Source: Bacillota bacterium (GTDB taxonomy: Bacteria > Bacillota > Desulfotomaculia > Desulfotomaculales > Pelotomaculaceae). From it: 64,000 bases of DNA. Under the pieces are notes generated by a model. The model did not search any database. It saw nothing but the letters and a program-made list of their open reading frames with translations, and was not told the origin of the DNA. Position 1 is the first letter of the stretch, and each line of letters begins with the position of its first letter. Shown here in pieces: positions 1 to 64,000 of the stretch. A program made the position numbers and the translations under genes. The stretch covers positions 1-64,000 of the forward strand of contig JAKPTB010000104.1 of assembly GCA_029555205.1 (NCBI GenBank). The letters run 5' to 3'.

Positions 1-898
1 GTTCACCCCCGCACACGCGGGGACTACAATATATAGCTGCTCCATGAGCAGGTCGATCTGCTTAAGGTTCACCCCCGCACACGCGGGGACTACGGCCTTC
101 CTCGCTTAACAAATACTTGATCCTTACGGTTCACCCCCGCACACGCGGGGACTACTCTAACTTTAACCCCATAATCTATCAATAACTGCGGTTCACCCCC
201 GCACACGCGGGGACTACGCCATATTCCAGAGCCTTGCCTTTTGTAATTTCGGTTCACCCCCGCACACGCGGGGACTACTTGCAATCACTCCTTTTCGCCG
301 GTCTGTTTCCACGGTTCACCCCCGCACACGCGGGGACTACGTGGTACCGCGGAAATGAATACCCCGCCCCTCTGGGTTCACCCCCGCACACGCGGGGACT
401 ACTAGTATTGGAGCTCATAGGGTTGTTGCTACTAACGGTTCACCCCCGCACACGCGGGGACTACTTTACCAATACCCAGTGACCCGGATAAAACCACGGT
501 TCACCCCCGCACACGCGGGGACTACACAATTTTGATTATTACCGCTTCCCCGGTAGGCGGTTCACCCCCGCACACGCGGGGACTACGACGAATATAAAAT
601 TCACCAGTGCCAACAAAAACGGTTCACCCCCGCACACGCGGGGACTACGTCGAAAGCATAATGACGCCGCAGGATATAGTGCGGTTCACCCCCGCACACG
701 CGGGGACTACTCTATCTGACAACCCCTCTGCGGCTATGCTTATCGGTTCACCCCCGCACACGCGGGGACTACCAAAGTTCTCTTTCTATTCCGGCTGTAC
801 TATACACGGTTCACCCCCGCACACGCGGGGACTACGATAATTGGCAGGCGGAACTTGGGATATCTTAGACGGTTCACCCCCGCACACGCGGGGACTAC
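1..898 (-). CRISPR. Type I-E CRISPR array, 15 repeats / 14 spacers visible, truncated at window edge
   Basis: Fifteen copies of a 28-base repeat begin at 0 (first base outside the window), 66, 128, 190, 251, 313, 375, 437, 498, 559, 621, 683, 745, 808 and 871. All copies seen are identical. Read on the minus strand the repeat starts GTAGTCCCCGCG and ends GGGGGTGAACC, with a CCCCGC/GCGGGG hairpin, which is the usual I-E form and orientation; transcription therefore runs from cas2 leftwards. Spacers are 33-35 bases, except the last one visible (28-65), which is 38. The base after the repeat on the minus strand is G for 12 of 14 spacers, so the unit could be written as 29 bases. The array continues beyond base 1. 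No degenerate repeat is seen, consistent with the leader-distal end lying outside the window. Confidence 0.98.
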
Positions 899-911
899 TC
901 TTTAAACTCTA

Positions 912-1196
912 TCATTTGCTAGGGATTTTGACCAAATACAAGCCATCCAGTTCAATAAGTGTTCTGTTGGTATTACCGTGTATCCTCATTGAAAAGCCCT
1001 GCTCGTTGTCAGATGTCGAATAGATCAGAATGCCACCATTGTCAGGTTCCATTCCTTTACATATCATCTGCCAAAGCCTATCTCTAACCCTCGCCGATAC
1101 ATTGCCAACAAATACACCAGCTTTGGGTTCCAATAACCAGCGAGTTAATTGACCTCTTTTACCTGATGAAACCCTTTCTAAAACCATTACAATCAT
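912..1196 (-). CDS. cas2: CRISPR-associated endoribonuclease Cas2, type I-E
   Basis: Cas2 dimer bridges two Cas1 dimers in the spacer-integration complex. The 94-residue product matches the length of the E. coli type I-E protein and shares its landmarks: an N-terminal beta strand, the R-x-L-L-E-P-K-A-G-V-F-V-G-N-V-S-A motif near residues 19-35, and an L-D-G-L-Y-L-V end. This is the Cas2 CT1978 subfamily found in I-E loci. Its start overlaps the cas1 stop by four bases (ATGA type). Its stop lies only 13 bases from the first CRISPR repeat, so any leader function must overlap the coding sequence or be very short. Confidence 0.96.
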   Translation of the reverse strand: MIVMVLERVSSGKRGQLTRWLLEPKAGVFVGNVSARVRDRLWQMICKGMEPDNGGILIYSTSDNEQGFSMRIHGNTNRTLIELDGLYLVKIPSK

Positions 1197-2140
1197 TTAT
1201 CAACGTCACCCCAGTTACGTCCTCCGACGGTAAAATTGGCAAATCCATTCCAAAGCATCCCCATTGACTCACCGTCCAGTGGTTCGGTTAATTTAGGTAT
1301 ATCTTTATCCGCCGCAGACATTATTATGTCGATATCCTTCACAATTTGTTCCAGAAGCCTTTTTTCTTTGAACATCTCACGGCATCGTTTTCGTATCACG
1401 GGTTCGATTTTTGTTGGCCCTTCTGAGACAGTGGTAAAAGCTATGGGGACAGTTATCTCAGTCTTATACAGGTCAGCAATATCATAAACAAATGACAACT
1501 GTTTGCCTATGTGTATAAAACCAAGGGCCGGGGAATATCCTAATGATACAATCCCGGCTTGTACAACACCGTATAAACAACTGTTAGCCCAGGAAAGCGC
1601 CTTGTTTATATTATCGCTGATATCCCAGTCATTTAGCTTGTAATTACGTCCCTTCCAGGGTATGTTTGTTTTACGGCTCCAATAAGCATAGTTGTCCCGT
1701 ACACGGGCACCTTCTTTGCCGCGAATTTGTTGCAGCGTTAATCCCTCAGGCAAATCTTCAAAAAACCGCATTGTGTACATTTTGCGGATTACTTTTAGTC
1801 TTAGTTCGGGAATGCTCTGAAGAAAGGCTTGTTTTAAGGTGTTGGCGGCACTTTTGGTATCGGGAAATCCCTGGGCATAAAAGCGGACACCCTGTTCTCC
1901 ACACCAGATAACCTGGCACCCATTATCCGCAAGCACCTTAACAGCCGCATGGCTGATGTTTGTGCCCGGACCCAGCATTAATGTAGACAAGGAAGCGCAT
2001 GGAACCGGGATTTTTGCATCTTCCATGTATGCTGCAACAGCATTTGCATCCCTTTCTACTTTGCAGTGCTCGAGGTATAAAAAGCTATTTCCGTCGCTGA
2101 ATCTCGGTAGAAGCTGTTTATCTTTCATTTGTACAGCCAC
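1193..2140 (-). CDS. cas1: CRISPR-associated endonuclease Cas1, type I-E
   Basis: Metal-dependent integrase that inserts new spacers with Cas2. The 315-residue protein keeps the predicted catalytic set: E143 (G-K-E-G-A-R), H210 (F-I-H-I-G-K) and D220/D223 (V-Y-D-I-A-D), each offset by two from the E. coli residues E141, H208, D218 and D221. Position in the operon, between cas6e and cas2, is standard. All catalytic residues are present, so adaptation should be biochemically possible unless the missing leader prevents it. Confidence 0.97.
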   Translation of the reverse strand: MAVQMKDKQLLPRFSDGNSFLYLEHCKVERDANAVAAYMEDAKIPVPCASLSTLMLGPGTNISHAAVKVLADNGCQVIWCGEQGVRFYAQGFPDTKSAANTLKQAFLQSIPELRLKVIRKMYTMRFFEDLPEGLTLQQIRGKEGARVRDNYAYWSRKTNIPWKGRNYKLNDWDISDNINKALSWANSCLYGVVQAGIVSLGYSPALGFIHIGKQLSFVYDIADLYKTEITVPIAFTTVSEGPTKIEPVIRKRCREMFKEKRLLEQIVKDIDIIMSAADKDIPKLTEPLDGESMGMLWNGFANFTVGGRNWGDVDK

Positions 2141-2158
2141 CTTTGATAAAAACTGTAT

Positions 2159-2842
2159 TTACCCAGAATACTTTTTAATCATTAACAAGCCGAAGCCGTA
2201 AGCCTTGCCGGGTCCAATACCACAGCATATTGTTGATAAAAATTTTTCCTGATCGGTTACGAGTAGAGAGCCCAGAAAGCGTACACCAATATGATAAATC
2301 TTGCCTTTTTTATTTGAATAGTTTGTTCCATGAACCGTGTGCTTACCAGCCTCCCAAGCCTCAAGCAGCCTGAACCCCCCCGCTTCCGCTTTTCTGGCCA
2401 ACCACCCCAACCTTTCTTCGGCTGTTTCTAGTGGCACCCGGCGACCGTTGAGCTTGTTCCCGCTTAAGCGTTCCTGTTTTGTTGAGGTACCCGTTACCTT
2501 TGAAGGACAGGCCAGGAGGTCGAAATTCAACAGCATTCCTTTTTTGATGATTTTAGCCGGTTCAGATATATTCAGCAGAAAGCGGCCCTCCTGCAGTGGG
2601 TATAAGTAGCCCTTATCCAGCCACCTGACCACCTCAGGTTTTACCCTGGACTGTACATAAAGTATATATTTACTTCCCCCAGAGGGAACCAGGCGGTAGA
2701 GAACGTCAAATTGGCGACGGGCATCCCGTTCATTTGTGTTGTCGAAAGCTGACATCACTGTTCTGTGAAGATCCTGGCAGTTTCTGAGATCACGCCTGGC
2801 ACCCCTTTCAGTGACATCCATAATTAATCTGGCAAGGTACAT
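2159..2842 (-). CDS. cas6e: CRISPR RNA endoribonuclease Cas6e (Cse3/CasE)
   Basis: Cuts the repeat hairpin of the pre-crRNA and stays bound to the 3' end in Cascade. The 227-residue product has the two-ferredoxin-fold layout of the family. A histidine at residue 26 in the D-L-H-R-T-V-M motif sits where the catalytic histidine lies in the family, and the C-terminal glycine-rich loop (G-I-G-P-G-K-A-Y-G-F-G) is the usual RNA-binding signature. It starts two bases after cas5e ends, so translation is probably coupled. Confidence 0.95.
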   Translation of the reverse strand: MYLARLIMDVTERGARRDLRNCQDLHRTVMSAFDNTNERDARRQFDVLYRLVPSGGSKYILYVQSRVKPEVVRWLDKGYLYPLQEGRFLLNISEPAKIIKKGMLLNFDLLACPSKVTGTSTKQERLSGNKLNGRRVPLETAEERLGWLARKAEAGGFRLLEAWEAGKHTVHGTNYSNKKGKIYHIGVRFLGSLLVTDQEKFLSTICCGIGPGKAYGFGLLMIKKYSG

Positions 2843-2844
2843 AA

Positions 2845-3522
2845 TTACTCAGCCTCCTCTGGTTCCGGCGGATTTACCCAGATACTATCCACCCGGCGGG
2901 CAGAGAAAATGCGTGATGGTGCAGTAGTTGACCTGTCCCTGCGCTCCATAGCGCCATTAGTGCGCTCAATCTCGCAGAGAAGTCCCTTTTCCCTATACGG
3001 GTATAGACTGGGGACATTCTTAAGTGCTTCCTCTATTGATTTATATCTGTCAGTAATACCGTAAAGAACCGGTCTAGTGGGTACACAATTCCTTCGGCCA
3101 AGGTAAACAGTCCAAACAGGGCATTTCAGGCTTTTAGCACAATGACGAAGGATTTCTTCCTCTCCGTCCAAAACAACCAAAAAGGAAGCATCCTGTAAAT
3201 ACTGACGTCGCGAGATTATCGTACCATCGTCACTTTTTTTGCCGCGAACCTTACCATCTGCCGTAATAATTTCTCCTGTAATGGTATGGTAGTCCTCAAG
3301 GTAAGTTCCTGGGCGGTCTGCCCTTACACCCATAGTTAATGCTTTCTCCATTTTAATTAGGCCGGTGTTGCCACGGGGAAGTCCCATGGCACAGCCAAGC
3401 AGACCGACCAAACCAGATTTTGTGGGCATAGGCGCAGTATCGCGCAAATCCCAACGCGCCCTTTCACCCCAACTCTGCAGCGGTCCTTCCAACCGGAGCA
3501 GAAGGAGCCATTTTCCAGACAT
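2845..3522 (-). CDS. cas5e: Cascade subunit Cas5e (CasD)
   Basis: Caps the 5' handle of the crRNA in the I-E Cascade complex. The 225-residue product starts with the typical beta strand and the motif R-L-E-G-P-L-Q-S-W-G, followed by P-T-K-S-G-L-V-G-L-L-G, both diagnostic of Cas5 proteins. It abuts cas7 with no gap and precedes cas6e by two bases. Nothing appears truncated. Confidence 0.95.
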   Translation of the reverse strand: MSGKWLLLLRLEGPLQSWGERARWDLRDTAPMPTKSGLVGLLGCAMGLPRGNTGLIKMEKALTMGVRADRPGTYLEDYHTITGEIITADGKVRGKKSDDGTIISRRQYLQDASFLVVLDGEEEILRHCAKSLKCPVWTVYLGRRNCVPTRPVLYGITDRYKSIEEALKNVPSLYPYREKGLLCEIERTNGAMERRDRSTTAPSRIFSARRVDSIWVNPPEPEEAE

Positions 3523-4686
3523 TTACACCATCACCTCCCGGGCAAGAGCTTCTTCCAATTTAGTTAGCATTATGCCAAAGCTCTCACACACAAGCGCATT
3601 TTCAGGCGAGGGAAGGGTGTCATCAGCAATAAACCAGAGCCTTCTATAAACCTTAATATCAAATTTCCTGCTGATATTTGTAATCTCTTTGACCAGTTTT
3701 TCAACACTGTCCTCAATTAAATTAACCTGCTTGCGCGACAAGCCGTCGCCTTTCCAACCAGGACTTGCGGTTTTCACAAAAGCATTAGCATAGCTCACCG
3801 GTATCTTTTCATCCTTAATTTCAACACATACTGCACTGGGAAGTTGGTGGGCAGCAAAGCTGTTCTGCTTACCGGAAGGGCTGACATAGCAAAAGGCCCG
3901 TACCAGCGCAGGCACTGCCTTGACAGCAATATCTGCTGCACCTTTAACGCCTTTAAGATTCTCAATTAATTGGTTCAGGTCAAGGGAGAAGTAGTGATAG
4001 TAGCAATTAGAGTTGAATTCCGTGTCCCCAACCATACCGGCGCCTGTTTCTTCCCCGCTCTTTAATAAATCGTCCATGGCGGTATAGTAATCAAATTCCC
4101 TTTCAAGGCGGTTGGTGGATATGGCATGGGCCACCTGTATAGAGGCCTCAACATCGCGGAAGGCATTGGAGGTGATCATTCGGCCGAATAGTGCAATGTC
4201 CAGGGTTACCGGACGCATTATATCCTTCATTTTATCCTGCAAGTCTTTGGCTTTTATCTTATTGAAATCTTTCAGATTTTCACCTGCTTCCTTCCAGGCA
4301 TCCAGGAAACAGTCAGCAACTGCCGTAACATCAGCGGGTGAAAAGAACATAATTTGGGCTGTTTTTAGTTCATCGTTTTCTTTGCCCTCTTTATTGCCAA
4401 AGCCGCTGGCTTTTTTCATAGCTGCCTCGATAAAATCCTGATTCATACCGCGCCGCTCAAGTTCCATAGCCAATAGATCGGGCAGTTTTCTGGTGCGCTT
4501 GCCGAATAAATCTTTACCCAGTGAGTTCTGAAGAATTTCGGAGATTCTCAGGTTACGCTTCAGGCACTGGCTGGAAATGCGGCCCCTGGGCTCACCCCCG
4601 AAGATACAGCTCTTGGGGCTTCCCGTATCATCACGGTTTAAATTAGACGGGGCATAGTTTTTAATCATATGAACTTCTATAAGCAT
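3523..4686 (-). CDS. cas7e: Cascade backbone subunit Cas7e (Cse4/CasC)
   Basis: Six copies normally form the filament along the crRNA. The 387-residue product contains the N-terminal signature S-N-L-N-R-D-D-T-G-S-P-K followed by F-G-G-E-P-R-G-R-I-S-S-Q-C-L-K-R, which matches the CasC family start closely and supports the first ATG. The C-terminal half has the usual S-P-S-G-K-Q-N-S-F-A-A-H motif. The gene follows cse2 by three bases and abuts cas5. Confidence 0.96.
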   Translation of the reverse strand: MLIEVHMIKNYAPSNLNRDDTGSPKSCIFGGEPRGRISSQCLKRNLRISEILQNSLGKDLFGKRTRKLPDLLAMELERRGMNQDFIEAAMKKASGFGNKEGKENDELKTAQIMFFSPADVTAVADCFLDAWKEAGENLKDFNKIKAKDLQDKMKDIMRPVTLDIALFGRMITSNAFRDVEASIQVAHAISTNRLEREFDYYTAMDDLLKSGEETGAGMVGDTEFNSNCYYHYFSLDLNQLIENLKGVKGAADIAVKAVPALVRAFCYVSPSGKQNSFAAHQLPSAVCVEIKDEKIPVSYANAFVKTASPGWKGDGLSRKQVNLIEDSVEKLVKEITNISRKFDIKVYRRLWFIADDTLPSPENALVCESFGIMLTKLEEALAREVMV

Positions 4687-4689
4687 TAA

Positions 4690-5241
4690 TTATTCCTCCT
4701 TCTCTTTAACTGGACTGTAATACTCCCTAGCCCACTCCTTTTGGACCTGACGCTGAGGACTGTTCCACCGGATAAGATCAACCAGCAGTTTGGGCCAGTT
4801 TACGGGCACACCCCTGCTGTCAGCTAGCCGGACCAGTTTACGCAGTTGGTGAAAGAAGAAACCGTTTTGTGTATCACAGGCACTGTCCAACAATGCACGC
4901 AGTTTTACATCCTGGTTTTCCGGCCGGGGGCCTTCTTGAAATACCCGCCGCAGGGTCCACCCAAAGTTTGTTTGTACCCGCAAATTCACATCTTCGTTGC
5001 TCAGGCGGGCCTTTGTGAGGGTATAAAGAGTAGCGACCGCAAACCATATATCCTCCTGACTTCTAAGCACACCCGGCGGCAGTGTTTTGTAGAATATGCC
5101 CAGGGAGCCGCCCCGGGATTCGCGAAGTAAATTACCGGCATTGCGCTTAAGGATGGCTTTTTCCGCTTTAGGCAGCGTATCAAGTTCATCGAAATAAGCC
5201 GCTACCTTTTCTTCCAAATCTAATTTCTTAGACTGTGTCAT
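4690..5241 (-). CDS. cse2: Cascade small subunit Cse2 (CasB)
   Basis: Forms the dimer in the belly of I-E Cascade that stabilises the R-loop. The 183-residue, mostly helical product has the family features: an early P-K-A-E-K-A-I-L-K-R-N-A-G segment with basic residues, G-V-L-R-S-Q-E-D-I-W-F-A-V-A-T-L-Y, and a C-terminal W-N-S-P-Q-R-Q-V-Q-K-E-W-A-R-E-Y. Located between cse1 and cas7 as in other I-E operons. Confidence 0.93.
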   Translation of the reverse strand: MTQSKKLDLEEKVAAYFDELDTLPKAEKAILKRNAGNLLRESRGGSLGIFYKTLPPGVLRSQEDIWFAVATLYTLTKARLSNEDVNLRVQTNFGWTLRRVFQEGPRPENQDVKLRALLDSACDTQNGFFFHQLRKLVRLADSRGVPVNWPKLLVDLIRWNSPQRQVQKEWAREYYSPVKEKEE

Positions 5242-5261
5242 CCGCTCACTCTCCTTTCATT

Positions 5262-6773
5262 TTAAGTAGTCTTTAGTAGTTTGTTTAATTTAGAGTAAAA
5301 GTACCGCCTGGCCTTAGCTGCTCTTTCCAGCATCCCGGCTGTTGTGCCCAGCTTGTCCAGGAATTCCTCGAACATACGCCGGGTAATTTTTTTTAATTGA
5401 TTGCGCCATTTCTCTTTCAGGGACTCACGCCAATCCGGCTTGCTCACGTCGGCCAGGGCCACCTCTTCCTGAAAGCCGCCCAGGAAGTGCGGCCTGATCT
5501 GCCCCAAAAATATCGTTTCGGCCTGCTCACAGAAAGCTGCTGGGGCTAGAGTACCCTTTAACGCTCTTTTCAGCTCAAAGTTCACTGTTTCGATTAGAGT
5601 CAGCTCATTCTGGAAAAGTACAGCCCTAGTTTCGTCAGCAACCAGCCTGTAGTCTATACCGAGCCTGTCCTGAATCCAGCTTATGTATTTGGCCTGGTTT
5701 GTAACAATGCCATAAATCTCAGCCTCAACCCAGCCGCCGCGCTCAATTTCACGGGCCAGGTGTTGATACTGTTGAATTACCTCCGGGCGGTAATACCTGG
5801 CCTTATTGTGGTCTTTCCCATAAAGCAGCATCAGCGGTCCCAGGTCCCTCCAGGCCGCTCTGCCGGTCTTTGGCTTAACTGTGGAGATACCTCTTTCATT
5901 TTCTATCCGTGGCACGTGGGGATCGCGCCATAATCTGTGTCCTTCAAACTTCCATCCCTTTTGAAAAGCTATTTTACGTACCAGCACAGAGCTCTTCCGT
6001 CCGGAGTAAGTACATGTTCCACCTTCTCCGGGAAGAAGGCAGACGCGCCTGGCCTGCCAGGTAAGCCCGTATAAATAGGAAGTCTGGTCCACCTGTTCGC
6101 CTGGCTTTACAGGCCTTCCGTTCCTCCAAGCAACGGGAGGGACATCAAGTGGGAGCTCAATAACAGGTATCCAGATGTTGTAGATGAGCCTTTCCAACAG
6201 GTTTTTCCCGCTCACCAGTACATACCAAGGAGGGGCGCCATTGATTCCTGAAGGACCTTGCAGCCCGCTGGTGCAAAAAACATTCACCGCACACAGCGCT
6301 CTGGCACAAATCTGCGGGCTGAATGCCTGTGTGTCCTGCAGCCGGTGGTCAAAATGGATGGCGTTGTTGCCGCTGGGCAAGTCATGCACAAGCAGTGCTA
6401 CAGATCTGACAGCTTTGCTGTCCAGTTGCTCATCCCAGGCTGACTGGAGGAAAGGGCGCACCGGATCGAACAGATCGAAGCACGTCCCATCTACTTCACA
6501 TTCTTTTATATACTGGGTAATTCGTTTCATCGGCAGTTTGCCGGCATCATAAATGTCCAGGAGATCGTAGACTGATTGTGGTCTGAGTGCATCTGTAAGG
6601 AAGGCTATCAACAGGCGGTACATACTGTAGTGAAAAAGCGGAGAGGAGTCGGAGATACCCTGTAATTCATGGGCCTTTTCCAGTGCCTCCAAAATACCGT
6701 ATTCCTTAATATGTCCATGGAAGTCCTCGATGGGTATCCATGGCTCGGTCAGGACATTGAAGTTCGTCAACAC
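5262..6773 (-). CDS. cse1: Cascade large subunit Cse1 (CasA)
   Basis: Recognises the PAM and recruits Cas3. The 503-residue product begins with the family motif F-N-V-L-T-E-P-W-I-P-I and includes the D-P-V-R-P-F-L-Q region and the helical C-terminal bundle. Length is normal for the family. It starts one base downstream of the cas3 stop, so the two genes are expected to be co-translated. Confidence 0.96.
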   Translation of the reverse strand: MLTNFNVLTEPWIPIEDFHGHIKEYGILEALEKAHELQGISDSSPLFHYSMYRLLIAFLTDALRPQSVYDLLDIYDAGKLPMKRITQYIKECEVDGTCFDLFDPVRPFLQSAWDEQLDSKAVRSVALLVHDLPSGNNAIHFDHRLQDTQAFSPQICARALCAVNVFCTSGLQGPSGINGAPPWYVLVSGKNLLERLIYNIWIPVIELPLDVPPVAWRNGRPVKPGEQVDQTSYLYGLTWQARRVCLLPGEGGTCTYSGRKSSVLVRKIAFQKGWKFEGHRLWRDPHVPRIENERGISTVKPKTGRAAWRDLGPLMLLYGKDHNKARYYRPEVIQQYQHLAREIERGGWVEAEIYGIVTNQAKYISWIQDRLGIDYRLVADETRAVLFQNELTLIETVNFELKRALKGTLAPAAFCEQAETIFLGQIRPHFLGGFQEEVALADVSKPDWRESLKEKWRNQLKKITRRMFEEFLDKLGTTAGMLERAAKARRYFYSKLNKLLKTT

Positions 6774-6774
6774 A

Positions 6775-9369
6775 TCACATCCTTTTCATAATAACTCCTA
6801 GTTTTGAGTCATTTACCAGGCAAACCTTTTCCCCGGAGCCCTTGAAACCTGTGTAGGCGCCATCCTGCAGACCCAGGAGTTTAAATCCTCTCAGCCAGCC
6901 AGCACCCTTAATCAGAGGGCTTGTACCGTCAGCATTCATAAGGCCGTCAAACCACCATGACGGCAGTGCAACCAGGCCAAGCATCAGGCGACGCGCCTCA
7001 GCCCGGGTAAGGTTATTCATATTTACGGACAGCCTCTTAAGTTCATCATGCTCTATAAGTAGTACCTGTATGGTACTCCCGCTAAGGCGGGTACTGGCAC
7101 TAAACCATTCATTGGGACCTTCTTCATCATCATACCAGTGCTCTTCCCTGATATTTACAAAATCAGGCGCAGGAATTAGATATTGGCGGGCTTCTAACTC
7201 ATGCTTCCGGCGCGTCTGGCAGAGTTTATCCCATGCCTGACGGTGGGGGTGTTCTGAAAAAGGCTCATTATCGTTGTAAACTGTTTCAATCAGCTGCCGC
7301 ATGTCGTCAGGAATATCTAGATATTTCTGCTGGTCAAGGACTTCCATAGTCCTATATAGTATCCACTTATCGTAAACATTTTCTGTTGGCCCGAAGTCAT
7401 CCTCTTCAGGAAGCAGCACCAACAGCTGCGGTTTTCTAAGGCTTGCGGGGCGAATGCGGCCAGTGTGGCGGTGCAATCGGCCGGAGCGCTGGAGCAACAG
7501 GTCAATGGGAGCAATAGCACTGATCATGCAGTCAAAGTCCAAGTCCAGACTTTGTTCCACCACCTGGGTAGCTACGAGGATCGCTTTAACGGGACGGCAG
7601 TCCGTACAAATGGTCATACTTTCTTTATCAAAAGCCCGAAGGCATTCCTGTTCAATTCGCTGCCGCTCCCCTGCCGGAAACCGCCCGTGAAATAGCATTA
7701 GTTTGACATCATTTATTTCTAGATGCGAAAAACAAAGGTACAACTCCTGTGCTTCTCTTACCGTATTGACAATAATACACAGGCAGCCGTTATTTGCAAC
7801 TATAGATAATGCTTTTTGAGCCACCTCTTTCCATTTGCCCAGACCGCCCCGCCACAGCTTCAGCTTTATTCTTCTTTTCATGTAAACATCATTAACATTA
7901 TGTTGAATATTGACGCCGTCAGTATTAGCATAGGTAATTAATGGATAGGGCTGAATTGTCGTCAACTGCCCCATCTTATGCCCTGTATAGGAATTTATAA
8001 GGGAGCAACGGCGGGATGAAGGCAGTGTCGCCGACAGCAGGATAACCGGTATTTCTAGAGCCCCGCACCAGCTTAAAAGGCGTTCCAAGATAACTGTCAT
8101 ATAGACGTCGTAGGCGTGAACCTCGTCAATTACTAGGACCTTGCAAGCTAGCCCAAGAAGGCGCAGTGCGCCAAATCGCACCTTCAGGGCAGCCATCATT
8201 GACTGATCCACGGTACCAACGGCCCACGGTGACAGCAGTCCTTTACGGGAGGAGCGGAACCAGGCAGCCTCTAACACGCTACTGTGCTCCTCAGACGGCA
8301 CAAATTCCGGTGTGTCCTCGTCGAGAAGCCAGGCCATCCCATGCAGAAGTCTGATCTGTTTCTGCATATTCTGCATTTTAAGGAAGTCGCTAATACGGTC
8401 ATACATCTGGTTGCTGGTAGCCGCTGTCGGCAAAGCAATATACATACCAGCAAGCCCAAAGCTGGCAATCCACTGCATACCCGCGTATACTGCCGCCTCA
8501 GTTTTTCCCTCACCCATGGGGGCCTCGATAACCAGCAGACCAGGGGGAGGTATCTCTCTAAAAAAAGACTCACAGGCATTCTGCAGGGGTCTCATGCCCT
8601 CACGCGGTATATTGGGCCAAACCTGGTTAAAATCAGGCTTCAAATCCCCGGCAGAGGCCTTAATGAATCCAAGTTTTTTAATGGCTTTATTAGCTGACTG
8701 CCGGCTCGCTTCAGAGTACTCCTTAATGCATCTACCATCCTGGCCATGAGCAAACCATTCGTGTCCCGATGCCAGCCAGTCAGAGAGCACCAGCAACCCC
8801 AGTAACAAATACACTGCCGCAATCTTTTGCTGTTCTGAACCCATTTGGCATGGACCGCTGCAGGAGAACACAACACGCATTCTTCTCTGCAGTTCTTGCT
8901 GAAGGTCTTTCCAAAATGCGCAAATCCGTCGGTCAACCGGCGCCGGCTCTACATGCTTGCGTTGGTGATGCACACCGATTACTTCTGCCCACAACCTTGC
9001 TAACGGCCTGCTGTTACCATCATCACGAAGCATCTTTTGAACAATACTAGCGGATAATGACTCATGTCTGTATAGAGACTGGTCTCCTTTCTGGATTTTC
9101 TCCAATTTACAGAGTTCAATAACTATATCCAGGTCTTCGCACTGCTGCTGAAATAGAGGGTGGCATTTGCCCAGGTCGTGCAAAGCAAAAAGGAACCCGA
9201 TATACTTGAGCATATTTTCCTCAGTAACAGAGAAAGCTTTTGCTAGTCGAGGCAAAAGTACTGCAAAGCAGGATTCGGTTAGAAGAGCCTGGCTTATACA
9301 GCCTGTATCAATCATATGCCTCTCCAAGGGATGGTATGGCTTCGACTTTGCCCATAAATTCGAACACAA
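6775..9369 (-). CDS. cas3: CRISPR-associated nuclease-helicase Cas3 (HD + SF2 helicase)
   Basis: Degrades target DNA after Cascade binding. The 864-residue product has the full two-domain form: an N-terminal HD nuclease (H18, then H64-D65 in A-L-H-D-L-G-K), the L-S-D-W-L-A-S motif near 195-201, Walker A (P-M-G-E-G-K-T, about 284-290), D-E-V-H at about 415-418, S-A-T at about 446-448, and a motif VI Q-R-S-G-R-L-H-R-H. The start is uncertain. The first usable codon is TTG at 9369, but a strong GGGAGGTG lies about 21 bases upstream of it and six bases from an in-frame ATT at 9390; an in-frame TGA just before that limits extension. First gene of the cas operon. Confidence 0.96.
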   Translation of the reverse strand: MCSNLWAKSKPYHPLERHMIDTGCISQALLTESCFAVLLPRLAKAFSVTEENMLKYIGFLFALHDLGKCHPLFQQQCEDLDIVIELCKLEKIQKGDQSLYRHESLSASIVQKMLRDDGNSRPLARLWAEVIGVHHQRKHVEPAPVDRRICAFWKDLQQELQRRMRVVFSCSGPCQMGSEQQKIAAVYLLLGLLVLSDWLASGHEWFAHGQDGRCIKEYSEASRQSANKAIKKLGFIKASAGDLKPDFNQVWPNIPREGMRPLQNACESFFREIPPPGLLVIEAPMGEGKTEAAVYAGMQWIASFGLAGMYIALPTAATSNQMYDRISDFLKMQNMQKQIRLLHGMAWLLDEDTPEFVPSEEHSSVLEAAWFRSSRKGLLSPWAVGTVDQSMMAALKVRFGALRLLGLACKVLVIDEVHAYDVYMTVILERLLSWCGALEIPVILLSATLPSSRRCSLINSYTGHKMGQLTTIQPYPLITYANTDGVNIQHNVNDVYMKRRIKLKLWRGGLGKWKEVAQKALSIVANNGCLCIIVNTVREAQELYLCFSHLEINDVKLMLFHGRFPAGERQRIEQECLRAFDKESMTICTDCRPVKAILVATQVVEQSLDLDFDCMISAIAPIDLLLQRSGRLHRHTGRIRPASLRKPQLLVLLPEEDDFGPTENVYDKWILYRTMEVLDQQKYLDIPDDMRQLIETVYNDNEPFSEHPHRQAWDKLCQTRRKHELEARQYLIPAPDFVNIREEHWYDDEEGPNEWFSASTRLSGSTIQVLLIEHDELKRLSVNMNNLTRAEARRLMLGLVALPSWWFDGLMNADGTSPLIKGAGWLRGFKLLGLQDGAYTGFKGSGEKVCLVNDSKLGVIMKRM

Positions 9370-9682
9370 ATCATTGGTAATATCGATAATTACTCACCTC
9401 CCTGAAAAATACTCTTCAACTATTTAACTTGTGTCATATAAATATATTATATCATGTTTTATTGTCATATTTTGCCAAAATCCGTCGTTAATCTACATAA
9501 CACATCTTAATTCTATCCACTTGAATAGAAATCTGTCTGTCGTATGTTAGTAAATGAATTTAAAATAAACGCTGAGTCACTTCAATTAGATTGATATTGA
9601 TTCCGTAAGAAAGATTCTGAGCAACATGACAATAAAACACCTAATTATTTATTTAAGAGAAAATTTTAAGTAAAAATAAAAA
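9370..9682. other. AT-rich intergenic region between cas operon and tRNA cluster
   Basis: About 310 bases without a gene. It holds the cas promoter and its flanking ATATGACA repeats at the left. A small inverted repeat TTCTAT/ATAGAA lies at 9511-9530. I see no coding potential, integrase attachment repeat or insertion sequence remnant in the rest. Confidence 0.6.
9446..9454 (-). promoter_or_regulatory. cas operon promoter, extended -10
   Basis: On the minus strand TG-A-TATAAT forms an extended -10 element at 9446-9454, about 80 bases before cas3. No good -35 lies at 17 bases; TTGGCA occurs 21 bases upstream. Two perfect copies of ATATGACA (9463-9470 and 9432-9439) flank the -10, 31 bases apart, a spacing close to three helical turns. 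They may be regulator sites. Confidence 0.55.
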
Positions 9683-9719
9683 AAACCACAGTACGCAGAT
9701 CCTTGCGACTGTAGTTTTC
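9683..9719 (-). terminator. Rho-independent terminator of the tRNA cluster
   Basis: Minus-strand stem AAAACTACAGT / ACTGTGGTTTT (one G-U pair) with an inner CGCA/TGCG pairing, followed by a run of eight T. It lies two bases after the 3' end of tRNA-Val and ends the tRNA (and possibly dnaG-rpoD) transcript. Confidence 0.85.
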
Positions 9720-9720
9720 T

Positions 9721-9796
<76 letters not shown>

Positions 9797-9801
9797 TAAT
9801 A

Positions 9802-9877
9802 TGGTGACCCCTACGGGATTCGAACCCGTGTTACCGCCGTGAAAGGGCGGTGTCTTAAACCGCTTGACCAAGGGGCC
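9802..9877 (-). tRNA. tRNA-Glu (anticodon TTC)
   Basis: 76 bases with an encoded CCA end. The acceptor stem begins GGCCCCT, the anticodon arm CCGCCCTTTCACGGCGG gives TTC, and the T arm contains GGTTCGAATCC. It lies five bases upstream of tRNA-Val in the direction of transcription. Confidence 0.97.
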
Positions 9878-9968
9878 ATGTGAGATGTGGGATGTGGGAT
9901 GTGTGATGTGAGATGTGAGAGAACAGATTAGATTCTCACTTCTAACCTCTCACCTCTCGCCTCTCAAT
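9878..9968. repeat. Heptad GATGTGR minisatellite with facing TCTCACY tract
   Basis: The whole gap between tRNA-Glu and tRNA-Met is low complexity. About five heptads of the form GATGTGG/GATGTGA (9884-9920 region) face a pyrimidine tract built of CTCTCACCTCTC-like units (about 9934-9966). The two halves are imperfectly complementary and could fold into one long GA/TC-rich stem around the central ACAGATTAGATT. Confidence 0.8.
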
Positions 9969-10043
9969 TGGTGGGCCCACCAGGATTCGAACCTGGAACC
10001 AGCCGGTTATGAGCCGGATGCTCTACCGTTGAGCTATAGGCCC
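9969..10043 (-). tRNA. tRNA-Met (anticodon CAT; elongator, or Ile2 after lysidine modification)
   Basis: 75 bases with an encoded CCA end. The acceptor stem starts GGGCCTA and pairs fully (G1-C72), so it is not the initiator tRNA. The anticodon arm CCGGCTCATAACCGG gives CAT. Sequence alone does not separate elongator Met from Ile2 (CAT with lysidine). Confidence 0.9.
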
Positions 10044-10050
10044 GAAAGAA

Positions 10051-10125
10051 TGGCTCCCCGAGTAGGATTCGAACCTACAACCTACCGGTTAACAGCCGGT
10101 TGCTCTACCGTTGAGCTATCGAGGA
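10051..10125 (-). tRNA. tRNA-Asn (anticodon GTT)
   Basis: 75 bases with an encoded CCA end. The acceptor stem begins TCCTCGA, the anticodon arm CCGGCTGTTAACCGG gives GTT, and the T arm contains GGTTCGAATCC. It is the first tRNA of the cluster, 63 bases after the rpoD stop. Confidence 0.97.
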
Positions 10126-10188
10126 ACATCGGCAAAAGCTATTATACGATAGTTTTTAACTGTAGTCAAGATTTTTAACAGTGTGATT

Positions 10189-11280
10189 TTAATCCAGATA
10201 ATCTTTTAATTTTTTGCTGCGGCTGGGATGGCGGAGCTTGCGCAGCGTTTTGGCCTCAATCTGCCGGATGCGCTCCCGGGTAACGCCAAATTTCTGGCCT
10301 ACCTCTTCCAGAGTGCGGGCACGGCCGTCGTCAAGCCCGAAGCGCAGGCGCAAAACCCTCTGTTCCCGCTCGGTTAAGGTCTTTAATACTTCGTCCAGCT
10401 GCTCCCTCAAAAGTGTAAATGACGCTTCTTCAGCCGGGGCCCTGGCATCGTGATCCTCGATAAAGTCCCCTAAATGGGAGTCTTCCTCTTCTCCGATGGG
10501 TGTCTCCAAAGATACCGGTTCCTGGGCAATCTTCATGATTTCCCTGACCTTTTCCTCGGAAATATTCATTTCACTGGCAATTTCCTCAGGACTGGGCTCG
10601 CGTCCAAGTTCCTGTAATAGCTGCCGGGATACCCGGATTAATTTATTGATGGTTTCCACCATATGCACAGGGATCCTGATTGTTCTGGCTTGATCCGCAA
10701 TTGCCCTGGTAATGGCCTGCCGAATCCACCAGGTTGCATATGTGCTGAACTTATAACCTTTCCTGTAGTCAAACTTTTCCACAGCTTTAATTAATCCCAA
10801 ATTACCTTCCTGAATCAGGTCCAGAAAAAGCATGCCCCTGCCCACGTAACGCTTGGCAATACTCACGACCAGCCTTAAGTTTGCTTCCGCCAGCCTTCTT
10901 TTAGCTTCCTCGTCACCATCCTCCATACGCTTTGCCAGCTCCACTTCCTCTTCCGGCGTAAGGAGCGGGACTCGCCCAATTTCTTTAAGGTACATGCGGA
11001 CAGGATCATCTATCCCGACACCTTCCGGAACAGTCAGGTCAACTTCCACTTCTTCGGGTGGAGAATCCACTGTTACACCGTCAACAGGTTCAATTTCCGG
11101 CGCTTCCTGAACCACCTCTATACCCATTCCGGCCAGCTTTTCGTAAATATCATCAATTTGTTCGGGTGTCAGGTCTGTTCCCTGGAGACTGTCCATGATC
11201 TCGGTGTAGGTCAGGACACCTCGCTTTTTACCCTTTTCGATTAATTCCATAACACCGTCAGTTTTCGGCTCTTCCCTCAC
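10189..11280 (-). CDS. rpoD: RNA polymerase primary sigma factor SigA/RpoD
   Basis: Directs RNA polymerase to housekeeping promoters. The 363-residue product has sigma region 1.1 (about 1-70), 1.2 ([11 protein letters not shown]), 2.3-2.4 ([15 protein letters not shown]), region 3, and a region 4 helix-turn-helix ([17 protein letters not shown]). Length is typical of Firmicutes SigA. The GTG start overlaps the dnaG stop (TAGTG), so the two are translationally coupled. The many TTGACA-17-TATAAT-like promoters in this window are its expected targets. Confidence 0.97.
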
Positions 11281-13169
11281 TAGCCATCAATCCCCTCTCT
11301 AGGGTATTTCCAGTTATTTGACTCAAATTGCCGGTATTCCTGCAGCAATTGGTCAATTCTACCCTGATCACCCGCTATTTCAGCATCTTCAATCCTTTGA
11401 AGCAGCATGTACTCACGCAACAAATCATGATCAGGCAGGCCATTTTCCATATTTTCATATTTGCTGATTTCCTGCAAAAGGTTTTTCCTGCGTTCCTGCC
11501 GATAACAGCGATTGATAGATTCCAGGTATATGTTCATTATTTGAACCGGGTCATCCCCGGGAATTTCCTGGGCCAGCAGGTAACTCAACAAACTTCTTTC
11601 CTCATCCTCCAGGTCATTGATAATTTCTACGGGTTGGTAAAGTGGCCGTTCGGCCACTTCCAGACATCGTTTAAATATTTTAAGATAAGTTTTATTTTTA
11701 AAGGGCGCCTGCCCCATTTTATCAAGTACAATCTTCCCCATTTCAGGATTATCCAGTACCAGTTGCAAAATAACAGTTTCAGCCTTGCTCCTGGCATCCA
11801 TTCTTTCCTTTTTACCTACTATAGTATGCTTGGTTTTAACAATATTATCCGAAAATGTCCATTTTTTACCCTTGTTCGTCTTAAAACGCTTATATTCACC
11901 TGTAACTGTTTCCCAGCTCAAATTTAATTCCCGGGCAATCGCTTTAAGTCCTTCTTCTCTTTCAACTTCATTTTGCAAACCATAAATATTTGGTAATACC
12001 TGATCCAGAATGCTCAGCTTGTCAGAAACGGTTTTTACCCCCTGGCTTGAAGCAGCCTGCCGCAATTTATATTCGATCAGGGAAGGAGCTGTATCCAGAA
12101 GCCTTTCCCAGGACTGACGGCCGTTCTTACGGAGGTAATCGTCAGGGTCTTTTCCATCCGGGATGCTTAAAACTCTAACCTGGCCCCCCAACTCCTGCAG
12201 AAGGTCAAGACTGCGGATGGTAGCAGCCACGCCTGCCGCATCAGCATCATAAGCGATAACTACGTTTTTGCTGTAGTTCAAGAGCAGCCTGCCCTGTTCC
12301 GCAGTCAGGGCGGTTCCCAGAGAAGCCACGGCGTTGGTAATCCCATGCTGGTGCGCAGTAATTACATCCATATAACCCTCCATCACGATAATACAGCTTT
12401 TATCCCGGACTGCGCTTCTGGCCAGGTGCAACCCGTAAAGATTGCGCCCCTTGCTGAAAAACGCCGTCTCGGGAGTATTGATGTATTTCGGCTGGGAGTT
12501 ATCAAGAACCCGCCCTCCAAAACCGGTAACCCGTCCGGCAGCGTCCCATATTGGATAAATGATCCGGTTTCGAAACCGGTCATAGTAACCACCGCCGGCT
12601 TTTTTGATGCCCAGTCCGGCCCTGACCATCTCTTCAGGCCGGATACCCTGCCTGCCCAAAAAACTCACCAGGTTATCCCAGCCCGGAAGAGCAAAACCTA
12701 CTTGAAAAAGCTCGAGCACCTCCGGGGCAAGGCCCCGGCCAGCCAGATACCGCCTTGCAACGGCAGCGGCTTCGTGGTGCTTCAGGGTGTGATGAAAATA
12801 ATCCTTTGCCAGGCTGTTAATTTGCCGCAAGCTTTCCCGTTCCCGATCCATTTCTTTCTGAACAGGGCTTGTGTCCGAAGGTATGACTATACCGGCCTGT
12901 TCCGCTAAAAAACTCACTGCTTCGTAAAAGTTCATGTTGTTTTTCAACATTAAGAAGCGAAAAACATCACCCCCTGCACCGCAACCGAAACAGTGGAAAA
13001 TCTGCTTTTCCTGCGTAACGGTAAAAGAAGGTGTGCGTTCCCGGTGAAAAGGGCATAAGCCAGTATAGTTTTTGCCTGTTTTTTTCAGTTGAACGTAGCG
13101 GGAAACCACCTCTACAATGTTTGATCGAAGGCGGACTGCTTCAATTACTTCATCAGGAATAAAGCCCAC
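11280..13169 (-). CDS. dnaG: DNA primase
   Basis: Makes RNA primers for replication. The 629-residue product has the N-terminal zinc finger (C-P-F-H ... H-C-F-G-C-G-A-G), the TOPRIM core (V-M-E-G-Y-M-D-V-I, then A-Y-D-A-D-A-A-G) and a C-terminal DnaB-binding region. A longer frame begins at a GTG at 13178, but that codon lies inside the likely ribosome binding site AGGTGG. The GTG at 13169, five bases after AGGTGG, is the better start. Forms the dnaG-rpoD pair usual in Firmicutes. Confidence 0.96.
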
Positions 13170-13387
13170 CCGGACCACCTACTAATCAACTTGTATACTC
13201 AAATGATTCAACAAATAATAATAGAGTCCTGCACGTGCGGTAATGAAAATAATCAATAAGATCATTCTAATTTTTGTTATAAAAAAGACTATTCTCTATA
13301 GCTGAAATTTTTCCTCCCCGTTTATCGACAATATTTTTAAATATTATTACCATAAATTGTAAGGAATAATCCTGGCCGGTTTTCCTC

Positions 13388-14389
13388 CTATTCCAGCCAG
13401 GGCAGCGGCAAAAAGTACTTCTGATAAATGCGGATGGCAAATCTGTCCGTCATCCCGGCTATATAATCGCAAACCGCCCTTTCAGCTGATCCGGTCCGGG
13501 CGCGTTGAAGGTATTCGCCGGGCAGTAGTTCAACATGCTCAGAAAAGTAACGGAACAGGCTCTGAACGATGTGGATGGCCTTGGCCTCTTCACGTTTGGC
13601 CTCGGAGCCAATATAAACATGTTCAAACAAAAAGTCCCGCAACAGGTTCGTAGATTCCTCCACCTCCGGACTCATTCTGATTTCCCCGGGATTGTCCCAG
13701 TTGGTCTCGATCAGGTCAAGAACCATCGTATTGATTCTGTTCCGGTGCTCCCTTCCCAGGACATCCAGGCACTGTGCGGGAATTTGACTGAGGCTCAGCA
13801 CGCCGCCCCGGATCGCATCGTCAAGATCATGGTTGACGTAGGCTATCCTGTCGGCAATCTTGACAATCTGTCCTTCCAGTGTTGCCGGTTTGTGCGGACC
13901 CGTGTGATTGAGGATGCCGTCCCGGACCTCCCAGGTCAGGTTAAGCCCCCTTCCTCCTTCCAAAACGTCTACAACCCGGAGACTATGCTCGTTGTGTTTG
14001 AAACCTGGTCCGAAAACTTCGTTTAACGCCTCCTCACCGGCGTGTCCGAAAGGAGTATGACCCAGGTCGTGCCCCAGCGCCACGGCTTCCGCCAGATCCT
14101 CGTTGAGCCTCAAGGCCCGCGCAACAGTGCGGGCAATTTGGGCCACTTCCAGGGTATGGGTAAGCCTTGTCCGGTAATGATCTCCTTCAGGTATGATAAA
14201 AACCTGTGTCTTATGTTTAAGCCGACGGAAACTTTTGGAATGAATAATTCTGTCACGGTCGCGCTGAAATGCGGTCCTGACAATACATTCCGGTTCCGGA
14301 CGAACCCTGCCTCTGCTCCTGCTGCTGTGGCAGGCGTTGGGAGCCAGGTTAAGCCTTTCCAGTTCCTCGGCACGCAGGCGGATATGCAT
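13388..14389 (-). CDS. dgt: Deoxyguanosinetriphosphate triphosphohydrolase-like HD protein
   Basis: Expected to cleave dNTPs to deoxynucleoside and triphosphate. The 333-residue product has the dGTPase family signature: R-R-L-K-H-K-T-Q-V-F near residue 60, then H-T-L-E-V-A-Q-I-A-R, the HD core G-H-D-L-G-H-T-P-F-G-H, and a later D-R-I-A-Y-V-N-H-D-L-D-D motif. This is the shorter family form, whose substrate range in Firmicutes is not fixed by sequence. It is separated from dnaG by 218 AT-rich bases that probably hold the dnaG promoter. Confidence 0.93.
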   Translation of the reverse strand: MHIRLRAEELERLNLAPNACHSSRSRGRVRPEPECIVRTAFQRDRDRIIHSKSFRRLKHKTQVFIIPEGDHYRTRLTHTLEVAQIARTVARALRLNEDLAEAVALGHDLGHTPFGHAGEEALNEVFGPGFKHNEHSLRVVDVLEGGRGLNLTWEVRDGILNHTGPHKPATLEGQIVKIADRIAYVNHDLDDAIRGGVLSLSQIPAQCLDVLGREHRNRINTMVLDLIETNWDNPGEIRMSPEVEESTNLLRDFLFEHVYIGSEAKREEAKAIHIVQSLFRYFSEHVELLPGEYLQRARTGSAERAVCDYIAGMTDRFAIRIYQKYFLPLPWLE

Positions 14390-14480
14390 ATTGTAACCAC
14401 CTTACCTGAAATGAATCTTATGTTATTCTACAAAGGGATGGATAATCCTGCCTGAACTGAAAACTCAGGCAAGGCCAGGA

Positions 14481-14512
14481 AACCCCGGCAGCGGGAGAAC
14501 ACCACCGGGGTT
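14481..14512 (-). terminator. Hairpin after thpR, probable terminator
   Basis: Perfect 8-bp stem AACCCCGG / CCGGGGTT with a 16-base loop, 54 bases after the thpR stop and about 90 bases before the dgt start on the minus strand. The T-run is weak (TTTCC), so it could also be a dgt leader structure. Confidence 0.45.
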
Positions 14513-14566
14513 ATTTAGATTATATTACACCCGTCTTGCAAAAATATTATTCTCAGCAAACTCTTT

Positions 14567-15154
14567 TTAGACCGCAGGCAAGCCCGACAGGGGCATACTG
14601 GCCAGAACGTAATATTTGGCGCCTGCGGGACTGAGCTCACTTTGCATCAACTCAATTGAAACAACCCTGGTTTCTCCAAACTTCTTCGTTTTTTCTGCAT
14701 ACTCCCCGGCCTTTTGCAGCAGGTTCCTGATATCCCGGGGCGACCGTATTCTGGCCAGGGTCAGATGGGGGGAAAATTTACGCTGTTCCGCCGCAAACCC
14801 CAGCAGCCCCATCTCCCTCTGAACCCTCCGCTGCAGGTCTGTCAGGGCTGTTGTTTCACCGGATACACCAACCCACAATACCCGCGGCCGTTCCACAGAG
14901 GGAAACACTCCCACACCGCTGATTACAAGTTTAAAGGGCGCAACCTCTCCCGCAGCCAGATTCAACCCCTGGACAATGGCCGGGACCTGTTCTTCGGGGA
15001 CATTGCCCAGGAACTGAAGGGTCAGGTGAAGGTTCGCCTCCGGCACCCACCTGGCGTCCAGGGGAAATCTCCTGAGAACCTGGATCAAGGAGCCCAGGGA
15101 CCTCTTTATTTCAACAGGCAGGTTCACTGCAATGAAGAGCCTCATCTGCCGCAC
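14567..15154 (-). CDS. thpR: RNA 2',3'-cyclic phosphodiesterase (2'-5' RNA ligase family)
   Basis: Opens 2',3'-cyclic phosphates in RNA ends. The 195-residue product has both H-x-T-x catalytic motifs of the 2H phosphoesterase family, H-L-T-L-Q-F-L-G near residue 45 and H-L-T-L-A-R-I near residue 132. The GTG start at 15154 is nine bases after GGAG; an ATG three codons later is an alternative. It is followed by a hairpin and is probably a single gene. Confidence 0.93.
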   Translation of the reverse strand: MRQMRLFIAVNLPVEIKRSLGSLIQVLRRFPLDARWVPEANLHLTLQFLGNVPEEQVPAIVQGLNLAAGEVAPFKLVISGVGVFPSVERPRVLWVGVSGETTALTDLQRRVQREMGLLGFAAEQRKFSPHLTLARIRSPRDIRNLLQKAGEYAEKTKKFGETRVVSIELMQSELSPAGAKYYVLASMPLSGLPAV

Positions 15155-15373
15155 AAGCCATCACTCCTGTTTTGCCCGTATTGTCGTTGTAGTCTTGCCT
15201 TATTCCCTGACGGCAGTCTTATTGAACATGCCGCCAGCACCGGGAGAGTTCCCCGGGGCAACAGCCGTTACTCTCAACCATTATTCCCCGTAAACCCGGC
15301 GGAAATATTCCCTGCTATACCCCTTTCTTACCTGTTACGCTGCCCATGCCGTTTAACGTTTATTATTTTATGA

Positions 15374-15613
15374 TTAGTTTAAATTATAGATCCTGTACAG
15401 GAATACGGCCGCTTCAGCCCTTGTGGTCTTGCCGAGGGGATCGACCCTGCCTCCGCTGCCCACAATCAGTCCTTCCCTTACTAAAGAGGCAATGCTTTCT
15501 ACGGCATAGTCCGCCACAAGGGATTTGTCGGCAAACCTGTCCAGGTCTGAAACCGTGCCCTCCAGTTCAAGCTTTTTCAGCATCCCCAAGGCCCTCCCGG
15601 TCAGCACCAGCAT
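15374..15613 (-). CDS. S-layer homology (SLH) domain fragment, 3' end of a frameshifted surface protein
   Basis: 79 residues in the open frame, but the reading frame carries SLH sequence back to about 15736. Translating that stretch gives F-A-D-L-E-G-D-A-Y-Y-Y-R-E-I-G and T-R-Q-D-M-L-V-L-T-G-R-A-L-G, a clear second SLH domain, followed by a third (R-F-A-D-K-S-L-V-A-D-Y-A-V ending R-A-E-A-A-V-F-L-Y-R-I-Y). It is the C-terminal wall anchor of the upstream fragment, separated by a one-base shift at the CTTTG run near 15734-15737. Alone it has no plausible start. Confidence 0.85.
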   Translation of the reverse strand: MLVLTGRALGMLKKLELEGTVSDLDRFADKSLVADYAVESIASLVREGLIVGSGGRVDPLGKTTRAEAAVFLYRIYNLN

Positions 15614-18195
15614 GTCCTGCCTGGTGATGGCTTCATCCGGGCTGAACCTGTTATTCCCCGTGCCTCTGGTGATGCCCAGCTTTTTGGCGATGCCGATCTC
15701 CCTGTAGTAATAGGCGTCCCCTTCGAGATCTGCAAAGTTTCGTCAACCCTGGCGTTAACCCCCAGGGTCCTTACCAGGAAGTACAGGTAGTCGGCCCTGG
15801 TGATGGCGGCCTGGGGTGCGTATTCTGTTTCGGATACGCCCTTCAGTACGCCCTTGGAGGCCAGCACCCCGATTTGTTTCTTTGCCCAGGTTACACTCTC
15901 GAGGTCGTCAAAGGTCTTGTCTACATAGACCACCGCATAATTGCCAAAATGGCTGGTTCTGAAGGTGACGGCGCCCGGGTTTTGGTCATACCTTCCTGAC
16001 GGTACTTCCACCACCTTGCCCTTTTCATCAATGTACCACACCGTTATGTGCTCGGGAGCGGCAAGTTCTTCTTCTGCCGCCAGATTGGGTATGCTCACCG
16101 TTGCGGCAGTGTCCTCATTGCGCCAGGACACTGTTTTGCCCCCGGTTTTTAAACCAAGCTCTATTACCGGCCTGTCGCCGATTTGCGCCTGGAGATCCAT
16201 TGGAAGCTTGCTCCTGCCGGCTGCAGCAATTGTCAGGGAGGCCTTTTCTGACCCGTTTGCGCCTGCTGCCTGCAGCATGTTCCCGGGCACCGTCAGGGAG
16301 GCAGCGCCGGTTTTTATTTTAATTAGCCTATCAGTACCTCCCTGGCTCAAAGCAGCTGCGGGAAGTGTTATTTCATATGCCTTCGCGCCGTCTATTTCAG
16401 GCATGTCAATCTCCACCTGCTTAATTCCCTGTTCATTGGGCTCTGACTTGGCAAAGGCCTCGTCCAATAGGGCTGCCTCAACTTCACCTGCTGCCGTGCC
16501 TGTACTGCCGTCCAGCCGGGCTGGAACAGACAGGCTGGCGCTCCCATCCAGGAGTACCAAACTGGCTTTGGGGCTTTCAGCCCTGGTCGAGGCTCTCCCC
16601 CCGCCGCTACCGCCGCCCGAAGCTGATTTCACGGTGACCTCCAGGGTCCCAGAGCCTGGTACTCCCTCTATTGTAACGGTCAGGGTGTGTTTCCCCAGGG
16701 CGGTCAGGGTGACCCGCACTGCGGTATTCCCCTTTGTGAAGGTCACTGGCCCGTTGTACACTTCTCCTTCTTCCCGGTCGCTGGTTATTATGAGGTTAAA
16801 GTCACCGTCCAGATAACTGCCGGAGACATCTGTGGCGCCGGTTATGTTCAGTTCAAAGGCCTTACCGGCGGTTTTGTCGCCGGCCTGGACCGGGGCAACC
16901 GTAAACCCGGCCTGGTCCTGCCACCGCAGGTAGGGGTAGGTGCGATCTTCCACAATACCCCAGACCGTGTCAAAGTCCCAGCCCGCAAAGGTGGCCTGCC
17001 GCTTCATCTCAGCGGTGGTTCTGGGGGTACCCCACTGGTTGTCCTCCCCGGAGCGGCCGCTGACTTCGCTGTCGTAGTAGCAGCCGGTTATGCTGCTGTT
17101 TTCCAGGCACATGCCGGCCAGGCCGCCGGTAGAGGAATCCCCCAGCACAGCACCCGCGGCGTAACAGTTAACTATTTTTGTTCGCAAGTACGGCAAATAC
17201 GGGTTTTCCTCCCCCTCGACTGTCCCCACCAGGCCGCCAACTCCGCTGGTGCCCGTGACGCCTGCTCTGGCGTAAAAGTCGGATATTTCCCCATGCAAAA
17301 AGGTCCCGGCCAGGCCGCCGACTTTAGAGTTGCCGCTTACCGTCCCGTCTTCCCCGGCATAACAGGCTGTTATTGTACCATTTTCTATACCGCCTGCCAG
17401 GCCGCCGACCATGCTATTCCCCTCCACATCTACCTCGCCGTGGGAACCGGATATTCTACCGTAAGAAAAAAGCCAACCGACCAGGCCGCCGACCCGTTCG
17501 CTGCCGGTCACTTTACCATTAGCAAAGGAGCCAACTAGCTCGGCAGAACTTGACCCGGCCAGGCCGCCGACATTGATATCTCCCTCCACCTCCACTACGG
17601 CGCAGGAACCGGAGATACCGCCATTATTCCCACCAACCAGGCCGCCAACATAGTCCGTACCGGTTACCCCGCCGCTGACGGTGCTGTCCTCGATGCTCCC
17701 TTCCTCCATGTAACCCACCAGACCACCAACATAGAGCTTTCCCGACACATTTACATTTTCCAGGTTGATCGTGCGGAAAACTGCATCCTGGCAGCAACCG
17801 AAAAGCCCTGCATAAGAACCAGGCCAATCAACAGTAAGGTTCCTGATAACGTACCCATTGCCGTTAAATCCTCCCTGGAAGGGAAAGCGCCAAGATTTTC
17901 CAATAGGCTCCCATCCCCTGTCTCCCAGGTCGATATCGCTGATTAGTTTAAAATGAGCGTTAACCCGGTGTCTCACGTTGTCCAACTGTTCTACATCAGC
18001 GATCAAGTACGGGTCGTCGGGGGTACCGCTGCCGCCGGCGAATAAAAGGGGCGGCACCATTTCCACGGTAACCAGGTTTGAATAAGAGACACCTTCCAAA
18101 TAAACCCGCAGGTTATGGGTACCGGCGGTGCTTAAGATTAAGGTGACCGGTGCAACAAATGTACCGTTTATGAATTCTACTGCGGACTGGAACAC
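15601..18195 (-). CDS. S-layer/GLUG-repeat surface protein, middle fragment (frameshifted at both ends)
   Basis: 864 residues. The N-terminal half has a G-G-S-G-T-P-D-D-P-Y-L-I-A-D-V-E-Q-L module and many GLUG-type repeats (Y-V-G-G-L-V-G), expected to form a right-handed beta-solenoid. An Ig-like N-I-T-G-A-T-D-V-S-G segment follows, then a glycine-rich linker and a first SLH domain (F-D-D-L-E-S-V-T-W-A-K-K). The last 30 or so residues are frameshift nonsense. The reading frame extends upstream of the first ATG through Y-L-A-G-W-K-E-V-T-V-Y to about 18262, where it joins the frame of the preceding fragment. It would act outside the cell, attached to the wall. Confidence 0.85.
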   Translation of the reverse strand: MFQSAVEFINGTFVAPVTLILSTAGTHNLRVYLEGVSYSNLVTVEMVPPLLFAGGSGTPDDPYLIADVEQLDNVRHRVNAHFKLISDIDLGDRGWEPIGKSWRFPFQGGFNGNGYVIRNLTVDWPGSYAGLFGCCQDAVFRTINLENVNVSGKLYVGGLVGYMEEGSIEDSTVSGGVTGTDYVGGLVGGNNGGISGSCAVVEVEGDINVGGLAGSSSAELVGSFANGKVTGSERVGGLVGWLFSYGRISGSHGEVDVEGNSMVGGLAGGIENGTITACYAGEDGTVSGNSKVGGLAGTFLHGEISDFYARAGVTGTSGVGGLVGTVEGEENPYLPYLRTKIVNCYAAGAVLGDSSTGGLAGMCLENSSITGCYYDSEVSGRSGEDNQWGTPRTTAEMKRQATFAGWDFDTVWGIVEDRTYPYLRWQDQAGFTVAPVQAGDKTAGKAFELNITGATDVSGSYLDGDFNLIITSDREEGEVYNGPVTFTKGNTAVRVTLTALGKHTLTVTIEGVPGSGTLEVTVKSASGGGSGGGRASTRAESPKASLVLLDGSASLSVPARLDGSTGTAAGEVEAALLDEAFAKSEPNEQGIKQVEIDMPEIDGAKAYEITLPAAALSQGGTDRLIKIKTGAASLTVPGNMLQAAGANGSEKASLTIAAAGRSKLPMDLQAQIGDRPVIELGLKTGGKTVSWRNEDTAATVSIPNLAAEEELAAPEHITVWYIDEKGKVVEVPSGRYDQNPGAVTFRTSHFGNYAVVYVDKTFDDLESVTWAKKQIGVLASKGVLKGVSETEYAPQAAITRADYLYFLVRTLGVNARVDETLQISKGTPITTGRSASPKSWASPEARGITGSARMKPSPGRTCWC

Positions 18196-18224
18196 ATTTT
18201 CATCCTGAAGGTCGCTGTATACTG

Positions 18225-19349
18225 TTACTTCTTTCCAACCGGCCAGATAATTGCCGTCGCTCCCCTGGCATCGGTGATATTCAAATGGAGTTCGACACCC
18301 ACCTCTGCCGACAACAACGAAGGTATCGCGTTAAATCCCGCCTGCGGCGCTCCCGCCTGCCAGCGGAGTACAGGATAGCCGGCCCCATCCTCGATGCCCC
18401 AGACATACACGAAATCCCAGCCTGCATAGGTGGAGCGGAGCTGCATTTCCCCGGTGGCTCTCGGCTCACCTTTGCCGGTGTCCCACTGGCCGGTGGTGTC
18501 ACTGTCATAGTAAGAAGTGTATACGATTCCTTCGTTTAACCCTACCAGGCCGCCCACATCTTCACTGCCGGTAACGGCGCCAGTCGCGTAACAATACGAG
18601 ACCAACTCTTCACTGCATCCCGCCAGGCCGCCGACGTATTTGTTTCCTTTTACATTGCCTGCAGCATAAGAGTCGGTGACTATCCATTCATTATAACCAA
18701 CCAGACCACCGGCATAATTATTCCCATTCACTCCGGCTACAGCATAAGAATTGGTGATCCTTCCAGATTTATAATTGTAACCAACCAGACCGCCGACGTA
18801 ATTATCTCCATTCACCTCTCCTGAAACGTAAGAACCGGAGACATGGTAATATACGAATCCCACCAGGCCGCCAACCATGTCTCTGCCGGTTACACTTACA
18901 TCCTCCAGAATGATATCCCGCAGAATGGCGTATTCCCCCGTATACCCGAAGAGGCCAACGTGATCCTCATCAGCCCGGTTGATGTAAAGGCCCCTGATAA
19001 CCTTTCCATCGCCGTTGAATGTGCCAATAAATGGTCTTTCGGGCATACCGATGGGCTCCCAGCCCCTGTCCTGGTTGTAGGGAGGCACGTCCAGATCAAT
19101 GTCGTCCAGCAATTTGAAATAGTAATAAGCATCCCGGTACTTACGCACGTTGTTCAACTGGTGTGCGTCAGCGATCAGGTAAGGGTTGCTCATCGTACCG
19201 CTACCGCCGGCGAAATCAGCCTGGACCTGTTTTGCGTTAACCATACCGGCAGTTTCTCCGGCGCCTTCCAAAGCCGGTTCCTGCACTGCAGCGCCGACCG
19301 TCCCGGTACCGTTATTTGGGGTCCCGTTGTTTATTACAGCGGCCCGCAA
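18225..19349 (-). CDS. S-layer/GLUG-repeat surface protein, 5' fragment without signal peptide
   Basis: 374 residues beginning at a TTG. The module (G-G-S-G-T-M-S-N-P-Y-L-I-A-D-A-H-Q-L, then G-W-E-P-I-G, then repeated V-G-G-L-V-G-Y-N units) is a duplicate of the one in the next fragment. The last seven residues are out of frame: at the CCCC run 18262-18265 one base appears lost, after which the original sequence continues in the next frame. No hydrophobic export signal precedes residue 1, and an in-frame TGA lies five codons upstream. The gene therefore looks 5'-truncated as well as frameshifted. Confidence 0.8.
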   Translation of the reverse strand: MRAAVINNGTPNNGTGTVGAAVQEPALEGAGETAGMVNAKQVQADFAGGSGTMSNPYLIADAHQLNNVRKYRDAYYYFKLLDDIDLDVPPYNQDRGWEPIGMPERPFIGTFNGDGKVIRGLYINRADEDHVGLFGYTGEYAILRDIILEDVSVTGRDMVGGLVGFVYYHVSGSYVSGEVNGDNYVGGLVGYNYKSGRITNSYAVAGVNGNNYAGGLVGYNEWIVTDSYAAGNVKGNKYVGGLAGCSEELVSYCYATGAVTGSEDVGGLVGLNEGIVYTSYYDSDTTGQWDTGKGEPRATGEMQLRSTYAGWDFVYVWGIEDGAGYPVLRWQAGAPQAGFNAIPSLLSAEVGVELHLNITDARGATAIIWPVGKK

Positions 19350-19432
19350 TGTTAGAAAATTTCATAATCTTAGAATTTACTGTCACATGTATTCAACATT
19401 TCTTATTAAATACCTTTTTTTAATAAAACACC

Positions 19433-19464
19433 CAAAAAAAGAGGGACAGGGCTTGTCCCTGTCC
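19433..19464 (-). terminator. Rho-independent terminator
   Basis: Minus-strand stem GGACAGGG/CCCTGTCC (8 bp, 5-base loop) followed by CTC and seven T. No recognised gene lies directly upstream, which makes it an orphan terminator about 80 bases before the surface-protein fragment. Confidence 0.75.
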
Positions 19465-19798
19465 TGCTTTATCTACTTTATTTTTACCACTACCCAAAAC
19501 TATCCTTTGGCTCCTGCTTAGTTAACCTAAAGCAAGCTTGACGGGGTCATGGCCTGTTACCGGGCAGAAACCTGCTTCATCCCGCCGCGCCAGCCTCTTT
19601 GAACAACCCGCCGATGGGTCCGCCGGCTACCTCCACGACTACTTCAGCAGAACAACTGCTTGGCGCAGAATTATTCATTGCCGGTTTCAAGGAGGACATG
19701 GTTCCGTCACAATGATCCCGGCACCCGGAATGGTACATGAGTTTTTCGGCCCAAAACTAATTCTTAGCAGATCAGTTTGGCGGCAATTAAAAAGGGCA
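19465..19798. other. Interval between two minus-strand terminators, no recognised gene
   Basis: About 330 bases bounded by the thi-operon terminator and the orphan terminator at 19433-19464. On the minus strand a 40-codon frame (19577-19699, ATG start, ending G-G-L-F-K-E-A-G-A-A-G) is open, but it has only a weak ribosome binding site. The plus strand has a 126-codon frame (19538-19918) that resembles no family I know. It may hold a small RNA, a small protein or the remnant of a gene. Confidence 0.4.
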
Positions 19799-19832
19799 AT
19801 AAAAAAACTACCGGTAAAACTCTTCGATAGTT
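19799..19832 (-). terminator. Terminator of the thi operon
   Basis: Minus-strand stem AACTATCG / CGGTAGTT (one G-U pair) with an 11-base loop, followed by seven T, about 130 bases after the last gene of the operon. Confidence 0.7.
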
Positions 19833-19959
19833 CAGTGCAAAGCCCAGCAAAGCCCCGCGGCTGGCGGGTTTTTACAGGTGCTCCTGTTATTGAGTTGAAA
19901 ATCGTCTTTTCCCCTTGACAAGTGCAGTAGATTAAACTTCATAACCTTCAAGTTGCAGT

Positions 19960-20568
19960 TTACTTGAATGAGCACCCGCCATATCCGGCCTTGAACCTGC
20001 CGGCCAGCTCAGCCGGGTGAGGACAGGTCATCGCCTCGCTCATCACACAGACTCCCCTGGCCCCTGCCCCTAAAACATCCCTTACTTTGTCCTCCGTGAT
20101 CCCGCCAATGGCATAAACCGGGATCTCTACGGCAGCGCACACATCCCGCAAAAAAGACAGCCCCCTGGGCGGGACTCCTTTTTTGCTTTCCGTGGGAAAG
20201 ATGTGTCCCGCGATTAAATAAGCGGCTCCTAACCGCTGCGCCTCTTCCGCCTCACTTACAGAATGGACGGAAGCACCTACACGGGAAAACTGTTTGAGTC
20301 CGTTCCGGTATTTCCTCAAATCCGGCATTGCTAAATGAAGGGTATCACATTTAAGCTCTACCGCTGCTTCCTTATATTTATTTATGATCAGCGGCACCTT
20401 GTGCTTCAGGCAGATATCTCTTACGCTTTCCGCTAACCTTTTATATTCAGTTAAACTCAAATCCTTTTCCCGCAACAGAATGGCCCGGGGTTTTCCCTGA
20501 GCAATCTGGTCAAGCCGCTTTAAGAAATCATCCTGACACATCTTCCGGTTAGTCACACAAATAAGCAT
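19960..20568 (-). CDS. tenI: Thiamine phosphate synthase-family protein, probably thiazole tautomerase TenI
   Basis: 202-residue TIM-barrel protein of the ThiE/TenI family. The N-terminal L-L-R-E-K-D-L-S and the later V-G-A-S-V-H-S-V-S-E-A-E, then A-G-H-I-F-P-T-E-S-K-K-G-V-P-P-R-G-L are family motifs. The G-H-I-F-x-T-x-x-K-K-G-x-x-x-R-G form is closer to TenI, which aromatises the thiazole ring, than to ThiE, which couples thiazole and pyrimidine. That fits an operon that otherwise makes only thiazole. ThiE remains possible. It starts eight bases after thiH and is the last gene. Confidence 0.75.
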   Translation of the reverse strand: MLICVTNRKMCQDDFLKRLDQIAQGKPRAILLREKDLSLTEYKRLAESVRDICLKHKVPLIINKYKEAAVELKCDTLHLAMPDLRKYRNGLKQFSRVGASVHSVSEAEEAQRLGAAYLIAGHIFPTESKKGVPPRGLSFLRDVCAAVEIPVYAIGGITEDKVRDVLGAGARGVCVMSEAMTCPHPAELAGRFKAGYGGCSFK

Positions 20569-20576
20569 AGAATCAC

Positions 20577-21731
20577 CTAGACCCGGATGTAATCGTTATA
20601 AACCGGCTGCAGTCCCCGGCTCAGAATCATTTGATGTACTTCCCTTACACTCCGGGGATCAGAAATCTCAAACTGCTCATCGCCTTTTTCTTCTACCAGA
20701 TGTCCGCCCACCCCAACCCTGACGCCGGCGGAAATTTTGGTGGCAACCATTCCGATAACATGATCCCGGAATTGTGCTCTTTCTCTTGTGGAGATGGTAA
20801 TACCGGCAAAGGGCATAAATAAACGATAAGCGAGCATTACATGTAAGAGTTGCTTTTCCTGGACATCACGGGGATTATTCCCGGCATTATTAATATAAGG
20901 TCTTAAGCGGGGGACAGAAAAGGAAATCTCCGCATGAGGATACTTTTGTTGAATAAAATAAGCATGTAAACCGGTGGCAAAAACATCCTTGCGATAATCA
21001 TCCAGCCCCAGAAGAGCGCCGAAGGCAACCCCGCGCATGCCGGCCAGGAGCGCCCTCTCCTGGGCATGGAAACGGTAGGGATAAACCCTCTTCGGTCCTC
21101 TAACATGAACCTCCTCATACTTATCTGGATTGTAAGTTTCCTGGTAAACACAAACATAATCCGCGCCGCATTCATGTAAATATCTATATTCATTAACATT
21201 CAAGGGATAGATTTCCAAACTGACGGAGGAAAAATACTTTGCCGCCATTTTAACGGCTTCTCCAATATACGCCGGTCCCGACTGCCGGCGTGATTCCCCG
21301 GTGAGAATCAGGATGTCCTGCAGCCCGGTTGCCGCAATGGCCCTGAGTTCTCCTTCCAATTCGTTAGTTGTAAGTTTTCCCCGGCGGATTCTATTTTTAT
21401 AATTAAAGCCACAATAGACACAATGGTTTTCACAGTAGTTTGCGATATACAAAGGGGTAAAAAGGTGCACAGAATTGCCAAAATGCTTTCTCGTCTCCCG
21501 CAGTGCCCTTTGTGCCATTTCTTCCAAATAGGGCATAGCTGCCGGAGATAGGACAGCGGCATAATCATCAATGGATAATTGTTCCTTCAGCAGTGCCCTT
21601 TGCACATCCTGGCCGGTATAGTGCCGGTAGTCATATTCCCTCAGGTGCTTTAATACTTTGTCCATAAGATCTGAATCAATTGCTTCCATACCATCTAAAT
21701 AGGCCATGTGGTCAATCTTATGCAGTGCCAT
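20577..21731 (-). CDS. thiH: 2-iminoacetate synthase ThiH (radical SAM)
   Basis: Cleaves tyrosine to dehydroglycine for thiazole synthesis in anaerobes. The 384-residue product has the radical SAM cluster motif C-E-N-H-C-V-Y-C-G-F near residue 100 and the C-terminal biotin/thiamin-synthase-associated region. The ribosome binding site GGAGG lies seven bases before the ATG. It starts two bases after thiG stops. Choice of ThiH instead of the oxygen-dependent ThiO agrees with an anaerobe. Confidence 0.95.
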   Translation of the reverse strand: MALHKIDHMAYLDGMEAIDSDLMDKVLKHLREYDYRHYTGQDVQRALLKEQLSIDDYAAVLSPAAMPYLEEMAQRALRETRKHFGNSVHLFTPLYIANYCENHCVYCGFNYKNRIRRGKLTTNELEGELRAIAATGLQDILILTGESRRQSGPAYIGEAVKMAAKYFSSVSLEIYPLNVNEYRYLHECGADYVCVYQETYNPDKYEEVHVRGPKRVYPYRFHAQERALLAGMRGVAFGALLGLDDYRKDVFATGLHAYFIQQKYPHAEISFSVPRLRPYINNAGNNPRDVQEKQLLHVMLAYRLFMPFAGITISTRERAQFRDHVIGMVATKISAGVRVGVGGHLVEEKGDEQFEISDPRSVREVHQMILSRGLQPVYNDYIRV

Positions 21732-21733
21732 GG

Positions 21734-22501
21734 TTAATCCTCCAAAAACCCGGTCAAAGGACTGGAAGCCTCTGCCCCTTTGTCTAACACCCGGCCGAGT
21801 CCGGCCAGGTAAGCGGCGCGGCCGGCCTCAATGGCCAGCTTGAATGCTTTTGCCATGAGAGCAACATTGTTTGCTGTGGCTACAGCGGTATTACACATGA
21901 TGGCATCGACACCCATTTCCATAGCCTCGCAAGCCTGGGAGGGGCATCCAATGCCTGCATCAACAATGATGGGCAAATCAATTTCATCCAACAGGATTCT
22001 AATAAATTCCTTCGTACATAATCCTTTATTGGTGCCGATTGGTGCGCCCAAAGGCATAACCGCTGCGGCGCCTGCATCCACCAATGCCCTGGCCGTATAT
22101 AAATCGGGATACATATAGGGCATTACGATAAAACCTTCCCTGGCTAATATTTCCGTAGCCTTTACAGTTTCATAATTATCCGGTAGAAGGTACTTGGAAT
22201 CACGGATCACTTCCAGCTTAACAAAATCCCCGCAACCGATTTCTCTTGCCAGGCGGGCTATTCTCAGCGCTTCCCCGGCATTTCTCGCCCCGGAGGTGTT
22301 AGGTAGAATGGTAACGTCCTTTGGGATATAGTCGAGAATATTTTCTTCCCCCCCAAGATTGGCCCGGCGCAGGGCCAGTGTTACCATCTGGGCTCCCCCG
22401 TTTTCCACAACGGCTTTCACTATATCCAGGGAAAATTTACCCGACCCCAGGATAAACCTGGATTGAAATTCATGACCGCCAAGAATTAATTTATCATCCA
22501 T
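21734..22501 (-). CDS. thiG: Thiazole synthase ThiG
   Basis: Condenses dehydroglycine, deoxyxylulose phosphate and ThiS thiocarboxylate into the thiazole. The 255-residue product has [19 protein letters not shown] and the C-terminal [21 protein letters not shown] motif; V-K-L-E-V-I is where the Schiff-base lysine lies. A longer frame starts at 22531 inside thiF, but the ATG at 22501 has GGGAGGAG eight bases before it and matches the family start. Confidence 0.96.
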
Positions 22502-22523
22502 TTCTCCATCTCCTCCCATACTC

Positions 22524-23327
22524 TCATACATCTTCTATCCCGAGCAAGAGCCGCAAAACCATGTTGGCCTGGTGGCCGGCACAAATAAGCACTCTTGGCG
22601 CCATCAATCCTCTCCCGATTTTTGCTTCGCTTACAAAATCCCCGCAGACATACAGATCCCTCATTACTTTTTTGGTTTGAATCAAATTTGAACTGTCATA
22701 CCCGGCCAAACCGGAGGCGGCGACAATTTTAACACCCGGGAGTTTTTCCAAAACTGTGTTGACCAGCATTGCCTTTTCCCTGGCTTTATCAAAGGCTTCA
22801 CAAATAATATCATAGCCGCTGAATAATTCTACAACATTATCTTCTGTTACCTTTGCCGTTTTTACCTCCACCAAAATGTAGGGGTTTATTTGCTCAATCT
22901 GTTGTTTTAAGGCAATTGTTTTCGGCATCCCCAAATGACTCAGGTAATAACTCTGGCGGTTTAAATTACTGGGTTCTACAAGATCAAAATCCACCAGGAG
23001 CAACTGTCCGACACCGCTTCTGGCCAGCATAACGGCAATATTTGAACCCAGGCCTCCTAACCCGGCAATGGCCACCTTACCTTTTTTCAATCTTTCCTGA
23101 ACATGAGGCAAATGCCTTGCCATCATCATGCTCTCAAGCTCTTCTGGTCCGGGCATAACCCCTTTTGGTATGATGGTTATGGTATCATTTTCCGACAGCG
23201 GATAATCTTCTTCAATCTGAAAGCCGTTCAGGATCACAATGTCATTTTCATTGCCCACCAGCTCTCTGATTTGAAAAGCAGTTTGACACTCAAAATCTCT
23301 CTTTTGTCCGTTGACAGTTAATTTCAT
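22524..23327 (-). CDS. thiF: ThiS adenylyltransferase ThiF, with N-terminal ThiS-like domain
   Basis: Activates the C-terminus of ThiS by adenylation. Residues from about 75 on form the E1-like domain: nucleotide-binding G-L-G-G-L-G-S-N, then [14 protein letters not shown]. Residues 1-60 form an extra beta-grasp ThiS-like domain (M-K-L-T-V-N-G, I-I-P-K-G-V-M) that lacks a terminal Gly-Gly and so cannot carry sulfur. The 267-residue length reflects this fusion. It begins three bases after thiS, which does have the Gly-Gly end. Confidence 0.93.
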
Positions 23328-23330
23328 TTC

Positions 23331-23525
23331 TCAACCCCCACCAACAAAGCTGACAATTTCCAGCTTGTCTTCATTTTTGAGCATCACATCCTTGTATGCG
23401 GATTTGGGTATAATTTTTCCGTTAAGTTCCACGGCAATTAACCTGATATCATAGTTTTGAGCCACGAGAAAATCCAACAAACTTTTATTCTCCTCCAGAG
23501 AAATAACCTTTCCGTTAACTTTCAT
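23331..23525 (-). CDS. thiS: Sulfur carrier protein ThiS
   Basis: 64-residue beta-grasp protein beginning M-K-V-N-G-K and ending S-F-V-G-G-G. The C-terminal glycines are the site of adenylation and thiocarboxylate formation, giving the sulfur of the thiazole ring. A ribosome binding site AAGGAAG lies nine bases upstream. First gene of the operon, 29 bases after the leader hairpin. Confidence 0.93.
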   Translation of the reverse strand: MKVNGKVISLEENKSLLDFLVAQNYDIRLIAVELNGKIIPKSAYKDVMLKNEDKLEIVSFVGGG

Positions 23526-23553
23526 TTATTCACTTCCTTCGCCAGATAATAAA

Positions 23554-23608
23554 AATAGCACAAAATGAATTTACACCCTTTCGGTGGTGTACCCCATTTT
23601 GTGCTATT
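23554..23608 (-). promoter_or_regulatory. thi operon leader hairpin / attenuator
   Basis: A perfect 14-bp stem (23554-23567 with 23595-23608) encloses 27 bases that contain a second hairpin, ACACC/GGTGT (23573-23577 with 23586-23590). On the minus strand the stem is followed by TTTTT, so it can act as a terminator. It lies between the promoter at 23625-23653 and thiS, inside the transcript. No TPP-riboswitch core (CUGAGA ... ACCUGAUC) is present. It may also stop transcription from ppdK. A covariance search is needed to compare it with the thiS RNA motif that, as I recall, has been proposed in Firmicutes. Confidence 0.7.
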
Positions 23609-23624
23609 AAACTGTCTTTAAAAT

Positions 23625-23653
23625 AATATATGACAACTTACTTTTATTGTCAA
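23625..23653 (-). promoter_or_regulatory. thi operon sigma-A promoter with internal inverted repeat
   Basis: TTGACA (23648-23653), a 17-base spacer, and TATATT (23625-23630), giving a start near 23617. The -35 and the end of the spacer form an inverted repeat TGACAA ... TTGTCA, a possible operator. About 50 bases after the ppdK stop. Confidence 0.8.
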
Positions 23654-23700
23654 TCACTAAAGCTGGGAAATTTAAGCCTACTTTTTTTATCTTACTTCGA

Positions 23701-26349
23701 TCAGTCTTTGTTGATTAAGGCCGCCCGGGCTGCCGCCAGTCTGGCGATGGGTACCCGGAAGGGCGAGCAACTGACATAATCCAAGCCGATTTCCTGGCAG
23801 AACTCAATGGATGATGGTTCCCCGCCGTGCTCTCCACAGATCCCGATCAACAGGTCCGGAGTGGTCTTGCGTCCCTGTTCCACGGTCCATTTCATTAATT
23901 TACCCACACCCTTGCGGTCCAGTACCATAAAGGGGTTTTCGGACAAAATCTTCCTGTCCTGATAGGCCTGGATGAATTTACCCTCAGCATCATCCCTGGA
24001 GAAGCCCAGCGTGGTCTGGGTCAGGTCATTGGTGCCAAAGGAAAAGAAATCAGCCGCTTGAGCCAATTCATCTGCCAGCAGGGCAGCCCGGGGTATTTCG
24101 ATCATGGTACCCACGGTGTAGTGGAAAGATATTCCGGTTTCTTTAATCACTTTATCAGCCTCGGCCACGATGATCTGACGCAGGAAAGACAGTTCATTGA
24201 GATCTATTACAAGGGGAATTTCAACTTCCGGAACGGGATTGAAACCTTCCTTAACTAACTGGGCTGTGGCAAGAAAAATTGCCCTGGCCTGCATGGCATA
24301 GATTTCAGGAAAAGTGATGCCCAGGCGGCAACCCCGGTGTCCCAGCATGGGGTTGAGTTCGGACAGGGCACGGACCTTGCGCAAAAGCTCTTCCTTTTTC
24401 TCAATCTCAGCCTTGCTTCCCTCTGTCAGCCGCAGCCGGGTTAACTCCACTAGAAGCTCCTCGGCATTGGGTAAGAATTCGTGGAGGGGCGGATCCAAAA
24501 GCCTGATTGTCACAGGCAGTCCGTCCATAGCTTTTAAGATCCCGTAGAAATCACCCTGCTGCATGGGCAGCAGCTTATCAAGGGCAGCTTGCCGCTCTGC
24601 TGTGCTGGTTGACAGAATCATTTCCTGAACAATGGGCAAACGGTCCTGGGCCATAAACATATGTTCGGTACGGGTCAAACCGATTCCCTCTGCTCCAAAT
24701 TCCCTGGATTTTGCGGCGTCCTGAGGGGTATCGGCATTTGCCCTGACGCCCAGGGTGCGGATCTGGTCGGCCCACTCCAGTAGTTGTTTAAATTCAGATG
24801 ACAGCTCGGGGTCGAGCATCGGCACTTCGCCAAGGATTACATTACCTGTGGAACCGTCTACAGAAATAATGTCACCCTTCCTGACCACCAGGTCTTCTAT
24901 TGAGAAAATGTTTTTTTCGTAATCAATACTTATGGATTCGCAGCCGCAAACGCAGGGTTTGCCCATCCCCCGCGCCACCACAGCAGCGTGGCTGGTCATC
25001 CCGCCCCGGGAGGTAAGGACACCCTGGGAGGCTACAATTCCATGGATGTCGTCAGGAGTTGTTTCAACACGAACCAGGATGTTTTTTTTACCTTCCGCGT
25101 TCAGTCTTTCGGCCTCGTCAGCATCAAATACAACAACCCCAGAGGCAGCACCGGGTGAAGCCGGCAGTCCTTTGGCTATAATGTTCAGCTTTGCTCCGCT
25201 GTCGATGCGCCGGTGCAGAAGCTGATCCAGTTGTCCGGGCTCAACCCGCAGCACAGCTTCCTCACGGGTGATTAAACCTTCATCAACCATGTCCACGGCA
25301 ATTTTGATGGCAGCCTGGGCCGTACGCTTCCCGCTGCGGGTCTGCAGAATCCAGAGTTTGCCCCGCTCCACTGTAAATTCGATATCCTGCATATCCCTGT
25401 AGTGCCTGCTCAAAAGCCCGCACATTTCGGCAAACTGACTGTAAATCTCCGGCATGTCCTGCTGCAGCGCCTCAATGGGCTGCGGTGTCCGGATCCCGGC
25501 CACCACATCTTCGCCCTGGGCGTTAATCAGGTACTCACCGTAGAGTTTATTTTCCCCGGTCGAAGGGTTGCGGGTAAAAGCAACGCCGGTGCCGCTGTCG
25601 TTCCCCAGGTTGCCGAAAACCATGACCTGTATATTTACGGCCGTCCCAAGGTCGTCCGGGATTTTATTAATTCTGCGGTAAACACAAGCCCGGTCGTTAT
25701 TCCAGGAATTAAAGACGGCATGAACCGCCATAAAAAGCTGTTCCATGGGCTCCTGGGGGAAGAGGCGGCCGGTTTCTTTCTGGATTAATTTTTTATATTC
25801 AGCAATAACCTCCCGCCAATCTCCGGCGGAAAGCTGGTTGTCCAGACAAATCCGGACCTTGTCCTTCTGGCAAGCTAGAATACTTTCAAATTTGTGGTGC
25901 TCCACTCCCATCACAACGTCACCGAACATATTGATAAAGCGGCGGTAGCAGTCAAGGGCGAACCGCTCGTCTCCGGTGGCGGAAGCCAGAGCTTCCGCGG
26001 TACGGTCATTTAAACCGAGGTTTAAGACTGTATCCATCATCCCGGGCATGGAAACAGGAGCACCTGAACGGACTGATACCAGCAGTGGATTGGCCTCGTC
26101 GCCAAACCTCTTCCCAGTTTTTTTCTCCAGTTGGGCAACACCATTCCGGATTTGTTCTTTCAGCCCTGCGGGAAACTGCTGACCCTGGGCGGTGAAATCC
26201 TTACAGGCCTCCGTTGTAACAATTAAACCAGGCGGAACAGGCAGGCCAATTTTGGTCATTTCGGCCAGGTTTGCTCCCTTTCCGCCCAGCAGGTTCTTCA
26301 TCCCGGCATTTCCTTCTTCAAACAGATAAACATATTTCTTACTTGACAT
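23701..26349 (-). CDS. ppdK: Pyruvate, phosphate dikinase
   Basis: Interconverts pyruvate + ATP + Pi with PEP + AMP + PPi. The 882-residue product has the N-terminal ATP-grasp domain (L-L-G-G-K-G-A-N-L-A-E-M), the phospho-histidine domain (G-G-M-T-S-H-A-A-V-V-A-R-G-M-G-K-P) and the PEP barrel with the catalytic cysteine motif V-S-C-S-P-F-R-V-P. The open frame reaches 26421, but the ATG at 26349 has AGAGGTG at correct spacing and begins the family sequence M-S-S-K-K-Y-V-Y-L-F. It overlaps the end of its regulator gene by 11 bases, so the two are coupled. Confidence 0.96.
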   Translation of the reverse strand: MSSKKYVYLFEEGNAGMKNLLGGKGANLAEMTKIGLPVPPGLIVTTEACKDFTAQGQQFPAGLKEQIRNGVAQLEKKTGKRFGDEANPLLVSVRSGAPVSMPGMMDTVLNLGLNDRTAEALASATGDERFALDCYRRFINMFGDVVMGVEHHKFESILACQKDKVRICLDNQLSAGDWREVIAEYKKLIQKETGRLFPQEPMEQLFMAVHAVFNSWNNDRACVYRRINKIPDDLGTAVNIQVMVFGNLGNDSGTGVAFTRNPSTGENKLYGEYLINAQGEDVVAGIRTPQPIEALQQDMPEIYSQFAEMCGLLSRHYRDMQDIEFTVERGKLWILQTRSGKRTAQAAIKIAVDMVDEGLITREEAVLRVEPGQLDQLLHRRIDSGAKLNIIAKGLPASPGAASGVVVFDADEAERLNAEGKKNILVRVETTPDDIHGIVASQGVLTSRGGMTSHAAVVARGMGKPCVCGCESISIDYEKNIFSIEDLVVRKGDIISVDGSTGNVILGEVPMLDPELSSEFKQLLEWADQIRTLGVRANADTPQDAAKSREFGAEGIGLTRTEHMFMAQDRLPIVQEMILSTSTAERQAALDKLLPMQQGDFYGILKAMDGLPVTIRLLDPPLHEFLPNAEELLVELTRLRLTEGSKAEIEKKEELLRKVRALSELNPMLGHRGCRLGITFPEIYAMQARAIFLATAQLVKEGFNPVPEVEIPLVIDLNELSFLRQIIVAEADKVIKETGISFHYTVGTMIEIPRAALLADELAQAADFFSFGTNDLTQTTLGFSRDDAEGKFIQAYQDRKILSENPFMVLDRKGVGKLMKWTVEQGRKTTPDLLIGICGEHGGEPSSIEFCQEIGLDYVSCSPFRVPIARLAAARAALINKD

Positions 26350-27169
26350 GCCTTTCACCTCTAAGATATATTTCCAGCACTCGGCTTGCTGTCTCCTCAA
26401 CGGCCTTGTTGGTAACGTCAATAATCGGGCAGCCGACTTTTTTCATGAAGTTTTCGGCGTATTCCAATTCCTTGAGAATCCGCTTCATACTTGCATAGTC
26501 AGCGTCCGATGTGAGGCCGAGGGTATTTAACCGTTCTCTTCTGATCTCGTGTAGCTGCTGAGGCCGGATCGTCAGACCGATTAGTTTATGCTTCGGGAGA
26601 CGAAAGAGCTCATCCGGCGGGGATACCTCCGGAACCAGCGGCATGTTCGCAGATTTAATTTGCTTGTTTGCCAGGTACATGCACAGGGGTGTCTTGGAAG
26701 TGCGGGAAATCCCGATTATCACCAGGTCAGCCTTGAGGATGCCCCGGGGGTCCTTGCCGTCGTCATATTTAACAGCAAACTCGATAGCCTCAACCTTCCG
26801 GTAATACTCGCTGTCCATTTTCCGGACCAATCCAGGTTCCAGCTTGGGATCCCGGTTAACAAGCTGGGAAACAGCTTCCAGCATCGGGGTCAGCACATCC
26901 ACCGTCGGAATACCGTATTTAGCCGCCTCCCGTACCAACACACTCTTTAATTCCGGAATAACCAGGGTATAGGCTATGACACAGTTGAAAGAACTGGCTT
27001 CTTCCATAATCTCGGGGATCTCATTGGGGTTGTTAACATATGACAGGCGACGTATTTCTACCCCGCCGTGATTAAACTGAATGGCAGCAGCCCGGGCTAC
27101 CAGTTCAGCAGTCTCGCCGATGGAATCGGACACGATGAATATGACCGGTTTGGCATCTTCTATGGAAAT
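26339..27169 (-). CDS. ppsR: PPDK regulatory protein (bifunctional kinase / pyrophosphorylase)
   Basis: Controls pyruvate, phosphate dikinase by ADP-dependent phosphorylation and Pi-dependent dephosphorylation of a threonine next to its catalytic histidine. The protein has the family start V-I-F-I-V-S-D-S-I-G-E-T-A-E and the P-loop G-I-S-R-T-S-K-T. The start is unusual. The open frame runs from a TTG at 27220 inside the previous gene, but the only good ribosome binding site, AAGGGGGAG, is six bases before an ATT at 27169, where homologues begin. Genes ccpN-ppsR-ppdK form an operon as in other Firmicutes. Confidence 0.92.
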   Translation of the reverse strand: MSIEDAKPVIFIVSDSIGETAELVARAAAIQFNHGGVEIRRLSYVNNPNEIPEIMEEASSFNCVIAYTLVIPELKSVLVREAAKYGIPTVDVLTPMLEAVSQLVNRDPKLEPGLVRKMDSEYYRKVEAIEFAVKYDDGKDPRGILKADLVIIGISRTSKTPLCMYLANKQIKSANMPLVPEVSPPDELFRLPKHKLIGLTIRPQQLHEIRRERLNTLGLTSDADYASMKRILKELEYAENFMKKVGCPIIDVTNKAVEETASRVLEIYLRGERHVK

Positions 27170-27182
27170 GATAAACTCCCCC

Positions 27183-27827
27183 TTAACACCTTTCTCCCAG
27201 TTCCACAAAAAGCCGCGCAATGTTGGTTTTGCTTAAACGCCCGATAACTTCCAATCCTTCGCTGCCATCTGAGAGGATAGTCTTGCGGACAACCGGCAGT
27301 GCGTCAACCTCATGAGTTATGATTTTTTTTGCAGCCGACCAGGCTGACTCTTCAGGTGTCGTATATAGTATATTCGGCATCCGGGTCATGATCACCCCTA
27401 CCGGAAGCTGGTGAATATCATGGCCTCCCAGAGTGGTTTTTAATAAATCCTTACGGGAAATAACGCCTTCCAGCAGCCCTACGTCCTTAACCACAAAGAG
27501 AGTCCCTACATCCTTGATAAACATTGTCACAACAGCATCGTACACGGAGCAGTTTTCGGAAACCACAACAGGAATGGAGAGAACGCTGTCCACCAGAACA
27601 CTGCGAAGCTTTTCCGCCACTACCCGGTACGGGGACTTGCCGCTGTGAAAATAGCCCACTCTCGGGCGCGCTTCCAGCAGCCCGGCCATTGTCAGGATGG
27701 CAAGATCGTGCCGTAATGTCGCCCTGGTCAGGGAAAGTTTCTCGGCAATCTGATCTCCAGTGATTGGCCCGGAATTTTTCACGATTTCCAAAATGGTCTC
27801 CTGTCGCCTGGTTAGTTCCAAATCCAT
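27183..27827 (-). CDS. ccpN: CcpN-like transcriptional regulator (HTH + two CBS domains)
   Basis: 214 residues. An N-terminal winged helix (R-R-Q-E-T-I-L-E-I-V, D-Q-I-A-E-K-L, T-R-A-T-L-R-H-D-L) is followed by two CBS domains (about 80-140 and 145-210). This is the architecture and genomic position of CcpN (YqzB), which represses gluconeogenic genes in Bacillus and senses ATP/ADP. Next to ppsR and ppdK, control of PEP metabolism is likely. The ATG is only two bases after AAGGGG; a TTG two codons later has better spacing. Confidence 0.9.
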   Translation of the reverse strand: MDLELTRRQETILEIVKNSGPITGDQIAEKLSLTRATLRHDLAILTMAGLLEARPRVGYFHSGKSPYRVVAEKLRSVLVDSVLSIPVVVSENCSVYDAVVTMFIKDVGTLFVVKDVGLLEGVISRKDLLKTTLGGHDIHQLPVGVIMTRMPNILYTTPEESAWSAAKKIITHEVDALPVVRKTILSDGSEGLEVIGRLSKTNIARLFVELGERC

Positions 27828-27839
27828 CGCCCCTTAGAG

Positions 27840-27958
27840 CATATATGACATACTAATAAGAACTTATATCTATATAATATACTATATAAAGAAGGTTTTC
27901 CCTCCTTATTTCTAAAATATTTACGGAACTATTAAAAAGAGCATAGATTAGGACCTGC
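27840..27958 (-). promoter_or_regulatory. AT-rich intergenic region upstream of ccpN, probable promoter and glyS terminator
   Basis: A weak hairpin AAGGAGG/CCTTCTT (about 27891-27909) follows glyS, and an AT-rich palindromic stretch (TATATAGTATATTATATAGATATA, about 27868-27891 in two parts) precedes ccpN and contains several -10-like hexamers. Exact promoter elements are not clear. Confidence 0.4.
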
Positions 27959-30076
27959 CTATTTGGATTCGTTCACAATTTTACTCAAGTCTGCTACCCG
28001 CTGGACCAGGGCAGCCAGTTCTGCCAGAAGAGCCAGCCGGTTTGTCCGCAGTTTTTCATCTTCAACCATAACCATTACGGAATTGAAGAAATGGTCCAGT
28101 GGTTGCTGCAGGGTGGCAATGGCCGCCAGCAGCGCGCGATAGTTCCGCTGCTCCAGCAAAACCCGGGCCTGTTCCTGAACCCCGGCTAGAGCCTGGTACA
28201 GTTTTTCCTCGCTGCTCTCCTGCAGCAGGGACGGATCCGGGCGGAAGGCGGTGGCCTTTTTGGCCAGGTTATTGGCCCGGATATAGGCGGTCAGAAGGTC
28301 TCCGAAGGCAGGGTCCTGACGAAAATCAGTTAGGGCCTGGACTCTTAAAAGGGTGTCGCTAAAATATTGAAACCCCGAGGCCAGAACCGCATCAACCGTA
28401 TCATAAGAAAAGCCGCGGTCGCTAAAGATACCCTTTAAACGTTGTTTAAAGAATTCCGCTATATCTTCCTGCACTTCTTCCAGGCTGAGCTTGAGCTCCA
28501 CCTTGCCCTCATAGCACCGGTAGGCTGCCTCGACTAAATGCTCCAGGGACAGGTCGAACTGCCCCTCCAGGATGATGTGGCAGATTCCCAGGGCCTGGCG
28601 CCTCAAGGCATAGGGATCCTGGGAACCGCTGGGCTGAATGCCGATGGCAAAGCAGCCTGTGATGTTGTCTATTTTATCGGAAATGCTCAAGATTTGACCG
28701 GGCAGGCTGGAAGGGAGACTGTCCCCGGCAAATCGCGGCAGATAATGCTCATATATGGCCAGCGCCACCGCCTTCTCCTCACCGGTGCGCCCGGCGTACT
28801 CCCTGCCCATATAACCCTGCAGTTCAGGGAATTCATAAACCATATTGGTGACAAGGTCGGCCTTGGCCAGATAAGCCGCCCGCCGGACATGTTTCAACTC
28901 CTGCTCCCCGGCGTTCAGGACTTTGCCAAGAAACTCCGCCAGAACCCCCAGTCTTTCAATCTTGTCGTAGATAGTCCCAAGATTCTCCTGAAAGACCACT
29001 TTCTTTAAAGCCGGCACCTTTTCGGCCAGCGGCTCCTTCAGGTCTTCCTCATAGAAAAAGTTTGCATCAGCCAGGCGGGCCCGCAGAACTTTTTCATTGC
29101 CGGCCCTGACAATATCCAGGTGGTCCTCCGTACCGTTCTTGACGGCGATAAATTTCGGAAGCAAGCCGCCGCCGGGTCCAACCACCGGGAAATAGCGCTG
29201 GTGCTCTCTCATGGGGGTAACCAGGACCTCCTTCGGCAACCTCAGGTAGTCCCGGCTGAATTCTCCCACCAAAGCCGTGGGATACTCCACCAGGTTGTTG
29301 ACTTCGTTCAGCAAATCTTCATTCTCTTCCACGGCGCCTCCCACCGAGGCGGCAACTTCCTGCACCTGGCGCCAGATAGCCGCCTTGCGCTCCTCAAGGT
29401 CAACCATCACATAATTACTCCGCATCTGGTCAAAATATTCCCTTGCAGTCGACAGAACAATGGGTTCCTTGCTCAGGAAGCGGTGACCGCAGGTAGTTCT
29501 GCCGGCTTTTAAACCGGCAAACTCAAATTCCACAACTTCGCTGCCTAAAAGGGATACAAGCCAGCGAATAGGCCGGGCAAAACGTACTTCCAGACTGCCC
29601 CAGCGCATCGGCTTGGGAAAATGGAGCCCGCTAATCAAGGTTACGGCAATTTCAGGCAGGACGTCCCGTACCGGCTTGCCGGCCTCGCGCCTGACAGCGA
29701 AGACGTACTCCACATGCCCCACCTGTTTTTTAATCAGCTCTGCCACGGTCACACCCTGCCCCCTGGCAAAACCCTCCGCCGCTCTGGACGGTGTCCCGTC
29801 CGGCTTAAAGGCAACCTTAACAGCCGGGCCTTTTACCTCCATTTCCAGGGGAGTCTGGTTCATCGCCAGGCCTTCTACAAAGAGAGCCAGGCGGCGTGGT
29901 GTTCCGTATGTTTTTATTCCTTTAAAGGAAATTCTCTGTTCAGTAAATACAGCATCTGCTTTTTCTTTTAACTCTTTCAAGGCCGGCTCTAAAAACCTGG
30001 CAGGCATTTCTTCCACACCTATTTCCAGGAGGTAATCAAGGGAATGCTCCTGTTCTATAGCCCTGTTCACAGTCAT
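27959..30076 (-). CDS. glyS: Glycyl-tRNA synthetase beta subunit
   Basis: Partner of GlyQ in the alpha2-beta2 enzyme. The 705-residue product has the family start L-L-E-I-G-V-E-E-M-P-A-R-F, the central P-M-R-E-H-Q-R-Y-F and S-D-K-I-D-N-I-T-G-C-F motifs, and a C-terminal anticodon-binding region. The ribosome binding site GGAGG is nine bases upstream. It starts four bases after glyQ ends, and both are under the T-box upstream. Confidence 0.97.
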   Translation of the reverse strand: MTVNRAIEQEHSLDYLLEIGVEEMPARFLEPALKELKEKADAVFTEQRISFKGIKTYGTPRRLALFVEGLAMNQTPLEMEVKGPAVKVAFKPDGTPSRAAEGFARGQGVTVAELIKKQVGHVEYVFAVRREAGKPVRDVLPEIAVTLISGLHFPKPMRWGSLEVRFARPIRWLVSLLGSEVVEFEFAGLKAGRTTCGHRFLSKEPIVLSTAREYFDQMRSNYVMVDLEERKAAIWRQVQEVAASVGGAVEENEDLLNEVNNLVEYPTALVGEFSRDYLRLPKEVLVTPMREHQRYFPVVGPGGGLLPKFIAVKNGTEDHLDIVRAGNEKVLRARLADANFFYEEDLKEPLAEKVPALKKVVFQENLGTIYDKIERLGVLAEFLGKVLNAGEQELKHVRRAAYLAKADLVTNMVYEFPELQGYMGREYAGRTGEEKAVALAIYEHYLPRFAGDSLPSSLPGQILSISDKIDNITGCFAIGIQPSGSQDPYALRRQALGICHIILEGQFDLSLEHLVEAAYRCYEGKVELKLSLEEVQEDIAEFFKQRLKGIFSDRGFSYDTVDAVLASGFQYFSDTLLRVQALTDFRQDPAFGDLLTAYIRANNLAKKATAFRPDPSLLQESSEEKLYQALAGVQEQARVLLEQRNYRALLAAIATLQQPLDHFFNSVMVMVEDEKLRTNRLALLAELAALVQRVADLSKIVNESK

Positions 30077-30080
30077 GTCT

Positions 30081-30959
30081 CTACGCCTCCTTTTTTCTCA
30101 ACAGCGGGTAGCCCATGCTCTCCCGCTGTTCTACATAGGACTGGGCGCAAATCCGGGCCATATTTCTCACCCTGGTGATAAAACCCGTACGCTCCGTAAC
30201 GCTGATAGCTCCCCGGGCATCAAGGAGGTTAAAGGTGTGGGAACATTTTAAGACATAATCATAGGCGGGCAGGACGAAGCCTTTTTTTATGATATTTAAG
30301 GCCTCCTGTTCGTACATCTCAAAGAGCCTGAAGAGCATATCCGTGTTTGCAAGTTCAAAATTATAGTGAGAATGCTCTACCTCGCCGCGGTGATGAACAT
30401 CTCCATAGGTAATGCCTTCCACCCAGGTGATTTCGAAGACGCTGTCCACCCCCTGGACAAACATGGCCAGCCGCTCCAGTCCGTAGGTTATTTCAGCGGA
30501 AACCGGCCTGCAGTCGATACCACCGCACTGCTGGAAGTAGGTAAACTGGGTAATCTCCATTCCATCCAGCCAGACTTCCCAGCCCAACCCCCAGGCGCCC
30601 AGGGTGGGTGATTCCCAGTTATCCTCAACAAAGCGGATATCGTGCTCATCGGGGTCGATGCCGATAGCCTTCAGGCTGTCCAGGTAGACATCCAGCACAT
30701 CGTCCGGCGAAGGCTTTAAAATAACCTGATACTGATAATAGTGTTGAAGCCGGTTGGGATTCTCTCCGTAACGCCCGTCTGTGGGCCGCCGGGAGGGCTC
30801 AACGTAGGCTACCCGCCAGGGTTCGGGACCCAGGGCGCGTAAAAATGTTGCAGGATTCATCGTGCCGGCCCCTTTTTCCACATCGTAGGGCTGCTGAATA
30901 ATGCAGTTCTGCTGTGACCAGAAATCATTTAGCTTTAGAATAATTTCCTGGAAAGTCAT
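30081..30959 (-). CDS. glyQ: Glycyl-tRNA synthetase alpha subunit
   Basis: Catalytic subunit that activates glycine. The 292-residue length and motifs ([40 protein letters not shown], and [11 protein letters not shown]) are typical of the family. AAGGAGG precedes the ATG. Downstream of the glycine T-box. Confidence 0.98.
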
Positions 30960-31029
30960 AAAAACCTCCTTAAAAAATTACTGGACGCCCGCAACCGCTG
31001 CGGACTTAAACCCATTTTTAAACAAGGAA

Positions 31030-31392
31030 ACCCCCGTCCCTGGTATAATTCTACCAGGGACGGGAGTCTTTTCCCGCGGTTCCACCCTGATTGGCTGCAT
31101 TTTTAAGCCGGAATAAATCCGCTTACCAGGCAGCCAGGCACAAGTGAATGTGCATCTGCCTGAAAACCTGCAGCCCTCTTGTAAAAAAGCAAGCTTTACT
31201 GACCAGAACAGCAATCCACAGCTTAATTGCAATTGTCTCCAGCGAAGACATAACATTCTGTGGACCGTTCTGGCGTTCCTCTTGCAGCTCCGAAACCCCT
31301 TTCACCGGCAATGCTTTACCCTCTCCCACCGCTGCGGGCTCTCTAAAAAAACATTATCCGGCTACTTTTTTTCTTCATCGCCTCATATATTT
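31030..31392 (-). promoter_or_regulatory. T-box leader (glycyl-tRNA responsive) of glyQS
   Basis: The minus strand has the diagnostic T-box AGGGTGGAACCGCGGG (31073-31088) and, right after it, a terminator with a 13-bp perfect stem (31033-31045 with 31052-31064). Stem I features (GATGAAG, AGTA, then AGAGAGCC) lie about 31310-31375. A purine-rich GGGG followed by TTTCGGAG may contain the specifier, but the codon is not certain. Uncharged tRNA-Gly would stabilise the antiterminator and allow glyQS transcription. Confidence 0.93.
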
Positions 31393-31398
31393 TTTTCA

Positions 31399-31427
31399 AA
31401 TTTACCAAATTCCCGGCTCAAAGTCAA
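31399..31427 (-). promoter_or_regulatory. glyQS promoter
   Basis: TTGACT (31422-31427), 17-base spacer, TAAATT (31399-31404), just upstream of the T-box leader on the minus strand. Confidence 0.75.
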
Positions 31428-31492
31428 TCCTAACTGCAGGTAAAGATACTCGATCTAGCAATTTTAACTACTAACTCAGAACTCCTAAAATT

Positions 31493-31927
31493 TTAAACCG
31501 GTTTCTCACCCAAACCGGTGTTTTCATACTCAGGTCTTTCTTCTTCCAGGCGTTCAAACTCCAGGGTATATTTATTGGCCATGGCAGCAACCGTACCCAG
31601 TGCACCCAGCAGGGCGATCTCGCTGCTGGCCAGGGCTCCGATTAAACCCAGGGCCCCAATTGTAGCAGGGAATTCATATACTGTCCGATCCCCTTTCTTG
31701 ACTTTGATCCGACACGTTTGCCCCTTTTGCAAGAACTCCTTGACCTGAGCAACCATTTGCTGCCCCCGGGCTTGAAAGCGTTCCCCCAGATTGCGCCCCT
31801 GCTCCTCCAGGTTCACCAGGGCCTGAACAACATCCCCGCCTGCCTTTTCGAGGGCTTCCCTGGCTTCCTTATAGCTGACTCCCAACCGGGCTCTGATCAG
31901 ATCAATTTTCTCAAGTTCGCTGGTCAA
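31493..31927 (-). CDS. DUF4342 domain protein with N-terminal UBA-like helix bundle
   Basis: 144 residues. The first 45 form a UBA/TS-N-like motif (L-I-R-A-R-L-G-V-S-Y-K-E-A-R-E-A-L-E-K-A-G-G-D in pieces), followed by a DUF4342 region with a basic segment (I-K-V-K-K-G-D-R-T) and one hydrophobic stretch (G-A-L-G-L-I-G-A-L-A) that may be membrane-bound. The ATG at 31942 has poor spacing; the TTG at 31927 is eight bases after GGAGG. Function is unknown. Near glyQS and recO, with no clear operon partner. Confidence 0.8.
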   Translation of the reverse strand: MTSELEKIDLIRARLGVSYKEAREALEKAGGDVVQALVNLEEQGRNLGERFQARGQQMVAQVKEFLQKGQTCRIKVKKGDRTVYEFPATIGALGLIGALASSEIALLGALGTVAAMANKYTLEFERLEEERPEYENTGLGEKPV

Positions 31928-31978
31928 TTTAGCCACCTCCATTTCCTTTTACATTAGTTAAACCACGGATTCCTGTTT

Positions 31979-32740
31979 TTATACATAAGTCCCTGCCGGG
32001 CCGGATTTAAGACGGTTCAGAAAGTCAGTGGACTTGAATTCCTGTTCAAGATGGTATTTCAAGTACTCATGCAGTAAATTTTTCAACTGCAGCCTGGCCT
32101 GGCAGTCTACTTTCAACTGGCGCAGCCTGGACGGATGCCAGCGCCATAATACCTTCAGGATCTCCACCAGACCCCTGTTGCAGGGCAAGGCGTCCGTTCC
32201 GGCAGCTCCGCAGGCGCCGCACAGGACTCCACCCAGACTGGGGCTGAAGCTCAGCGACCCAACCAGTAAACCCCCGCAGTTGGCGCAGGTCTCCAGAACA
32301 GGATGATAGCCTGCGTAATCAGCTGCCTTAAGTTCAAAAGCACGGGTCAGCAACTCCAAATCCTCCGTGGCCATCAGGCGCAGGGTAGTCAATAGAAGCA
32401 AATAAAGGGGTTCACAGGCCTCTCCCTCGGGAGTAAAGACGTCCACCAGTTCAAAGAGGTAGCTGGCATAGCTGATTTTCTCCAGGTCTTCCCGGAGATA
32501 AGAAAACATTTCGACCCCTTCACACTGGCTCACTGAATCCATTTCCCGGCCCCGGTGGATTAAAAAAACAGACCGGGTAAATGGCTGAACGGCGCCGCGT
32601 TTCCGGCTGGAGGGTTTGGCGGCGCCATGGGCCATCACTTTGATTTTGCCTAATTTCCGGGAGTAAAGGATTAATAACTTGTCTCCCCTGCCGCAGTCCC
32701 TGGCCCGGAGCACCAGCGCTTCAGTTTTATATAATTTCAT
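31979..32740 (-). CDS. recO: DNA repair protein RecO
   Basis: Helps RecF/RecR load RecA at gaps. The 253-residue product has the N-terminal OB fold (Y-K-T-E-A-L-V-L-R, G-K-I-K-V-M-A-H-G-A), the helical domain, and a four-cysteine zinc site (C-A-N-C-G-G ... C-G-A-C-G-A). GGAG precedes the ATG. Usual neighbour of era and glyQS in Firmicutes. Confidence 0.95.
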   Translation of the reverse strand: MKLYKTEALVLRARDCGRGDKLLILYSRKLGKIKVMAHGAAKPSSRKRGAVQPFTRSVFLIHRGREMDSVSQCEGVEMFSYLREDLEKISYASYLFELVDVFTPEGEACEPLYLLLLTTLRLMATEDLELLTRAFELKAADYAGYHPVLETCANCGGLLVGSLSFSPSLGGVLCGACGAAGTDALPCNRGLVEILKVLWRWHPSRLRQLKVDCQARLQLKNLLHEYLKYHLEQEFKSTDFLNRLKSGPAGTYV

Positions 32741-33117
32741 CTAATAATTACTCCAGATTAATCAAGTTTAATTTAATAAAATCTGTCCGGTTCTTATTAC
32801 TATATGTTATTACATGAGCACATGATCTAAAACAGTTCCTGGTAGTCCTTAGCAAACACTGTTTAGAAGTAATATACTATACCGGGTTTTTTCTGTCCAG
32901 AAGACCCTGACTGACCCTGGCTGGGATGTCCCGGACCTGTTTTTGGACATGGCCCGTACCTGCCAAAAATTTTTCAGCTGCTGCTGCCCTCCTGCATTAC
33001 CGCTGGACAGGGCTTGTTAGATCTATTCTGAGAAACTGCTCATAACAGTCATCCAGAACCTGCACAGCACCAGTACTATTTTTAAAAAGCAAAATTTCGA
33101 AAAGTAGATTAATATGC
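32741..33117. other. Divergent intergenic region between recO and ubiX
   Basis: About 375 bases with no recognised gene. A hairpin CTAAAACAGT ... ACTGTTTAG lies at 32827-32866, with one extra base in one arm, and a smaller stem ATGTCC/GGACAT lies near 32917-32942. A 33-codon minus-strand frame is open in this part but has no support. Perhaps holds the recO promoter and a small structured RNA. Confidence 0.4.
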
Positions 33118-33123
33118 TATAAT
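33095..33123 (+). promoter_or_regulatory. Promoter of ubiX
   Basis: TTTCGA (33095-33100), 17-base spacer, TATAAT (33118-33123). A small CCGGC/GCCGG hairpin follows in the roughly 85-base leader. Confidence 0.6.
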
Positions 33124-33216
33124 ACACAAAAATAGCCGGCCTTAAAGCCGGATAGGAGAGACCTGCGCACTTTAAACCCGGGATTTTTCCGGACAGACGG
33201 GGGGTTGTGGTATTTG

Positions 33217-33768
33217 ATGAAGATAGTTGTGGGTATTACGGGCGCCTCCGGAGCGGCCTACGGTATAGCCGTCCTGAAGCATCTTAAGTCTTGCGGAATT
33301 GAAAGCCATCTGGTCATGAGCCCCTGGGCCCACCGCACCATCGTACTGGAAACGGATCTTGACCCGGCCCGGGTGGTGAAACTGGCCTCTTGCAACTACC
33401 CGGCTGAAGACATGGCAGCCCCTTTGGCCAGCGGCTCATTTTCCCATAACGGGATGATCATCGCGCCCTGCAGCATGAAGACCCTGGCAGCCATCGCTTG
33501 CGGCTATTCCGGCAACTTAATCGCCAGGGCAGCTGACGTGACCATAAAGGAAGGCCGCAGGCTGGTTCTCCTGACCAGGGAAACCCCCTTGAGCCCCATT
33601 CACCTGGAAAACATGCTTAAACTGGCCAGATGCGGGGTTGTGATCATGCCGCCTGTACCGGCCCTTTATCATCGCCCCGCAACAGTAGAGGAAGTTGTGA
33701 ACCAAACAGCCGGGCGGGCGCTGGCACTGCTGGGCATCCAAAACGACCTGTATCCCCGCTGGAAATAA
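33217..33768 (+). CDS. ubiX: Flavin prenyltransferase UbiX/Pad family
   Basis: Makes prenylated FMN, the cofactor of UbiD-type decarboxylases. The 183-residue product begins K-I-V-V-G-I-T-G-A-S-G-A-A-Y-G, the FMN-binding signature, and has A-P-C-S-M-K-T-L-A-A-I-A-C-G-Y and R-E-T-P-L-S-P-I-H-L-E-N-M. ATG at 33217 is preferred over the TTG four codons earlier. No ubiD partner is in the window. It is one of only two plus-strand genes. Confidence 0.94.
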   Translation: MKIVVGITGASGAAYGIAVLKHLKSCGIESHLVMSPWAHRTIVLETDLDPARVVKLASCNYPAEDMAAPLASGSFSHNGMIIAPCSMKTLAAIACGYSGNLIARAADVTIKEGRRLVLLTRETPLSPIHLENMLKLARCGVVIMPPVPALYHRPATVEEVVNQTAGRALALLGIQNDLYPRWK

Positions 33769-33815
33769 AGCCCTTTAACCTGTCCTGCACGGGCAGGGGG
33801 GATTACCAGGAAAAC

Positions 33816-34199
33816 CTATTTAACCCTCGGCGCCAGGGCCCAATTGAAGTACAGGTGTAAAATAATTTCAACCAGCCCGATCATGAAGCTTATTAATAAA
33901 AAACCGGTGAGGGAAAAAGACGCTGCCATGCTAATAAGCCGGGCAAACCAGATTACAGCGTAGGTTATGGCTACATCCAGGGACGCGGAAATCAGAAGCC
34001 CCGTTTTATGGTCCACGTTCGGGATAATAAACTCCGGGAGCGGGACAAGGTCCATGGTCGTAGTGATGACAGCAAGGACTAAAGCTGTTGTCAGGGCAGT
34101 TGAGGTTGCCATATCGCTGTACCGGGGCAATAAAAATCCCAGGACAAGACTATAGGGGATAATTTTAATGGCAATGGCAACGATATGATTGTAGAACAT
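33816..34199 (-). CDS. DUF2512 (YndM-like) membrane protein
   Basis: 127 residues with four hydrophobic segments, including I-I-P-Y-S-L-V-L-G-F-L-L-P and L-T-T-A-L-V-L-A-V-I-T-T-T. The pattern matches the DUF2512 family of spore-former membrane proteins of unknown role. It ends 47 bases from ubiX, with the two genes converging. Confidence 0.8.
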   Translation of the reverse strand: MFYNHIVAIAIKIIPYSLVLGFLLPRYSDMATSTALTTALVLAVITTTMDLVPLPEFIIPNVDHKTGLLISASLDVAITYAVIWFARLISMAASFSLTGFLLISFMIGLVEIILHLYFNWALAPRVK

Positions 34200-34374
34200 T
34201 CTCTTTCACTCCCCAAAATCATTATGCCCGCAAAAGCAAATAATAAATCCTTGATTATAGCCTTTCTGTTGATTTCCTAAAAAATGGGCCCGCCTTTGCA
34301 GCAAAGCCACCTCAATTATCTTTATCAAACTGAGGCGCCTGCGCCCATAAGCTGCCCTTAGCCGTGTTAGCGGC

Positions 34375-35739
34375 TTAGCCCAGGATGATCCTGCTGGCCA
34401 GGCTGAAATAAATCACCATACTGGTAATATCCATCAAAGTTGTAATAAATGGGCCCGAAGCCAGCGCCGGGTCAATCCCCAGGCGGTGGATCAGCACCGG
34501 TATAAAGCTGCCCAGCAGCGTGGCGATGATCATGCTTACCGCCAGGGACAACCCCACCACCAGTCCCAGCAGGGGGATACCCTGCCAGATGTAGGCAGTA
34601 ACCGCCATGATCACACCGCTGACCAGGCCGATTAAAACCCCCACCCTGGTTTCCCTCCAGATTACCCGCAAAACATCCCCATTTCCCACCTCCCCGGTAG
34701 CCAGTCCCCTCACCACTACCGCCAGGGACTGGGTGGCGGCGTTGCCCGGCCCTCCCGCCAGAATGTGAATAAAAAAAGCCAGGACGGTCAGTGTTTCCAG
34801 GGTCCCGGAGAAGAGATTGATGACGTTTCCCGCCAGCAGTCCTCCGAACAGCAAACCAACCAGCCAGGGCAGGCGCCGGGCTGCACGTTTCCAGGTCCGG
34901 ACCTCCTTTTCCTCCCCCTCCAGGTCAATATTGCCTGAAAGGCGCATGAGGTCCTCCGTCGCCTCCTCCTCGATAACGTCCAGGATATCGTCCACGGTAA
35001 TAATGCCGAGGAGTTCCCGGTCATCATTGACCACCGGAATGGCTAAAAAGTCATATTTGGCAACCAGCCGGGCCACCTCTTCCTGGTCGGTCCTGACGTT
35101 TACGCTGATAACCCTGGTCTGCATTATTTCTTCTATGGGTTGTCCCGGTTCGGCAATAATTAAGTCCCTCAGGGAAAACACACCGGTAAGCTGATTGCTC
35201 TCGTTCACAACATAAACATAATAAATGATCTCCGCCTCAGAGGCCGTAGTTCTCAGTACCCTGACAGCCTCCCGGACGGTAAGGTCCTTTTTAACAGCCG
35301 CATATTCAGTAGTCATGAGCCCGCCGGCGGTTTCCGCGCCGTAGGCCAGAAGCATTCTGATATCCCGGGCTTCCGCTGCGGCGATGATGCCCAGCAGTCT
35401 TTCCTTATCCCTCCGGGGCAATTCACCCAGCAGGTCTGCGGCGTCATCATCAGGCATTGCTTCCAGAATATTGGCAGTCCGCTGCCTGCCCAGCCCTTCA
35501 AAAAGGGGAACCACCATTTGCCGGTCCAGATCGTAAATAACCCGGGCTGCTTCCTCCGGTTCAATAATCCGCAGGATCTTCACCCGCTGGGCCAGACTGA
35601 GCAGGGGTAATATTTCCGCCAGATCAGAGGGGTGCAATTCCTTAAGGCGCTTCTGCAAGACCTCCGGAGATGTTTCTAATAAGCTCTCATAAAGCTCCTC
35701 CCTGTCTTTATTTCTGCTTTTGCTCCTATCGCCGGGCAT
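34375..35739 (-). CDS. mgtE: Magnesium transporter MgtE
   Basis: 454 residues in the standard order: a helical N domain (about 20-130, with D-L-A-E-I-L-P-L-L), two CBS domains (about 135-255) that sense Mg2+, the connecting helix, and five membrane helices ending near D-P-A-L-A-S-G-P-F-I-T-T-L-M-D, which forms the pore motif. No M-box fits in the short upstream region. Located between era and recO, an insertion relative to Bacillus gene order. Confidence 0.94.
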   Translation of the reverse strand: MPGDRSKSRNKDREELYESLLETSPEVLQKRLKELHPSDLAEILPLLSLAQRVKILRIIEPEEAARVIYDLDRQMVVPLFEGLGRQRTANILEAMPDDDAADLLGELPRRDKERLLGIIAAAEARDIRMLLAYGAETAGGLMTTEYAAVKKDLTVREAVRVLRTTASEAEIIYYVYVVNESNQLTGVFSLRDLIIAEPGQPIEEIMQTRVISVNVRTDQEEVARLVAKYDFLAIPVVNDDRELLGIITVDDILDVIEEEATEDLMRLSGNIDLEGEEKEVRTWKRAARRLPWLVGLLFGGLLAGNVINLFSGTLETLTVLAFFIHILAGGPGNAATQSLAVVVRGLATGEVGNGDVLRVIWRETRVGVLIGLVSGVIMAVTAYIWQGIPLLGLVVGLSLAVSMIIATLLGSFIPVLIHRLGIDPALASGPFITTLMDITSMVIYFSLASRIILG

Positions 35740-35831
35740 GATGGAACCCCCTGTAATGAAATATTTGACCCCCCTGTTTCCATAAAAGAGAAAGACGAAA
35801 TTTTATGCTCCCTTTCAAAGACACAAAGAAA

Positions 35832-35853
35832 CTGTCCGACGGATGGCGGACAG
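35832..35853 (-). terminator. Terminator after era
   Basis: 7-bp stem CTGTCCG/CGGACAG with an 8-base loop, followed by TTTCTTTG on the minus strand, 37 bases after the era stop. Five T also follow on the plus strand. Confidence 0.65.
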
Positions 35854-35889
35854 CCTTTTTATAATTACACCGCCTGTTTTTATTCTGTC

Positions 35890-36795
35890 CTAGAACTCTT
35901 CCCTGTAACCAAACTGCTTAATCTGGGCCTCCTTATTCCGCCAGTCAGACTTGACTTTGACCCAGAGTTCAAGATAAATTTTCGACCCCAGCAGGTTTTC
36001 GATATCTTCCCTGGCCAGCTGGCCTATCTGTTTCAACATTTGCCCCTTTTTCCCGATCATAATACCCTTCTGGGAATCTCTCTCGGTATAAATAACTGCG
36101 CGCACTGCAACAACCTCATTGGGCCGCCGCTCCAGCTCTTCAATTACCACCGCAACCGAATGGGGTATTTCCTGGGAGGTGAGGAGCAGGACCTTTTCCC
36201 GAATCAATTCGGCCATGATAAAGGCTTCCGGCCTGTCAGTGAGCATGTCTTCGGGGTAATACTTCGGCCCTTCCCTCAGGTTTCCTGTGATAACCTCGAG
36301 CAAGCGGGGCAGGTTTTCCCCGCTAAGTGCCGAAACCGGTACTATTTCCGTAAAATCATAAAGCTTGCTGTACTGCTCAAGCAAGGGGATCAGGTCTTCC
36401 TTTAAAACCAGGTCGATCTTGTTTATTACCAGAATGACCGGTGTTTTAAGGCCGGTAAAGCGTTCCGCGACGAAACGGTCACCGGGTCCCGGCGGCTGAT
36501 TTGCTTCCACCAGAAAAAGGATCAAATCAACCTCGTTTAATGTTTTCAGGGCTACCTGCACCAGGCGCTCCCCCAGTTTATGCTTTGGCTTGTGGATCCC
36601 GGGGGTATCCAGGAAAATAATCTGGCTATCTGGCCGGGTGAGGACACAGAGAATCTTATTCCTGGTAGTCTGGGGTTTGTCAGACATGATGGCCATTTTT
36701 CTGCCCATCAGTTTATTTAAAAGGGTTGACTTGCCCACGTTGGTCCTGCCCACAAGCGCAACAAATCCGGATTTGAAAGAATCATTTAGCTCCAA
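35890..36795 (-). CDS. era: GTPase Era
   Basis: Binds 16S rRNA and assists 30S assembly. About 301 residues: GTPase motifs G-R-T-N-V-G-K-S-T (about 18), D-T-P-G (about 68) and N-K-I-D (about 128), then a C-terminal KH domain (K-G-Q-M-L-K-Q-I-G). The open frame starts at GTG 36804, but AAGGGTGG lies five bases before a TTG at 36795, the better start. Leads towards the era-cdd-dgkA-ybeY block. Confidence 0.96.
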   Translation of the reverse strand: MELNDSFKSGFVALVGRTNVGKSTLLNKLMGRKMAIMSDKPQTTRNKILCVLTRPDSQIIFLDTPGIHKPKHKLGERLVQVALKTLNEVDLILFLVEANQPPGPGDRFVAERFTGLKTPVILVINKIDLVLKEDLIPLLEQYSKLYDFTEIVPVSALSGENLPRLLEVITGNLREGPKYYPEDMLTDRPEAFIMAELIREKVLLLTSQEIPHSVAVVIEELERRPNEVVAVRAVIYTERDSQKGIMIGKKGQMLKQIGQLAREDIENLLGSKIYLELWVKVKSDWRNKEAQIKQFGYREEF

Positions 36796-36931
36796 GGAAA
36801 CCACCCTTATGAAGCAGTGAATTTTTAAGCTTTGTGGCTTTGAATTGAAAAATCCAAGCCTTGTAACTTCTGAAATTAAGGCAATAACTACTAATAACTA
36901 AGGTAACAAAGGCCGCTAAAAAATCCTAAAG

Positions 36932-37357
36932 CTAGGGGTCAACCATCCCGGCTGTTCCGGAAAGGAGCCTTTCCCGGTCAAAAACGCAAGGGAGGAGCTC
37001 ATCCAAAGTCTTTACAAGGTAATCCCCCCGGGCGTTGACCATATAGACTTTCAGCTCCGTGCCGAACTCGGCCAGGGTCTGGCGGCAGGCTCCGCAGGGC
37101 ACACAGAAATCAGCGGTAGCAGCCGTGACGGCAATGGCCTCAAAATCATGCTCACCTGCGGATACAGCCTTGTAAAGGGCCACCCGTTCAGCACAGCAGG
37201 TCAGGCCATAGGATGCGTTTTCAATATTGCAGCCTGTATAATAACGGCCTTGCCTGGTCAGGATGGCAGCACCCACCCTGTAATTGGAATAGGGCGCGTA
37301 GGCCTTTTCCCTGGCCTCCACAGCAGCGCTAATTAGCTTTTCAACCGGAAATTCCAT
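36932..37357 (-). CDS. cdd: Cytidine deaminase
   Basis: Deaminates cytidine and deoxycytidine in pyrimidine salvage. The 141-residue product has the zinc-binding C-A-E-R motif near residue 55 and P-C-G-A-C-R-Q near residue 87, with N-I-E-N-A-S-Y substrate-binding residues. Size is typical of the small tetrameric form. Confidence 0.95.
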   Translation of the reverse strand: MEFPVEKLISAAVEAREKAYAPYSNYRVGAAILTRQGRYYTGCNIENASYGLTCCAERVALYKAVSAGEHDFEAIAVTAATADFCVPCGACRQTLAEFGTELKVYMVNARGDYLVKTLDELLPCVFDRERLLSGTAGMVDP

Positions 37358-37493
37358 ACTCTTCCCTCCCCGGAACCGCCGTCAAAACAAAATTTTTATA
37401 ATTTTTGTGCCTGCCAGGTGGATTATCGACAAGACCAGAAGAAGGAAATTCCATAACCATTAATATAGACCTTCATTGTCCGGCATTACTGCT

Positions 37494-38228
37494 TTACCAC
37501 CCCGCAAGCTTAAAAACCGCCAGGGTGACGAGAATCCCCAGCAGCGCTCCGCTGATGAACCCGGCGAGGGTACGGGATTCCGGTCCCGGACCGCCGTATG
37601 CCGCCAGGAGAACCAGGAACAGAGCTATGGTTGCGGCCAGTAAATCCCCCGTCAGCAGGGTAAGAGCCGTACCTCCGGCGAAAGCCAGGGCTGTACGGCC
37701 ACCGGGCAGCCAGCTTCCTTTAACATTATCCCCGCTGGCCCAGGCCTTCCCGGCCAGATTCAATAAAAACACCAGCATAAATGCAGCCAATGTTACAAGA
37801 AGGGGAACTCCTTTGGCCCTGTCAGCGCCCGGGGCAATGCCGGCCAGCCGGGGATAAAAAACAACACAGCCCACCACAAGGGCATTCAGGGCAGTCACAA
37901 GCACCGCTCCCGCAGCCGCATCCTTTGCTACTTTCGCCAGGTGGCTGTATTCCTGAACGAAAAGGTCCACTGCCTTTTCCAGGGCGGTATTGAACAACTC
38001 AGCCATAAGCACCAGGGTAATGGCAAAAAACAGTAAAACAAAGTCCCTGGAGCTGACTCTAAAATATTGCCCCGCTCCTAAAACAATTATTGCAGCCATA
38101 AAATGGATGCGCACGTTGCGCTGGGTTTTCAGAGCATATACAAGCCCGGCCACAGCATATTGAAAGCTACGCCCAAGTTTGTCCAGGCCCACAGCAGCCA
38201 CCCGCCTGTCTGTCCTTAGCACTATCAA
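37494..38228 (-). CDS. dgkA: Undecaprenol/diacylglycerol kinase fused to a PAP2-like domain
   Basis: 244 residues. The first about 125 are a DgkA/UdpK kinase (R-S-F-Q-Y-A-V-A-G-L, Q-R-N-V-R-I-H-F, A-E-L-F-N-T-A-L-E-K-A-V-D), expected to phosphorylate a lipid alcohol in the membrane. The rest has four hydrophobic segments and resembles a PAP2 phosphatase (T-A-L-A-F-A, S-R at the end), but the usual P-S-G-H motif reads P-G-G-R and the third motif has no histidine. The phosphatase half is probably inactive. Lies between ybeY and cdd as in Bacillus. Confidence 0.85.
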   Translation of the reverse strand: MIVLRTDRRVAAVGLDKLGRSFQYAVAGLVYALKTQRNVRIHFMAAIIVLGAGQYFRVSSRDFVLLFFAITLVLMAELFNTALEKAVDLFVQEYSHLAKVAKDAAAGAVLVTALNALVVGCVVFYPRLAGIAPGADRAKGVPLLVTLAAFMLVFLLNLAGKAWASGDNVKGSWLPGGRTALAFAGGTALTLLTGDLLAATIALFLVLLAAYGGPGPESRTLAGFISGALLGILVTLAVFKLAGW

Positions 38229-38272
38229 ATTACTTTATATTTAAAGACACCAGCAGCCAAATAAGGGGCGGT

Positions 38273-38734
38273 TTACTGCCTGGACAGTTCCAGGCCGGCC
38301 AGGATCTCTTCTTCCCTTTCCCGCATTCTCCGGCGGTCTTCCTCCTCCTGGTGGTCGTAACCCAAAAGGTGCAGCACACCGTGGAGAGTTAAATAAGCAA
38401 CCTCCCGCTGAAAGCTGTGACCGTATTCCCGGGCCTGGCGTTCGGCGGTCTCCAGAGAGATGATTACATCTCCCAGGATAACCTCTTCTTCCTCTTCCGG
38501 AAGAGATTCGCCTTCCAGCATCGCAAAGGATAGTACGTCGGTGGGGCTGTCTACACCGCGGTAGTTATTATTCAACTCTTGAATATAGTCGTCATCCACA
38601 AAGACCAGGCTGACTTCGGCATCTTCCCTGTAGCCCTCGTCCTTTAAAACCGCCTGGACAGCCTCGCTCAGCAGATCAACCAGGCTTTCATCAACCGCCA
38701 CTTTTTTCTGCAAGTTGTTTACGAGTACCGACAC
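38273..38734 (-). CDS. ybeY: Endoribonuclease YbeY
   Basis: Metal-dependent RNase acting in 16S rRNA maturation. The 153-residue product has the zinc motif H-G-V-L-H-L-L-G-Y-D-H near residue 118. The GTG start has GGAGAAG upstream. It overlaps the end of the preceding HD-domain gene by 44 bases. Confidence 0.94.
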   Translation of the reverse strand: MSVLVNNLQKKVAVDESLVDLLSEAVQAVLKDEGYREDAEVSLVFVDDDYIQELNNNYRGVDSPTDVLSFAMLEGESLPEEEEEVILGDVIISLETAERQAREYGHSFQREVAYLTLHGVLHLLGYDHQEEEDRRRMREREEEILAGLELSRQ

Positions 38735-40871
38735 GCTTTCTTCTCCTTTCCATTTCCTGGGCCATGTCCGGATACTCGATCCGGGAGTGGAAGATTCCCG
38801 TCAAAACCCTGACAAAGGCTGCGGCAATGACATCAAGGTCCTTTAAGGTAAGATCGCACTCGTCAAGCTGGCCGTCGTTTAATTTATCTTTAATTATTTT
38901 CCGTACCAGCCCTTCAACCCGGCCCGCCGTACGGTTTTGCAGGGAACGGACCGCAGCCTCCACCGAGTCTGCCAGCATGACCAGGGCAGCCTCTTTGGTC
39001 TGGGGTTTGGGCCCTTCGTATCTGAATTCTTCCTCGGTTACAGTTTCTGTCCGGTCGCTTTCCAGGGCTTTGTGGTAAAAATAACTGACCAGGCCGCTGC
39101 CGTGGTGCTGCTCGATAATATCAATAATCCTCTGGGGCAGTTTGTGCTCCCTGGCCATTTCCACCCCGTCCTTGACGTGGGAGGTCAGGATCAGTGTACT
39201 CAGGGAAGGGGCGATTTTATCATGGGGATTGTCGCAGGTCATCTGGTTTTCAATGAAAAAATAGGGCCTTTTTATTTTGCCGATATCGTGGTAGTAAGCG
39301 CCCACCCTGACCAGCAGGGACTCGCCGCCCACCACATCCGCGGCCGCTTCGGCCAGGTTGCCCACAATGATGCTGTGGTGATAGGTCCCGGGGGCTTCGG
39401 TAAGAAGCTTTTTTAAAAGCACATTATTGGGATGGGATAGTTCCAGAAGCCTGACGGGAGAAGTAATCTGGAAGGTATGTTCCAGAAAAGGCAGGGAGCC
39501 GTTAGTCAGGATTGATGACAGGATCCCGCTGGTAATACCCAGGGCCAGGCTCGTAGAAATCAGCAGTCCCAGGGGAGTTCCTGTAACCAGCCCGACAATA
39601 AAAATTGCTGCCACATTGGCGCCGCTGGTATAAAACCCGGCCCGGACCAGGTCGCCGCGCTGGCTGAGCTTGGAAACGCCGTAAACACCGGTAATCCCGC
39701 CGATCAGGCCAACCAGCCCGAAACGCAGTTGATGGTCCGTCATGATTGCCAGCATAAAGCTCATTACGGCCACCACCAGTACTGCCAACCGGGAGTCCAA
39801 AAGAATGGCAATGAGCATCCCGGCCGCTGCAAGGGGCACCATGTACCCGAACTGGGCGCCGAATTCCGGCCACTGGTTGACATTGATGGCAATAATAGCC
39901 TTACCCACCGCCAAAACGGCTATAACAATTATTGCCAGCAAATAAATATGTCCTGGATGGTCGTAAATCTCCCGGTTTTGCTGAAAAAGATAAAAGAGAA
40001 CCAGCACGGTCAGCATGACCGTCAGCAAAAAGATACCCATTACCGAGGTCCAGGGAAGTTTGGTGCGGGTGAGACCCAGGGCTTGAAGCTTGGCCAGGTG
40101 CTCCTCGCTGACAATTTCTCCTTCCCCTATAATCTTTTCGCTCTCCTTGATGGAAATCATGGTTGGAGCAACGAGAGCCATGGCCTCTTCCTGCTTTTGC
40201 CTTGTCATTTCATAGTCGATAAAGGCATTGGGACGAAGATAGAGCTCAATTATACTGATGGCTAAATTTTCATAATGCTGGGGCAGGCTCATCCTGGTAA
40301 TCTGACCGACAATATCCCTCTCGTCTTCTTCCAGGCTGTCCTGGGTAATTCCATCCCCCTCCTCCATGCTTAAGGCGATCAGGCCTTTCAGGGAGTTTTC
40401 CACTTGCTGGGTGTAGTCCGGTGATGACTCGGCCAGTTTCTCAAGATCCGCATTGTTTAAAGTAAAAGGAAGGATTTCCTTCAATTTATCGAACCTGGCA
40501 CTTTTATCCAGGTTTTCATCCCCCTGGACCTCACGCAGCGCTCCCGCCACATCGGAAATATCCCGTTGAACACCGATACTGACCTGCGGGTCCTTAACAT
40601 AAACTTTTTCCACCTTTTCAGCGGCAAGCCGGCGCTGTTCGGTTGTTTTGTTTTTGTCTTCAAAGACAATACTCTTGTCTGCATAATAGGTTCTGGGAGA
40701 AACCTGTCCCACCTGCAGATTGGTTTCATTGGGAAAAAAGTTTACAGACATGATCAAGGTTAAGAGAAGCAGAAATAAAACTGCCGCGCTGCCCCTCCGG
40801 ATCTTGCGCTGCCTTGCCAGCAGGGACAGGACGGCCGTCAGCCTGTTTTTAATCCTGCCGAAAGCGAACAT
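38691..40871 (-). CDS. pgpH: Membrane HD-domain c-di-AMP phosphodiesterase-type protein (PgpH/YqfF)
   Basis: About 726 residues. One N-terminal membrane helix (residues 25-45), an extracytoplasmic 7TMR-HDED region, seven membrane helices (about 270-450) and a cytoplasmic HD domain with H-H-S-I-I-V-G-N-L, Y-H-D-I-G-K and H-H-G-S-G. This is the 7TM-HD architecture of PgpH, which hydrolyses c-di-AMP in related bacteria. The ATG at 40871 is eight bases after GGAG; the longer frame starts at 40880. Confidence 0.93.
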   Translation of the reverse strand: MFAFGRIKNRLTAVLSLLARQRKIRRGSAAVLFLLLLTLIMSVNFFPNETNLQVGQVSPRTYYADKSIVFEDKNKTTEQRRLAAEKVEKVYVKDPQVSIGVQRDISDVAGALREVQGDENLDKSARFDKLKEILPFTLNNADLEKLAESSPDYTQQVENSLKGLIALSMEEGDGITQDSLEEDERDIVGQITRMSLPQHYENLAISIIELYLRPNAFIDYEMTRQKQEEAMALVAPTMISIKESEKIIGEGEIVSEEHLAKLQALGLTRTKLPWTSVMGIFLLTVMLTVLVLFYLFQQNREIYDHPGHIYLLAIIVIAVLAVGKAIIAINVNQWPEFGAQFGYMVPLAAAGMLIAILLDSRLAVLVVAVMSFMLAIMTDHQLRFGLVGLIGGITGVYGVSKLSQRGDLVRAGFYTSGANVAAIFIVGLVTGTPLGLLISTSLALGITSGILSSILTNGSLPFLEHTFQITSPVRLLELSHPNNVLLKKLLTEAPGTYHHSIIVGNLAEAAADVVGGESLLVRVGAYYHDIGKIKRPYFFIENQMTCDNPHDKIAPSLSTLILTSHVKDGVEMAREHKLPQRIIDIIEQHHGSGLVSYFYHKALESDRTETVTEEEFRYEGPKPQTKEAALVMLADSVEAAVRSLQNRTAGRVEGLVRKIIKDKLNDGQLDECDLTLKDLDVIAAAFVRVLTGIFHSRIEYPDMAQEMERRRKRVGTRKQLAEKSGG

Positions 40872-40876
40872 CAATT

Positions 40877-41857
40877 TCACTCCTCTTTGGCCACACCTTC
40901 CTGCCCTTCCACCTCATAAGCTTTGATTATTTCCTCTACCAGAGGATGCCGGACAATATCCTCCCCGGTCATCGTATGAATACCCAGGCCTTTGATTCCC
41001 TTCAAAACAGCAAGGGCATGAATAAGACCGGAGGCCTGGCCCCTGGGCAGGTCAGTCTGGGTGATATCCCCTGTTATGACGGCCTTTGAACCAAAGCCAA
41101 GACGGGTAAGGAACATCTTCATCTGTTCCGGTGTGGTGTTTTGAGCTTCATCCAGTATAATAAACGAGTCTTCCAGGGTTCTTCCCCGCATATAAGCCAG
41201 GGGCGCTATTTCTATAATGTTTTTTTCCAGGTATTTGAGGGTGTTGTCGACACCCAGAATATCATACAGGCTGTCATAAAGGGGCCGCAGGTAGGGGTTA
41301 ACCTTTTCCTGCAGATCGCCAGGCAGGAACCCGAGTTTTTCACCTGCTTCCACTGCCGGCCGGGTCAACACCAGGCGCTCCACATCCTTGTTGCGAAGCG
41401 CCTTGATGGCCATAACCACCGCCAGATAAGTCTTTCCCGTTCCGGCCGGCCCGACGGCAAAAACAATATCATGGGTCTTAATCTGTTCAATATATTTTTT
41501 CTGGCCAATGGTTTTAGGTTTAATCTGTTTGCCCCGGGGCGTAATCATGGCAACATCCGTGGCCAGGGCCACCAGGGCATTTTTGATGCCGTTCTGAGCG
41601 GCTTTGATGGCATAGGAAACCTCACGGAAGGTCAGGCGGTTTCCGGCACGCTGAAATTTCTGCAGCTGGACCAGGACTTCCCGGGCTTGTTCCACCCTTC
41701 CCTGCTCCCCGCTAATGACGATTTCCTGACCCCGGGCCACAAGCCGGACCCCCAGCGCTTTTTCAATCTGCGTCAGATGCTGGTCCTGCTCTCCAAAAAT
41801 CTCAGCCGCAGCCCCAATATCATCCAGTTCAAATCTAGCTTCATATTTATTTGACAA
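40877..41857 (-). CDS. phoH: PhoH-like ATPase
   Basis: 326 residues. N-terminal KH-like region (about 15-85), then the P-loop G-P-A-G-T-G-K-T near residue 138 and the Walker B F-I-I-L-D-E-A-Q-N near residue 235. Family with proposed RNA helicase/RNase roles, normally linked to ybeY and era. TTG start with GGAGG upstream. Confidence 0.94.
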   Translation of the reverse strand: MSNKYEARFELDDIGAAAEIFGEQDQHLTQIEKALGVRLVARGQEIVISGEQGRVEQAREVLVQLQKFQRAGNRLTFREVSYAIKAAQNGIKNALVALATDVAMITPRGKQIKPKTIGQKKYIEQIKTHDIVFAVGPAGTGKTYLAVVMAIKALRNKDVERLVLTRPAVEAGEKLGFLPGDLQEKVNPYLRPLYDSLYDILGVDNTLKYLEKNIIEIAPLAYMRGRTLEDSFIILDEAQNTTPEQMKMFLTRLGFGSKAVITGDITQTDLPRGQASGLIHALAVLKGIKGLGIHTMTGEDIVRHPLVEEIIKAYEVEGQEGVAKEE

Positions 41858-41897
41858 GAGCCGGCAAGACCTCCTCAGCCTTCTAAATTATTGATAC

Positions 41898-43139
41898 CTA
41901 AGGCTTAAACTTTTTGACCGTCCCAATATCTTCAACAGCCTCGATGACGGCTTTAACGCGTACAAGGTTTTCCGCGCGGCCTGTCTGCACCTCTTCCACC
42001 CACTGCTTTTCTACCCTGCTACTGGAAGTAAGGGAAGCCATCGCTCCCTGCAAAGCCCTTTCTTCAGCAAGTCTGCGGGCTTCTTCAGGGCTGCGCTCAA
42101 TTCTGTAGTCTGATAATTCATGGTATTTTATTGTTATTAGTTCGACAGGTATGATTAGATTCCTCCAAGGGGACAGGCTCTTGACCAAAGTATCCGCTTC
42201 ATAGTGGGCAAAGGGAATATTTTTACTGCCTGATAGAATTATTTCCTTACCTTCAAATTTAATACTGGTCCTGGTTTCAGTACTGCCTGTGAGGCGCCGG
42301 CCTTCTTCAATTAGAGGAACTTCAGCGTAACCCTCGTACCAGACCCGGGCCCGGACAATACCTCTGGCGTGGACATAGGCAGCCGGCTTGACTTCACCGG
42401 GTTTCCGGCTCAACTCCGGTTCTGCACCGGGAACAGTTTCTTCAACAGCGGGGATCACACCGGATATGAGGATCTGACCGGGGACAACGGTGTCTCCTTC
42501 CTTGACAACGGGATGGCCGCTTACAATCAGCACCTCTTTAATAAGCCCGGCTTTATTAGCTACAATATGCGCTGGTTGACGATCTTCTTCTACAGGCAGG
42601 GTCCGCTCCGCAACTTCGATGATCGCCCTTGTTCCCTTAAGATAGACGCCTGTCCAGGCCACAAGGGGCAGCCTTTCTATTATTTTTGCCTCCACTGCCC
42701 CCGTTTCCACCTGCCATTTGGGCACGCCCCTGGCCAGGCCTGCTTCTGCCGCTGCTTCCAGCAATTCTGCGCTACTCAACTGCTCATTGCCTTTAACCTC
42801 AATGAACCAGACAAAGGAAGTAAGGAGATAGAGGACACCGACGCAAAAGACGGCCCCCAGGGCCAGTGCCTTTCTCCGGCGCAGGCGGGCAAAATAAAAG
42901 GGCAGGCCCTCACGTCTGCAGATCCTGAACCGGCAGCGTGTGCGCCTGGCCATATGCCGCAGTGGTTTTACCGCATTTACCCTGACCTTTAAACGGATTC
43001 CCCCGTCACCGGACCTGGCCACGTCCCAGAGGCTGATTCCCCTGCTGGCTGCCATGTTGATAAATTTTTCCGGAGCATCGCCTGTAACTAAAATGGTCAC
43101 GTACCCCAGTAAAAATGAGATCAACTTAAATAAGAACAT
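41898..43139 (-). CDS. yqfD: Sporulation protein YqfD
   Basis: 413 residues with one membrane helix near residues 88-108 (A-L-A-L-G-A-V-F-C-V-G-V-L-Y-L-L), a POTRA-like segment and a C-terminal extracytoplasmic domain. Family required for late spore formation in Bacillus. Pairs with yqfC 63 bases upstream. ATG with GGGGG seven bases before. Confidence 0.92.
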   Translation of the reverse strand: MFLFKLISFLLGYVTILVTGDAPEKFINMAASRGISLWDVARSGDGGIRLKVRVNAVKPLRHMARRTRCRFRICRREGLPFYFARLRRRKALALGAVFCVGVLYLLTSFVWFIEVKGNEQLSSAELLEAAAEAGLARGVPKWQVETGAVEAKIIERLPLVAWTGVYLKGTRAIIEVAERTLPVEEDRQPAHIVANKAGLIKEVLIVSGHPVVKEGDTVVPGQILISGVIPAVEETVPGAEPELSRKPGEVKPAAYVHARGIVRARVWYEGYAEVPLIEEGRRLTGSTETRTSIKFEGKEIILSGSKNIPFAHYEADTLVKSLSPWRNLIIPVELITIKYHELSDYRIERSPEEARRLAEERALQGAMASLTSSSRVEKQWVEEVQTGRAENLVRVKAVIEAVEDIGTVKKFKP

Positions 43140-43202
43140 AGTTTATCCCCCTGTAGCTAATTGTTCTTTGCCGGCCCAAGACCTGGAGTTGCAATATATT
43201 GC

Positions 43203-43484
43203 CTAATCAAATCTCAGAGAGAAAATCCTGCCTTCCACACATAGCTCGTCGGGCAGGATATTACGGAGGATCAGGTTTTCCCCCTCAACCAGAACCTCTC
43301 CTTCCCCGACGCTTACGCGAACTCTCTCCGGGCTGTATTCAAGGATACCCCTGTGATTTTCAACATAAAGCCGGATATTGCCGAACAGGATAATTTTGGG
43401 CAAGTCCAGGGCAACATCACCGGGTATTTCAAGAATTTCAGATATCTGCCTTTTGACTTTTCTCTTAACATCTTGCCAGGCCAT
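43203..43484 (-). CDS. yqfC: Sporulation protein YqfC
   Basis: 93 residues, small beta-rich protein with D-L-P-K-I-I-L-F-G-N-I and a V-E-N-H-R-G-I-L-E-Y motif typical of YqfC. The open frame reaches 43508, but GGAGGGG lies eight bases before the ATG at 43484. Acts with YqfD in the mother cell by comparison with Bacillus. Confidence 0.92.
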   Translation of the reverse strand: MAWQDVKRKVKRQISEILEIPGDVALDLPKIILFGNIRLYVENHRGILEYSPERVRVSVGEGEVLVEGENLILRNILPDELCVEGRIFSLRFD

Positions 43485-43670
43485 AAAAAATTCCCCTCCT
43501 TGCCACAATTTTATGCGGCTGGAAGGGAATAATTACCTATTTTATGGCAAGGTTGCCAATTATTGAATTTGCCGTTCACTCCCCGGTTTGTTTTACTGGT
43601 AAGTGAATCCACTGCCGGCAAGGTAACAGGATTAATAGCTTTCTTTTTAAATAACTATCTTTTTAGAGGT

Positions 43671-43695
43671 AGGCTTTCCGTCTTTTGGAAAGCCT
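43671..43695. repeat. Perfect 9-bp inverted repeat between a hypothetical gene and yqfC
   Basis: AGGCTTTCC / GGAAAGCCT with a 7-base loop. On the plus strand it is followed by TTCTTC, on the minus strand by ACCTC, so it is not a strong terminator for the minus-strand genes. Confidence 0.5.
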
Positions 43696-43731
43696 TCTTC
43701 AAGTTGCTCCGTCTACTTTTCCTTGCCAGTA

Positions 43732-44253
43732 TTACTTTCTTCTTTTCATCTGTCTGCCGCCCCGGGGACCCAGTATTTCAGCCCAGACAAGACCTTTTAA
43801 AACCTGTTCCGGACCGGCTGAAAAGTCGCTGAAATACTCTTCAGCCCGCTGCCTGTAGCTCTTCCGGGAAGTAACAGCAAGGGGCTGCAGGTGAAGATTT
43901 TCGGTGAGGTGGCGGCTTTCCGGCACTTCCCCGGATTTCCTTCCCGGCCCTTCTCCTGCCGGGGGGCGCCGCTCTTCCACAGTTGCCTTTGCAGGGCCTG
44001 AGAAGATTACACCCTCTCCACCGGAGGTAACTGGTTCACTGCGGCGCCCGGTGATATAATCGGGAAGGTTCAATTTCCGCCGTCCCCGTTCCCCGGGCAG
44101 ATGCTCCGGAGGCTGTTCCAAGGGGTCGGAATCAACTGTTCCCACAGGTTCCTCGTACCGTCCCGCAGGTCCGGTACGCTCCATCCGGCGCCAGATGCTC
44201 CTTAAAAGAATAACCAGGAAGATGATAATCCAGAGGGTTTTCACAAAAAACAC
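43732..44253 (-). CDS. Hypothetical membrane-anchored protein
   Basis: 173 residues. An N-terminal membrane helix (about 3-20, T-L-W-I-I-I-F-L-V-I-L-L) is followed by a charged, proline- and glycine-rich stretch and a short C-terminal helical region (R-A-E-E-Y-F-S-D-F-S, V-L-K-G-L-V-W-A-E-I-L-G-P-R-G-G). It resembles no family I recognise. It occupies the position of yqfB between floA and yqfC and may function with the floA/nfeD membrane module. GTG start. Confidence 0.65.
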   Translation of the reverse strand: MFFVKTLWIIIFLVILLRSIWRRMERTGPAGRYEEPVGTVDSDPLEQPPEHLPGERGRRKLNLPDYITGRRSEPVTSGGEGVIFSGPAKATVEERRPPAGEGPGRKSGEVPESRHLTENLHLQPLAVTSRKSYRQRAEEYFSDFSAGPEQVLKGLVWAEILGPRGGRQMKRRK

Positions 44254-44295
44254 ACACCCTTAACAAAGGTTGAATAAGCTTTTAAACACTACCGG

Positions 44296-45297
44296 TTACT
44301 CCGGCTTGACAGGCCTTTCCTCATCCGGGTTGCGGCCCAGCCTGGAAAGCGTTTCACGCATCCGGGTATCCGACAAAAGGTTCTGGAGATTATAGTAATC
44401 CATCACACCGAGTTTGCCCTGGCGCAGGGCATCGGCCATAGCCAGCGGTACCTCGGCTTCGGATTTGACCACCTGGGCGCGCATTTCTTCCACGGATGCC
44501 TTCATCTCCTGTTCCTTGGCTACGGCCATAGCCCTGCGTTCTTCGGCCTTGGCCTGGGCAATCCGCTTGTCCGCTTCGGCCTGGTCGGTCTGAAGCTGGG
44601 CCCCGATGTTGCGGCCCACATCCACATCGGCAATATCAATGGACAGAATTTCAAAGGCCGTCCCGGCGTCCAACCCCTTGCTGAGGACAGTCCGGGAAAT
44701 TAAATCGGGATTTTCCAGCACGTGCTTGTGGGAGTCAGAGCTGCCGACGGTTGTTACAACCCCTTCGCCGACCCGGGCAAGAACAGTTTCTTCCCCGGCT
44801 CCGCCCACCAGGCGGTCGATGTTGGCCCGCACGGTAACCCTGGCCACAACCTTGACTTCAATCCCGTCCTTGGCCACCGCTGAAACCAGAGGTGTCTCCA
44901 AAACCTTGGGATTGACGCTCATCTGCACCGCCTCAAAAACATCCCGGCCAGCCAGGTCGATAGCCGCCGCCCGCTCAAAGGCCAGCGGAATCGCAGCCCT
45001 TTCTGCGGCAATCAGGGCGTTTACCACCCTGTCCACATTACCGCCTGCCAGGTAATGGGCTTCCAGCTGGTTAACGCTGATATTAATACCCGCCTTGTCG
45101 GCCTTGATCAGCGGGTTGACAATCTGGGCCGGGGGCACCCTGCGCAGGCGCATGCCAATTAACGTAAAAATACCGACCCTGACTCCCGCCGCCAGGGCGG
45201 AAATCCACAGTCCCACGGGAATAAAGCTAAAAATTATGGCAACAATGATAAAAATTAAGAGAATAAACAGCAGGGAAGCTACTGCTCCAGCACCCAA
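44296..45297 (-). CDS. floA: Flotillin-like protein FloA
   Basis: Scaffolds functional membrane microdomains. About 333 residues: N-terminal membrane hairpin (residues 5-45), SPFH-type domain ([24 protein letters not shown]), and a coiled coil with repeated [19 protein letters not shown] is eight bases before the TTG at 45297; the open frame starts three codons earlier at GTG. Follows nfeD, the usual partner. Confidence 0.95.
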
Positions 45298-45317
45298 GCA
45301 AACCACTCCTTTTGTAA

Positions 45318-45824
45318 TTATTTCTCTTTCTCAATTAGCTGCTTCACGACCACCCGCGTACCTTCTACTCTTATTACTATAACCCGGGAACCGGGTTCGA
45401 TAAACTCCCCGCCGGTCACCACATCCAGACGCTCCCCTGCCACCTCCGCCGTACCGGCCGGGCGTAAAGGGGTGAGGGCGATACCCTCTTTCCCTGCAAA
45501 GGAGCTCAGTTCCAGTAAAGGGGCCACATACCCGTCTTCCTTCTGCTGTCTGTTTTGCAGGGTCAGTTTGAACCACAGCTTGTACCGGGACATCAATTTC
45601 AGCCCTACAGTAAGTATAATAATGGTTGCAATCAGGGCCAGGACAAGGGCTTCCGTAACATGGACCACATCAACGGACACCAGAAGAACTCCCCAGCCAA
45701 AGAGAATTATCCCGATTATACCGGCTACCCCAAAACCCGGAAAAACGATAATTTCCAGAATTATGGCTATCAGTCCCAGTAAAAAAGCCAGTACCGCAAG
45801 CCAGTTCAACAATTCAGGCGTCAA
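45318..45824 (-). CDS. nfeD: NfeD family membrane protein
   Basis: 168 residues: three membrane helices (about 5-25, 30-50, 55-80) and a C-terminal OB fold ([29 protein letters not shown]). This is the short form that partners with flotillins. The open frame begins at 45878, but GAGG lies eight bases before a TTG at 45824. Confidence 0.92.
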
Positions 45825-45898
45825 GATCTTCACCTCGCTGCTGATTGTAAAAAATGCCTGGCTAAAATGGCCAAGCATTGGTGTCTTTTATCTTAGAT

Positions 45899-46075
45899 TT
45901 AGCGAAATCTCCTCTTTCTGGCTGCTTCAGACTTTTTCTTCCTGCGCACACTGGGCTTCTCATAATGTTCGTGTTTCCTGGCCTCGGCCAAAACGCCTGC
46001 TTTCTGACAGGTACGCTTGAAACGCCGGAGGGCACTGTCAAGTGTTTCATTTTTACCTACTCTTACTTCCGCCAC
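45899..46075 (-). CDS. rpsU: 30S ribosomal protein S21
   Basis: 58 residues, [21 protein letters not shown], with a basic C-terminal tail. The longest frame starts at 46153, but GTG at 46075 has GGAGGG eight bases before it and matches the family start. It has a strong promoter of its own. The yqeY gene usually following rpsU is absent. Confidence 0.96.
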
Positions 46076-46159
46076 TATACTTTCCCTCCCTCCGCTAAAC
46101 CATAAAGCAGTAAATAAGCTGGGAGCATTCCATTTCCCCGGGATAACAAACACTTAATG

Positions 46160-46189
46160 ATTATACATCAGACTCACACCTGGAGTCAA
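46160..46189 (-). promoter_or_regulatory. rpsU promoter
   Basis: TTGACT (46184-46189), 18-base spacer, TATAAT (46160-46165), about 85 bases before rpsU. Possibly also serves nfeD-floA. Confidence 0.75.
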
Positions 46190-46307
46190 CCGGCTGTCCG
46201 GCTGCATGCGGTAATATACCGGCAAAACATCGCTAGCTCAGGCCCATAAGTACACAGGCAGGCTTAATTTACTGTTCGCCAGGGGCAAAGGTTCACAACA
46301 GGGCTTT

Positions 46308-46649
46308 TTAGCCAGGTGGCCATTGAAACGGGCGTCCCGCGAGAAGATGGTAATGGATATGCATAACCACCTGACCGGCTTCCCGGCCGCAGTTGCAGAC
46401 CAGACGAAAACCCTGTTCCCCAAGGTTCAGTTCCCGGGCTACCCGGACAGCAGCCAACTGGACCTGGCCCAGGATGCCGGAATCCCCTTCGCTCAGGTCG
46501 AACAGAGTTGAGATATGCTTCTTGGGAATGACTAGAAGGTGGACAGGAGCCGCGGGGTTGACATCTTTAAAAACTAAAACCTGTTCATTTTCATAGACAA
46601 TGTCAGCAGGAATTTCCCTGTTGGCAATCTTGCAAAATATGCAGTCCTG
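46308..46649 (-). CDS. HIT family (histidine triad) protein
   Basis: 113 residues of the Hint type: C-I-F-C-K-I-A-N-R-E-I-P at the start and H-I-H-Y-H-L-L-A-G near the end, the catalytic histidine triad. Nucleoside phosphoramidase activity is typical. The longest frame starts at 46709, but GGAGG lies upstream of the ATG at 46649. Between mtaB and rpsU. Confidence 0.95.
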   Translation of the reverse strand, partial: QDCIFCKIANREIPADIVYENEQVLVFKDVNPAAPVHLLVIPKKHISTLFDLSEGDSGILGQVQLAAVRVARELNLGEQGFRLVCNCGREAGQVVMHIHYHLLAGRPFQWPPG

Positions 46650-46745
46650 CATTCTTCCACCTCCTCCCTGTAGGGGAATTACACCATTTTTTATATTTTT
46701 ATTCAACAATTTTAAAGAAAATCCTGCAGGAGTAAATTAATAATA

Positions 46746-48059
46746 TCATTCACACAAAAAACCTTTTAAAGCTGTTCCTTCAGTTTCCACCATTTTGACC
46801 CGGACAACCTCCCCCAGGAGTTCCTCACGGCCTGGAAAAAGGACTCTCACATAGTTCCCGGTCAGCCCTTCATACAGGGAACCTCTTTCTCCGGCACGCT
46901 GTTCAACCAGCACATCAAGCTCCTGTCCCACAAGTGATCCGGCGAAGCGGGCAGCCAGTTTTTTACCGGACTCAATCAGCCTCCGGCTGCGCTGCTCCTT
47001 GATCCCCGGTTTAATCTGGTCCGCAAACCCCGCGGCCGGGGTGCCACGGCGCGGTGAAAACTTGAAAACATGAAGGCCGCTGAAGGATATCCTTTCGATA
47101 AAGCGGACTGTGTTCTCAAAATTTCTTTCCGACTCTCCCGGAAAACCGGCGATAACATCCGTGGTCAGTCCCAGGCCCGGCAAATTATCTCTCAATACCT
47201 CCGCCAGGCGGGCATACTCCCAGGTTGTATAACGCCTTCCCATCCTCTGAAGGATTTCGTCGTCGCCTGATTGAAGCGGAACGTGCAGGTGCCGGCAAAA
47301 ATTCTTTAACCCCGCCAGGACCTCCACAAGTTCCGGAGTGATGTCATTTGGTTCGATGGAACTCAGCCGAATCCTTAAGAGCCCGGGGATCTCCGACAAA
47401 TCGCGAAGTAAAGCAGCCAGGCTCAGGTCCCGGTCCAGATCCTGTCCGTAGGCTCCGGTTCGAATGCCGGTCAGGACAATTTCCCTATAGCCCGCTGCCA
47501 CAATTTCCCGGGCTGCTTTGAGCACATTCTCCGGACGCCTGCTGCGCAACGGTCCCCTGGTATGAGGCACAATGCAGTAGGTGCAGAAGTTTGTACAGCC
47601 CTCCTGAATTTTTAAAAAAGCCCTGGTCCTTCCCTCCAAAGGCAACGCCGCAATTTCTTCAAACTGTTCTCCTGCCTGGAACCCGCTGACAAGGCAAAGG
47701 GGCTCCCTTTCCTTTGCAGCTGCTTCTACCAGCTCCACCAGCCTGGAGCGGCCGCGGGTGCCCACCACCAGGTCGACCCCCGGTATTCGCCCCACCTCAT
47801 CCGGCGCTATTTGAGCATAACACCCGGTCACTACAATCAGCGCAGCGGAATTGGCCCGCGCCGCGCGCCGGATCAGCTGCCTTGATTTACGGTCGCCCAG
47901 ATGAGTTACAGTACACGTATTGACAATATATATGTCAGCCGGGTCTTTAAAATCCACGATCCGGTAACCTTTTTCCTTGAAAGACTGGGCCAGGGCCGCA
48001 GACTCATACTGGTTGACCTTACACCCCAGCGTGGTGATCGCCACCGTCTTTTCACCCAT
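46746..48059 (-). CDS. mtaB: tRNA t6A37 methylthiotransferase MtaB
   Basis: Converts t6A to ms2t6A at position 37 of tRNA. The 437-residue product has the UPF0004 domain with cysteines (T-L-G-C-K-V-N-Q-Y-E-S; C-T-V-T-H), the radical SAM motif C-T-N-F-C-T-Y-C-I-V-P-H near residue 155 and a TRAM domain at the end. Its start overlaps rsmE by eight bases. Confidence 0.95.
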   Translation of the reverse strand: MGEKTVAITTLGCKVNQYESAALAQSFKEKGYRIVDFKDPADIYIVNTCTVTHLGDRKSRQLIRRAARANSAALIVVTGCYAQIAPDEVGRIPGVDLVVGTRGRSRLVELVEAAAKEREPLCLVSGFQAGEQFEEIAALPLEGRTRAFLKIQEGCTNFCTYCIVPHTRGPLRSRRPENVLKAAREIVAAGYREIVLTGIRTGAYGQDLDRDLSLAALLRDLSEIPGLLRIRLSSIEPNDITPELVEVLAGLKNFCRHLHVPLQSGDDEILQRMGRRYTTWEYARLAEVLRDNLPGLGLTTDVIAGFPGESERNFENTVRFIERISFSGLHVFKFSPRRGTPAAGFADQIKPGIKEQRSRRLIESGKKLAARFAGSLVGQELDVLVEQRAGERGSLYEGLTGNYVRVLFPGREELLGEVVRVKMVETEGTALKGFLCE

Positions 48060-48804
48060 CTGACCTACCCCCCAGATCGCACCACTGGTAAAGGAGCATA
48101 GCCACCACCGCTAAACCGGCAGTTTCTGTCCGAAGGATGCGCGGACCCAGCGTAACCGGCCGGACACCGTGGGAACGGGCCAACTCCACCTCCCGGGGGG
48201 TAAACCCCCCTTCCGGGCCGATAAAAACATAAACCTGTTCCCGGGGCTTGTTTTCACGCAGGAAAGTCTTCAGAGTCAGGGCATTTTCTTCCTCCCAGGG
48301 AATCAGCGCAGTGGCCCCATCCAGATCCCGCAAGGCCTGCTCCCAGCCCCCCGGCAGGTCGACCTCCGGAATATCCGGGCGACGGCACTGCTTGCTCGCT
48401 TCCCGGGCGATGCGGAGCCACCTTTCCCGCCGTCTGGATAATTTGTCCCCCTCCAGTTTCAGAACAGAGCGCTCACACACCAGCGGGATGATCCTGCTGA
48501 TCCCGAGCTCTGTAGTTTTCTCAACAATCAGGTCCATTTTATCAGCCTTGGGCAACCCCTGAACCAGTGTTAGCCGGGGACCGGGAGAACTGAACACAGG
48601 GACTTCCCCGGTCACGGCGCAAATCACTCTGGTCCTGCCGGCATCTTCAATAACCGCCTGATAAGACTTGCCTCGTCCGTCCAGGACCAGGAGCCGGTCC
48701 CCCCTGCCCAGGCGGAGAACTCTCGTAATATGTACAGCATCCTGACCCGTCAGGTAGATGTAACCATCTCTGATCTGATCAGGTTCCACAAAGAACCGGG
48801 GCAT
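48052..48804 (-). CDS. rsmE: 16S rRNA m3U1498 methyltransferase RsmE
   Basis: 250 residues: N-terminal PUA-like domain (F-F-V-E-P-D, H-I-T-R-V-L-R-L) and C-terminal SPOUT knot (F-I-G-P-E-G-G-F-T-P-R-E, L-G-P-R-I-L-R-T-E-T-A). Overlaps mtaB and follows the prmA-dnaJ block as in Firmicutes. Confidence 0.96.
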   Translation of the reverse strand: MPRFFVEPDQIRDGYIYLTGQDAVHITRVLRLGRGDRLLVLDGRGKSYQAVIEDAGRTRVICAVTGEVPVFSSPGPRLTLVQGLPKADKMDLIVEKTTELGISRIIPLVCERSVLKLEGDKLSRRRERWLRIAREASKQCRRPDIPEVDLPGGWEQALRDLDGATALIPWEEENALTLKTFLRENKPREQVYVFIGPEGGFTPREVELARSHGVRPVTLGPRILRTETAGLAVVAMLLYQWCDLGGRSDG

Positions 48805-48899
48805 AAACTAAAGCTCCTCTGCCCTAAAAATTAATTATAACCCGTCCGGTCCCGGCCTATGCATCAGCCCGGTTCAGCTTCCGGGCAGACCAACAACTG

Positions 48900-49103
48900 T
48901 TATTTCCCGCTGTTCCTGCGCCTCGTAACCGTTTCCCCGCCGATGCCCCAGTTGCCGGTTTCCACTTCTTCGATAACGACAACTGTAGTTTGGGGGTTTT
49001 TACCCAGAAGATCCGCAAGGAGCCTGGTAACCCCCTGAATCAACTGAGCCTTTTGTTCCGCTGTTACCCCATCCTTTGTAATTTTAATATTAACGAAGGG
49101 CAC
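48900..49103 (-). CDS. 4-oxalocrotonate tautomerase family protein
   Basis: 67 residues starting M-P-F-V-N-I-K-I-T-K-D-G; proline 2 becomes the catalytic N-terminus after removal of methionine. GTG start with GGGGG upstream. Small tautomerases of this kind occur in many clostridia and their substrate is not predictable. It sits between rsmE and prmA. Confidence 0.88.
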   Translation of the reverse strand: MPFVNIKITKDGVTAEQKAQLIQGVTRLLADLLGKNPQTTVVVIEEVETGNWGIGGETVTRRRNSGK

Positions 49104-49135
49104 TTTATTATAACCCCCTTCCCGATGCAGAAATT

Positions 49136-50068
49136 TTAGTCCCGCAAGGTTTTTTTAGCCACAATGGCCGTCCACTCGCCTTCCTCCAGTTGCTCCCGGA
49201 GAGTCAGGCCCGCCTCTTCCAGAGCATCCCGTACCTCGTCTGCCCGGTGACGGATAATCCCCGAAGCAATCAGAAAGCCGCCGGGAACCAGCGCAGCTGC
49301 GGCGTCAGGAGCAAGGCTGATGATCACACCGGCAATAATATTGGCAACCACCAGGTCGGCCCCGCCATTTAGATTATCCAGCAGGTTACCCTGCACCACC
49401 CGCACTATCCCTTCCATCCGGTTTCTGGCCACGTTTTCTGCCGCGGCCCGGCAAGCCACAGGGTCCAGATCCACCGCCACCACCCGGCCGGCACCCAGGG
49501 CAGCTGCCGCAACAGCCAGAATCCCCGAGCCCGTACCCACGTCGTAAACCCTCTCTCCGCCGCGGATATACTTTTCCAGCAGCTTCAAGCATAAGGATGT
49601 GGTGGGATGCGTACCGCAGCCAAAAGCCATCCCCGGATCAAGTTCAATGACCAGTTCTCCGTCAACCGCCTGGTAATCCTCCCAGGAGGGCTTGACCACA
49701 ATCCTCCGCCCCACATGTACCGGTTTGTAATACTGTTTCCAGGTGCTGGCCCAGTCTTCCTCCCGGACCGTGCGCGTGCTCACTTCAGCTTCCGGGTTTA
49801 AGCCCAGGCGGTTCAGGGCGGAAAACAGCTCTTCCAGCCGCCTGTCCAGGCCGTCATCCACAGGTAAATAAGCCTTGACCACAGGCTTCTCCTGTTTGGC
49901 CGCCTCCGGGGAAACAGCCCATTCCTCGGGATGCGTCCTGGCAGCATACATATGAATAACGGCGGGGTCCTCAATGACAACCCCGCCGGCTCCCAACTCC
50001 CGGAATATTTCCGAAACCAGTTCGACTCCGGCGGGGGGAGAGCTCACGGCAATCTCCAACCATTCCAA
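49136..50068 (-). CDS. prmA: Ribosomal protein L11 methyltransferase
   Basis: 310 residues: N-terminal substrate-recognition domain (W-L-E-I-A-V), then a SAM methyltransferase domain with F-G-C-G-T-H-P-T-T and D-V-G-T-G-S-G-I-L-A-V-A-A. Usual neighbour of dnaJ and rsmE. TTG start with GGAG eight bases upstream. Confidence 0.95.
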   Translation of the reverse strand: MEWLEIAVSSPPAGVELVSEIFRELGAGGVVIEDPAVIHMYAARTHPEEWAVSPEAAKQEKPVVKAYLPVDDGLDRRLEELFSALNRLGLNPEAEVSTRTVREEDWASTWKQYYKPVHVGRRIVVKPSWEDYQAVDGELVIELDPGMAFGCGTHPTTSLCLKLLEKYIRGGERVYDVGTGSGILAVAAAALGAGRVVAVDLDPVACRAAAENVARNRMEGIVRVVQGNLLDNLNGGADLVVANIIAGVIISLAPDAAAALVPGGFLIASGIIRHRADEVRDALEEAGLTLREQLEEGEWTAIVAKKTLRD

Positions 50069-50093
50069 GTAAAAAACTCCTTATCTTTGGCCT

Positions 50094-51230
50094 TTAGCCC
50101 ATGAAGGCGTCCTTCATTTTTTCAAAAAAACTCTTATCCCCGGTCTGTCCCCTTCCCTGTACAGGCTCGCCGTCGCCAAGACGGGCAAACTCCCGGAGCA
50201 ATTCCTTCTGTTTTTCGCTAAGCCTGCCGGGAATTATTACCTTTACCCGGACATGCTGGTCGCCCCTGCCAAAACCATTTAGATGGGGAACACCCTTTCC
50301 TCTGATCCTGAAAACGGTCCCCGGTTGAGTACCCTCGGGTATCTTTAATTTTTCCTTCCCTTCCAGGGTGGGGACATCGATCTCATCACCCAGAGCCGCC
50401 TGGACAAATGAAAGCGGTATTTCACAAATCAAGTCATCGCCCTCACGCCGGAAAAGCTTGTGCTGTTTAACGTGGATATAGACATAAAGATCACCCGGGG
50501 GTCCTCCCCTGGTTCCGGCCTCTCCCTCACCTGCGAGGCGGAGCCGGGAACCGTTGTCCACACCGGGCGGCACTTTGACCTTGATACTGCGTGTTTTGCG
50601 CACAGAACCGGCGCCGCGGCAGGTTGGGCAAGGTTTCTCGATGACCTGACCGGTACCCCGGCAGCGATCACAGGTCCGGGATTGGACAATACGTCCAAAG
50701 GGTGTACTCTGGGTAAACTGTACCTGGCCGGTCCCCGCACAGGCCAGACAGGTTTTGGGCCTGCTTCCGGCAGCGGCCCCGCTGCCGCCGCAGGTGCCGC
50801 AAGTCTCAACCCGGGGCACCTTCACTTCCCGCTCCAAACCAAAGGCTGCTTCCTTTAAAGTAATCTCTATGTCGGTGCGGATATCCGAACCTCTTTCGGG
50901 ACCGGTGCGCCTGCGGGTGCGTCCGCCGCCGCCAAAGAATATATCAAAGATATCCCCCAGTCCACCGAAATCACCGAAACCCTCAAACCCGCCGAATCCC
51001 TGTCCGTCGATACCCGCATGGCCAAAACGATCATAGCTGGATCTTTTTTCAGGATCACTCAAAACAACATAGGCCTCGCTGATTTCCTTGAACTTTGCTT
51101 CGGCATCCTTGTCATCCGGGTTGGCGTCAGGGTGATACTTGCGGGCCAGCCTCCGGTAAGCCTTTTTAATTTCATCGGGAGTCGCGTTCCGGGAAACGCC
51201 CAGCACTTCATAATAGTCTCTCTTTTCCAT
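50094..51230 (-). CDS. dnaJ: Chaperone DnaJ
   Basis: About 378 residues: J domain with Y-H-P-D near residue 34, a G/F-rich linker (about 75-105), four C-x-x-C-x-G-x-G zinc repeats (about 145-205) and the substrate-binding C-terminal domains. ATG at 51230 is six bases after GAGAGGTG; a start three codons earlier is less likely. Separated from dnaK by a hairpin. Confidence 0.97.
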
Positions 51231-51262
51231 CTGCCACACCTCTCAAAACTACAACAAAGGAA

Positions 51263-51282
51263 AGGGGAACCTTCATTCCCCT
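51263..51282 (-). terminator. Hairpin between dnaK and dnaJ, possible attenuator
   Basis: 7-bp stem AGGGGAA/TTCCCCT with a 6-base loop, followed by TTCCTTTG on the minus strand. It may lower dnaJ transcription relative to dnaK. Confidence 0.45.
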
Positions 51283-51329
51283 CTAAAGGATATCACAGTA
51301 TTGTTTTGAATAAAAGCCAAAGTCACCTT

Positions 51330-53171
51330 CTATTTATCATCTTTTACTTCGAAATCGGCATCCACAACATTGTCTTTCGGATCCCCTCCACCAGCCTGAC
51401 CGCCCCCGGGAGCACCGGTTCCGGGCTGCTGTTCCTGGCCGGTTTTCTGGTACATCGCCGCTGTCAGTTCGTAGAGCGGTCCGGTGATAGCCTCTAATTT
51501 GGCCTTGATTGTTTCAATAACACCGCCTTTTACAGCTTCCTTGAGTTCGTCGGTGGCCCTTTGCAGCTTCTCAACAGCGGCAGGGTCGGCTTTATCCTTG
51601 AAATCCTTTATTGTTTTTTCAGCCTGGTAAATCATACTATCGGCCTGGTTGCGGATTTCCACCTCTTCCTTGCGCTTGCTGTCTTCGGAGGCGTATCTAT
51701 CCGCTTCCTTGACCATTCTATCGATTTCCTGCTCAGTCAAGTTGGTACTGGCGGTAATGGTCATGCTCTGCTCTTTACCCGTGCCCATATCCTTTGCTGT
51801 AACGTTTACGATTCCGTTCACGTCGATATCAAATTTAACTTCAATTTGCGGCACACCCCTTGGCGCGGGTGGAATACCGGTGAGGGTAAAGCGGCCCAGG
51901 GTTTTGTTGTCACTGGCCATGGAGCGCTCACCCTGGAGCACGTGAATCTCCACGGTAGTCTGGCCATCTGCCGCAGTAGAGAAGATCTGGCTTTTGGATG
52001 TAGGGATGGTGGTGTTCCGTTCAATCAACTTCGTAAACACGCCGCCAAGGGTTTCAATTCCAAGGGAAAGGGGTGTTACATCCAGCAGTAGAACATCCTT
52101 TACCTCTCCGGCCAGCACTCCGGCCTGAATGGCCGCACCGAGGGCAACGCACTCATCGGGGTTGATTCCCTTATGGGGTTCTTTGCCCAGGAACTTACGG
52201 ATGGCCTCCTGTACCGAAGGCATACGGGTTGCGCCGCCCACAAGAAGTATTTTGTGAATGTCCTTGGGCTGCAAACCTGCATCGGAAAGCGCCTGGCGGG
52301 TGGGTCCCATAGTCTTCTCAATCAGGTCGGCTGTCATTTCATCAAACTTGGCCCGGGTGAGATTGATGTCCAGGTGTTTGGGGCCGTTGGCGTCCGCAGA
52401 AATGAAGGGAAGGTTGATATTGGTCGTGGCTACCCCTGACAGTTCGATCTTTGCTTTTTCAGCAGCCTCGTTCAGCCGCTGCATGGCCATTTTGTCATTG
52501 CGCAGGTCGATCCCGGTATCCTTTTTAAATTCGGTGACCAGGTAATCTACGATCCTCTGATCAAAATCATCACCGCCCAGGCGGTTGTTGCCGCTGGTGG
52601 CTCTAACCTCGAACACGCCGTCGCCAATATCAAGGATGGATACATCAAAAGTACCCCCTCCCAGATCGTATACCAGAATCGTCTGTTCTTCGCCCTTATC
52701 CAGTCCGTAGGCCAGAGCAGCCGCGGTAGGCTCGTTGATAATCCGCAGAACCTCGAGGCCGGCAATTTTACCGGCGTCCTTGGTAGCCTGGCGCTGGGAA
52801 TCGCTGAAATAGGCAGGAACGGTAATGACCGCTTTTTCCACTTTTCCGCCCAGGTAGGCTTCAGCATCAGCTTTTAATTTCTGGAGAATCATTGCGGAGA
52901 TCTCCTGTGGAGTATAACTCTTACCTTCAATGTTTACTCTATGATCAGTACCCATGTAGCGCTTAATTGAACTGACGGTCCGGTCCGGGTTACTCACAGC
53001 CTGCCTTTTGGCCACCTGGCCCACAAGCCGCTCTCCGGTCTTGGAGAACCCCACAACAGAAGGCGTGGTTCTGGCCCCTTCAGCATTGGGAATAACCACC
53101 GCCTCGCCGCCCTCCATCACAGCTACACAGGAGTTAGTCGTGCCAAGGTCAATTCCTATTACTTTAGACAT
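51330..53171 (-). CDS. dnaK: Chaperone DnaK (Hsp70)
   Basis: 613 residues: ATPase domain with G-I-D-L-G-T-T-N-S and [12 protein letters not shown], substrate-binding domain, and a C-terminal lid ending in a glycine-rich tail and E-V-K-D-D-K. GGAGG lies upstream of the ATG. Member of the hrcA-chaperonin-grpE-dnaK-dnaJ transcription unit controlled by CIRCE. Confidence 0.98.
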
Positions 53172-53205
53172 TTTATTCGACCTCCTGAACTAAGTTTCTT
53201 GTTGC

Positions 53206-53808
53206 TTACAAAGATTTGGAAACCTTAACCATAGACGGCCGGATCACTTTATCTTTCAGAATGTACCCGCGCCTAAGTTCTTCAATAATAGTGTTTTCGG
53301 GGTATTTTTCAGACTCCTCCCGGAAAACTGCCTCGTGCTTAACCGGGTCAAAGGGCTCTCCGACCGCCGGAATAGCCTCTAATCCTTCCAGGGATAATAC
53401 ATCTTGAAACTGCCGGTAAATCATTTCGACACCGGATTTATAATCTTTAAGCGAATCACCCTCAGCCTCCAGGGCCCGCTCGAAATTATCCAGCACCGGC
53501 AGCAACTTCAGCACCAGTTGCTCCGAGGCATATTTGCCCAGTTCCTCCTTTTCCAGGCGGGTCCTTCTCCGGAAATTTTCATAATCGGCCTGCAGTCTGG
53601 CCAGACGGTTATAGAAGTCCTCCGCCCTGGCCTTCTGCTCCTCCAGCTGTTTTTGGAGAATGGACAAGTCATCAACTGCCGGCTCCTGGACTGCTTCCTT
53701 TAAATTCTGCTCCTGTTCTGCCTGGACCTGAGTCACCGGGTCCTGCTTTGTAAAATTCTCATGATCTTCGCTTTTTTTCGTACAATTGCATCTATCCTCA
53801 ATGCTCAC
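53206..53808 (-). CDS. grpE: Nucleotide exchange factor GrpE
   Basis: About 200 residues: long N-terminal coiled coil (about 40-95, then D-Y-E-N-F-R-R-R-T), four-helix bundle and a C-terminal beta wing (G-Y-I-L-K-D-K-V-I-R-P-S-M-V-K-V). The frame reaches 53817, but GAGGTG lies six bases before the GTG at 53808. It starts 14 bases after the chaperonin gene ends. Confidence 0.95.
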   Translation of the reverse strand: MSIEDRCNCTKKSEDHENFTKQDPVTQVQAEQEQNLKEAVQEPAVDDLSILQKQLEEQKARAEDFYNRLARLQADYENFRRRTRLEKEELGKYASEQLVLKLLPVLDNFERALEAEGDSLKDYKSGVEMIYRQFQDVLSLEGLEAIPAVGEPFDPVKHEAVFREESEKYPENTIIEELRRGYILKDKVIRPSMVKVSKSL

Positions 53809-53822
53809 GCCGGTCACCTCAC

Positions 53823-55391
53823 TTAAACCTTGAGAGTATCACTTGAAGAGTCGGCTTTATCTTCCCTTTTCTTGATAATAGTATCAATTCTTAAAATAGC
53901 CTCGGCCACTTCTCCAGCCGCCTTCAGGGCATAAATCTTCACACTGGCCGGGTCTACAATTCCATTCTCGTACATATCAGCTACCTCTCCGCTGTCACAA
54001 TCAATAGCCAGGGAATTTTTGCCTGTTTCTGTCTGGGCTGCAATCACATCACCAATTTTTTCCAGGTGATTGAAGCCCGCGTTGGCTACGATCTGAGCCA
54101 TGGGTTTCTTTAAAGCTTCCACCACGCACTCCACACCATAGGCAGCCATGCCCCGGATGCCTTCCCGCACTTTATCCACCTCACGGGCTGCCCAGAGCTC
54201 CAGGGAACCTCCCCCGGGCACAACTCCACTCTTGATTGCAGCTTGCACCGAAGCTGCCGCATCCCTGGCAATGCGCTCCCGCTCACCCACCACTTCGGAT
54301 GTCGCGGCTCCCACCAGTACGGTGGCCATGGGCTTGCCCTTGCCGCCAAGAACCCATACCTGTTCGAGCTTTTCATCGTTATAAACCCGGTCGGCGCTCC
54401 CCAGATACCGTTCCAGTTCGGCCAGCGGCCTCTTCAGCCCGGTACGCTTGATCATTCTGGCGCCGGTGTGTTCAGCAGCCTTACGCAGTTCTTTATTGGC
54501 AACTCTCTGGATGACCATGACACCCTCGTCGGTTAATATTTCTTCAGCGGGATCTGCAACCCCACGGTCAACCAGGACCAGACCTACGCCCAGATCCAGG
54601 ATTTTTTTCAGGTTTTCCTTAAATTCCTCCTGAAGCTTCAAATACCGGGTAAAACCGGCCTCTGTACCCAGGGCCTCATCGTCAATTTCCTCCGGTTCCA
54701 GGGCATCATCAATGACCAGAACCTTTACCCGCTCCAGCTCTTTGGGCATCTGCCGGTTCATCCGTTCCTTATTGATGATTACACCCATAAAAACCTGATT
54801 CTCCGCGCCTTCCTCGGCGACTATGGAATCAGAAAACTTAAAGGACCTGTCTTTCAGCTTTTCCTCCCCAATCAGCACCGCCGCCTGTGTCACAAGTTCG
54901 GCAATGTCAGCGTGACCCCGGCCGGCAACCAGGGCCACCTGAAGGACCAGCGGATCATCCAGGCCTTTGATGGGCCGGGATTGCTCCTGCATGACTTCCA
55001 GCGCCCTTTTCAAGCCGGTACGCAGACCCTCAATAACCCTGGCCACAGGCACGCCCTTGGCCACCTGCTCCACCCCGGAACTGACCAGGACCCCGGCCAT
55101 TACTGTGGCCGTGGTTGTTCCGTCACCCACCTCGGCCTGTTGAGCCTTGGCGATATTAATCAACATTCTGGCCGCGGGATGGTTGGCCTCCATCATGGTC
55201 AGAATAGTTACTCCGTCGTTGGTAATAACCACTTCGCCAAACTTATCAACCAGCATGGTGTCCAAACCCTTGGGGCCCAGTGTCCCTTCCACCGCGCTGG
55301 CAATAGCCCGGATGGCGTTGGAGTTGGTCATCAGCGCAGCCAGACTTTCATCTACCTCGGACCCGGTCGTCGCTTCCCTCTTCAAACTCAA
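53823..55391 (-). CDS. Archaeal-like group III chaperonin (TCP-1/thermosome-type)
   Basis: About 522 residues. Signature motifs are those of the thermosome/CCT type and not Gro[33 protein letters not shown] and V-V-P-G-G-G-S-L-E. Such bacterial group III chaperonins have been described in Carboxydothermus and relatives, lodged in the dnaK operon; this one fits. Folding would not need GroES because the lid is built in. The longest frame starts at 55421 and overlaps hrcA, but GAGGAGG lies eight bases before TTG 55391, giving M-S-L-K-R-E-A. It lies between hrcA and grpE under the CIRCE. Confidence 0.93.
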
Positions 55392-55404
55392 ATACGGTTC
55401 CTCC

Positions 55405-56451
55405 TCATTTTCCCGGACCAAAAATTATTCGCTCCATTGCACGGGAAAGATTCCTGGTCATGGATTCAACAATGCTTACAACTTTGGCATATTCCATTCG
55501 CGTAGGTCCAAGTACCCCGATGGATCCCGCCTGCTTGCCGCAAATAGAATAGGGAGCGGTAATCATACTGCACTCTTTGATCTCCCGGTGCTTGATTTCA
55601 TCACCGATGCGTACAGTTACGCCCCCGCTGTCCCCCTGATTTGAGAGCAGTTCACACAGCATTTCCTCCTGCTCAATAATACTGAGCAGGGTTCTAACCT
55701 TTTCAATATTGTGAAATTCCGGCTGATTTAACATATTAAATACCCCGCCGAGGTAAATTTTATCCTCGTTTTTCAACATCAGGCTTTCATGAAGCAGCTC
55801 CATGGCCAGGTCCAGGATATGTTTGTGCCTGGCCAGCTCAAGGTAGATTTCATTCAACAGAGTAACTTTGATACTCTCAATTGTCAATCCCTGGAGCTTG
55901 GCGTTCAAGACCCCGGATATTGTCTCCATATCAGCGGAAGTAATGCTTTCAGGCACTTCGATGACCCTGTGGTGCAGCGTCCCGTTATCCATCACCACAA
56001 TCACCATAGCCTGGGAAGGGCGCATTAAGATCAGCTGGATGTGTTTAAAGCTGCCGGCTCCTATCTGTGGAGACATGATTATGGAAGCATACTGGGTGAG
56101 GTGGGACAGAAGCTGTCCCGCCTTTTGAATAACCTGGCCTACATCCCTCACTTTTTTCTCAAATTGGCGCCTGATCAAATCCTCTTGTTCTGCCGAAAGC
56201 TCTTTCTTCTGCATCAAATAGTCCACGTAATAGCGATAGCCCTGCTGCGACGGAATGCGACCGGCAGAAGTATGGGGCTGCTCAATGTAACCCTGTTCCT
56301 CCAGGTCCGCCATCTCGTTCCGGATGGTGGCCGGACTCACTCCGAGCCTGTATTTTTTAGCAATGGTCCGGGAACCAACCGGCTCTGCTGTAGCAATGAA
56401 GTCCTGGACAATAGCCATAAGCACTTTTTGCTTGCGCTCATCCATTTTCAT
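55405..56451 (-). CDS. hrcA: Heat-inducible transcription repressor HrcA
   Basis: 348 residues: winged-helix domain ([23 protein letters not shown]) and the C-terminal GAF-like domain. GGGGGG is six bases before the ATG. It binds the CIRCE at 56473-56499 and represses its own operon, including the group III chaperonin, grpE and dnaK. Confidence 0.96.
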
Positions 56452-56472
56452 GCCGGTCCCCCCTTATTGTTG

Positions 56473-56499
56473 TTAGCACTCTATGTTGCTGAGTGCTAA
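56473..56499. promoter_or_regulatory. CIRCE operator
   Basis: Perfect TTAGCACTC-N9-GAGTGCTAA, the HrcA binding site, 22 bases before hrcA. Confidence 0.97.
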
Positions 56500-56514
56500 T
56501 GTACTGTTAAATAA

Positions 56515-56543
56515 AAAATAGCACCAACTACATCTATTGTCAA
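56515..56543 (-). promoter_or_regulatory. Heat-shock operon promoter
   Basis: TTGACA (56538-56543), 17-base spacer, TATTTT (56515-56520); the CIRCE lies just downstream in the transcribed leader. Confidence 0.85.
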
Positions 56544-56608
56544 GAGAAACAGCTTAAAGGTTTTAACTAAAACCATCTTTCTCAAAACATTGATCTGTGT
56601 TTCAAAAC

Positions 56609-57745
56609 TCAAACGAATTCAAGAAAAACCCGGTTGGCCAGCGGCAAGCCTTTTTCCGACAGGCGCAAATATCCGTCCCGGGCCTCAATCAACCCCTGCT
56701 CCAAAAGCCGGTTGATTTGACTGCTGTAAACAACTTCAGCCCGCTTCCCGAAACGCCGCTGAAACATATCCAGATCAACTCCCCGGATCAGCCTCAATCC
56801 CAGGAACATGAATTCCGACATAGCCACCTTTTCTGATAATACTTCCCTATCCTTTACGGGATATTCTCCCCGGAAAACCTTATCAAAATACAATTTCAAA
56901 GAGGTCTCGTTGGCAAAACGCTCGCCCCGGAAGCAGGAATGGGCGCCTGCTCCGAGGCCCAGATAAGGACGGTTCAACCAGTATTTCAAATTGTGAACAG
57001 ACTGCCTGCCCGGCCTGGCAAAATTTGATATCTCGTAATGTTCGTAAGAATGGCCTGTAAGAAAGTCAATGGCGGTCCTGTACATGGATAACTCCAGTTC
57101 CTCCGGGCAGGCTACCAGTTTTCCCAGGGTCACCGCCCGCTCCAGGGGTGTCCCCTCTTCCAGCTGGAGCCCGTACAGGGAAATGTGTTCCGGGGACAGC
57201 TCCGCGGCACGGCCCAGTGTTTCCAGCCAGTCCCCGGCAGACTGGCCCGGAATACCAAAAATCAAGTCAATATTCACATTGACAAAGCCTGCTTGCCTGG
57301 CCGCCCGCACTGCTTCCACTGCCGCCCGGGCATCATGAATGCGCCCGAGCACTTTTAAAAGCCCGTCCTGGAAAGACTGGACACCGATGCTCAGGCGGTT
57401 TACACCTGCTGCAGATAATTGGGCCAGTCCTTCCCGGCCGATGGTTCCCGGGTTGGCCTCCACTGTTATTTCGCAGCCCGGCAAGAGCTTGAAAACAGAA
57501 CCCGCATCCTCAATCATGGCTGCAAGCCCGTCTGCCGGCAGGCAGGTGGGGGTTCCGCCCCCAATAAACAGGCTGGACACTTCCCGCTCCTCGCTGGACA
57601 GGATTTTCCCGTACAGGCGCATTTCCTGCCGGAGGGCCTGCAAGTAGGTCCGGGCATCCGGAGGATGATAGGGATAAGAGGTAAAATCACAGTACAGGCA
57701 CTTTCTAACACAGAAGGGAACGTGGATGTACAGGCCAGTGGTCAT
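56609..57745 (-). CDS. hemW: Radical SAM heme chaperone HemW-like protein
   Basis: 378 residues beginning L-Y-I-H-V-P-F-C-V-R-K-C-L-Y-C-D-F, the HemN/HemW radical SAM motif, with G-G-G-T-P-T near residue 63 and a C-terminal winged-helix domain. The N-terminal C-x-x-x-C-x-x-C and lack of extra N-terminal residues argue for HemW, not the coproporphyrinogen oxidase HemN. Between lepA and hrcA, the standard place. Confidence 0.93.
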   Translation of the reverse strand: MTTGLYIHVPFCVRKCLYCDFTSYPYHPPDARTYLQALRQEMRLYGKILSSEEREVSSLFIGGGTPTCLPADGLAAMIEDAGSVFKLLPGCEITVEANPGTIGREGLAQLSAAGVNRLSIGVQSFQDGLLKVLGRIHDARAAVEAVRAARQAGFVNVNIDLIFGIPGQSAGDWLETLGRAAELSPEHISLYGLQLEEGTPLERAVTLGKLVACPEELELSMYRTAIDFLTGHSYEHYEISNFARPGRQSVHNLKYWLNRPYLGLGAGAHSCFRGERFANETSLKLYFDKVFRGEYPVKDREVLSEKVAMSEFMFLGLRLIRGVDLDMFQRRFGKRAEVVYSSQINRLLEQGLIEARDGYLRLSEKGLPLANRVFLEFV

Positions 57746-57816
57746 GGCTACCCAGGCACTCCTTAAAGCCGAACCTTAATCTTCAATAACCGGTTTCTTT
57801 AGATTGATATCCTTTA

Positions 57817-58035
57817 TTACCGGAGCTTTCTCAATTCCTCCACAATGGAATTCTTTTTACCCTCATCCTGAAGCCAGGCCTTTACCTCTTTCCAGACTTC
57901 GTTGCAGGGATTTTCCGCACTTTTACCAACCACCGCCCTAATCGCCAGGTCAATACGCTTTCGCTCCTCCCTGGTTTCAGGGGTTAGGCCCAGTTCACCA
58001 AAGATAGGCTTCAGATGCCGTAAATAGCAGCTCAC
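57817..58035 (-). CDS. Small hypothetical protein
   Basis: 72 residues, mostly helical and charged (R-K-R-I-D-L-A-I-R-A-V, W-K-E-V-K-A-W-L-Q-D-E-G). GTG start eight bases after GGAGG. Lies between lepA and hemW. No family recognised; the good ribosome binding site supports translation. Confidence 0.65.
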   Translation of the reverse strand: MSCYLRHLKPIFGELGLTPETREERKRIDLAIRAVVGKSAENPCNEVWKEVKAWLQDEGKKNSIVEELRKLR

Positions 58036-58108
58036 TAGCGCCGCCTCCTTTCATAATATTCATAATACAATAATTATAATAAACCGTATAATTAACAGCC
58101 ATAATCAA

Positions 58109-59920
58109 CTATCTTTGGTCCTCAGTGCTTAAAACAGCCATGAAAGCTTCCTGGGGAATCTCTACATTTCCCACCTGTTTCATTCGTTTTTTTCCTTCCT
58201 TTTGCTTTTCCAGGAGCTTGCGCTTACGGGTTATGTCACCGCCGTAACATTTGGCCAGGACATCTTTGCGCACTGCCTTGACCGTTTCCCTGGCAATAAC
58301 CCTGTTGCCGATGGCAGCCTGAATGGAAATTTCAAACATCTGGCGGGGAATCAGTCCCCTGAGCTTTTCCACAAAAAACCTGCCCCTGTGGTAAGCCTTG
58401 TCCCTGTGAACAATGACGGAAAGTGCATCCAGCACTTCCCCGGCAATTAAAATATCCAGCTTCACCAGGTCAGACTGCCTGTAACCGGCCAATTCGTAGT
58501 CAAGGGAAGCGTACCCCCTGGAACGGGATTTTAACTGGTCAAAAAAATCGTAGATAATTTCACTGAGAGGCATATCGTAGCTGAGCAGAACCCTGTTTAC
58601 ACTCATGTACTCCATATTGGTAAAAACGCCCCGGCGTTCCTGGCAGAGTTCCATTACCGCACCAACATAATCCTTCGGTGCCATGATCGTGGCTTTGACA
58701 AAGGGTTCCTCGATATAAGCAAGCTTGCCGGCAGGGGGCAGTTTGCTCGGGTTTTCGATCTCAAGGGTTTCCCCCGCAGTGGTGGCTACCCGGTAGACAA
58801 CGTTGGGGGCTGTTGTAATCAGGCTTAAACCGTATTCGCGTTCCAGACGCTCCTGGATAATCTCCATGTGCAACAGGCCCAGAAAACCGCAGCGAAAACC
58901 GAATCCCAGCGCCTCCGAAGTCTCGGGCTCATAGATTAAAGACGCGTCGTTTAGTTTGAGCTTCTCCAGGGCATCCCGCAGGTCTTCGTAATCCACCGAG
59001 TCCACGGGATAGAGGCCGCAGTAAACCATTGGAGTCACTTTACGGTAGCCGGGCAGGGAAACAGGGGAAGGACGGGCGGCTTCTGTAACGGTGTCACCCA
59101 CCTGGCAGTCCTTCACGTTTTTTATGCTGGCCGCAATAAAGCCCACTTCCCCGGTCCGCAGTTCATCCACCGTAGCAAGGGCGGGGCGGAAAACACCCAC
59201 CTCGTTGACCTCGAACTCCTTGCCTGTGGCCATCATTTTAACCTGCATGCCTCTGGCTACCATCCCATCGACAACACGAATATAGGCAATTACGCCCTTG
59301 TAGGGGTCGTAGTGGGAATCAAAAATCAGCGCCCTCAAGGGCGCCTTTGCCTCTCCGGCGGGCGGAGGAATGCTTTCCACAATGCGTTCCAGGATTTCCT
59401 TAATGCCCAGTCCGCTCTTGGCCGAGGCCAGCACCGCCCCGGACGCATCAAGGCCGATGACATCCTCTATCTCCTGCTTGACCCTTTCCGGCTCCGCACT
59501 GGGCAGGTCAATTTTATTAATTACCGGAATTATTTCCAGATTATGTTCAAGGGCGAGGTAGACATTGGCCAGCGTCTGGGCTTCAATGCCCTGGGCCGCG
59601 TCCACCACCAGCAAAGCCCCCTCACAGGCGGCCAGACTACGTGACACTTCGTAAGAAAAATCCACGTGCCCCGGGGTGTCAATAAGGTTTAACTGGTATT
59701 CCTGTCCGTCCCCGCCCCGGTAAATCAGCCGCACAGCCTGCATTTTGATGGTTATGCCCCGTTCTCGTTCAAGGTCCATCTGATCCAGTACCTGTTCGGT
59801 CATTTCACGTCCACTCAAAGCACCCGTATACTCCAGCAACCTGTCTGCAAGGGTGGATTTGCCATGGTCGATGTGAGCAATAATACAAAAATTTCTTATC
59901 TTATCCTTGTCCCACTCCAT
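58109..59920 (-). CDS. lepA: Elongation factor 4 (LepA)
   Basis: 603 residues: GTPase motif A-H-I-D-H-G-K-S-T near residue 18, N-K-I-D at about 136, the EF-G-like domains, and the LepA-specific C-terminal domain ([12 protein letters not shown]). Back-translocates or rescues ribosomes under stress. Confidence 0.98.
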
Positions 59921-59994
59921 TAAAGGATGTGCCTCCTTACTTGTATGGCAAACAACTATATAATTATAACATCACGGGTCAGGGCTCGCAATTA

Positions 59995-60414
59995 CTAACG
60001 CTCACCGGCCTTCCAGGTTTGCAACTGCTTCTGAAGAGAACCTGCGGCTGCTGCAGAGCTGGACAAAAGCCCGGATATAAACCTGTTTCCGGCCTCCCGG
60101 AGCGTTGCCCACCAGCCAGCCGTCACTTTTCCAGCTTCAGCAACAATACCAGGGTCTTTTCCTTCCACCAGGTCCCTTTGAAATTGGCTCATCAAATCTC
60201 CGGCCCGGGTTAAATCAACCGGCAGCTTCAGGTCCACCTCCTCCCGCAAAAACTCCACACGGTAGACCTGACTACCGGCTGCTTCCAGGTCAAAAACCTG
60301 GACCGGAGGCGACGGACATACCATCCGGTTAAATTCCTTCAGGACAACATAAATCCCGCTGCCAACAGCTAAAACAAAAAGGGACAGGGACAGCAAATAA
60401 AAAGTGCGGTTCAT
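59995..60414 (-). CDS. Hypothetical protein with N-terminal membrane helix
   Basis: 139 residues. One hydrophobic helix near residues 5-25 (F-Y-L-L-S-L-S-L-F-V-L-A-V-G-S-G), then an extracytoplasmic region rich in charged residues and alanine. ATG at 60414 is eight bases after GGAG. It follows spoIIP, so a role in the spore envelope is conceivable. No family recognised. Confidence 0.65.
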   Translation of the reverse strand: MNRTFYLLSLSLFVLAVGSGIYVVLKEFNRMVCPSPPVQVFDLEAAGSQVYRVEFLREEVDLKLPVDLTRAGDLMSQFQRDLVEGKDPGIVAEAGKVTAGWWATLREAGNRFISGLLSSSAAAAGSLQKQLQTWKAGER

Positions 60415-60480
60415 GAGAATCACTCCAGTAGTTATGCCGTTGACTTTTTTACTAGTAGTATGGTTAAAAACCGGTTGACC

Positions 60481-61659
60481 CTATACCTGGGCGCAATGTA
60501 AATTTTCCGGTTCCTGCCTGCCCTTCCAGCTCTTCTGCCAGACTGTTTCAAATCCGGGCTCTGATCCTGGCTCTTCCGGCACAGTCGCTTCCCCGGCCAG
60601 GATCTCGGCCAGGAGCTCAGCCAGGATCCCGGCCAGCAGCCGAGCGGAGCAGGCCGCCTCTTCCGTTGAGTTTTCCGTGGTACCCATCTCCACCAGGACC
60701 GCCCGGGGATGCAGGAACTGGTTATAAAGCCCGTCCTTCACCCTGACCCCAAGGGATAGTCCGGGGTACCTCTGGTTGATTCTTTCTGAAAGACGGACCG
60801 CAAAGTCATAGTTTTGCCGCCAGTTGGGAAAAGGGCGGCGCGCGTCGGAACCCACAATAAATAGAATAGGGGCTACAGCCTGGCCGTCGATCTGGACCAG
60901 GCTCTGCTCCCTTGTTTTTCCCGAATCCCGGTGAATATCCAGAACAACCTTTAAGGCGGGATGCCCGGCCAGCATTGCCCGGAGGGTCTTTTCGGACTCA
61001 AGATAGGAGGTGTTGTAATTTGCATCATGGATCCGGTCCGAACGCACCACTTTTATACCGTGTTTTTCCTCCAGTTCCCCCTGCAGGGCCATGGCTACCG
61101 TAACCACCCCGCCCCGTTTGCCTTCCAACCTTTCCAACCCGTCTGTCCGGCTGTAAGTTTCACCGGTATGGGTATTGTAAATACCCACCAGGCATTCTTC
61201 CGACAGTATGGTTACTGTCTCTGGCGGGAGAACAAGGCCGGGAATATCCTCCCTCAATTGGTTTGCGGTTGGCTCCGGGAGTGTTACCGCAGCAAGACAC
61301 GGGATTTGAGACTGCAGGATTACAGCCGGACTGTGGAATCTAACACCTGCAACGGAAGCAAAGGCATCCATAATAATCCTGGATGCCGGACGGTTTGCGA
61401 TATCTCCCTCGAAACTGCCCCACTCAAGCGGTGGTATAGCAGTTTTTAGTATTTTTACAGGGTCCCCCTGGTACAGGACCAGCACCCTGCGCGGGAAATT
61501 TTCAATTTTTTCCAGAAACCTTGAACATCCTATCTCCAGAGAAACAGGTCTTAAATACGACAGAATTACTACTATTAAAAAAAGAGCTGCCGGCGGGAAC
61601 AACCGGCGAATCAAAGCTGAGGATGCTTTCCGGCGGCGGAAGGTCAAAGCAGGGAACAC
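60481..61659 (-). CDS. spoIIP: Stage II sporulation protein P (SpoIIP)
   Basis: Peptidoglycan amidase/endopeptidase that works with SpoIID and SpoIIM in engulfment. The 392-residue product has an N-terminal membrane helix (about 20-38), then the SpoIIP domain: V-G-I-Y-N-T-H-T-G-E-T-Y near residue 160, V-V-L-D-I-H-R-D-S near 237 and V-L-V-E-M-G-T-T-E-N near 322. The GTG start uses an SD inside a hairpin. The gpr protease gene often found beside it is absent. Confidence 0.95.
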   Translation of the reverse strand: MFPALTFRRRKASSALIRRLFPPAALFLIVVILSYLRPVSLEIGCSRFLEKIENFPRRVLVLYQGDPVKILKTAIPPLEWGSFEGDIANRPASRIIMDAFASVAGVRFHSPAVILQSQIPCLAAVTLPEPTANQLREDIPGLVLPPETVTILSEECLVGIYNTHTGETYSRTDGLERLEGKRGGVVTVAMALQGELEEKHGIKVVRSDRIHDANYNTSYLESEKTLRAMLAGHPALKVVLDIHRDSGKTREQSLVQIDGQAVAPILFIVGSDARRPFPNWRQNYDFAVRLSERINQRYPGLSLGVRVKDGLYNQFLHPRAVLVEMGTTENSTEEAACSARLLAGILAELLAEILAGEATVPEEPGSEPGFETVWQKSWKGRQEPENLHCAQV

Positions 61660-61661
61660 AA

Positions 61662-61715
61662 AAACCCCCTCCAGCAGACTTGTTCACTAAATCTTATGCC
61701 TGCCGGGGGGGGTTT
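61662..61715 (-). terminator. Hairpin overlapping the spoIIP ribosome binding site
   Basis: Stem AAACCCCC/GGGGGTTT extended by further pairs up to about 15, with a loop of about 22 bases, followed by TTTTTGTG. It ends the small membrane-protein gene, and its 3' arm contains the GGAGGGGG used by spoIIP. Confidence 0.7.
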
Positions 61716-61727
61716 ATGTGTCATCCG

Positions 61728-62066
61728 TCAGCGCAGGACTGTGGGTACAAAGGCATCAATAAGTCCGATAATAAATGCGGAAATCAATGCGCCGACAAGG
61801 GTTACAGTGAGCAGGCTGGGGATAATAAACTGGGCCAGATAGATTACGACCGCAGCCGTAATGAAACCAACCAGACCCCTGCTCTGAGGCGATATGCGCT
61901 CACCCAGGAGGGCCTCCGCCACATAACCCAGTACGGCAATTACGAGAGCGGCGATCAGGGCTCCTACAAAACCCCCGTGCACTACAAAACCAGGGGAAAG
62001 CCAGCTCACAACAACTAAAACAAGTGCTGAAACGACAAACCTGATGATCAGTCCCAACCATTGCAT
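61728..62066 (-). CDS. Four-helix phage-holin-like membrane protein
   Basis: 112 residues with four hydrophobic segments (F-V-V-S-A-L-V-L-V-V-V-S-W-L; L-I-A-A-L-V-I-A-V-L-G-Y; I-T-A-A-V-V-I-Y-L; V-G-A-L-I-S-A-F-I-I-G-L), ending A-F-V-P-T-V-L. This is the mycobacterial 4TMS phage holin-like family, common as single chromosomal genes in spore formers, with unknown function. No phage genes nearby. Confidence 0.85.
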   Translation of the reverse strand: MQWLGLIIRFVVSALVLVVVSWLSPGFVVHGGFVGALIAALVIAVLGYVAEALLGERISPQSRGLVGFITAAVVIYLAQFIIPSLLTVTLVGALISAFIIGLIDAFVPTVLR

Positions 62067-62138
62067 CTCCAGTTCACCTCCATCTTTTTAGACTAGGAAT
62101 AGCTTTAACCAAAATATGAAAGGATATACCGCAAAGCC

Positions 62139-62167
62139 TTGCGTTTTTATCCGGCGCATGATAAAAT
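62139..62167 (+). promoter_or_regulatory. rpsT promoter
   Basis: TTGCGT (62139-62144), 17-base spacer, TAAAAT (62162-62167). Confidence 0.7.
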
Positions 62168-62192
62168 GGTTGCCGTTGGGAGGTGAAGAAAC

Positions 62193-62459
62193 ATGCCGAA
62201 CATTAAATCAGCAGCAAAAAGGGTTGAGATTACCAGGATGCGGACCCTGCGCAACACCCGGATTAAATCTGCCCTGAAGACAACAATCAGGAAGTTTGAA
62301 GAAGCCCTGAAGCAGGCTGACCCGGAAGATGCCGGCAACAAGCTTCGCAAAGCCGTGATTGCCATAGACAAAGCTGTAACAAAGGGCGTTTTACATAAAA
62401 ATGCAGCTTCCCGAAAAAAATCCCGCCTGAGCAAGCGGTTCAATAAAATCAAGGGGTAA
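62193..62459 (+). CDS. rpsT: 30S ribosomal protein S20
   Basis: 88 residues, P-N-I-K-S-A-A-K-R-V-E and K-S-R-L-S-K-R-F-N-K-I. GGGAGGTG lies seven bases before the ATG. Transcribed opposite to its neighbours from its own promoter. Confidence 0.97.
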   Translation: MPNIKSAAKRVEITRMRTLRNTRIKSALKTTIRKFEEALKQADPEDAGNKLRKAVIAIDKAVTKGVLHKNAASRKKSRLSKRFNKIKG

Positions 62460-62463
62460 TCTT

Positions 62464-62490
62464 AAAACCACCCGGGCACAGGGTGGTTTT
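62464..62490. terminator. Bidirectional terminator shared by rpsT and holA
   Basis: Perfect 10-bp stem AAAACCACCC/GGGTGGTTTT with a 7-base loop, T runs on both strands, between the convergent rpsT and holA genes. Confidence 0.9.
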
Positions 62491-62502
62491 TGTTCCTTTA
62501 CT

Positions 62503-63558
62503 TTAGTTAGCGCAGAGCTCCAGCAAAAGTTTTTCCAAGGCAGGGTAAAACTCCTGCCGTCCGGTCTTCACCGTCAGATCCAGTTCCGAGAGGGACTCAA
62601 AGACACAGATTAAGAAGGACCGGTTAAACCTCCTGCACTGGTTCCCAATTTTTTGGGCAACATAGGGGTGAATTTTTAACCTGGCTGGGATCTCAGCGGG
62701 GGGAAAACCCTGTCCCTGCAGCGTATGCACCTGAAGAAGGAGACGGAACTGCCTGCTGAGCATGGCCAGGATCCTCAAGGGGGGCTCTTTGGCCGCCAGC
62801 AGGTCCTTAATCCCTGTCAGGGCTTTCCGGCAATTTCTTTCTCCTACCGCATCCACGATGGCAAAAATGTTTTCCTCCACCCTGGACGGACACACCATCC
62901 GCACATCCTCCGGGGTAATCAGTTCCCGGCCGGCGGTATAGCAGAACAGCTTTTCCAGTTCAGCCACTAAATTCAACAGGGCCGGCCCTGCGACATCAAG
63001 GAGGAGCTCTGTTGCTCCTGGTCCAAACTTCGTTCCTGCCGCCCTGGCCCTTTGGGCCAGCCAGCGGGTCAACTCCCGCCGGTTGAGGAAGGCAAACTCC
63101 ACAACCCGGCCGCTTTTCTTAACGGCTTGATAGAGCCTTCTGCGCTTGTCCACGGGTTCTCCCGTAGTAAAGATTAAACAGGTCGAAGCCAGGGGGCGCT
63201 TTAAATAATCCAGCAAGGCCGCCTCCTTACCCTTTGAAACAGGCTCGTCTCCACCTTCCTCAGCTCTTCCCCCGGAGGAGCCTTTGCCGGCTTTAAAAAA
63301 GGCGGGGTTTCTGATCACTACCAGGCGCTTTCCAGCAATGAAGGGAGGCATTTCAGCTTTTGCCGCAATTTCAGCAGGAGTAGCCTGCTCGCCTTCAATC
63401 AGGTCGAAATTGAACTCACTGGGGCCGCCTTCCAGGAGGTATTCCTTAAAACGCAATACAGCTTGTTCACGCAAATAGGCTTCTTCCCCGTGAAAAAGAT
63501 AGACCGGGGCTATGACCCCCCGCTTCAGGCTGTTTAAAAGCTCAATAAAATATTCCAC
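62503..63558 (-). CDS. holA: DNA polymerase III delta subunit
   Basis: Opens the beta clamp within the clamp loader. The 351-residue product has Y-L-F-H-G-E-E-A-Y-L-R-E near residue 20, the delta-specific E-E-N-I-F-A-I-V-D-A-V-G and the C-terminal R-Q-F-R-L-L-L-Q-V. A poorly conserved insert with glycine and charged residues lies near 90-108. Normal neighbour of rpsT. Confidence 0.94.
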   Translation of the reverse strand: MEYFIELLNSLKRGVIAPVYLFHGEEAYLREQAVLRFKEYLLEGGPSEFNFDLIEGEQATPAEIAAKAEMPPFIAGKRLVVIRNPAFFKAGKGSSGGRAEEGGDEPVSKGKEAALLDYLKRPLASTCLIFTTGEPVDKRRRLYQAVKKSGRVVEFAFLNRRELTRWLAQRARAAGTKFGPGATELLLDVAGPALLNLVAELEKLFCYTAGRELITPEDVRMVCPSRVEENIFAIVDAVGERNCRKALTGIKDLLAAKEPPLRILAMLSRQFRLLLQVHTLQGQGFPPAEIPARLKIHPYVAQKIGNQCRRFNRSFLICVFESLSELDLTVKTGRQEFYPALEKLLLELCAN

Positions 63559-63573
63559 AACAATTTCCCCCGT

Positions 63574-63879
63574 TTATTTGTCCAGCCTGGTCTTGACTGC
63601 CTCCACCTTCCCGTTCATAGTTAATACCCGGTCACGGCGGTCATCTATGCGAATAGTAGTAACAACTCTCTGAGCTCCCGCTGTAAAGGGCTGCTCGTGC
63701 ATGCGCCTGGCCGCTTCCAGCACCTGGTCCAGCTCGCCCTCGAGGATCGTGCCCATGGGAGTCAACTGCCAGGCAACCCCTTCGTCCTGTTGCAGCACTT
63801 CCAAACACCCGGCCACGTATTCACTAAGGCCGGTTGAGGCAGTCCCGATGGGTACTACGCTAATTTCAACAACAGCCAA
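63574..63879 (-). CDS. MTH1187 family (thiamine-binding) protein
   Basis: 101 residues, V-E-I-S-V-V-P-I-G-T-A-S-T-G-L-S-E-Y-V-A and L-T-P-M-G-T-I-L-E-G, typical of the YqgV/MTH1187 family, some of which bind thiamine. TTG start with GGGAGGG upstream. It starts upstream of holA on the minus strand. Confidence 0.88.
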   Translation of the reverse strand: MAVVEISVVPIGTASTGLSEYVAGCLEVLQQDEGVAWQLTPMGTILEGELDQVLEAARRMHEQPFTAGAQRVVTTIRIDDRRDRVLTMNGKVEAVKTRLDK

Positions 63880-63947
63880 TTCAATCCCTCCCCAAAAATC
63901 CTTTGTAAAACTAAAGGGGCGCCTGAATTAAGTTCCATCCCGGCCGC

Positions 63948-64000
63948 TCAGACCCGGCCCTGAGCGGCGTTCTCCCGGATCATTGTTTTAACCTTGCTCA
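63948..64000 (-). CDS. Possible C-terminal end of an upstream gene, cut by the window edge
   Basis: A minus-strand frame open to the window end encodes S-K-V-K-T-M-I-R-E-N-A-A-Q-G-R-V and stops at 63948. Too short to identify. Confidence 0.3.
   Translation of the reverse strand, partial: SKVKTMIRENAAQGRV

Follow-up and report, generated by a model that had tools for sequence, protein, structure and literature searches.

The leader of a bacterial thiS operon is very probably a variant HMP-PP riboswitch (thiS motif) that lacks the P0/P1 antiterminator stem

What is the short RNA leader in front of thiS in the 64,000-nt stretch of Bacillota DNA analysed here (the window)? The first-pass annotation had left three choices, namely a ligand-sensing RNA, an attenuator or a simple read-through terminator of ppdK, the gene upstream, and mentioned a candidate thiS RNA motif. 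That motif is indeed published (Stav 2019, PMC6429828) and was then shown to be the HMP-PP riboswitch, a transcription ON switch with its aptamer lying within the terminator (Atilho 2019, PMC6478431). We find it very probable that the window leader belongs to this class, as a member of a subtype that has no P0/P1 antiterminator stem. The whole leader and operon lie on the minus strand, with the following features:

23648..23653 (-): -35 hexamer TTGACA (promoter scoring)
23625..23630 (-): -10 hexamer TATATT (promoter scoring)
23609..23618 (-): 5' tail, unable to form a competing P0/P1 (ON-state) stem (folding)
23595..23608 (-): 5' strand of the terminator stem, AATAGCACAAAATG (folding, repeat uniqueness, covariation)
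23592..23595 (-): conserved GGGG, its first G also closing the terminator stem (conservation)
23586..23591 (-): 5' strand of P2, UACACC (covariation, conservation)
23578..23585 (-): 8-nt P2 loop, ACCGAAAG, with ACC conserved and GAAA as the mark of the subtype (conservation, subtype comparison)
23572..23577 (-): 3' strand of P2, GGUGUA (covariation, conservation)
23554..23567 (-): 3' strand of the terminator stem, CATTTTGTGCTATT (folding, repeat uniqueness, covariation)
23551..23555 (-): U-tract of 5 U, two of them within the stem (sequence)
23533..23540 (-): ribosome-binding site, GAAGGAAG (sequence)
23331..23525 (-): thiS, sulfur carrier (TIGR01683, 74.9 bits, cut-off 37.45)
22524..23327 (-): thiF with an N-terminal ThiS-like domain (TIGR02354; PF14453 and PF00899)
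21734..22531 (-): thiG, thiazole synthase (PF05690, match at G000:C59:21758-22483, E = 6e-102)
20577..21731 (-): thiH (TIGR02351, 511 bits)
19960..20568 (-): thiE-like gene, thiamin phosphate synthase/TenI family (TIGR00693, 130 bits, below the cut-off of 145)

The element thus stands immediately 5' of HET-P/thiamin synthesis genes in the order thiS-thiF-thiG-thiH-thiE-like. The ThiF of the window carries the N-terminal ThiS-like ubiquitin domain (PF14453) despite the separate thiS gene just upstream. Elsewhere in the window, four tRNA genes are clustered at 9724-10125 (-).

The strong promoter and short leader described in the first-pass annotation hold up: TTGACA-17-TATATT at 23653-23625 (-) matches the consensus at 11 of 12 positions, and transcription would start near 23618, 7 bases past the -10 box, giving a leader of ~93 nt up to the thiS start codon at 23525. 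Upstream of 87 homologues, the best promoter score has a mean of 9.4 out of 12, compared to 6.9 for shuffled sequences. An inverted repeat at this promoter, TGACAA/TTGTCA, had been put forward as a repressor site, and it does occur in the window; however, a 6-bp inverted repeat of any kind is found in 26% of shuffled promoter stretches, the pair is present in just one of the 87 homologous promoter regions (the window's own), and the sister species (G001) does not have it. Because the repeat stands at chance level and is not conserved, an operator as the main control is barely conceivable.

Downstream of the promoter, a perfect 14-bp stem at 23554-23608 (-) closes a 27-nt loop within which UACACC and GGUGUA form an inner hairpin. 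The 64 kb contain no other perfect 14-mer inverted repeat with a loop of 3-40 nt (mean of 0.01 in 100 simulated windows), and the folding energy of the leader is -30.5 kcal/mol (z = -6.0), a stability reached by none of 200 shuffles. The stem with its inner ACACC/GGTGT hairpin had therefore been read correctly, but not the five T said to follow it: two bases of the run at 23551-23555 belong to the stem, which leaves only three T past it. The U-tract is short (U5, A, UU), as against the six or more U described for the HMP-PP riboswitch; other copies with the same GAAA loop have U-tracts of 5-8.

Related leaders carry the same structure. A covariance model built from the window and four leaders 5' of related thiS genes (R1) found 8 confident copies, the window's included, among the order's 113 genomes (the class-level search covers these same 113 genomes) and further copies across the phylum. 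Matches with E below 1e-6 lie nearly all 5' of thi genes, with one (L037) cut by a contig end; model matches on the plus strand are the mirror image of the hairpin. Scanning named genomes for the core gave 80 loci, 75 of which have the usual 2 or 4 variable loop bases. A thi gene lies downstream in 73 of these 75; it is thiS that comes first in 69, and in 72 the start of the first thi gene is no more than 300 nt away. None of the remaining five loci, which have other loop lengths, has a thi gene downstream, and these look like chance matches. Across 18 homologues, 97.6% of the alignment cells pair (80% in shuffled alignments), these alignments being fitted to the hairpin model, with slid controls dropping to 41-59%; both sides change in 13 of 20 pairs, and none of 500 shuffles reaches the observed values. 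The canonical set described below gives the same covariation result, and core and loop are invariant across genera. The alignment of related leaders proposed in the first-pass annotation thus reveals a covarying stem with a conserved tip core and loop, and bears out its suggestion of a ligand-sensing RNA through which thiS transcription must pass. In one genome (G007, L015 upstream of 1501) the motif of the 5' terminator strand (GAGCACAAAAT / AACACAAAAT) is present as two tandem copies ahead of GGGG, so that either copy could serve as the partner of the 3' strand.

The details of the tip agree with the published class. In the RNA of C. sp. Maddingley, the conserved G's occupy nt 24-27 and their pseudoknot partner is C35, with P2 common to both states (PMC6478431). 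Counted from the start at 23618, the window GGGG falls on nt 24-27 and the loop C on nt 35, so that the conserved G's, P2 and the loop pyrimidines, of which GGGG is the published pseudoknot partner (PMC6478431), all occur with the published spacing. The long terminator hairpin with an embedded aptamer, G's opposite loop pyrimidines, P2 at the tip and the position before thiS/thiF/thiG/thiH/thiE are further points of likeness. A second model (R2), trained on 28 canonical copies from other genomes than the window's, gives the window as its sole match in the genome (55 bits, E = 8e-15); its training copies were aligned with R1, and the two models are thus independent in sequences but not in alignment. 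By analogy with the class, the window RNA would bind HMP-PP, form the pseudoknot and act in the ON direction. Searching the leader with Rfam 15, at the gathering thresholds and at E up to 10, gave no useful match. This agrees with the earlier statement that the leader holds no TPP riboswitch (RF00059 has no match there). However, Rfam 15 also failed to recognise the window and 11 other copies as members of the HMP-PP riboswitch class, and the test can therefore not settle the identity. The TPP riboswitch shares with the leader the control of thiamin genes, and two copies are found elsewhere in the genome, but it differs in size, structure, ligand and regulatory sign. Going by their descriptions rather than sequences, the guanidine-IV riboswitch (also an ON switch) and the HRC-8-4 motif (PMC8632094) likewise have a terminator-like hairpin with a conserved tip; with other genes and another ligand, the likeness is one of form only.

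The window copy departs from most members of the class in several respects, and these count against the assignment. Canonical copies (n = 72) have a 6-nt P2 loop and mostly GAA before GGGG, whereas the variant set, consisting of the window and 17 others, has an 8-nt loop ACC-GAAA-G (AAAA in two) and mostly AAT at this place, with U before GGGG in the window. More strikingly, the canonical 5' tail pairs with the 5' strand of the terminator (P0 of Stav, which is P1 of Atilho), and three pairs of this stem covary beyond all 500 shuffles. A competing 5' stem reaching -2 kcal/mol is formed by 65 of the 72 canonical but by 0 of the 18 GAAA-loop copies (Fisher p = 1e-13, relatedness of the copies being uncorrected). 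In the window, dG is 0 for 22-38 nt upstream of GGGG, and no length tried of the U-rich tail gave a value below 0 kcal/mol. Since the 5' tails of the GAAA-loop copies are AT-richer (GC of 0.21 compared to 0.39), part of this energy gap reflects composition. Because the competing 5' stem is missing, we file the window copy as a variant rather than as a standard member of the class; the subtype may already be contained in the published alignments. In a tree of ThiG, one group (93/93 support) spanning Peptococcaceae, Clostridium, Acetobacterium and Schinkia takes in the sister species and 15 of the 16 GAAA-loop rows; one row (L096) stands apart. As this grouping crosses families, the subtype follows the operon more than the species. 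The sister species (G001; L175:3230-3285 (-), L004, L025), with a ThiG 97% identical, has kept promoter, terminator stem and thi operon, but its aptamer core is rewritten (GGGACACCTAATGGGCGGAGGTT) and the conserved core is gone; thus the riboswitch there looks lost, changed or misassembled.

Could the hairpin instead be no more than the intrinsic terminator of ppdK, with read-through into thiS? The gene is co-directional and ends at 23701, we saw no second hairpin terminator between it and the promoter, and full-length folds always favour the terminator. Yet the promoter sits between ppdK and the hairpin, and the invariance of core and loop across genera is at odds with a simple terminator. 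Among 16 related loci ppdK lies upstream in the sister species alone, where a separate hairpin follows it 3'. The element accompanies thiS also in genomes in which ppdK is not upstream, and for this reason the terminator reading, one of those offered in the first-pass annotation, fails and is highly unlikely. In another reading, a hairpin of the same shape is an attenuator or binds a protein and responds to some other signal than HMP-PP, the ligand having changed in the GAAA-loop subtype. The loop peculiar to the subtype (GAAA or AAAA in all 18 copies), the lack of the P0 stem and the concentration of the GAAA copies largely on one ThiG lineage would suit such a change. Against it, the window copy retains the bases described as essential (the conserved G's and the loop C, PMC6478431), precedes the same target genes and is still picked up by the canonical model, and a changed ligand is very unlikely.

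As an HMP-PP riboswitch, the leader would work as follows. A sigma-70-type promoter would start the ~93-nt RNA, which, when ligand is absent, would zip into the 14-bp hairpin with its short U-tract, stopping transcription before thiS. Abundant HMP-PP would bind the aptamer at the hairpin tip (GGGG, P2 UACACC/GGUGUA and loop ACC); the bound ligand would hold GGGG in the loop pseudoknot and block full zippering, and polymerase would read into thiSFGHE. HET-P would then be made and joined to HMP-PP. In nearest-neighbour folding, which ignores pseudoknots and ligand, the nascent RNA is in P2 or a competing fold until it is about 52 nt long, and the terminator dominates from nt 54; HMP-PP binding would be confined to a short nascent interval before the terminator, as published. 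In RNAs without P1, the ligand-bound tip may itself keep the terminator open. An alternative, computed fold would pair GCAC of the terminator 5' strand with GUGU of the P2 strand, and GGGG with CC-A-CC, and would break P2; relative to P2 it lies at a median of +0.3 kcal/mol in the GAAA subtype compared to +4.6 kcal/mol in canonical copies. The subtype might, though this is less likely than not, switch stem-free, either by ligand and pseudoknot alone or through the GCAC/GUGU nascent fold.

The thiamin biology of the genome fits an HMP-PP sensor. ThiC is absent from the assembly (estimated to be 98% complete) and also from the other three genomes of the genus. Of the two TPP riboswitches in the genome (L001, G000:C124, and L002/L179, G000:C106), one precedes thiD and a cytosine/purine-type permease gene, and the other a 94-aa ORF and a thiamin pyrophosphokinase gene. 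From this gene content, HMP is probably salvaged here and the thiazole genes would be ON only with HMP-PP at hand; in a genome without thiC it is sensible to make thiazole synthesis depend on salvaged HMP-PP. We rejected a general tie of the riboswitch to ThiC loss, as most carriers have ThiC. Taken together, a previously unannotated leader is settled, in a class that Rfam 15 does not recognise in the copies tested. The GAAA-loop subtype suggests that one of the smallest riboswitches known also exists in a simpler form and, because it lacks the stem, provides a natural experiment on whether switching depends on the published ON-state P1 at all. For a thiC-less organism, which would have to salvage HMP, there is a clear reason for an ON switch that responds to the partner precursor.
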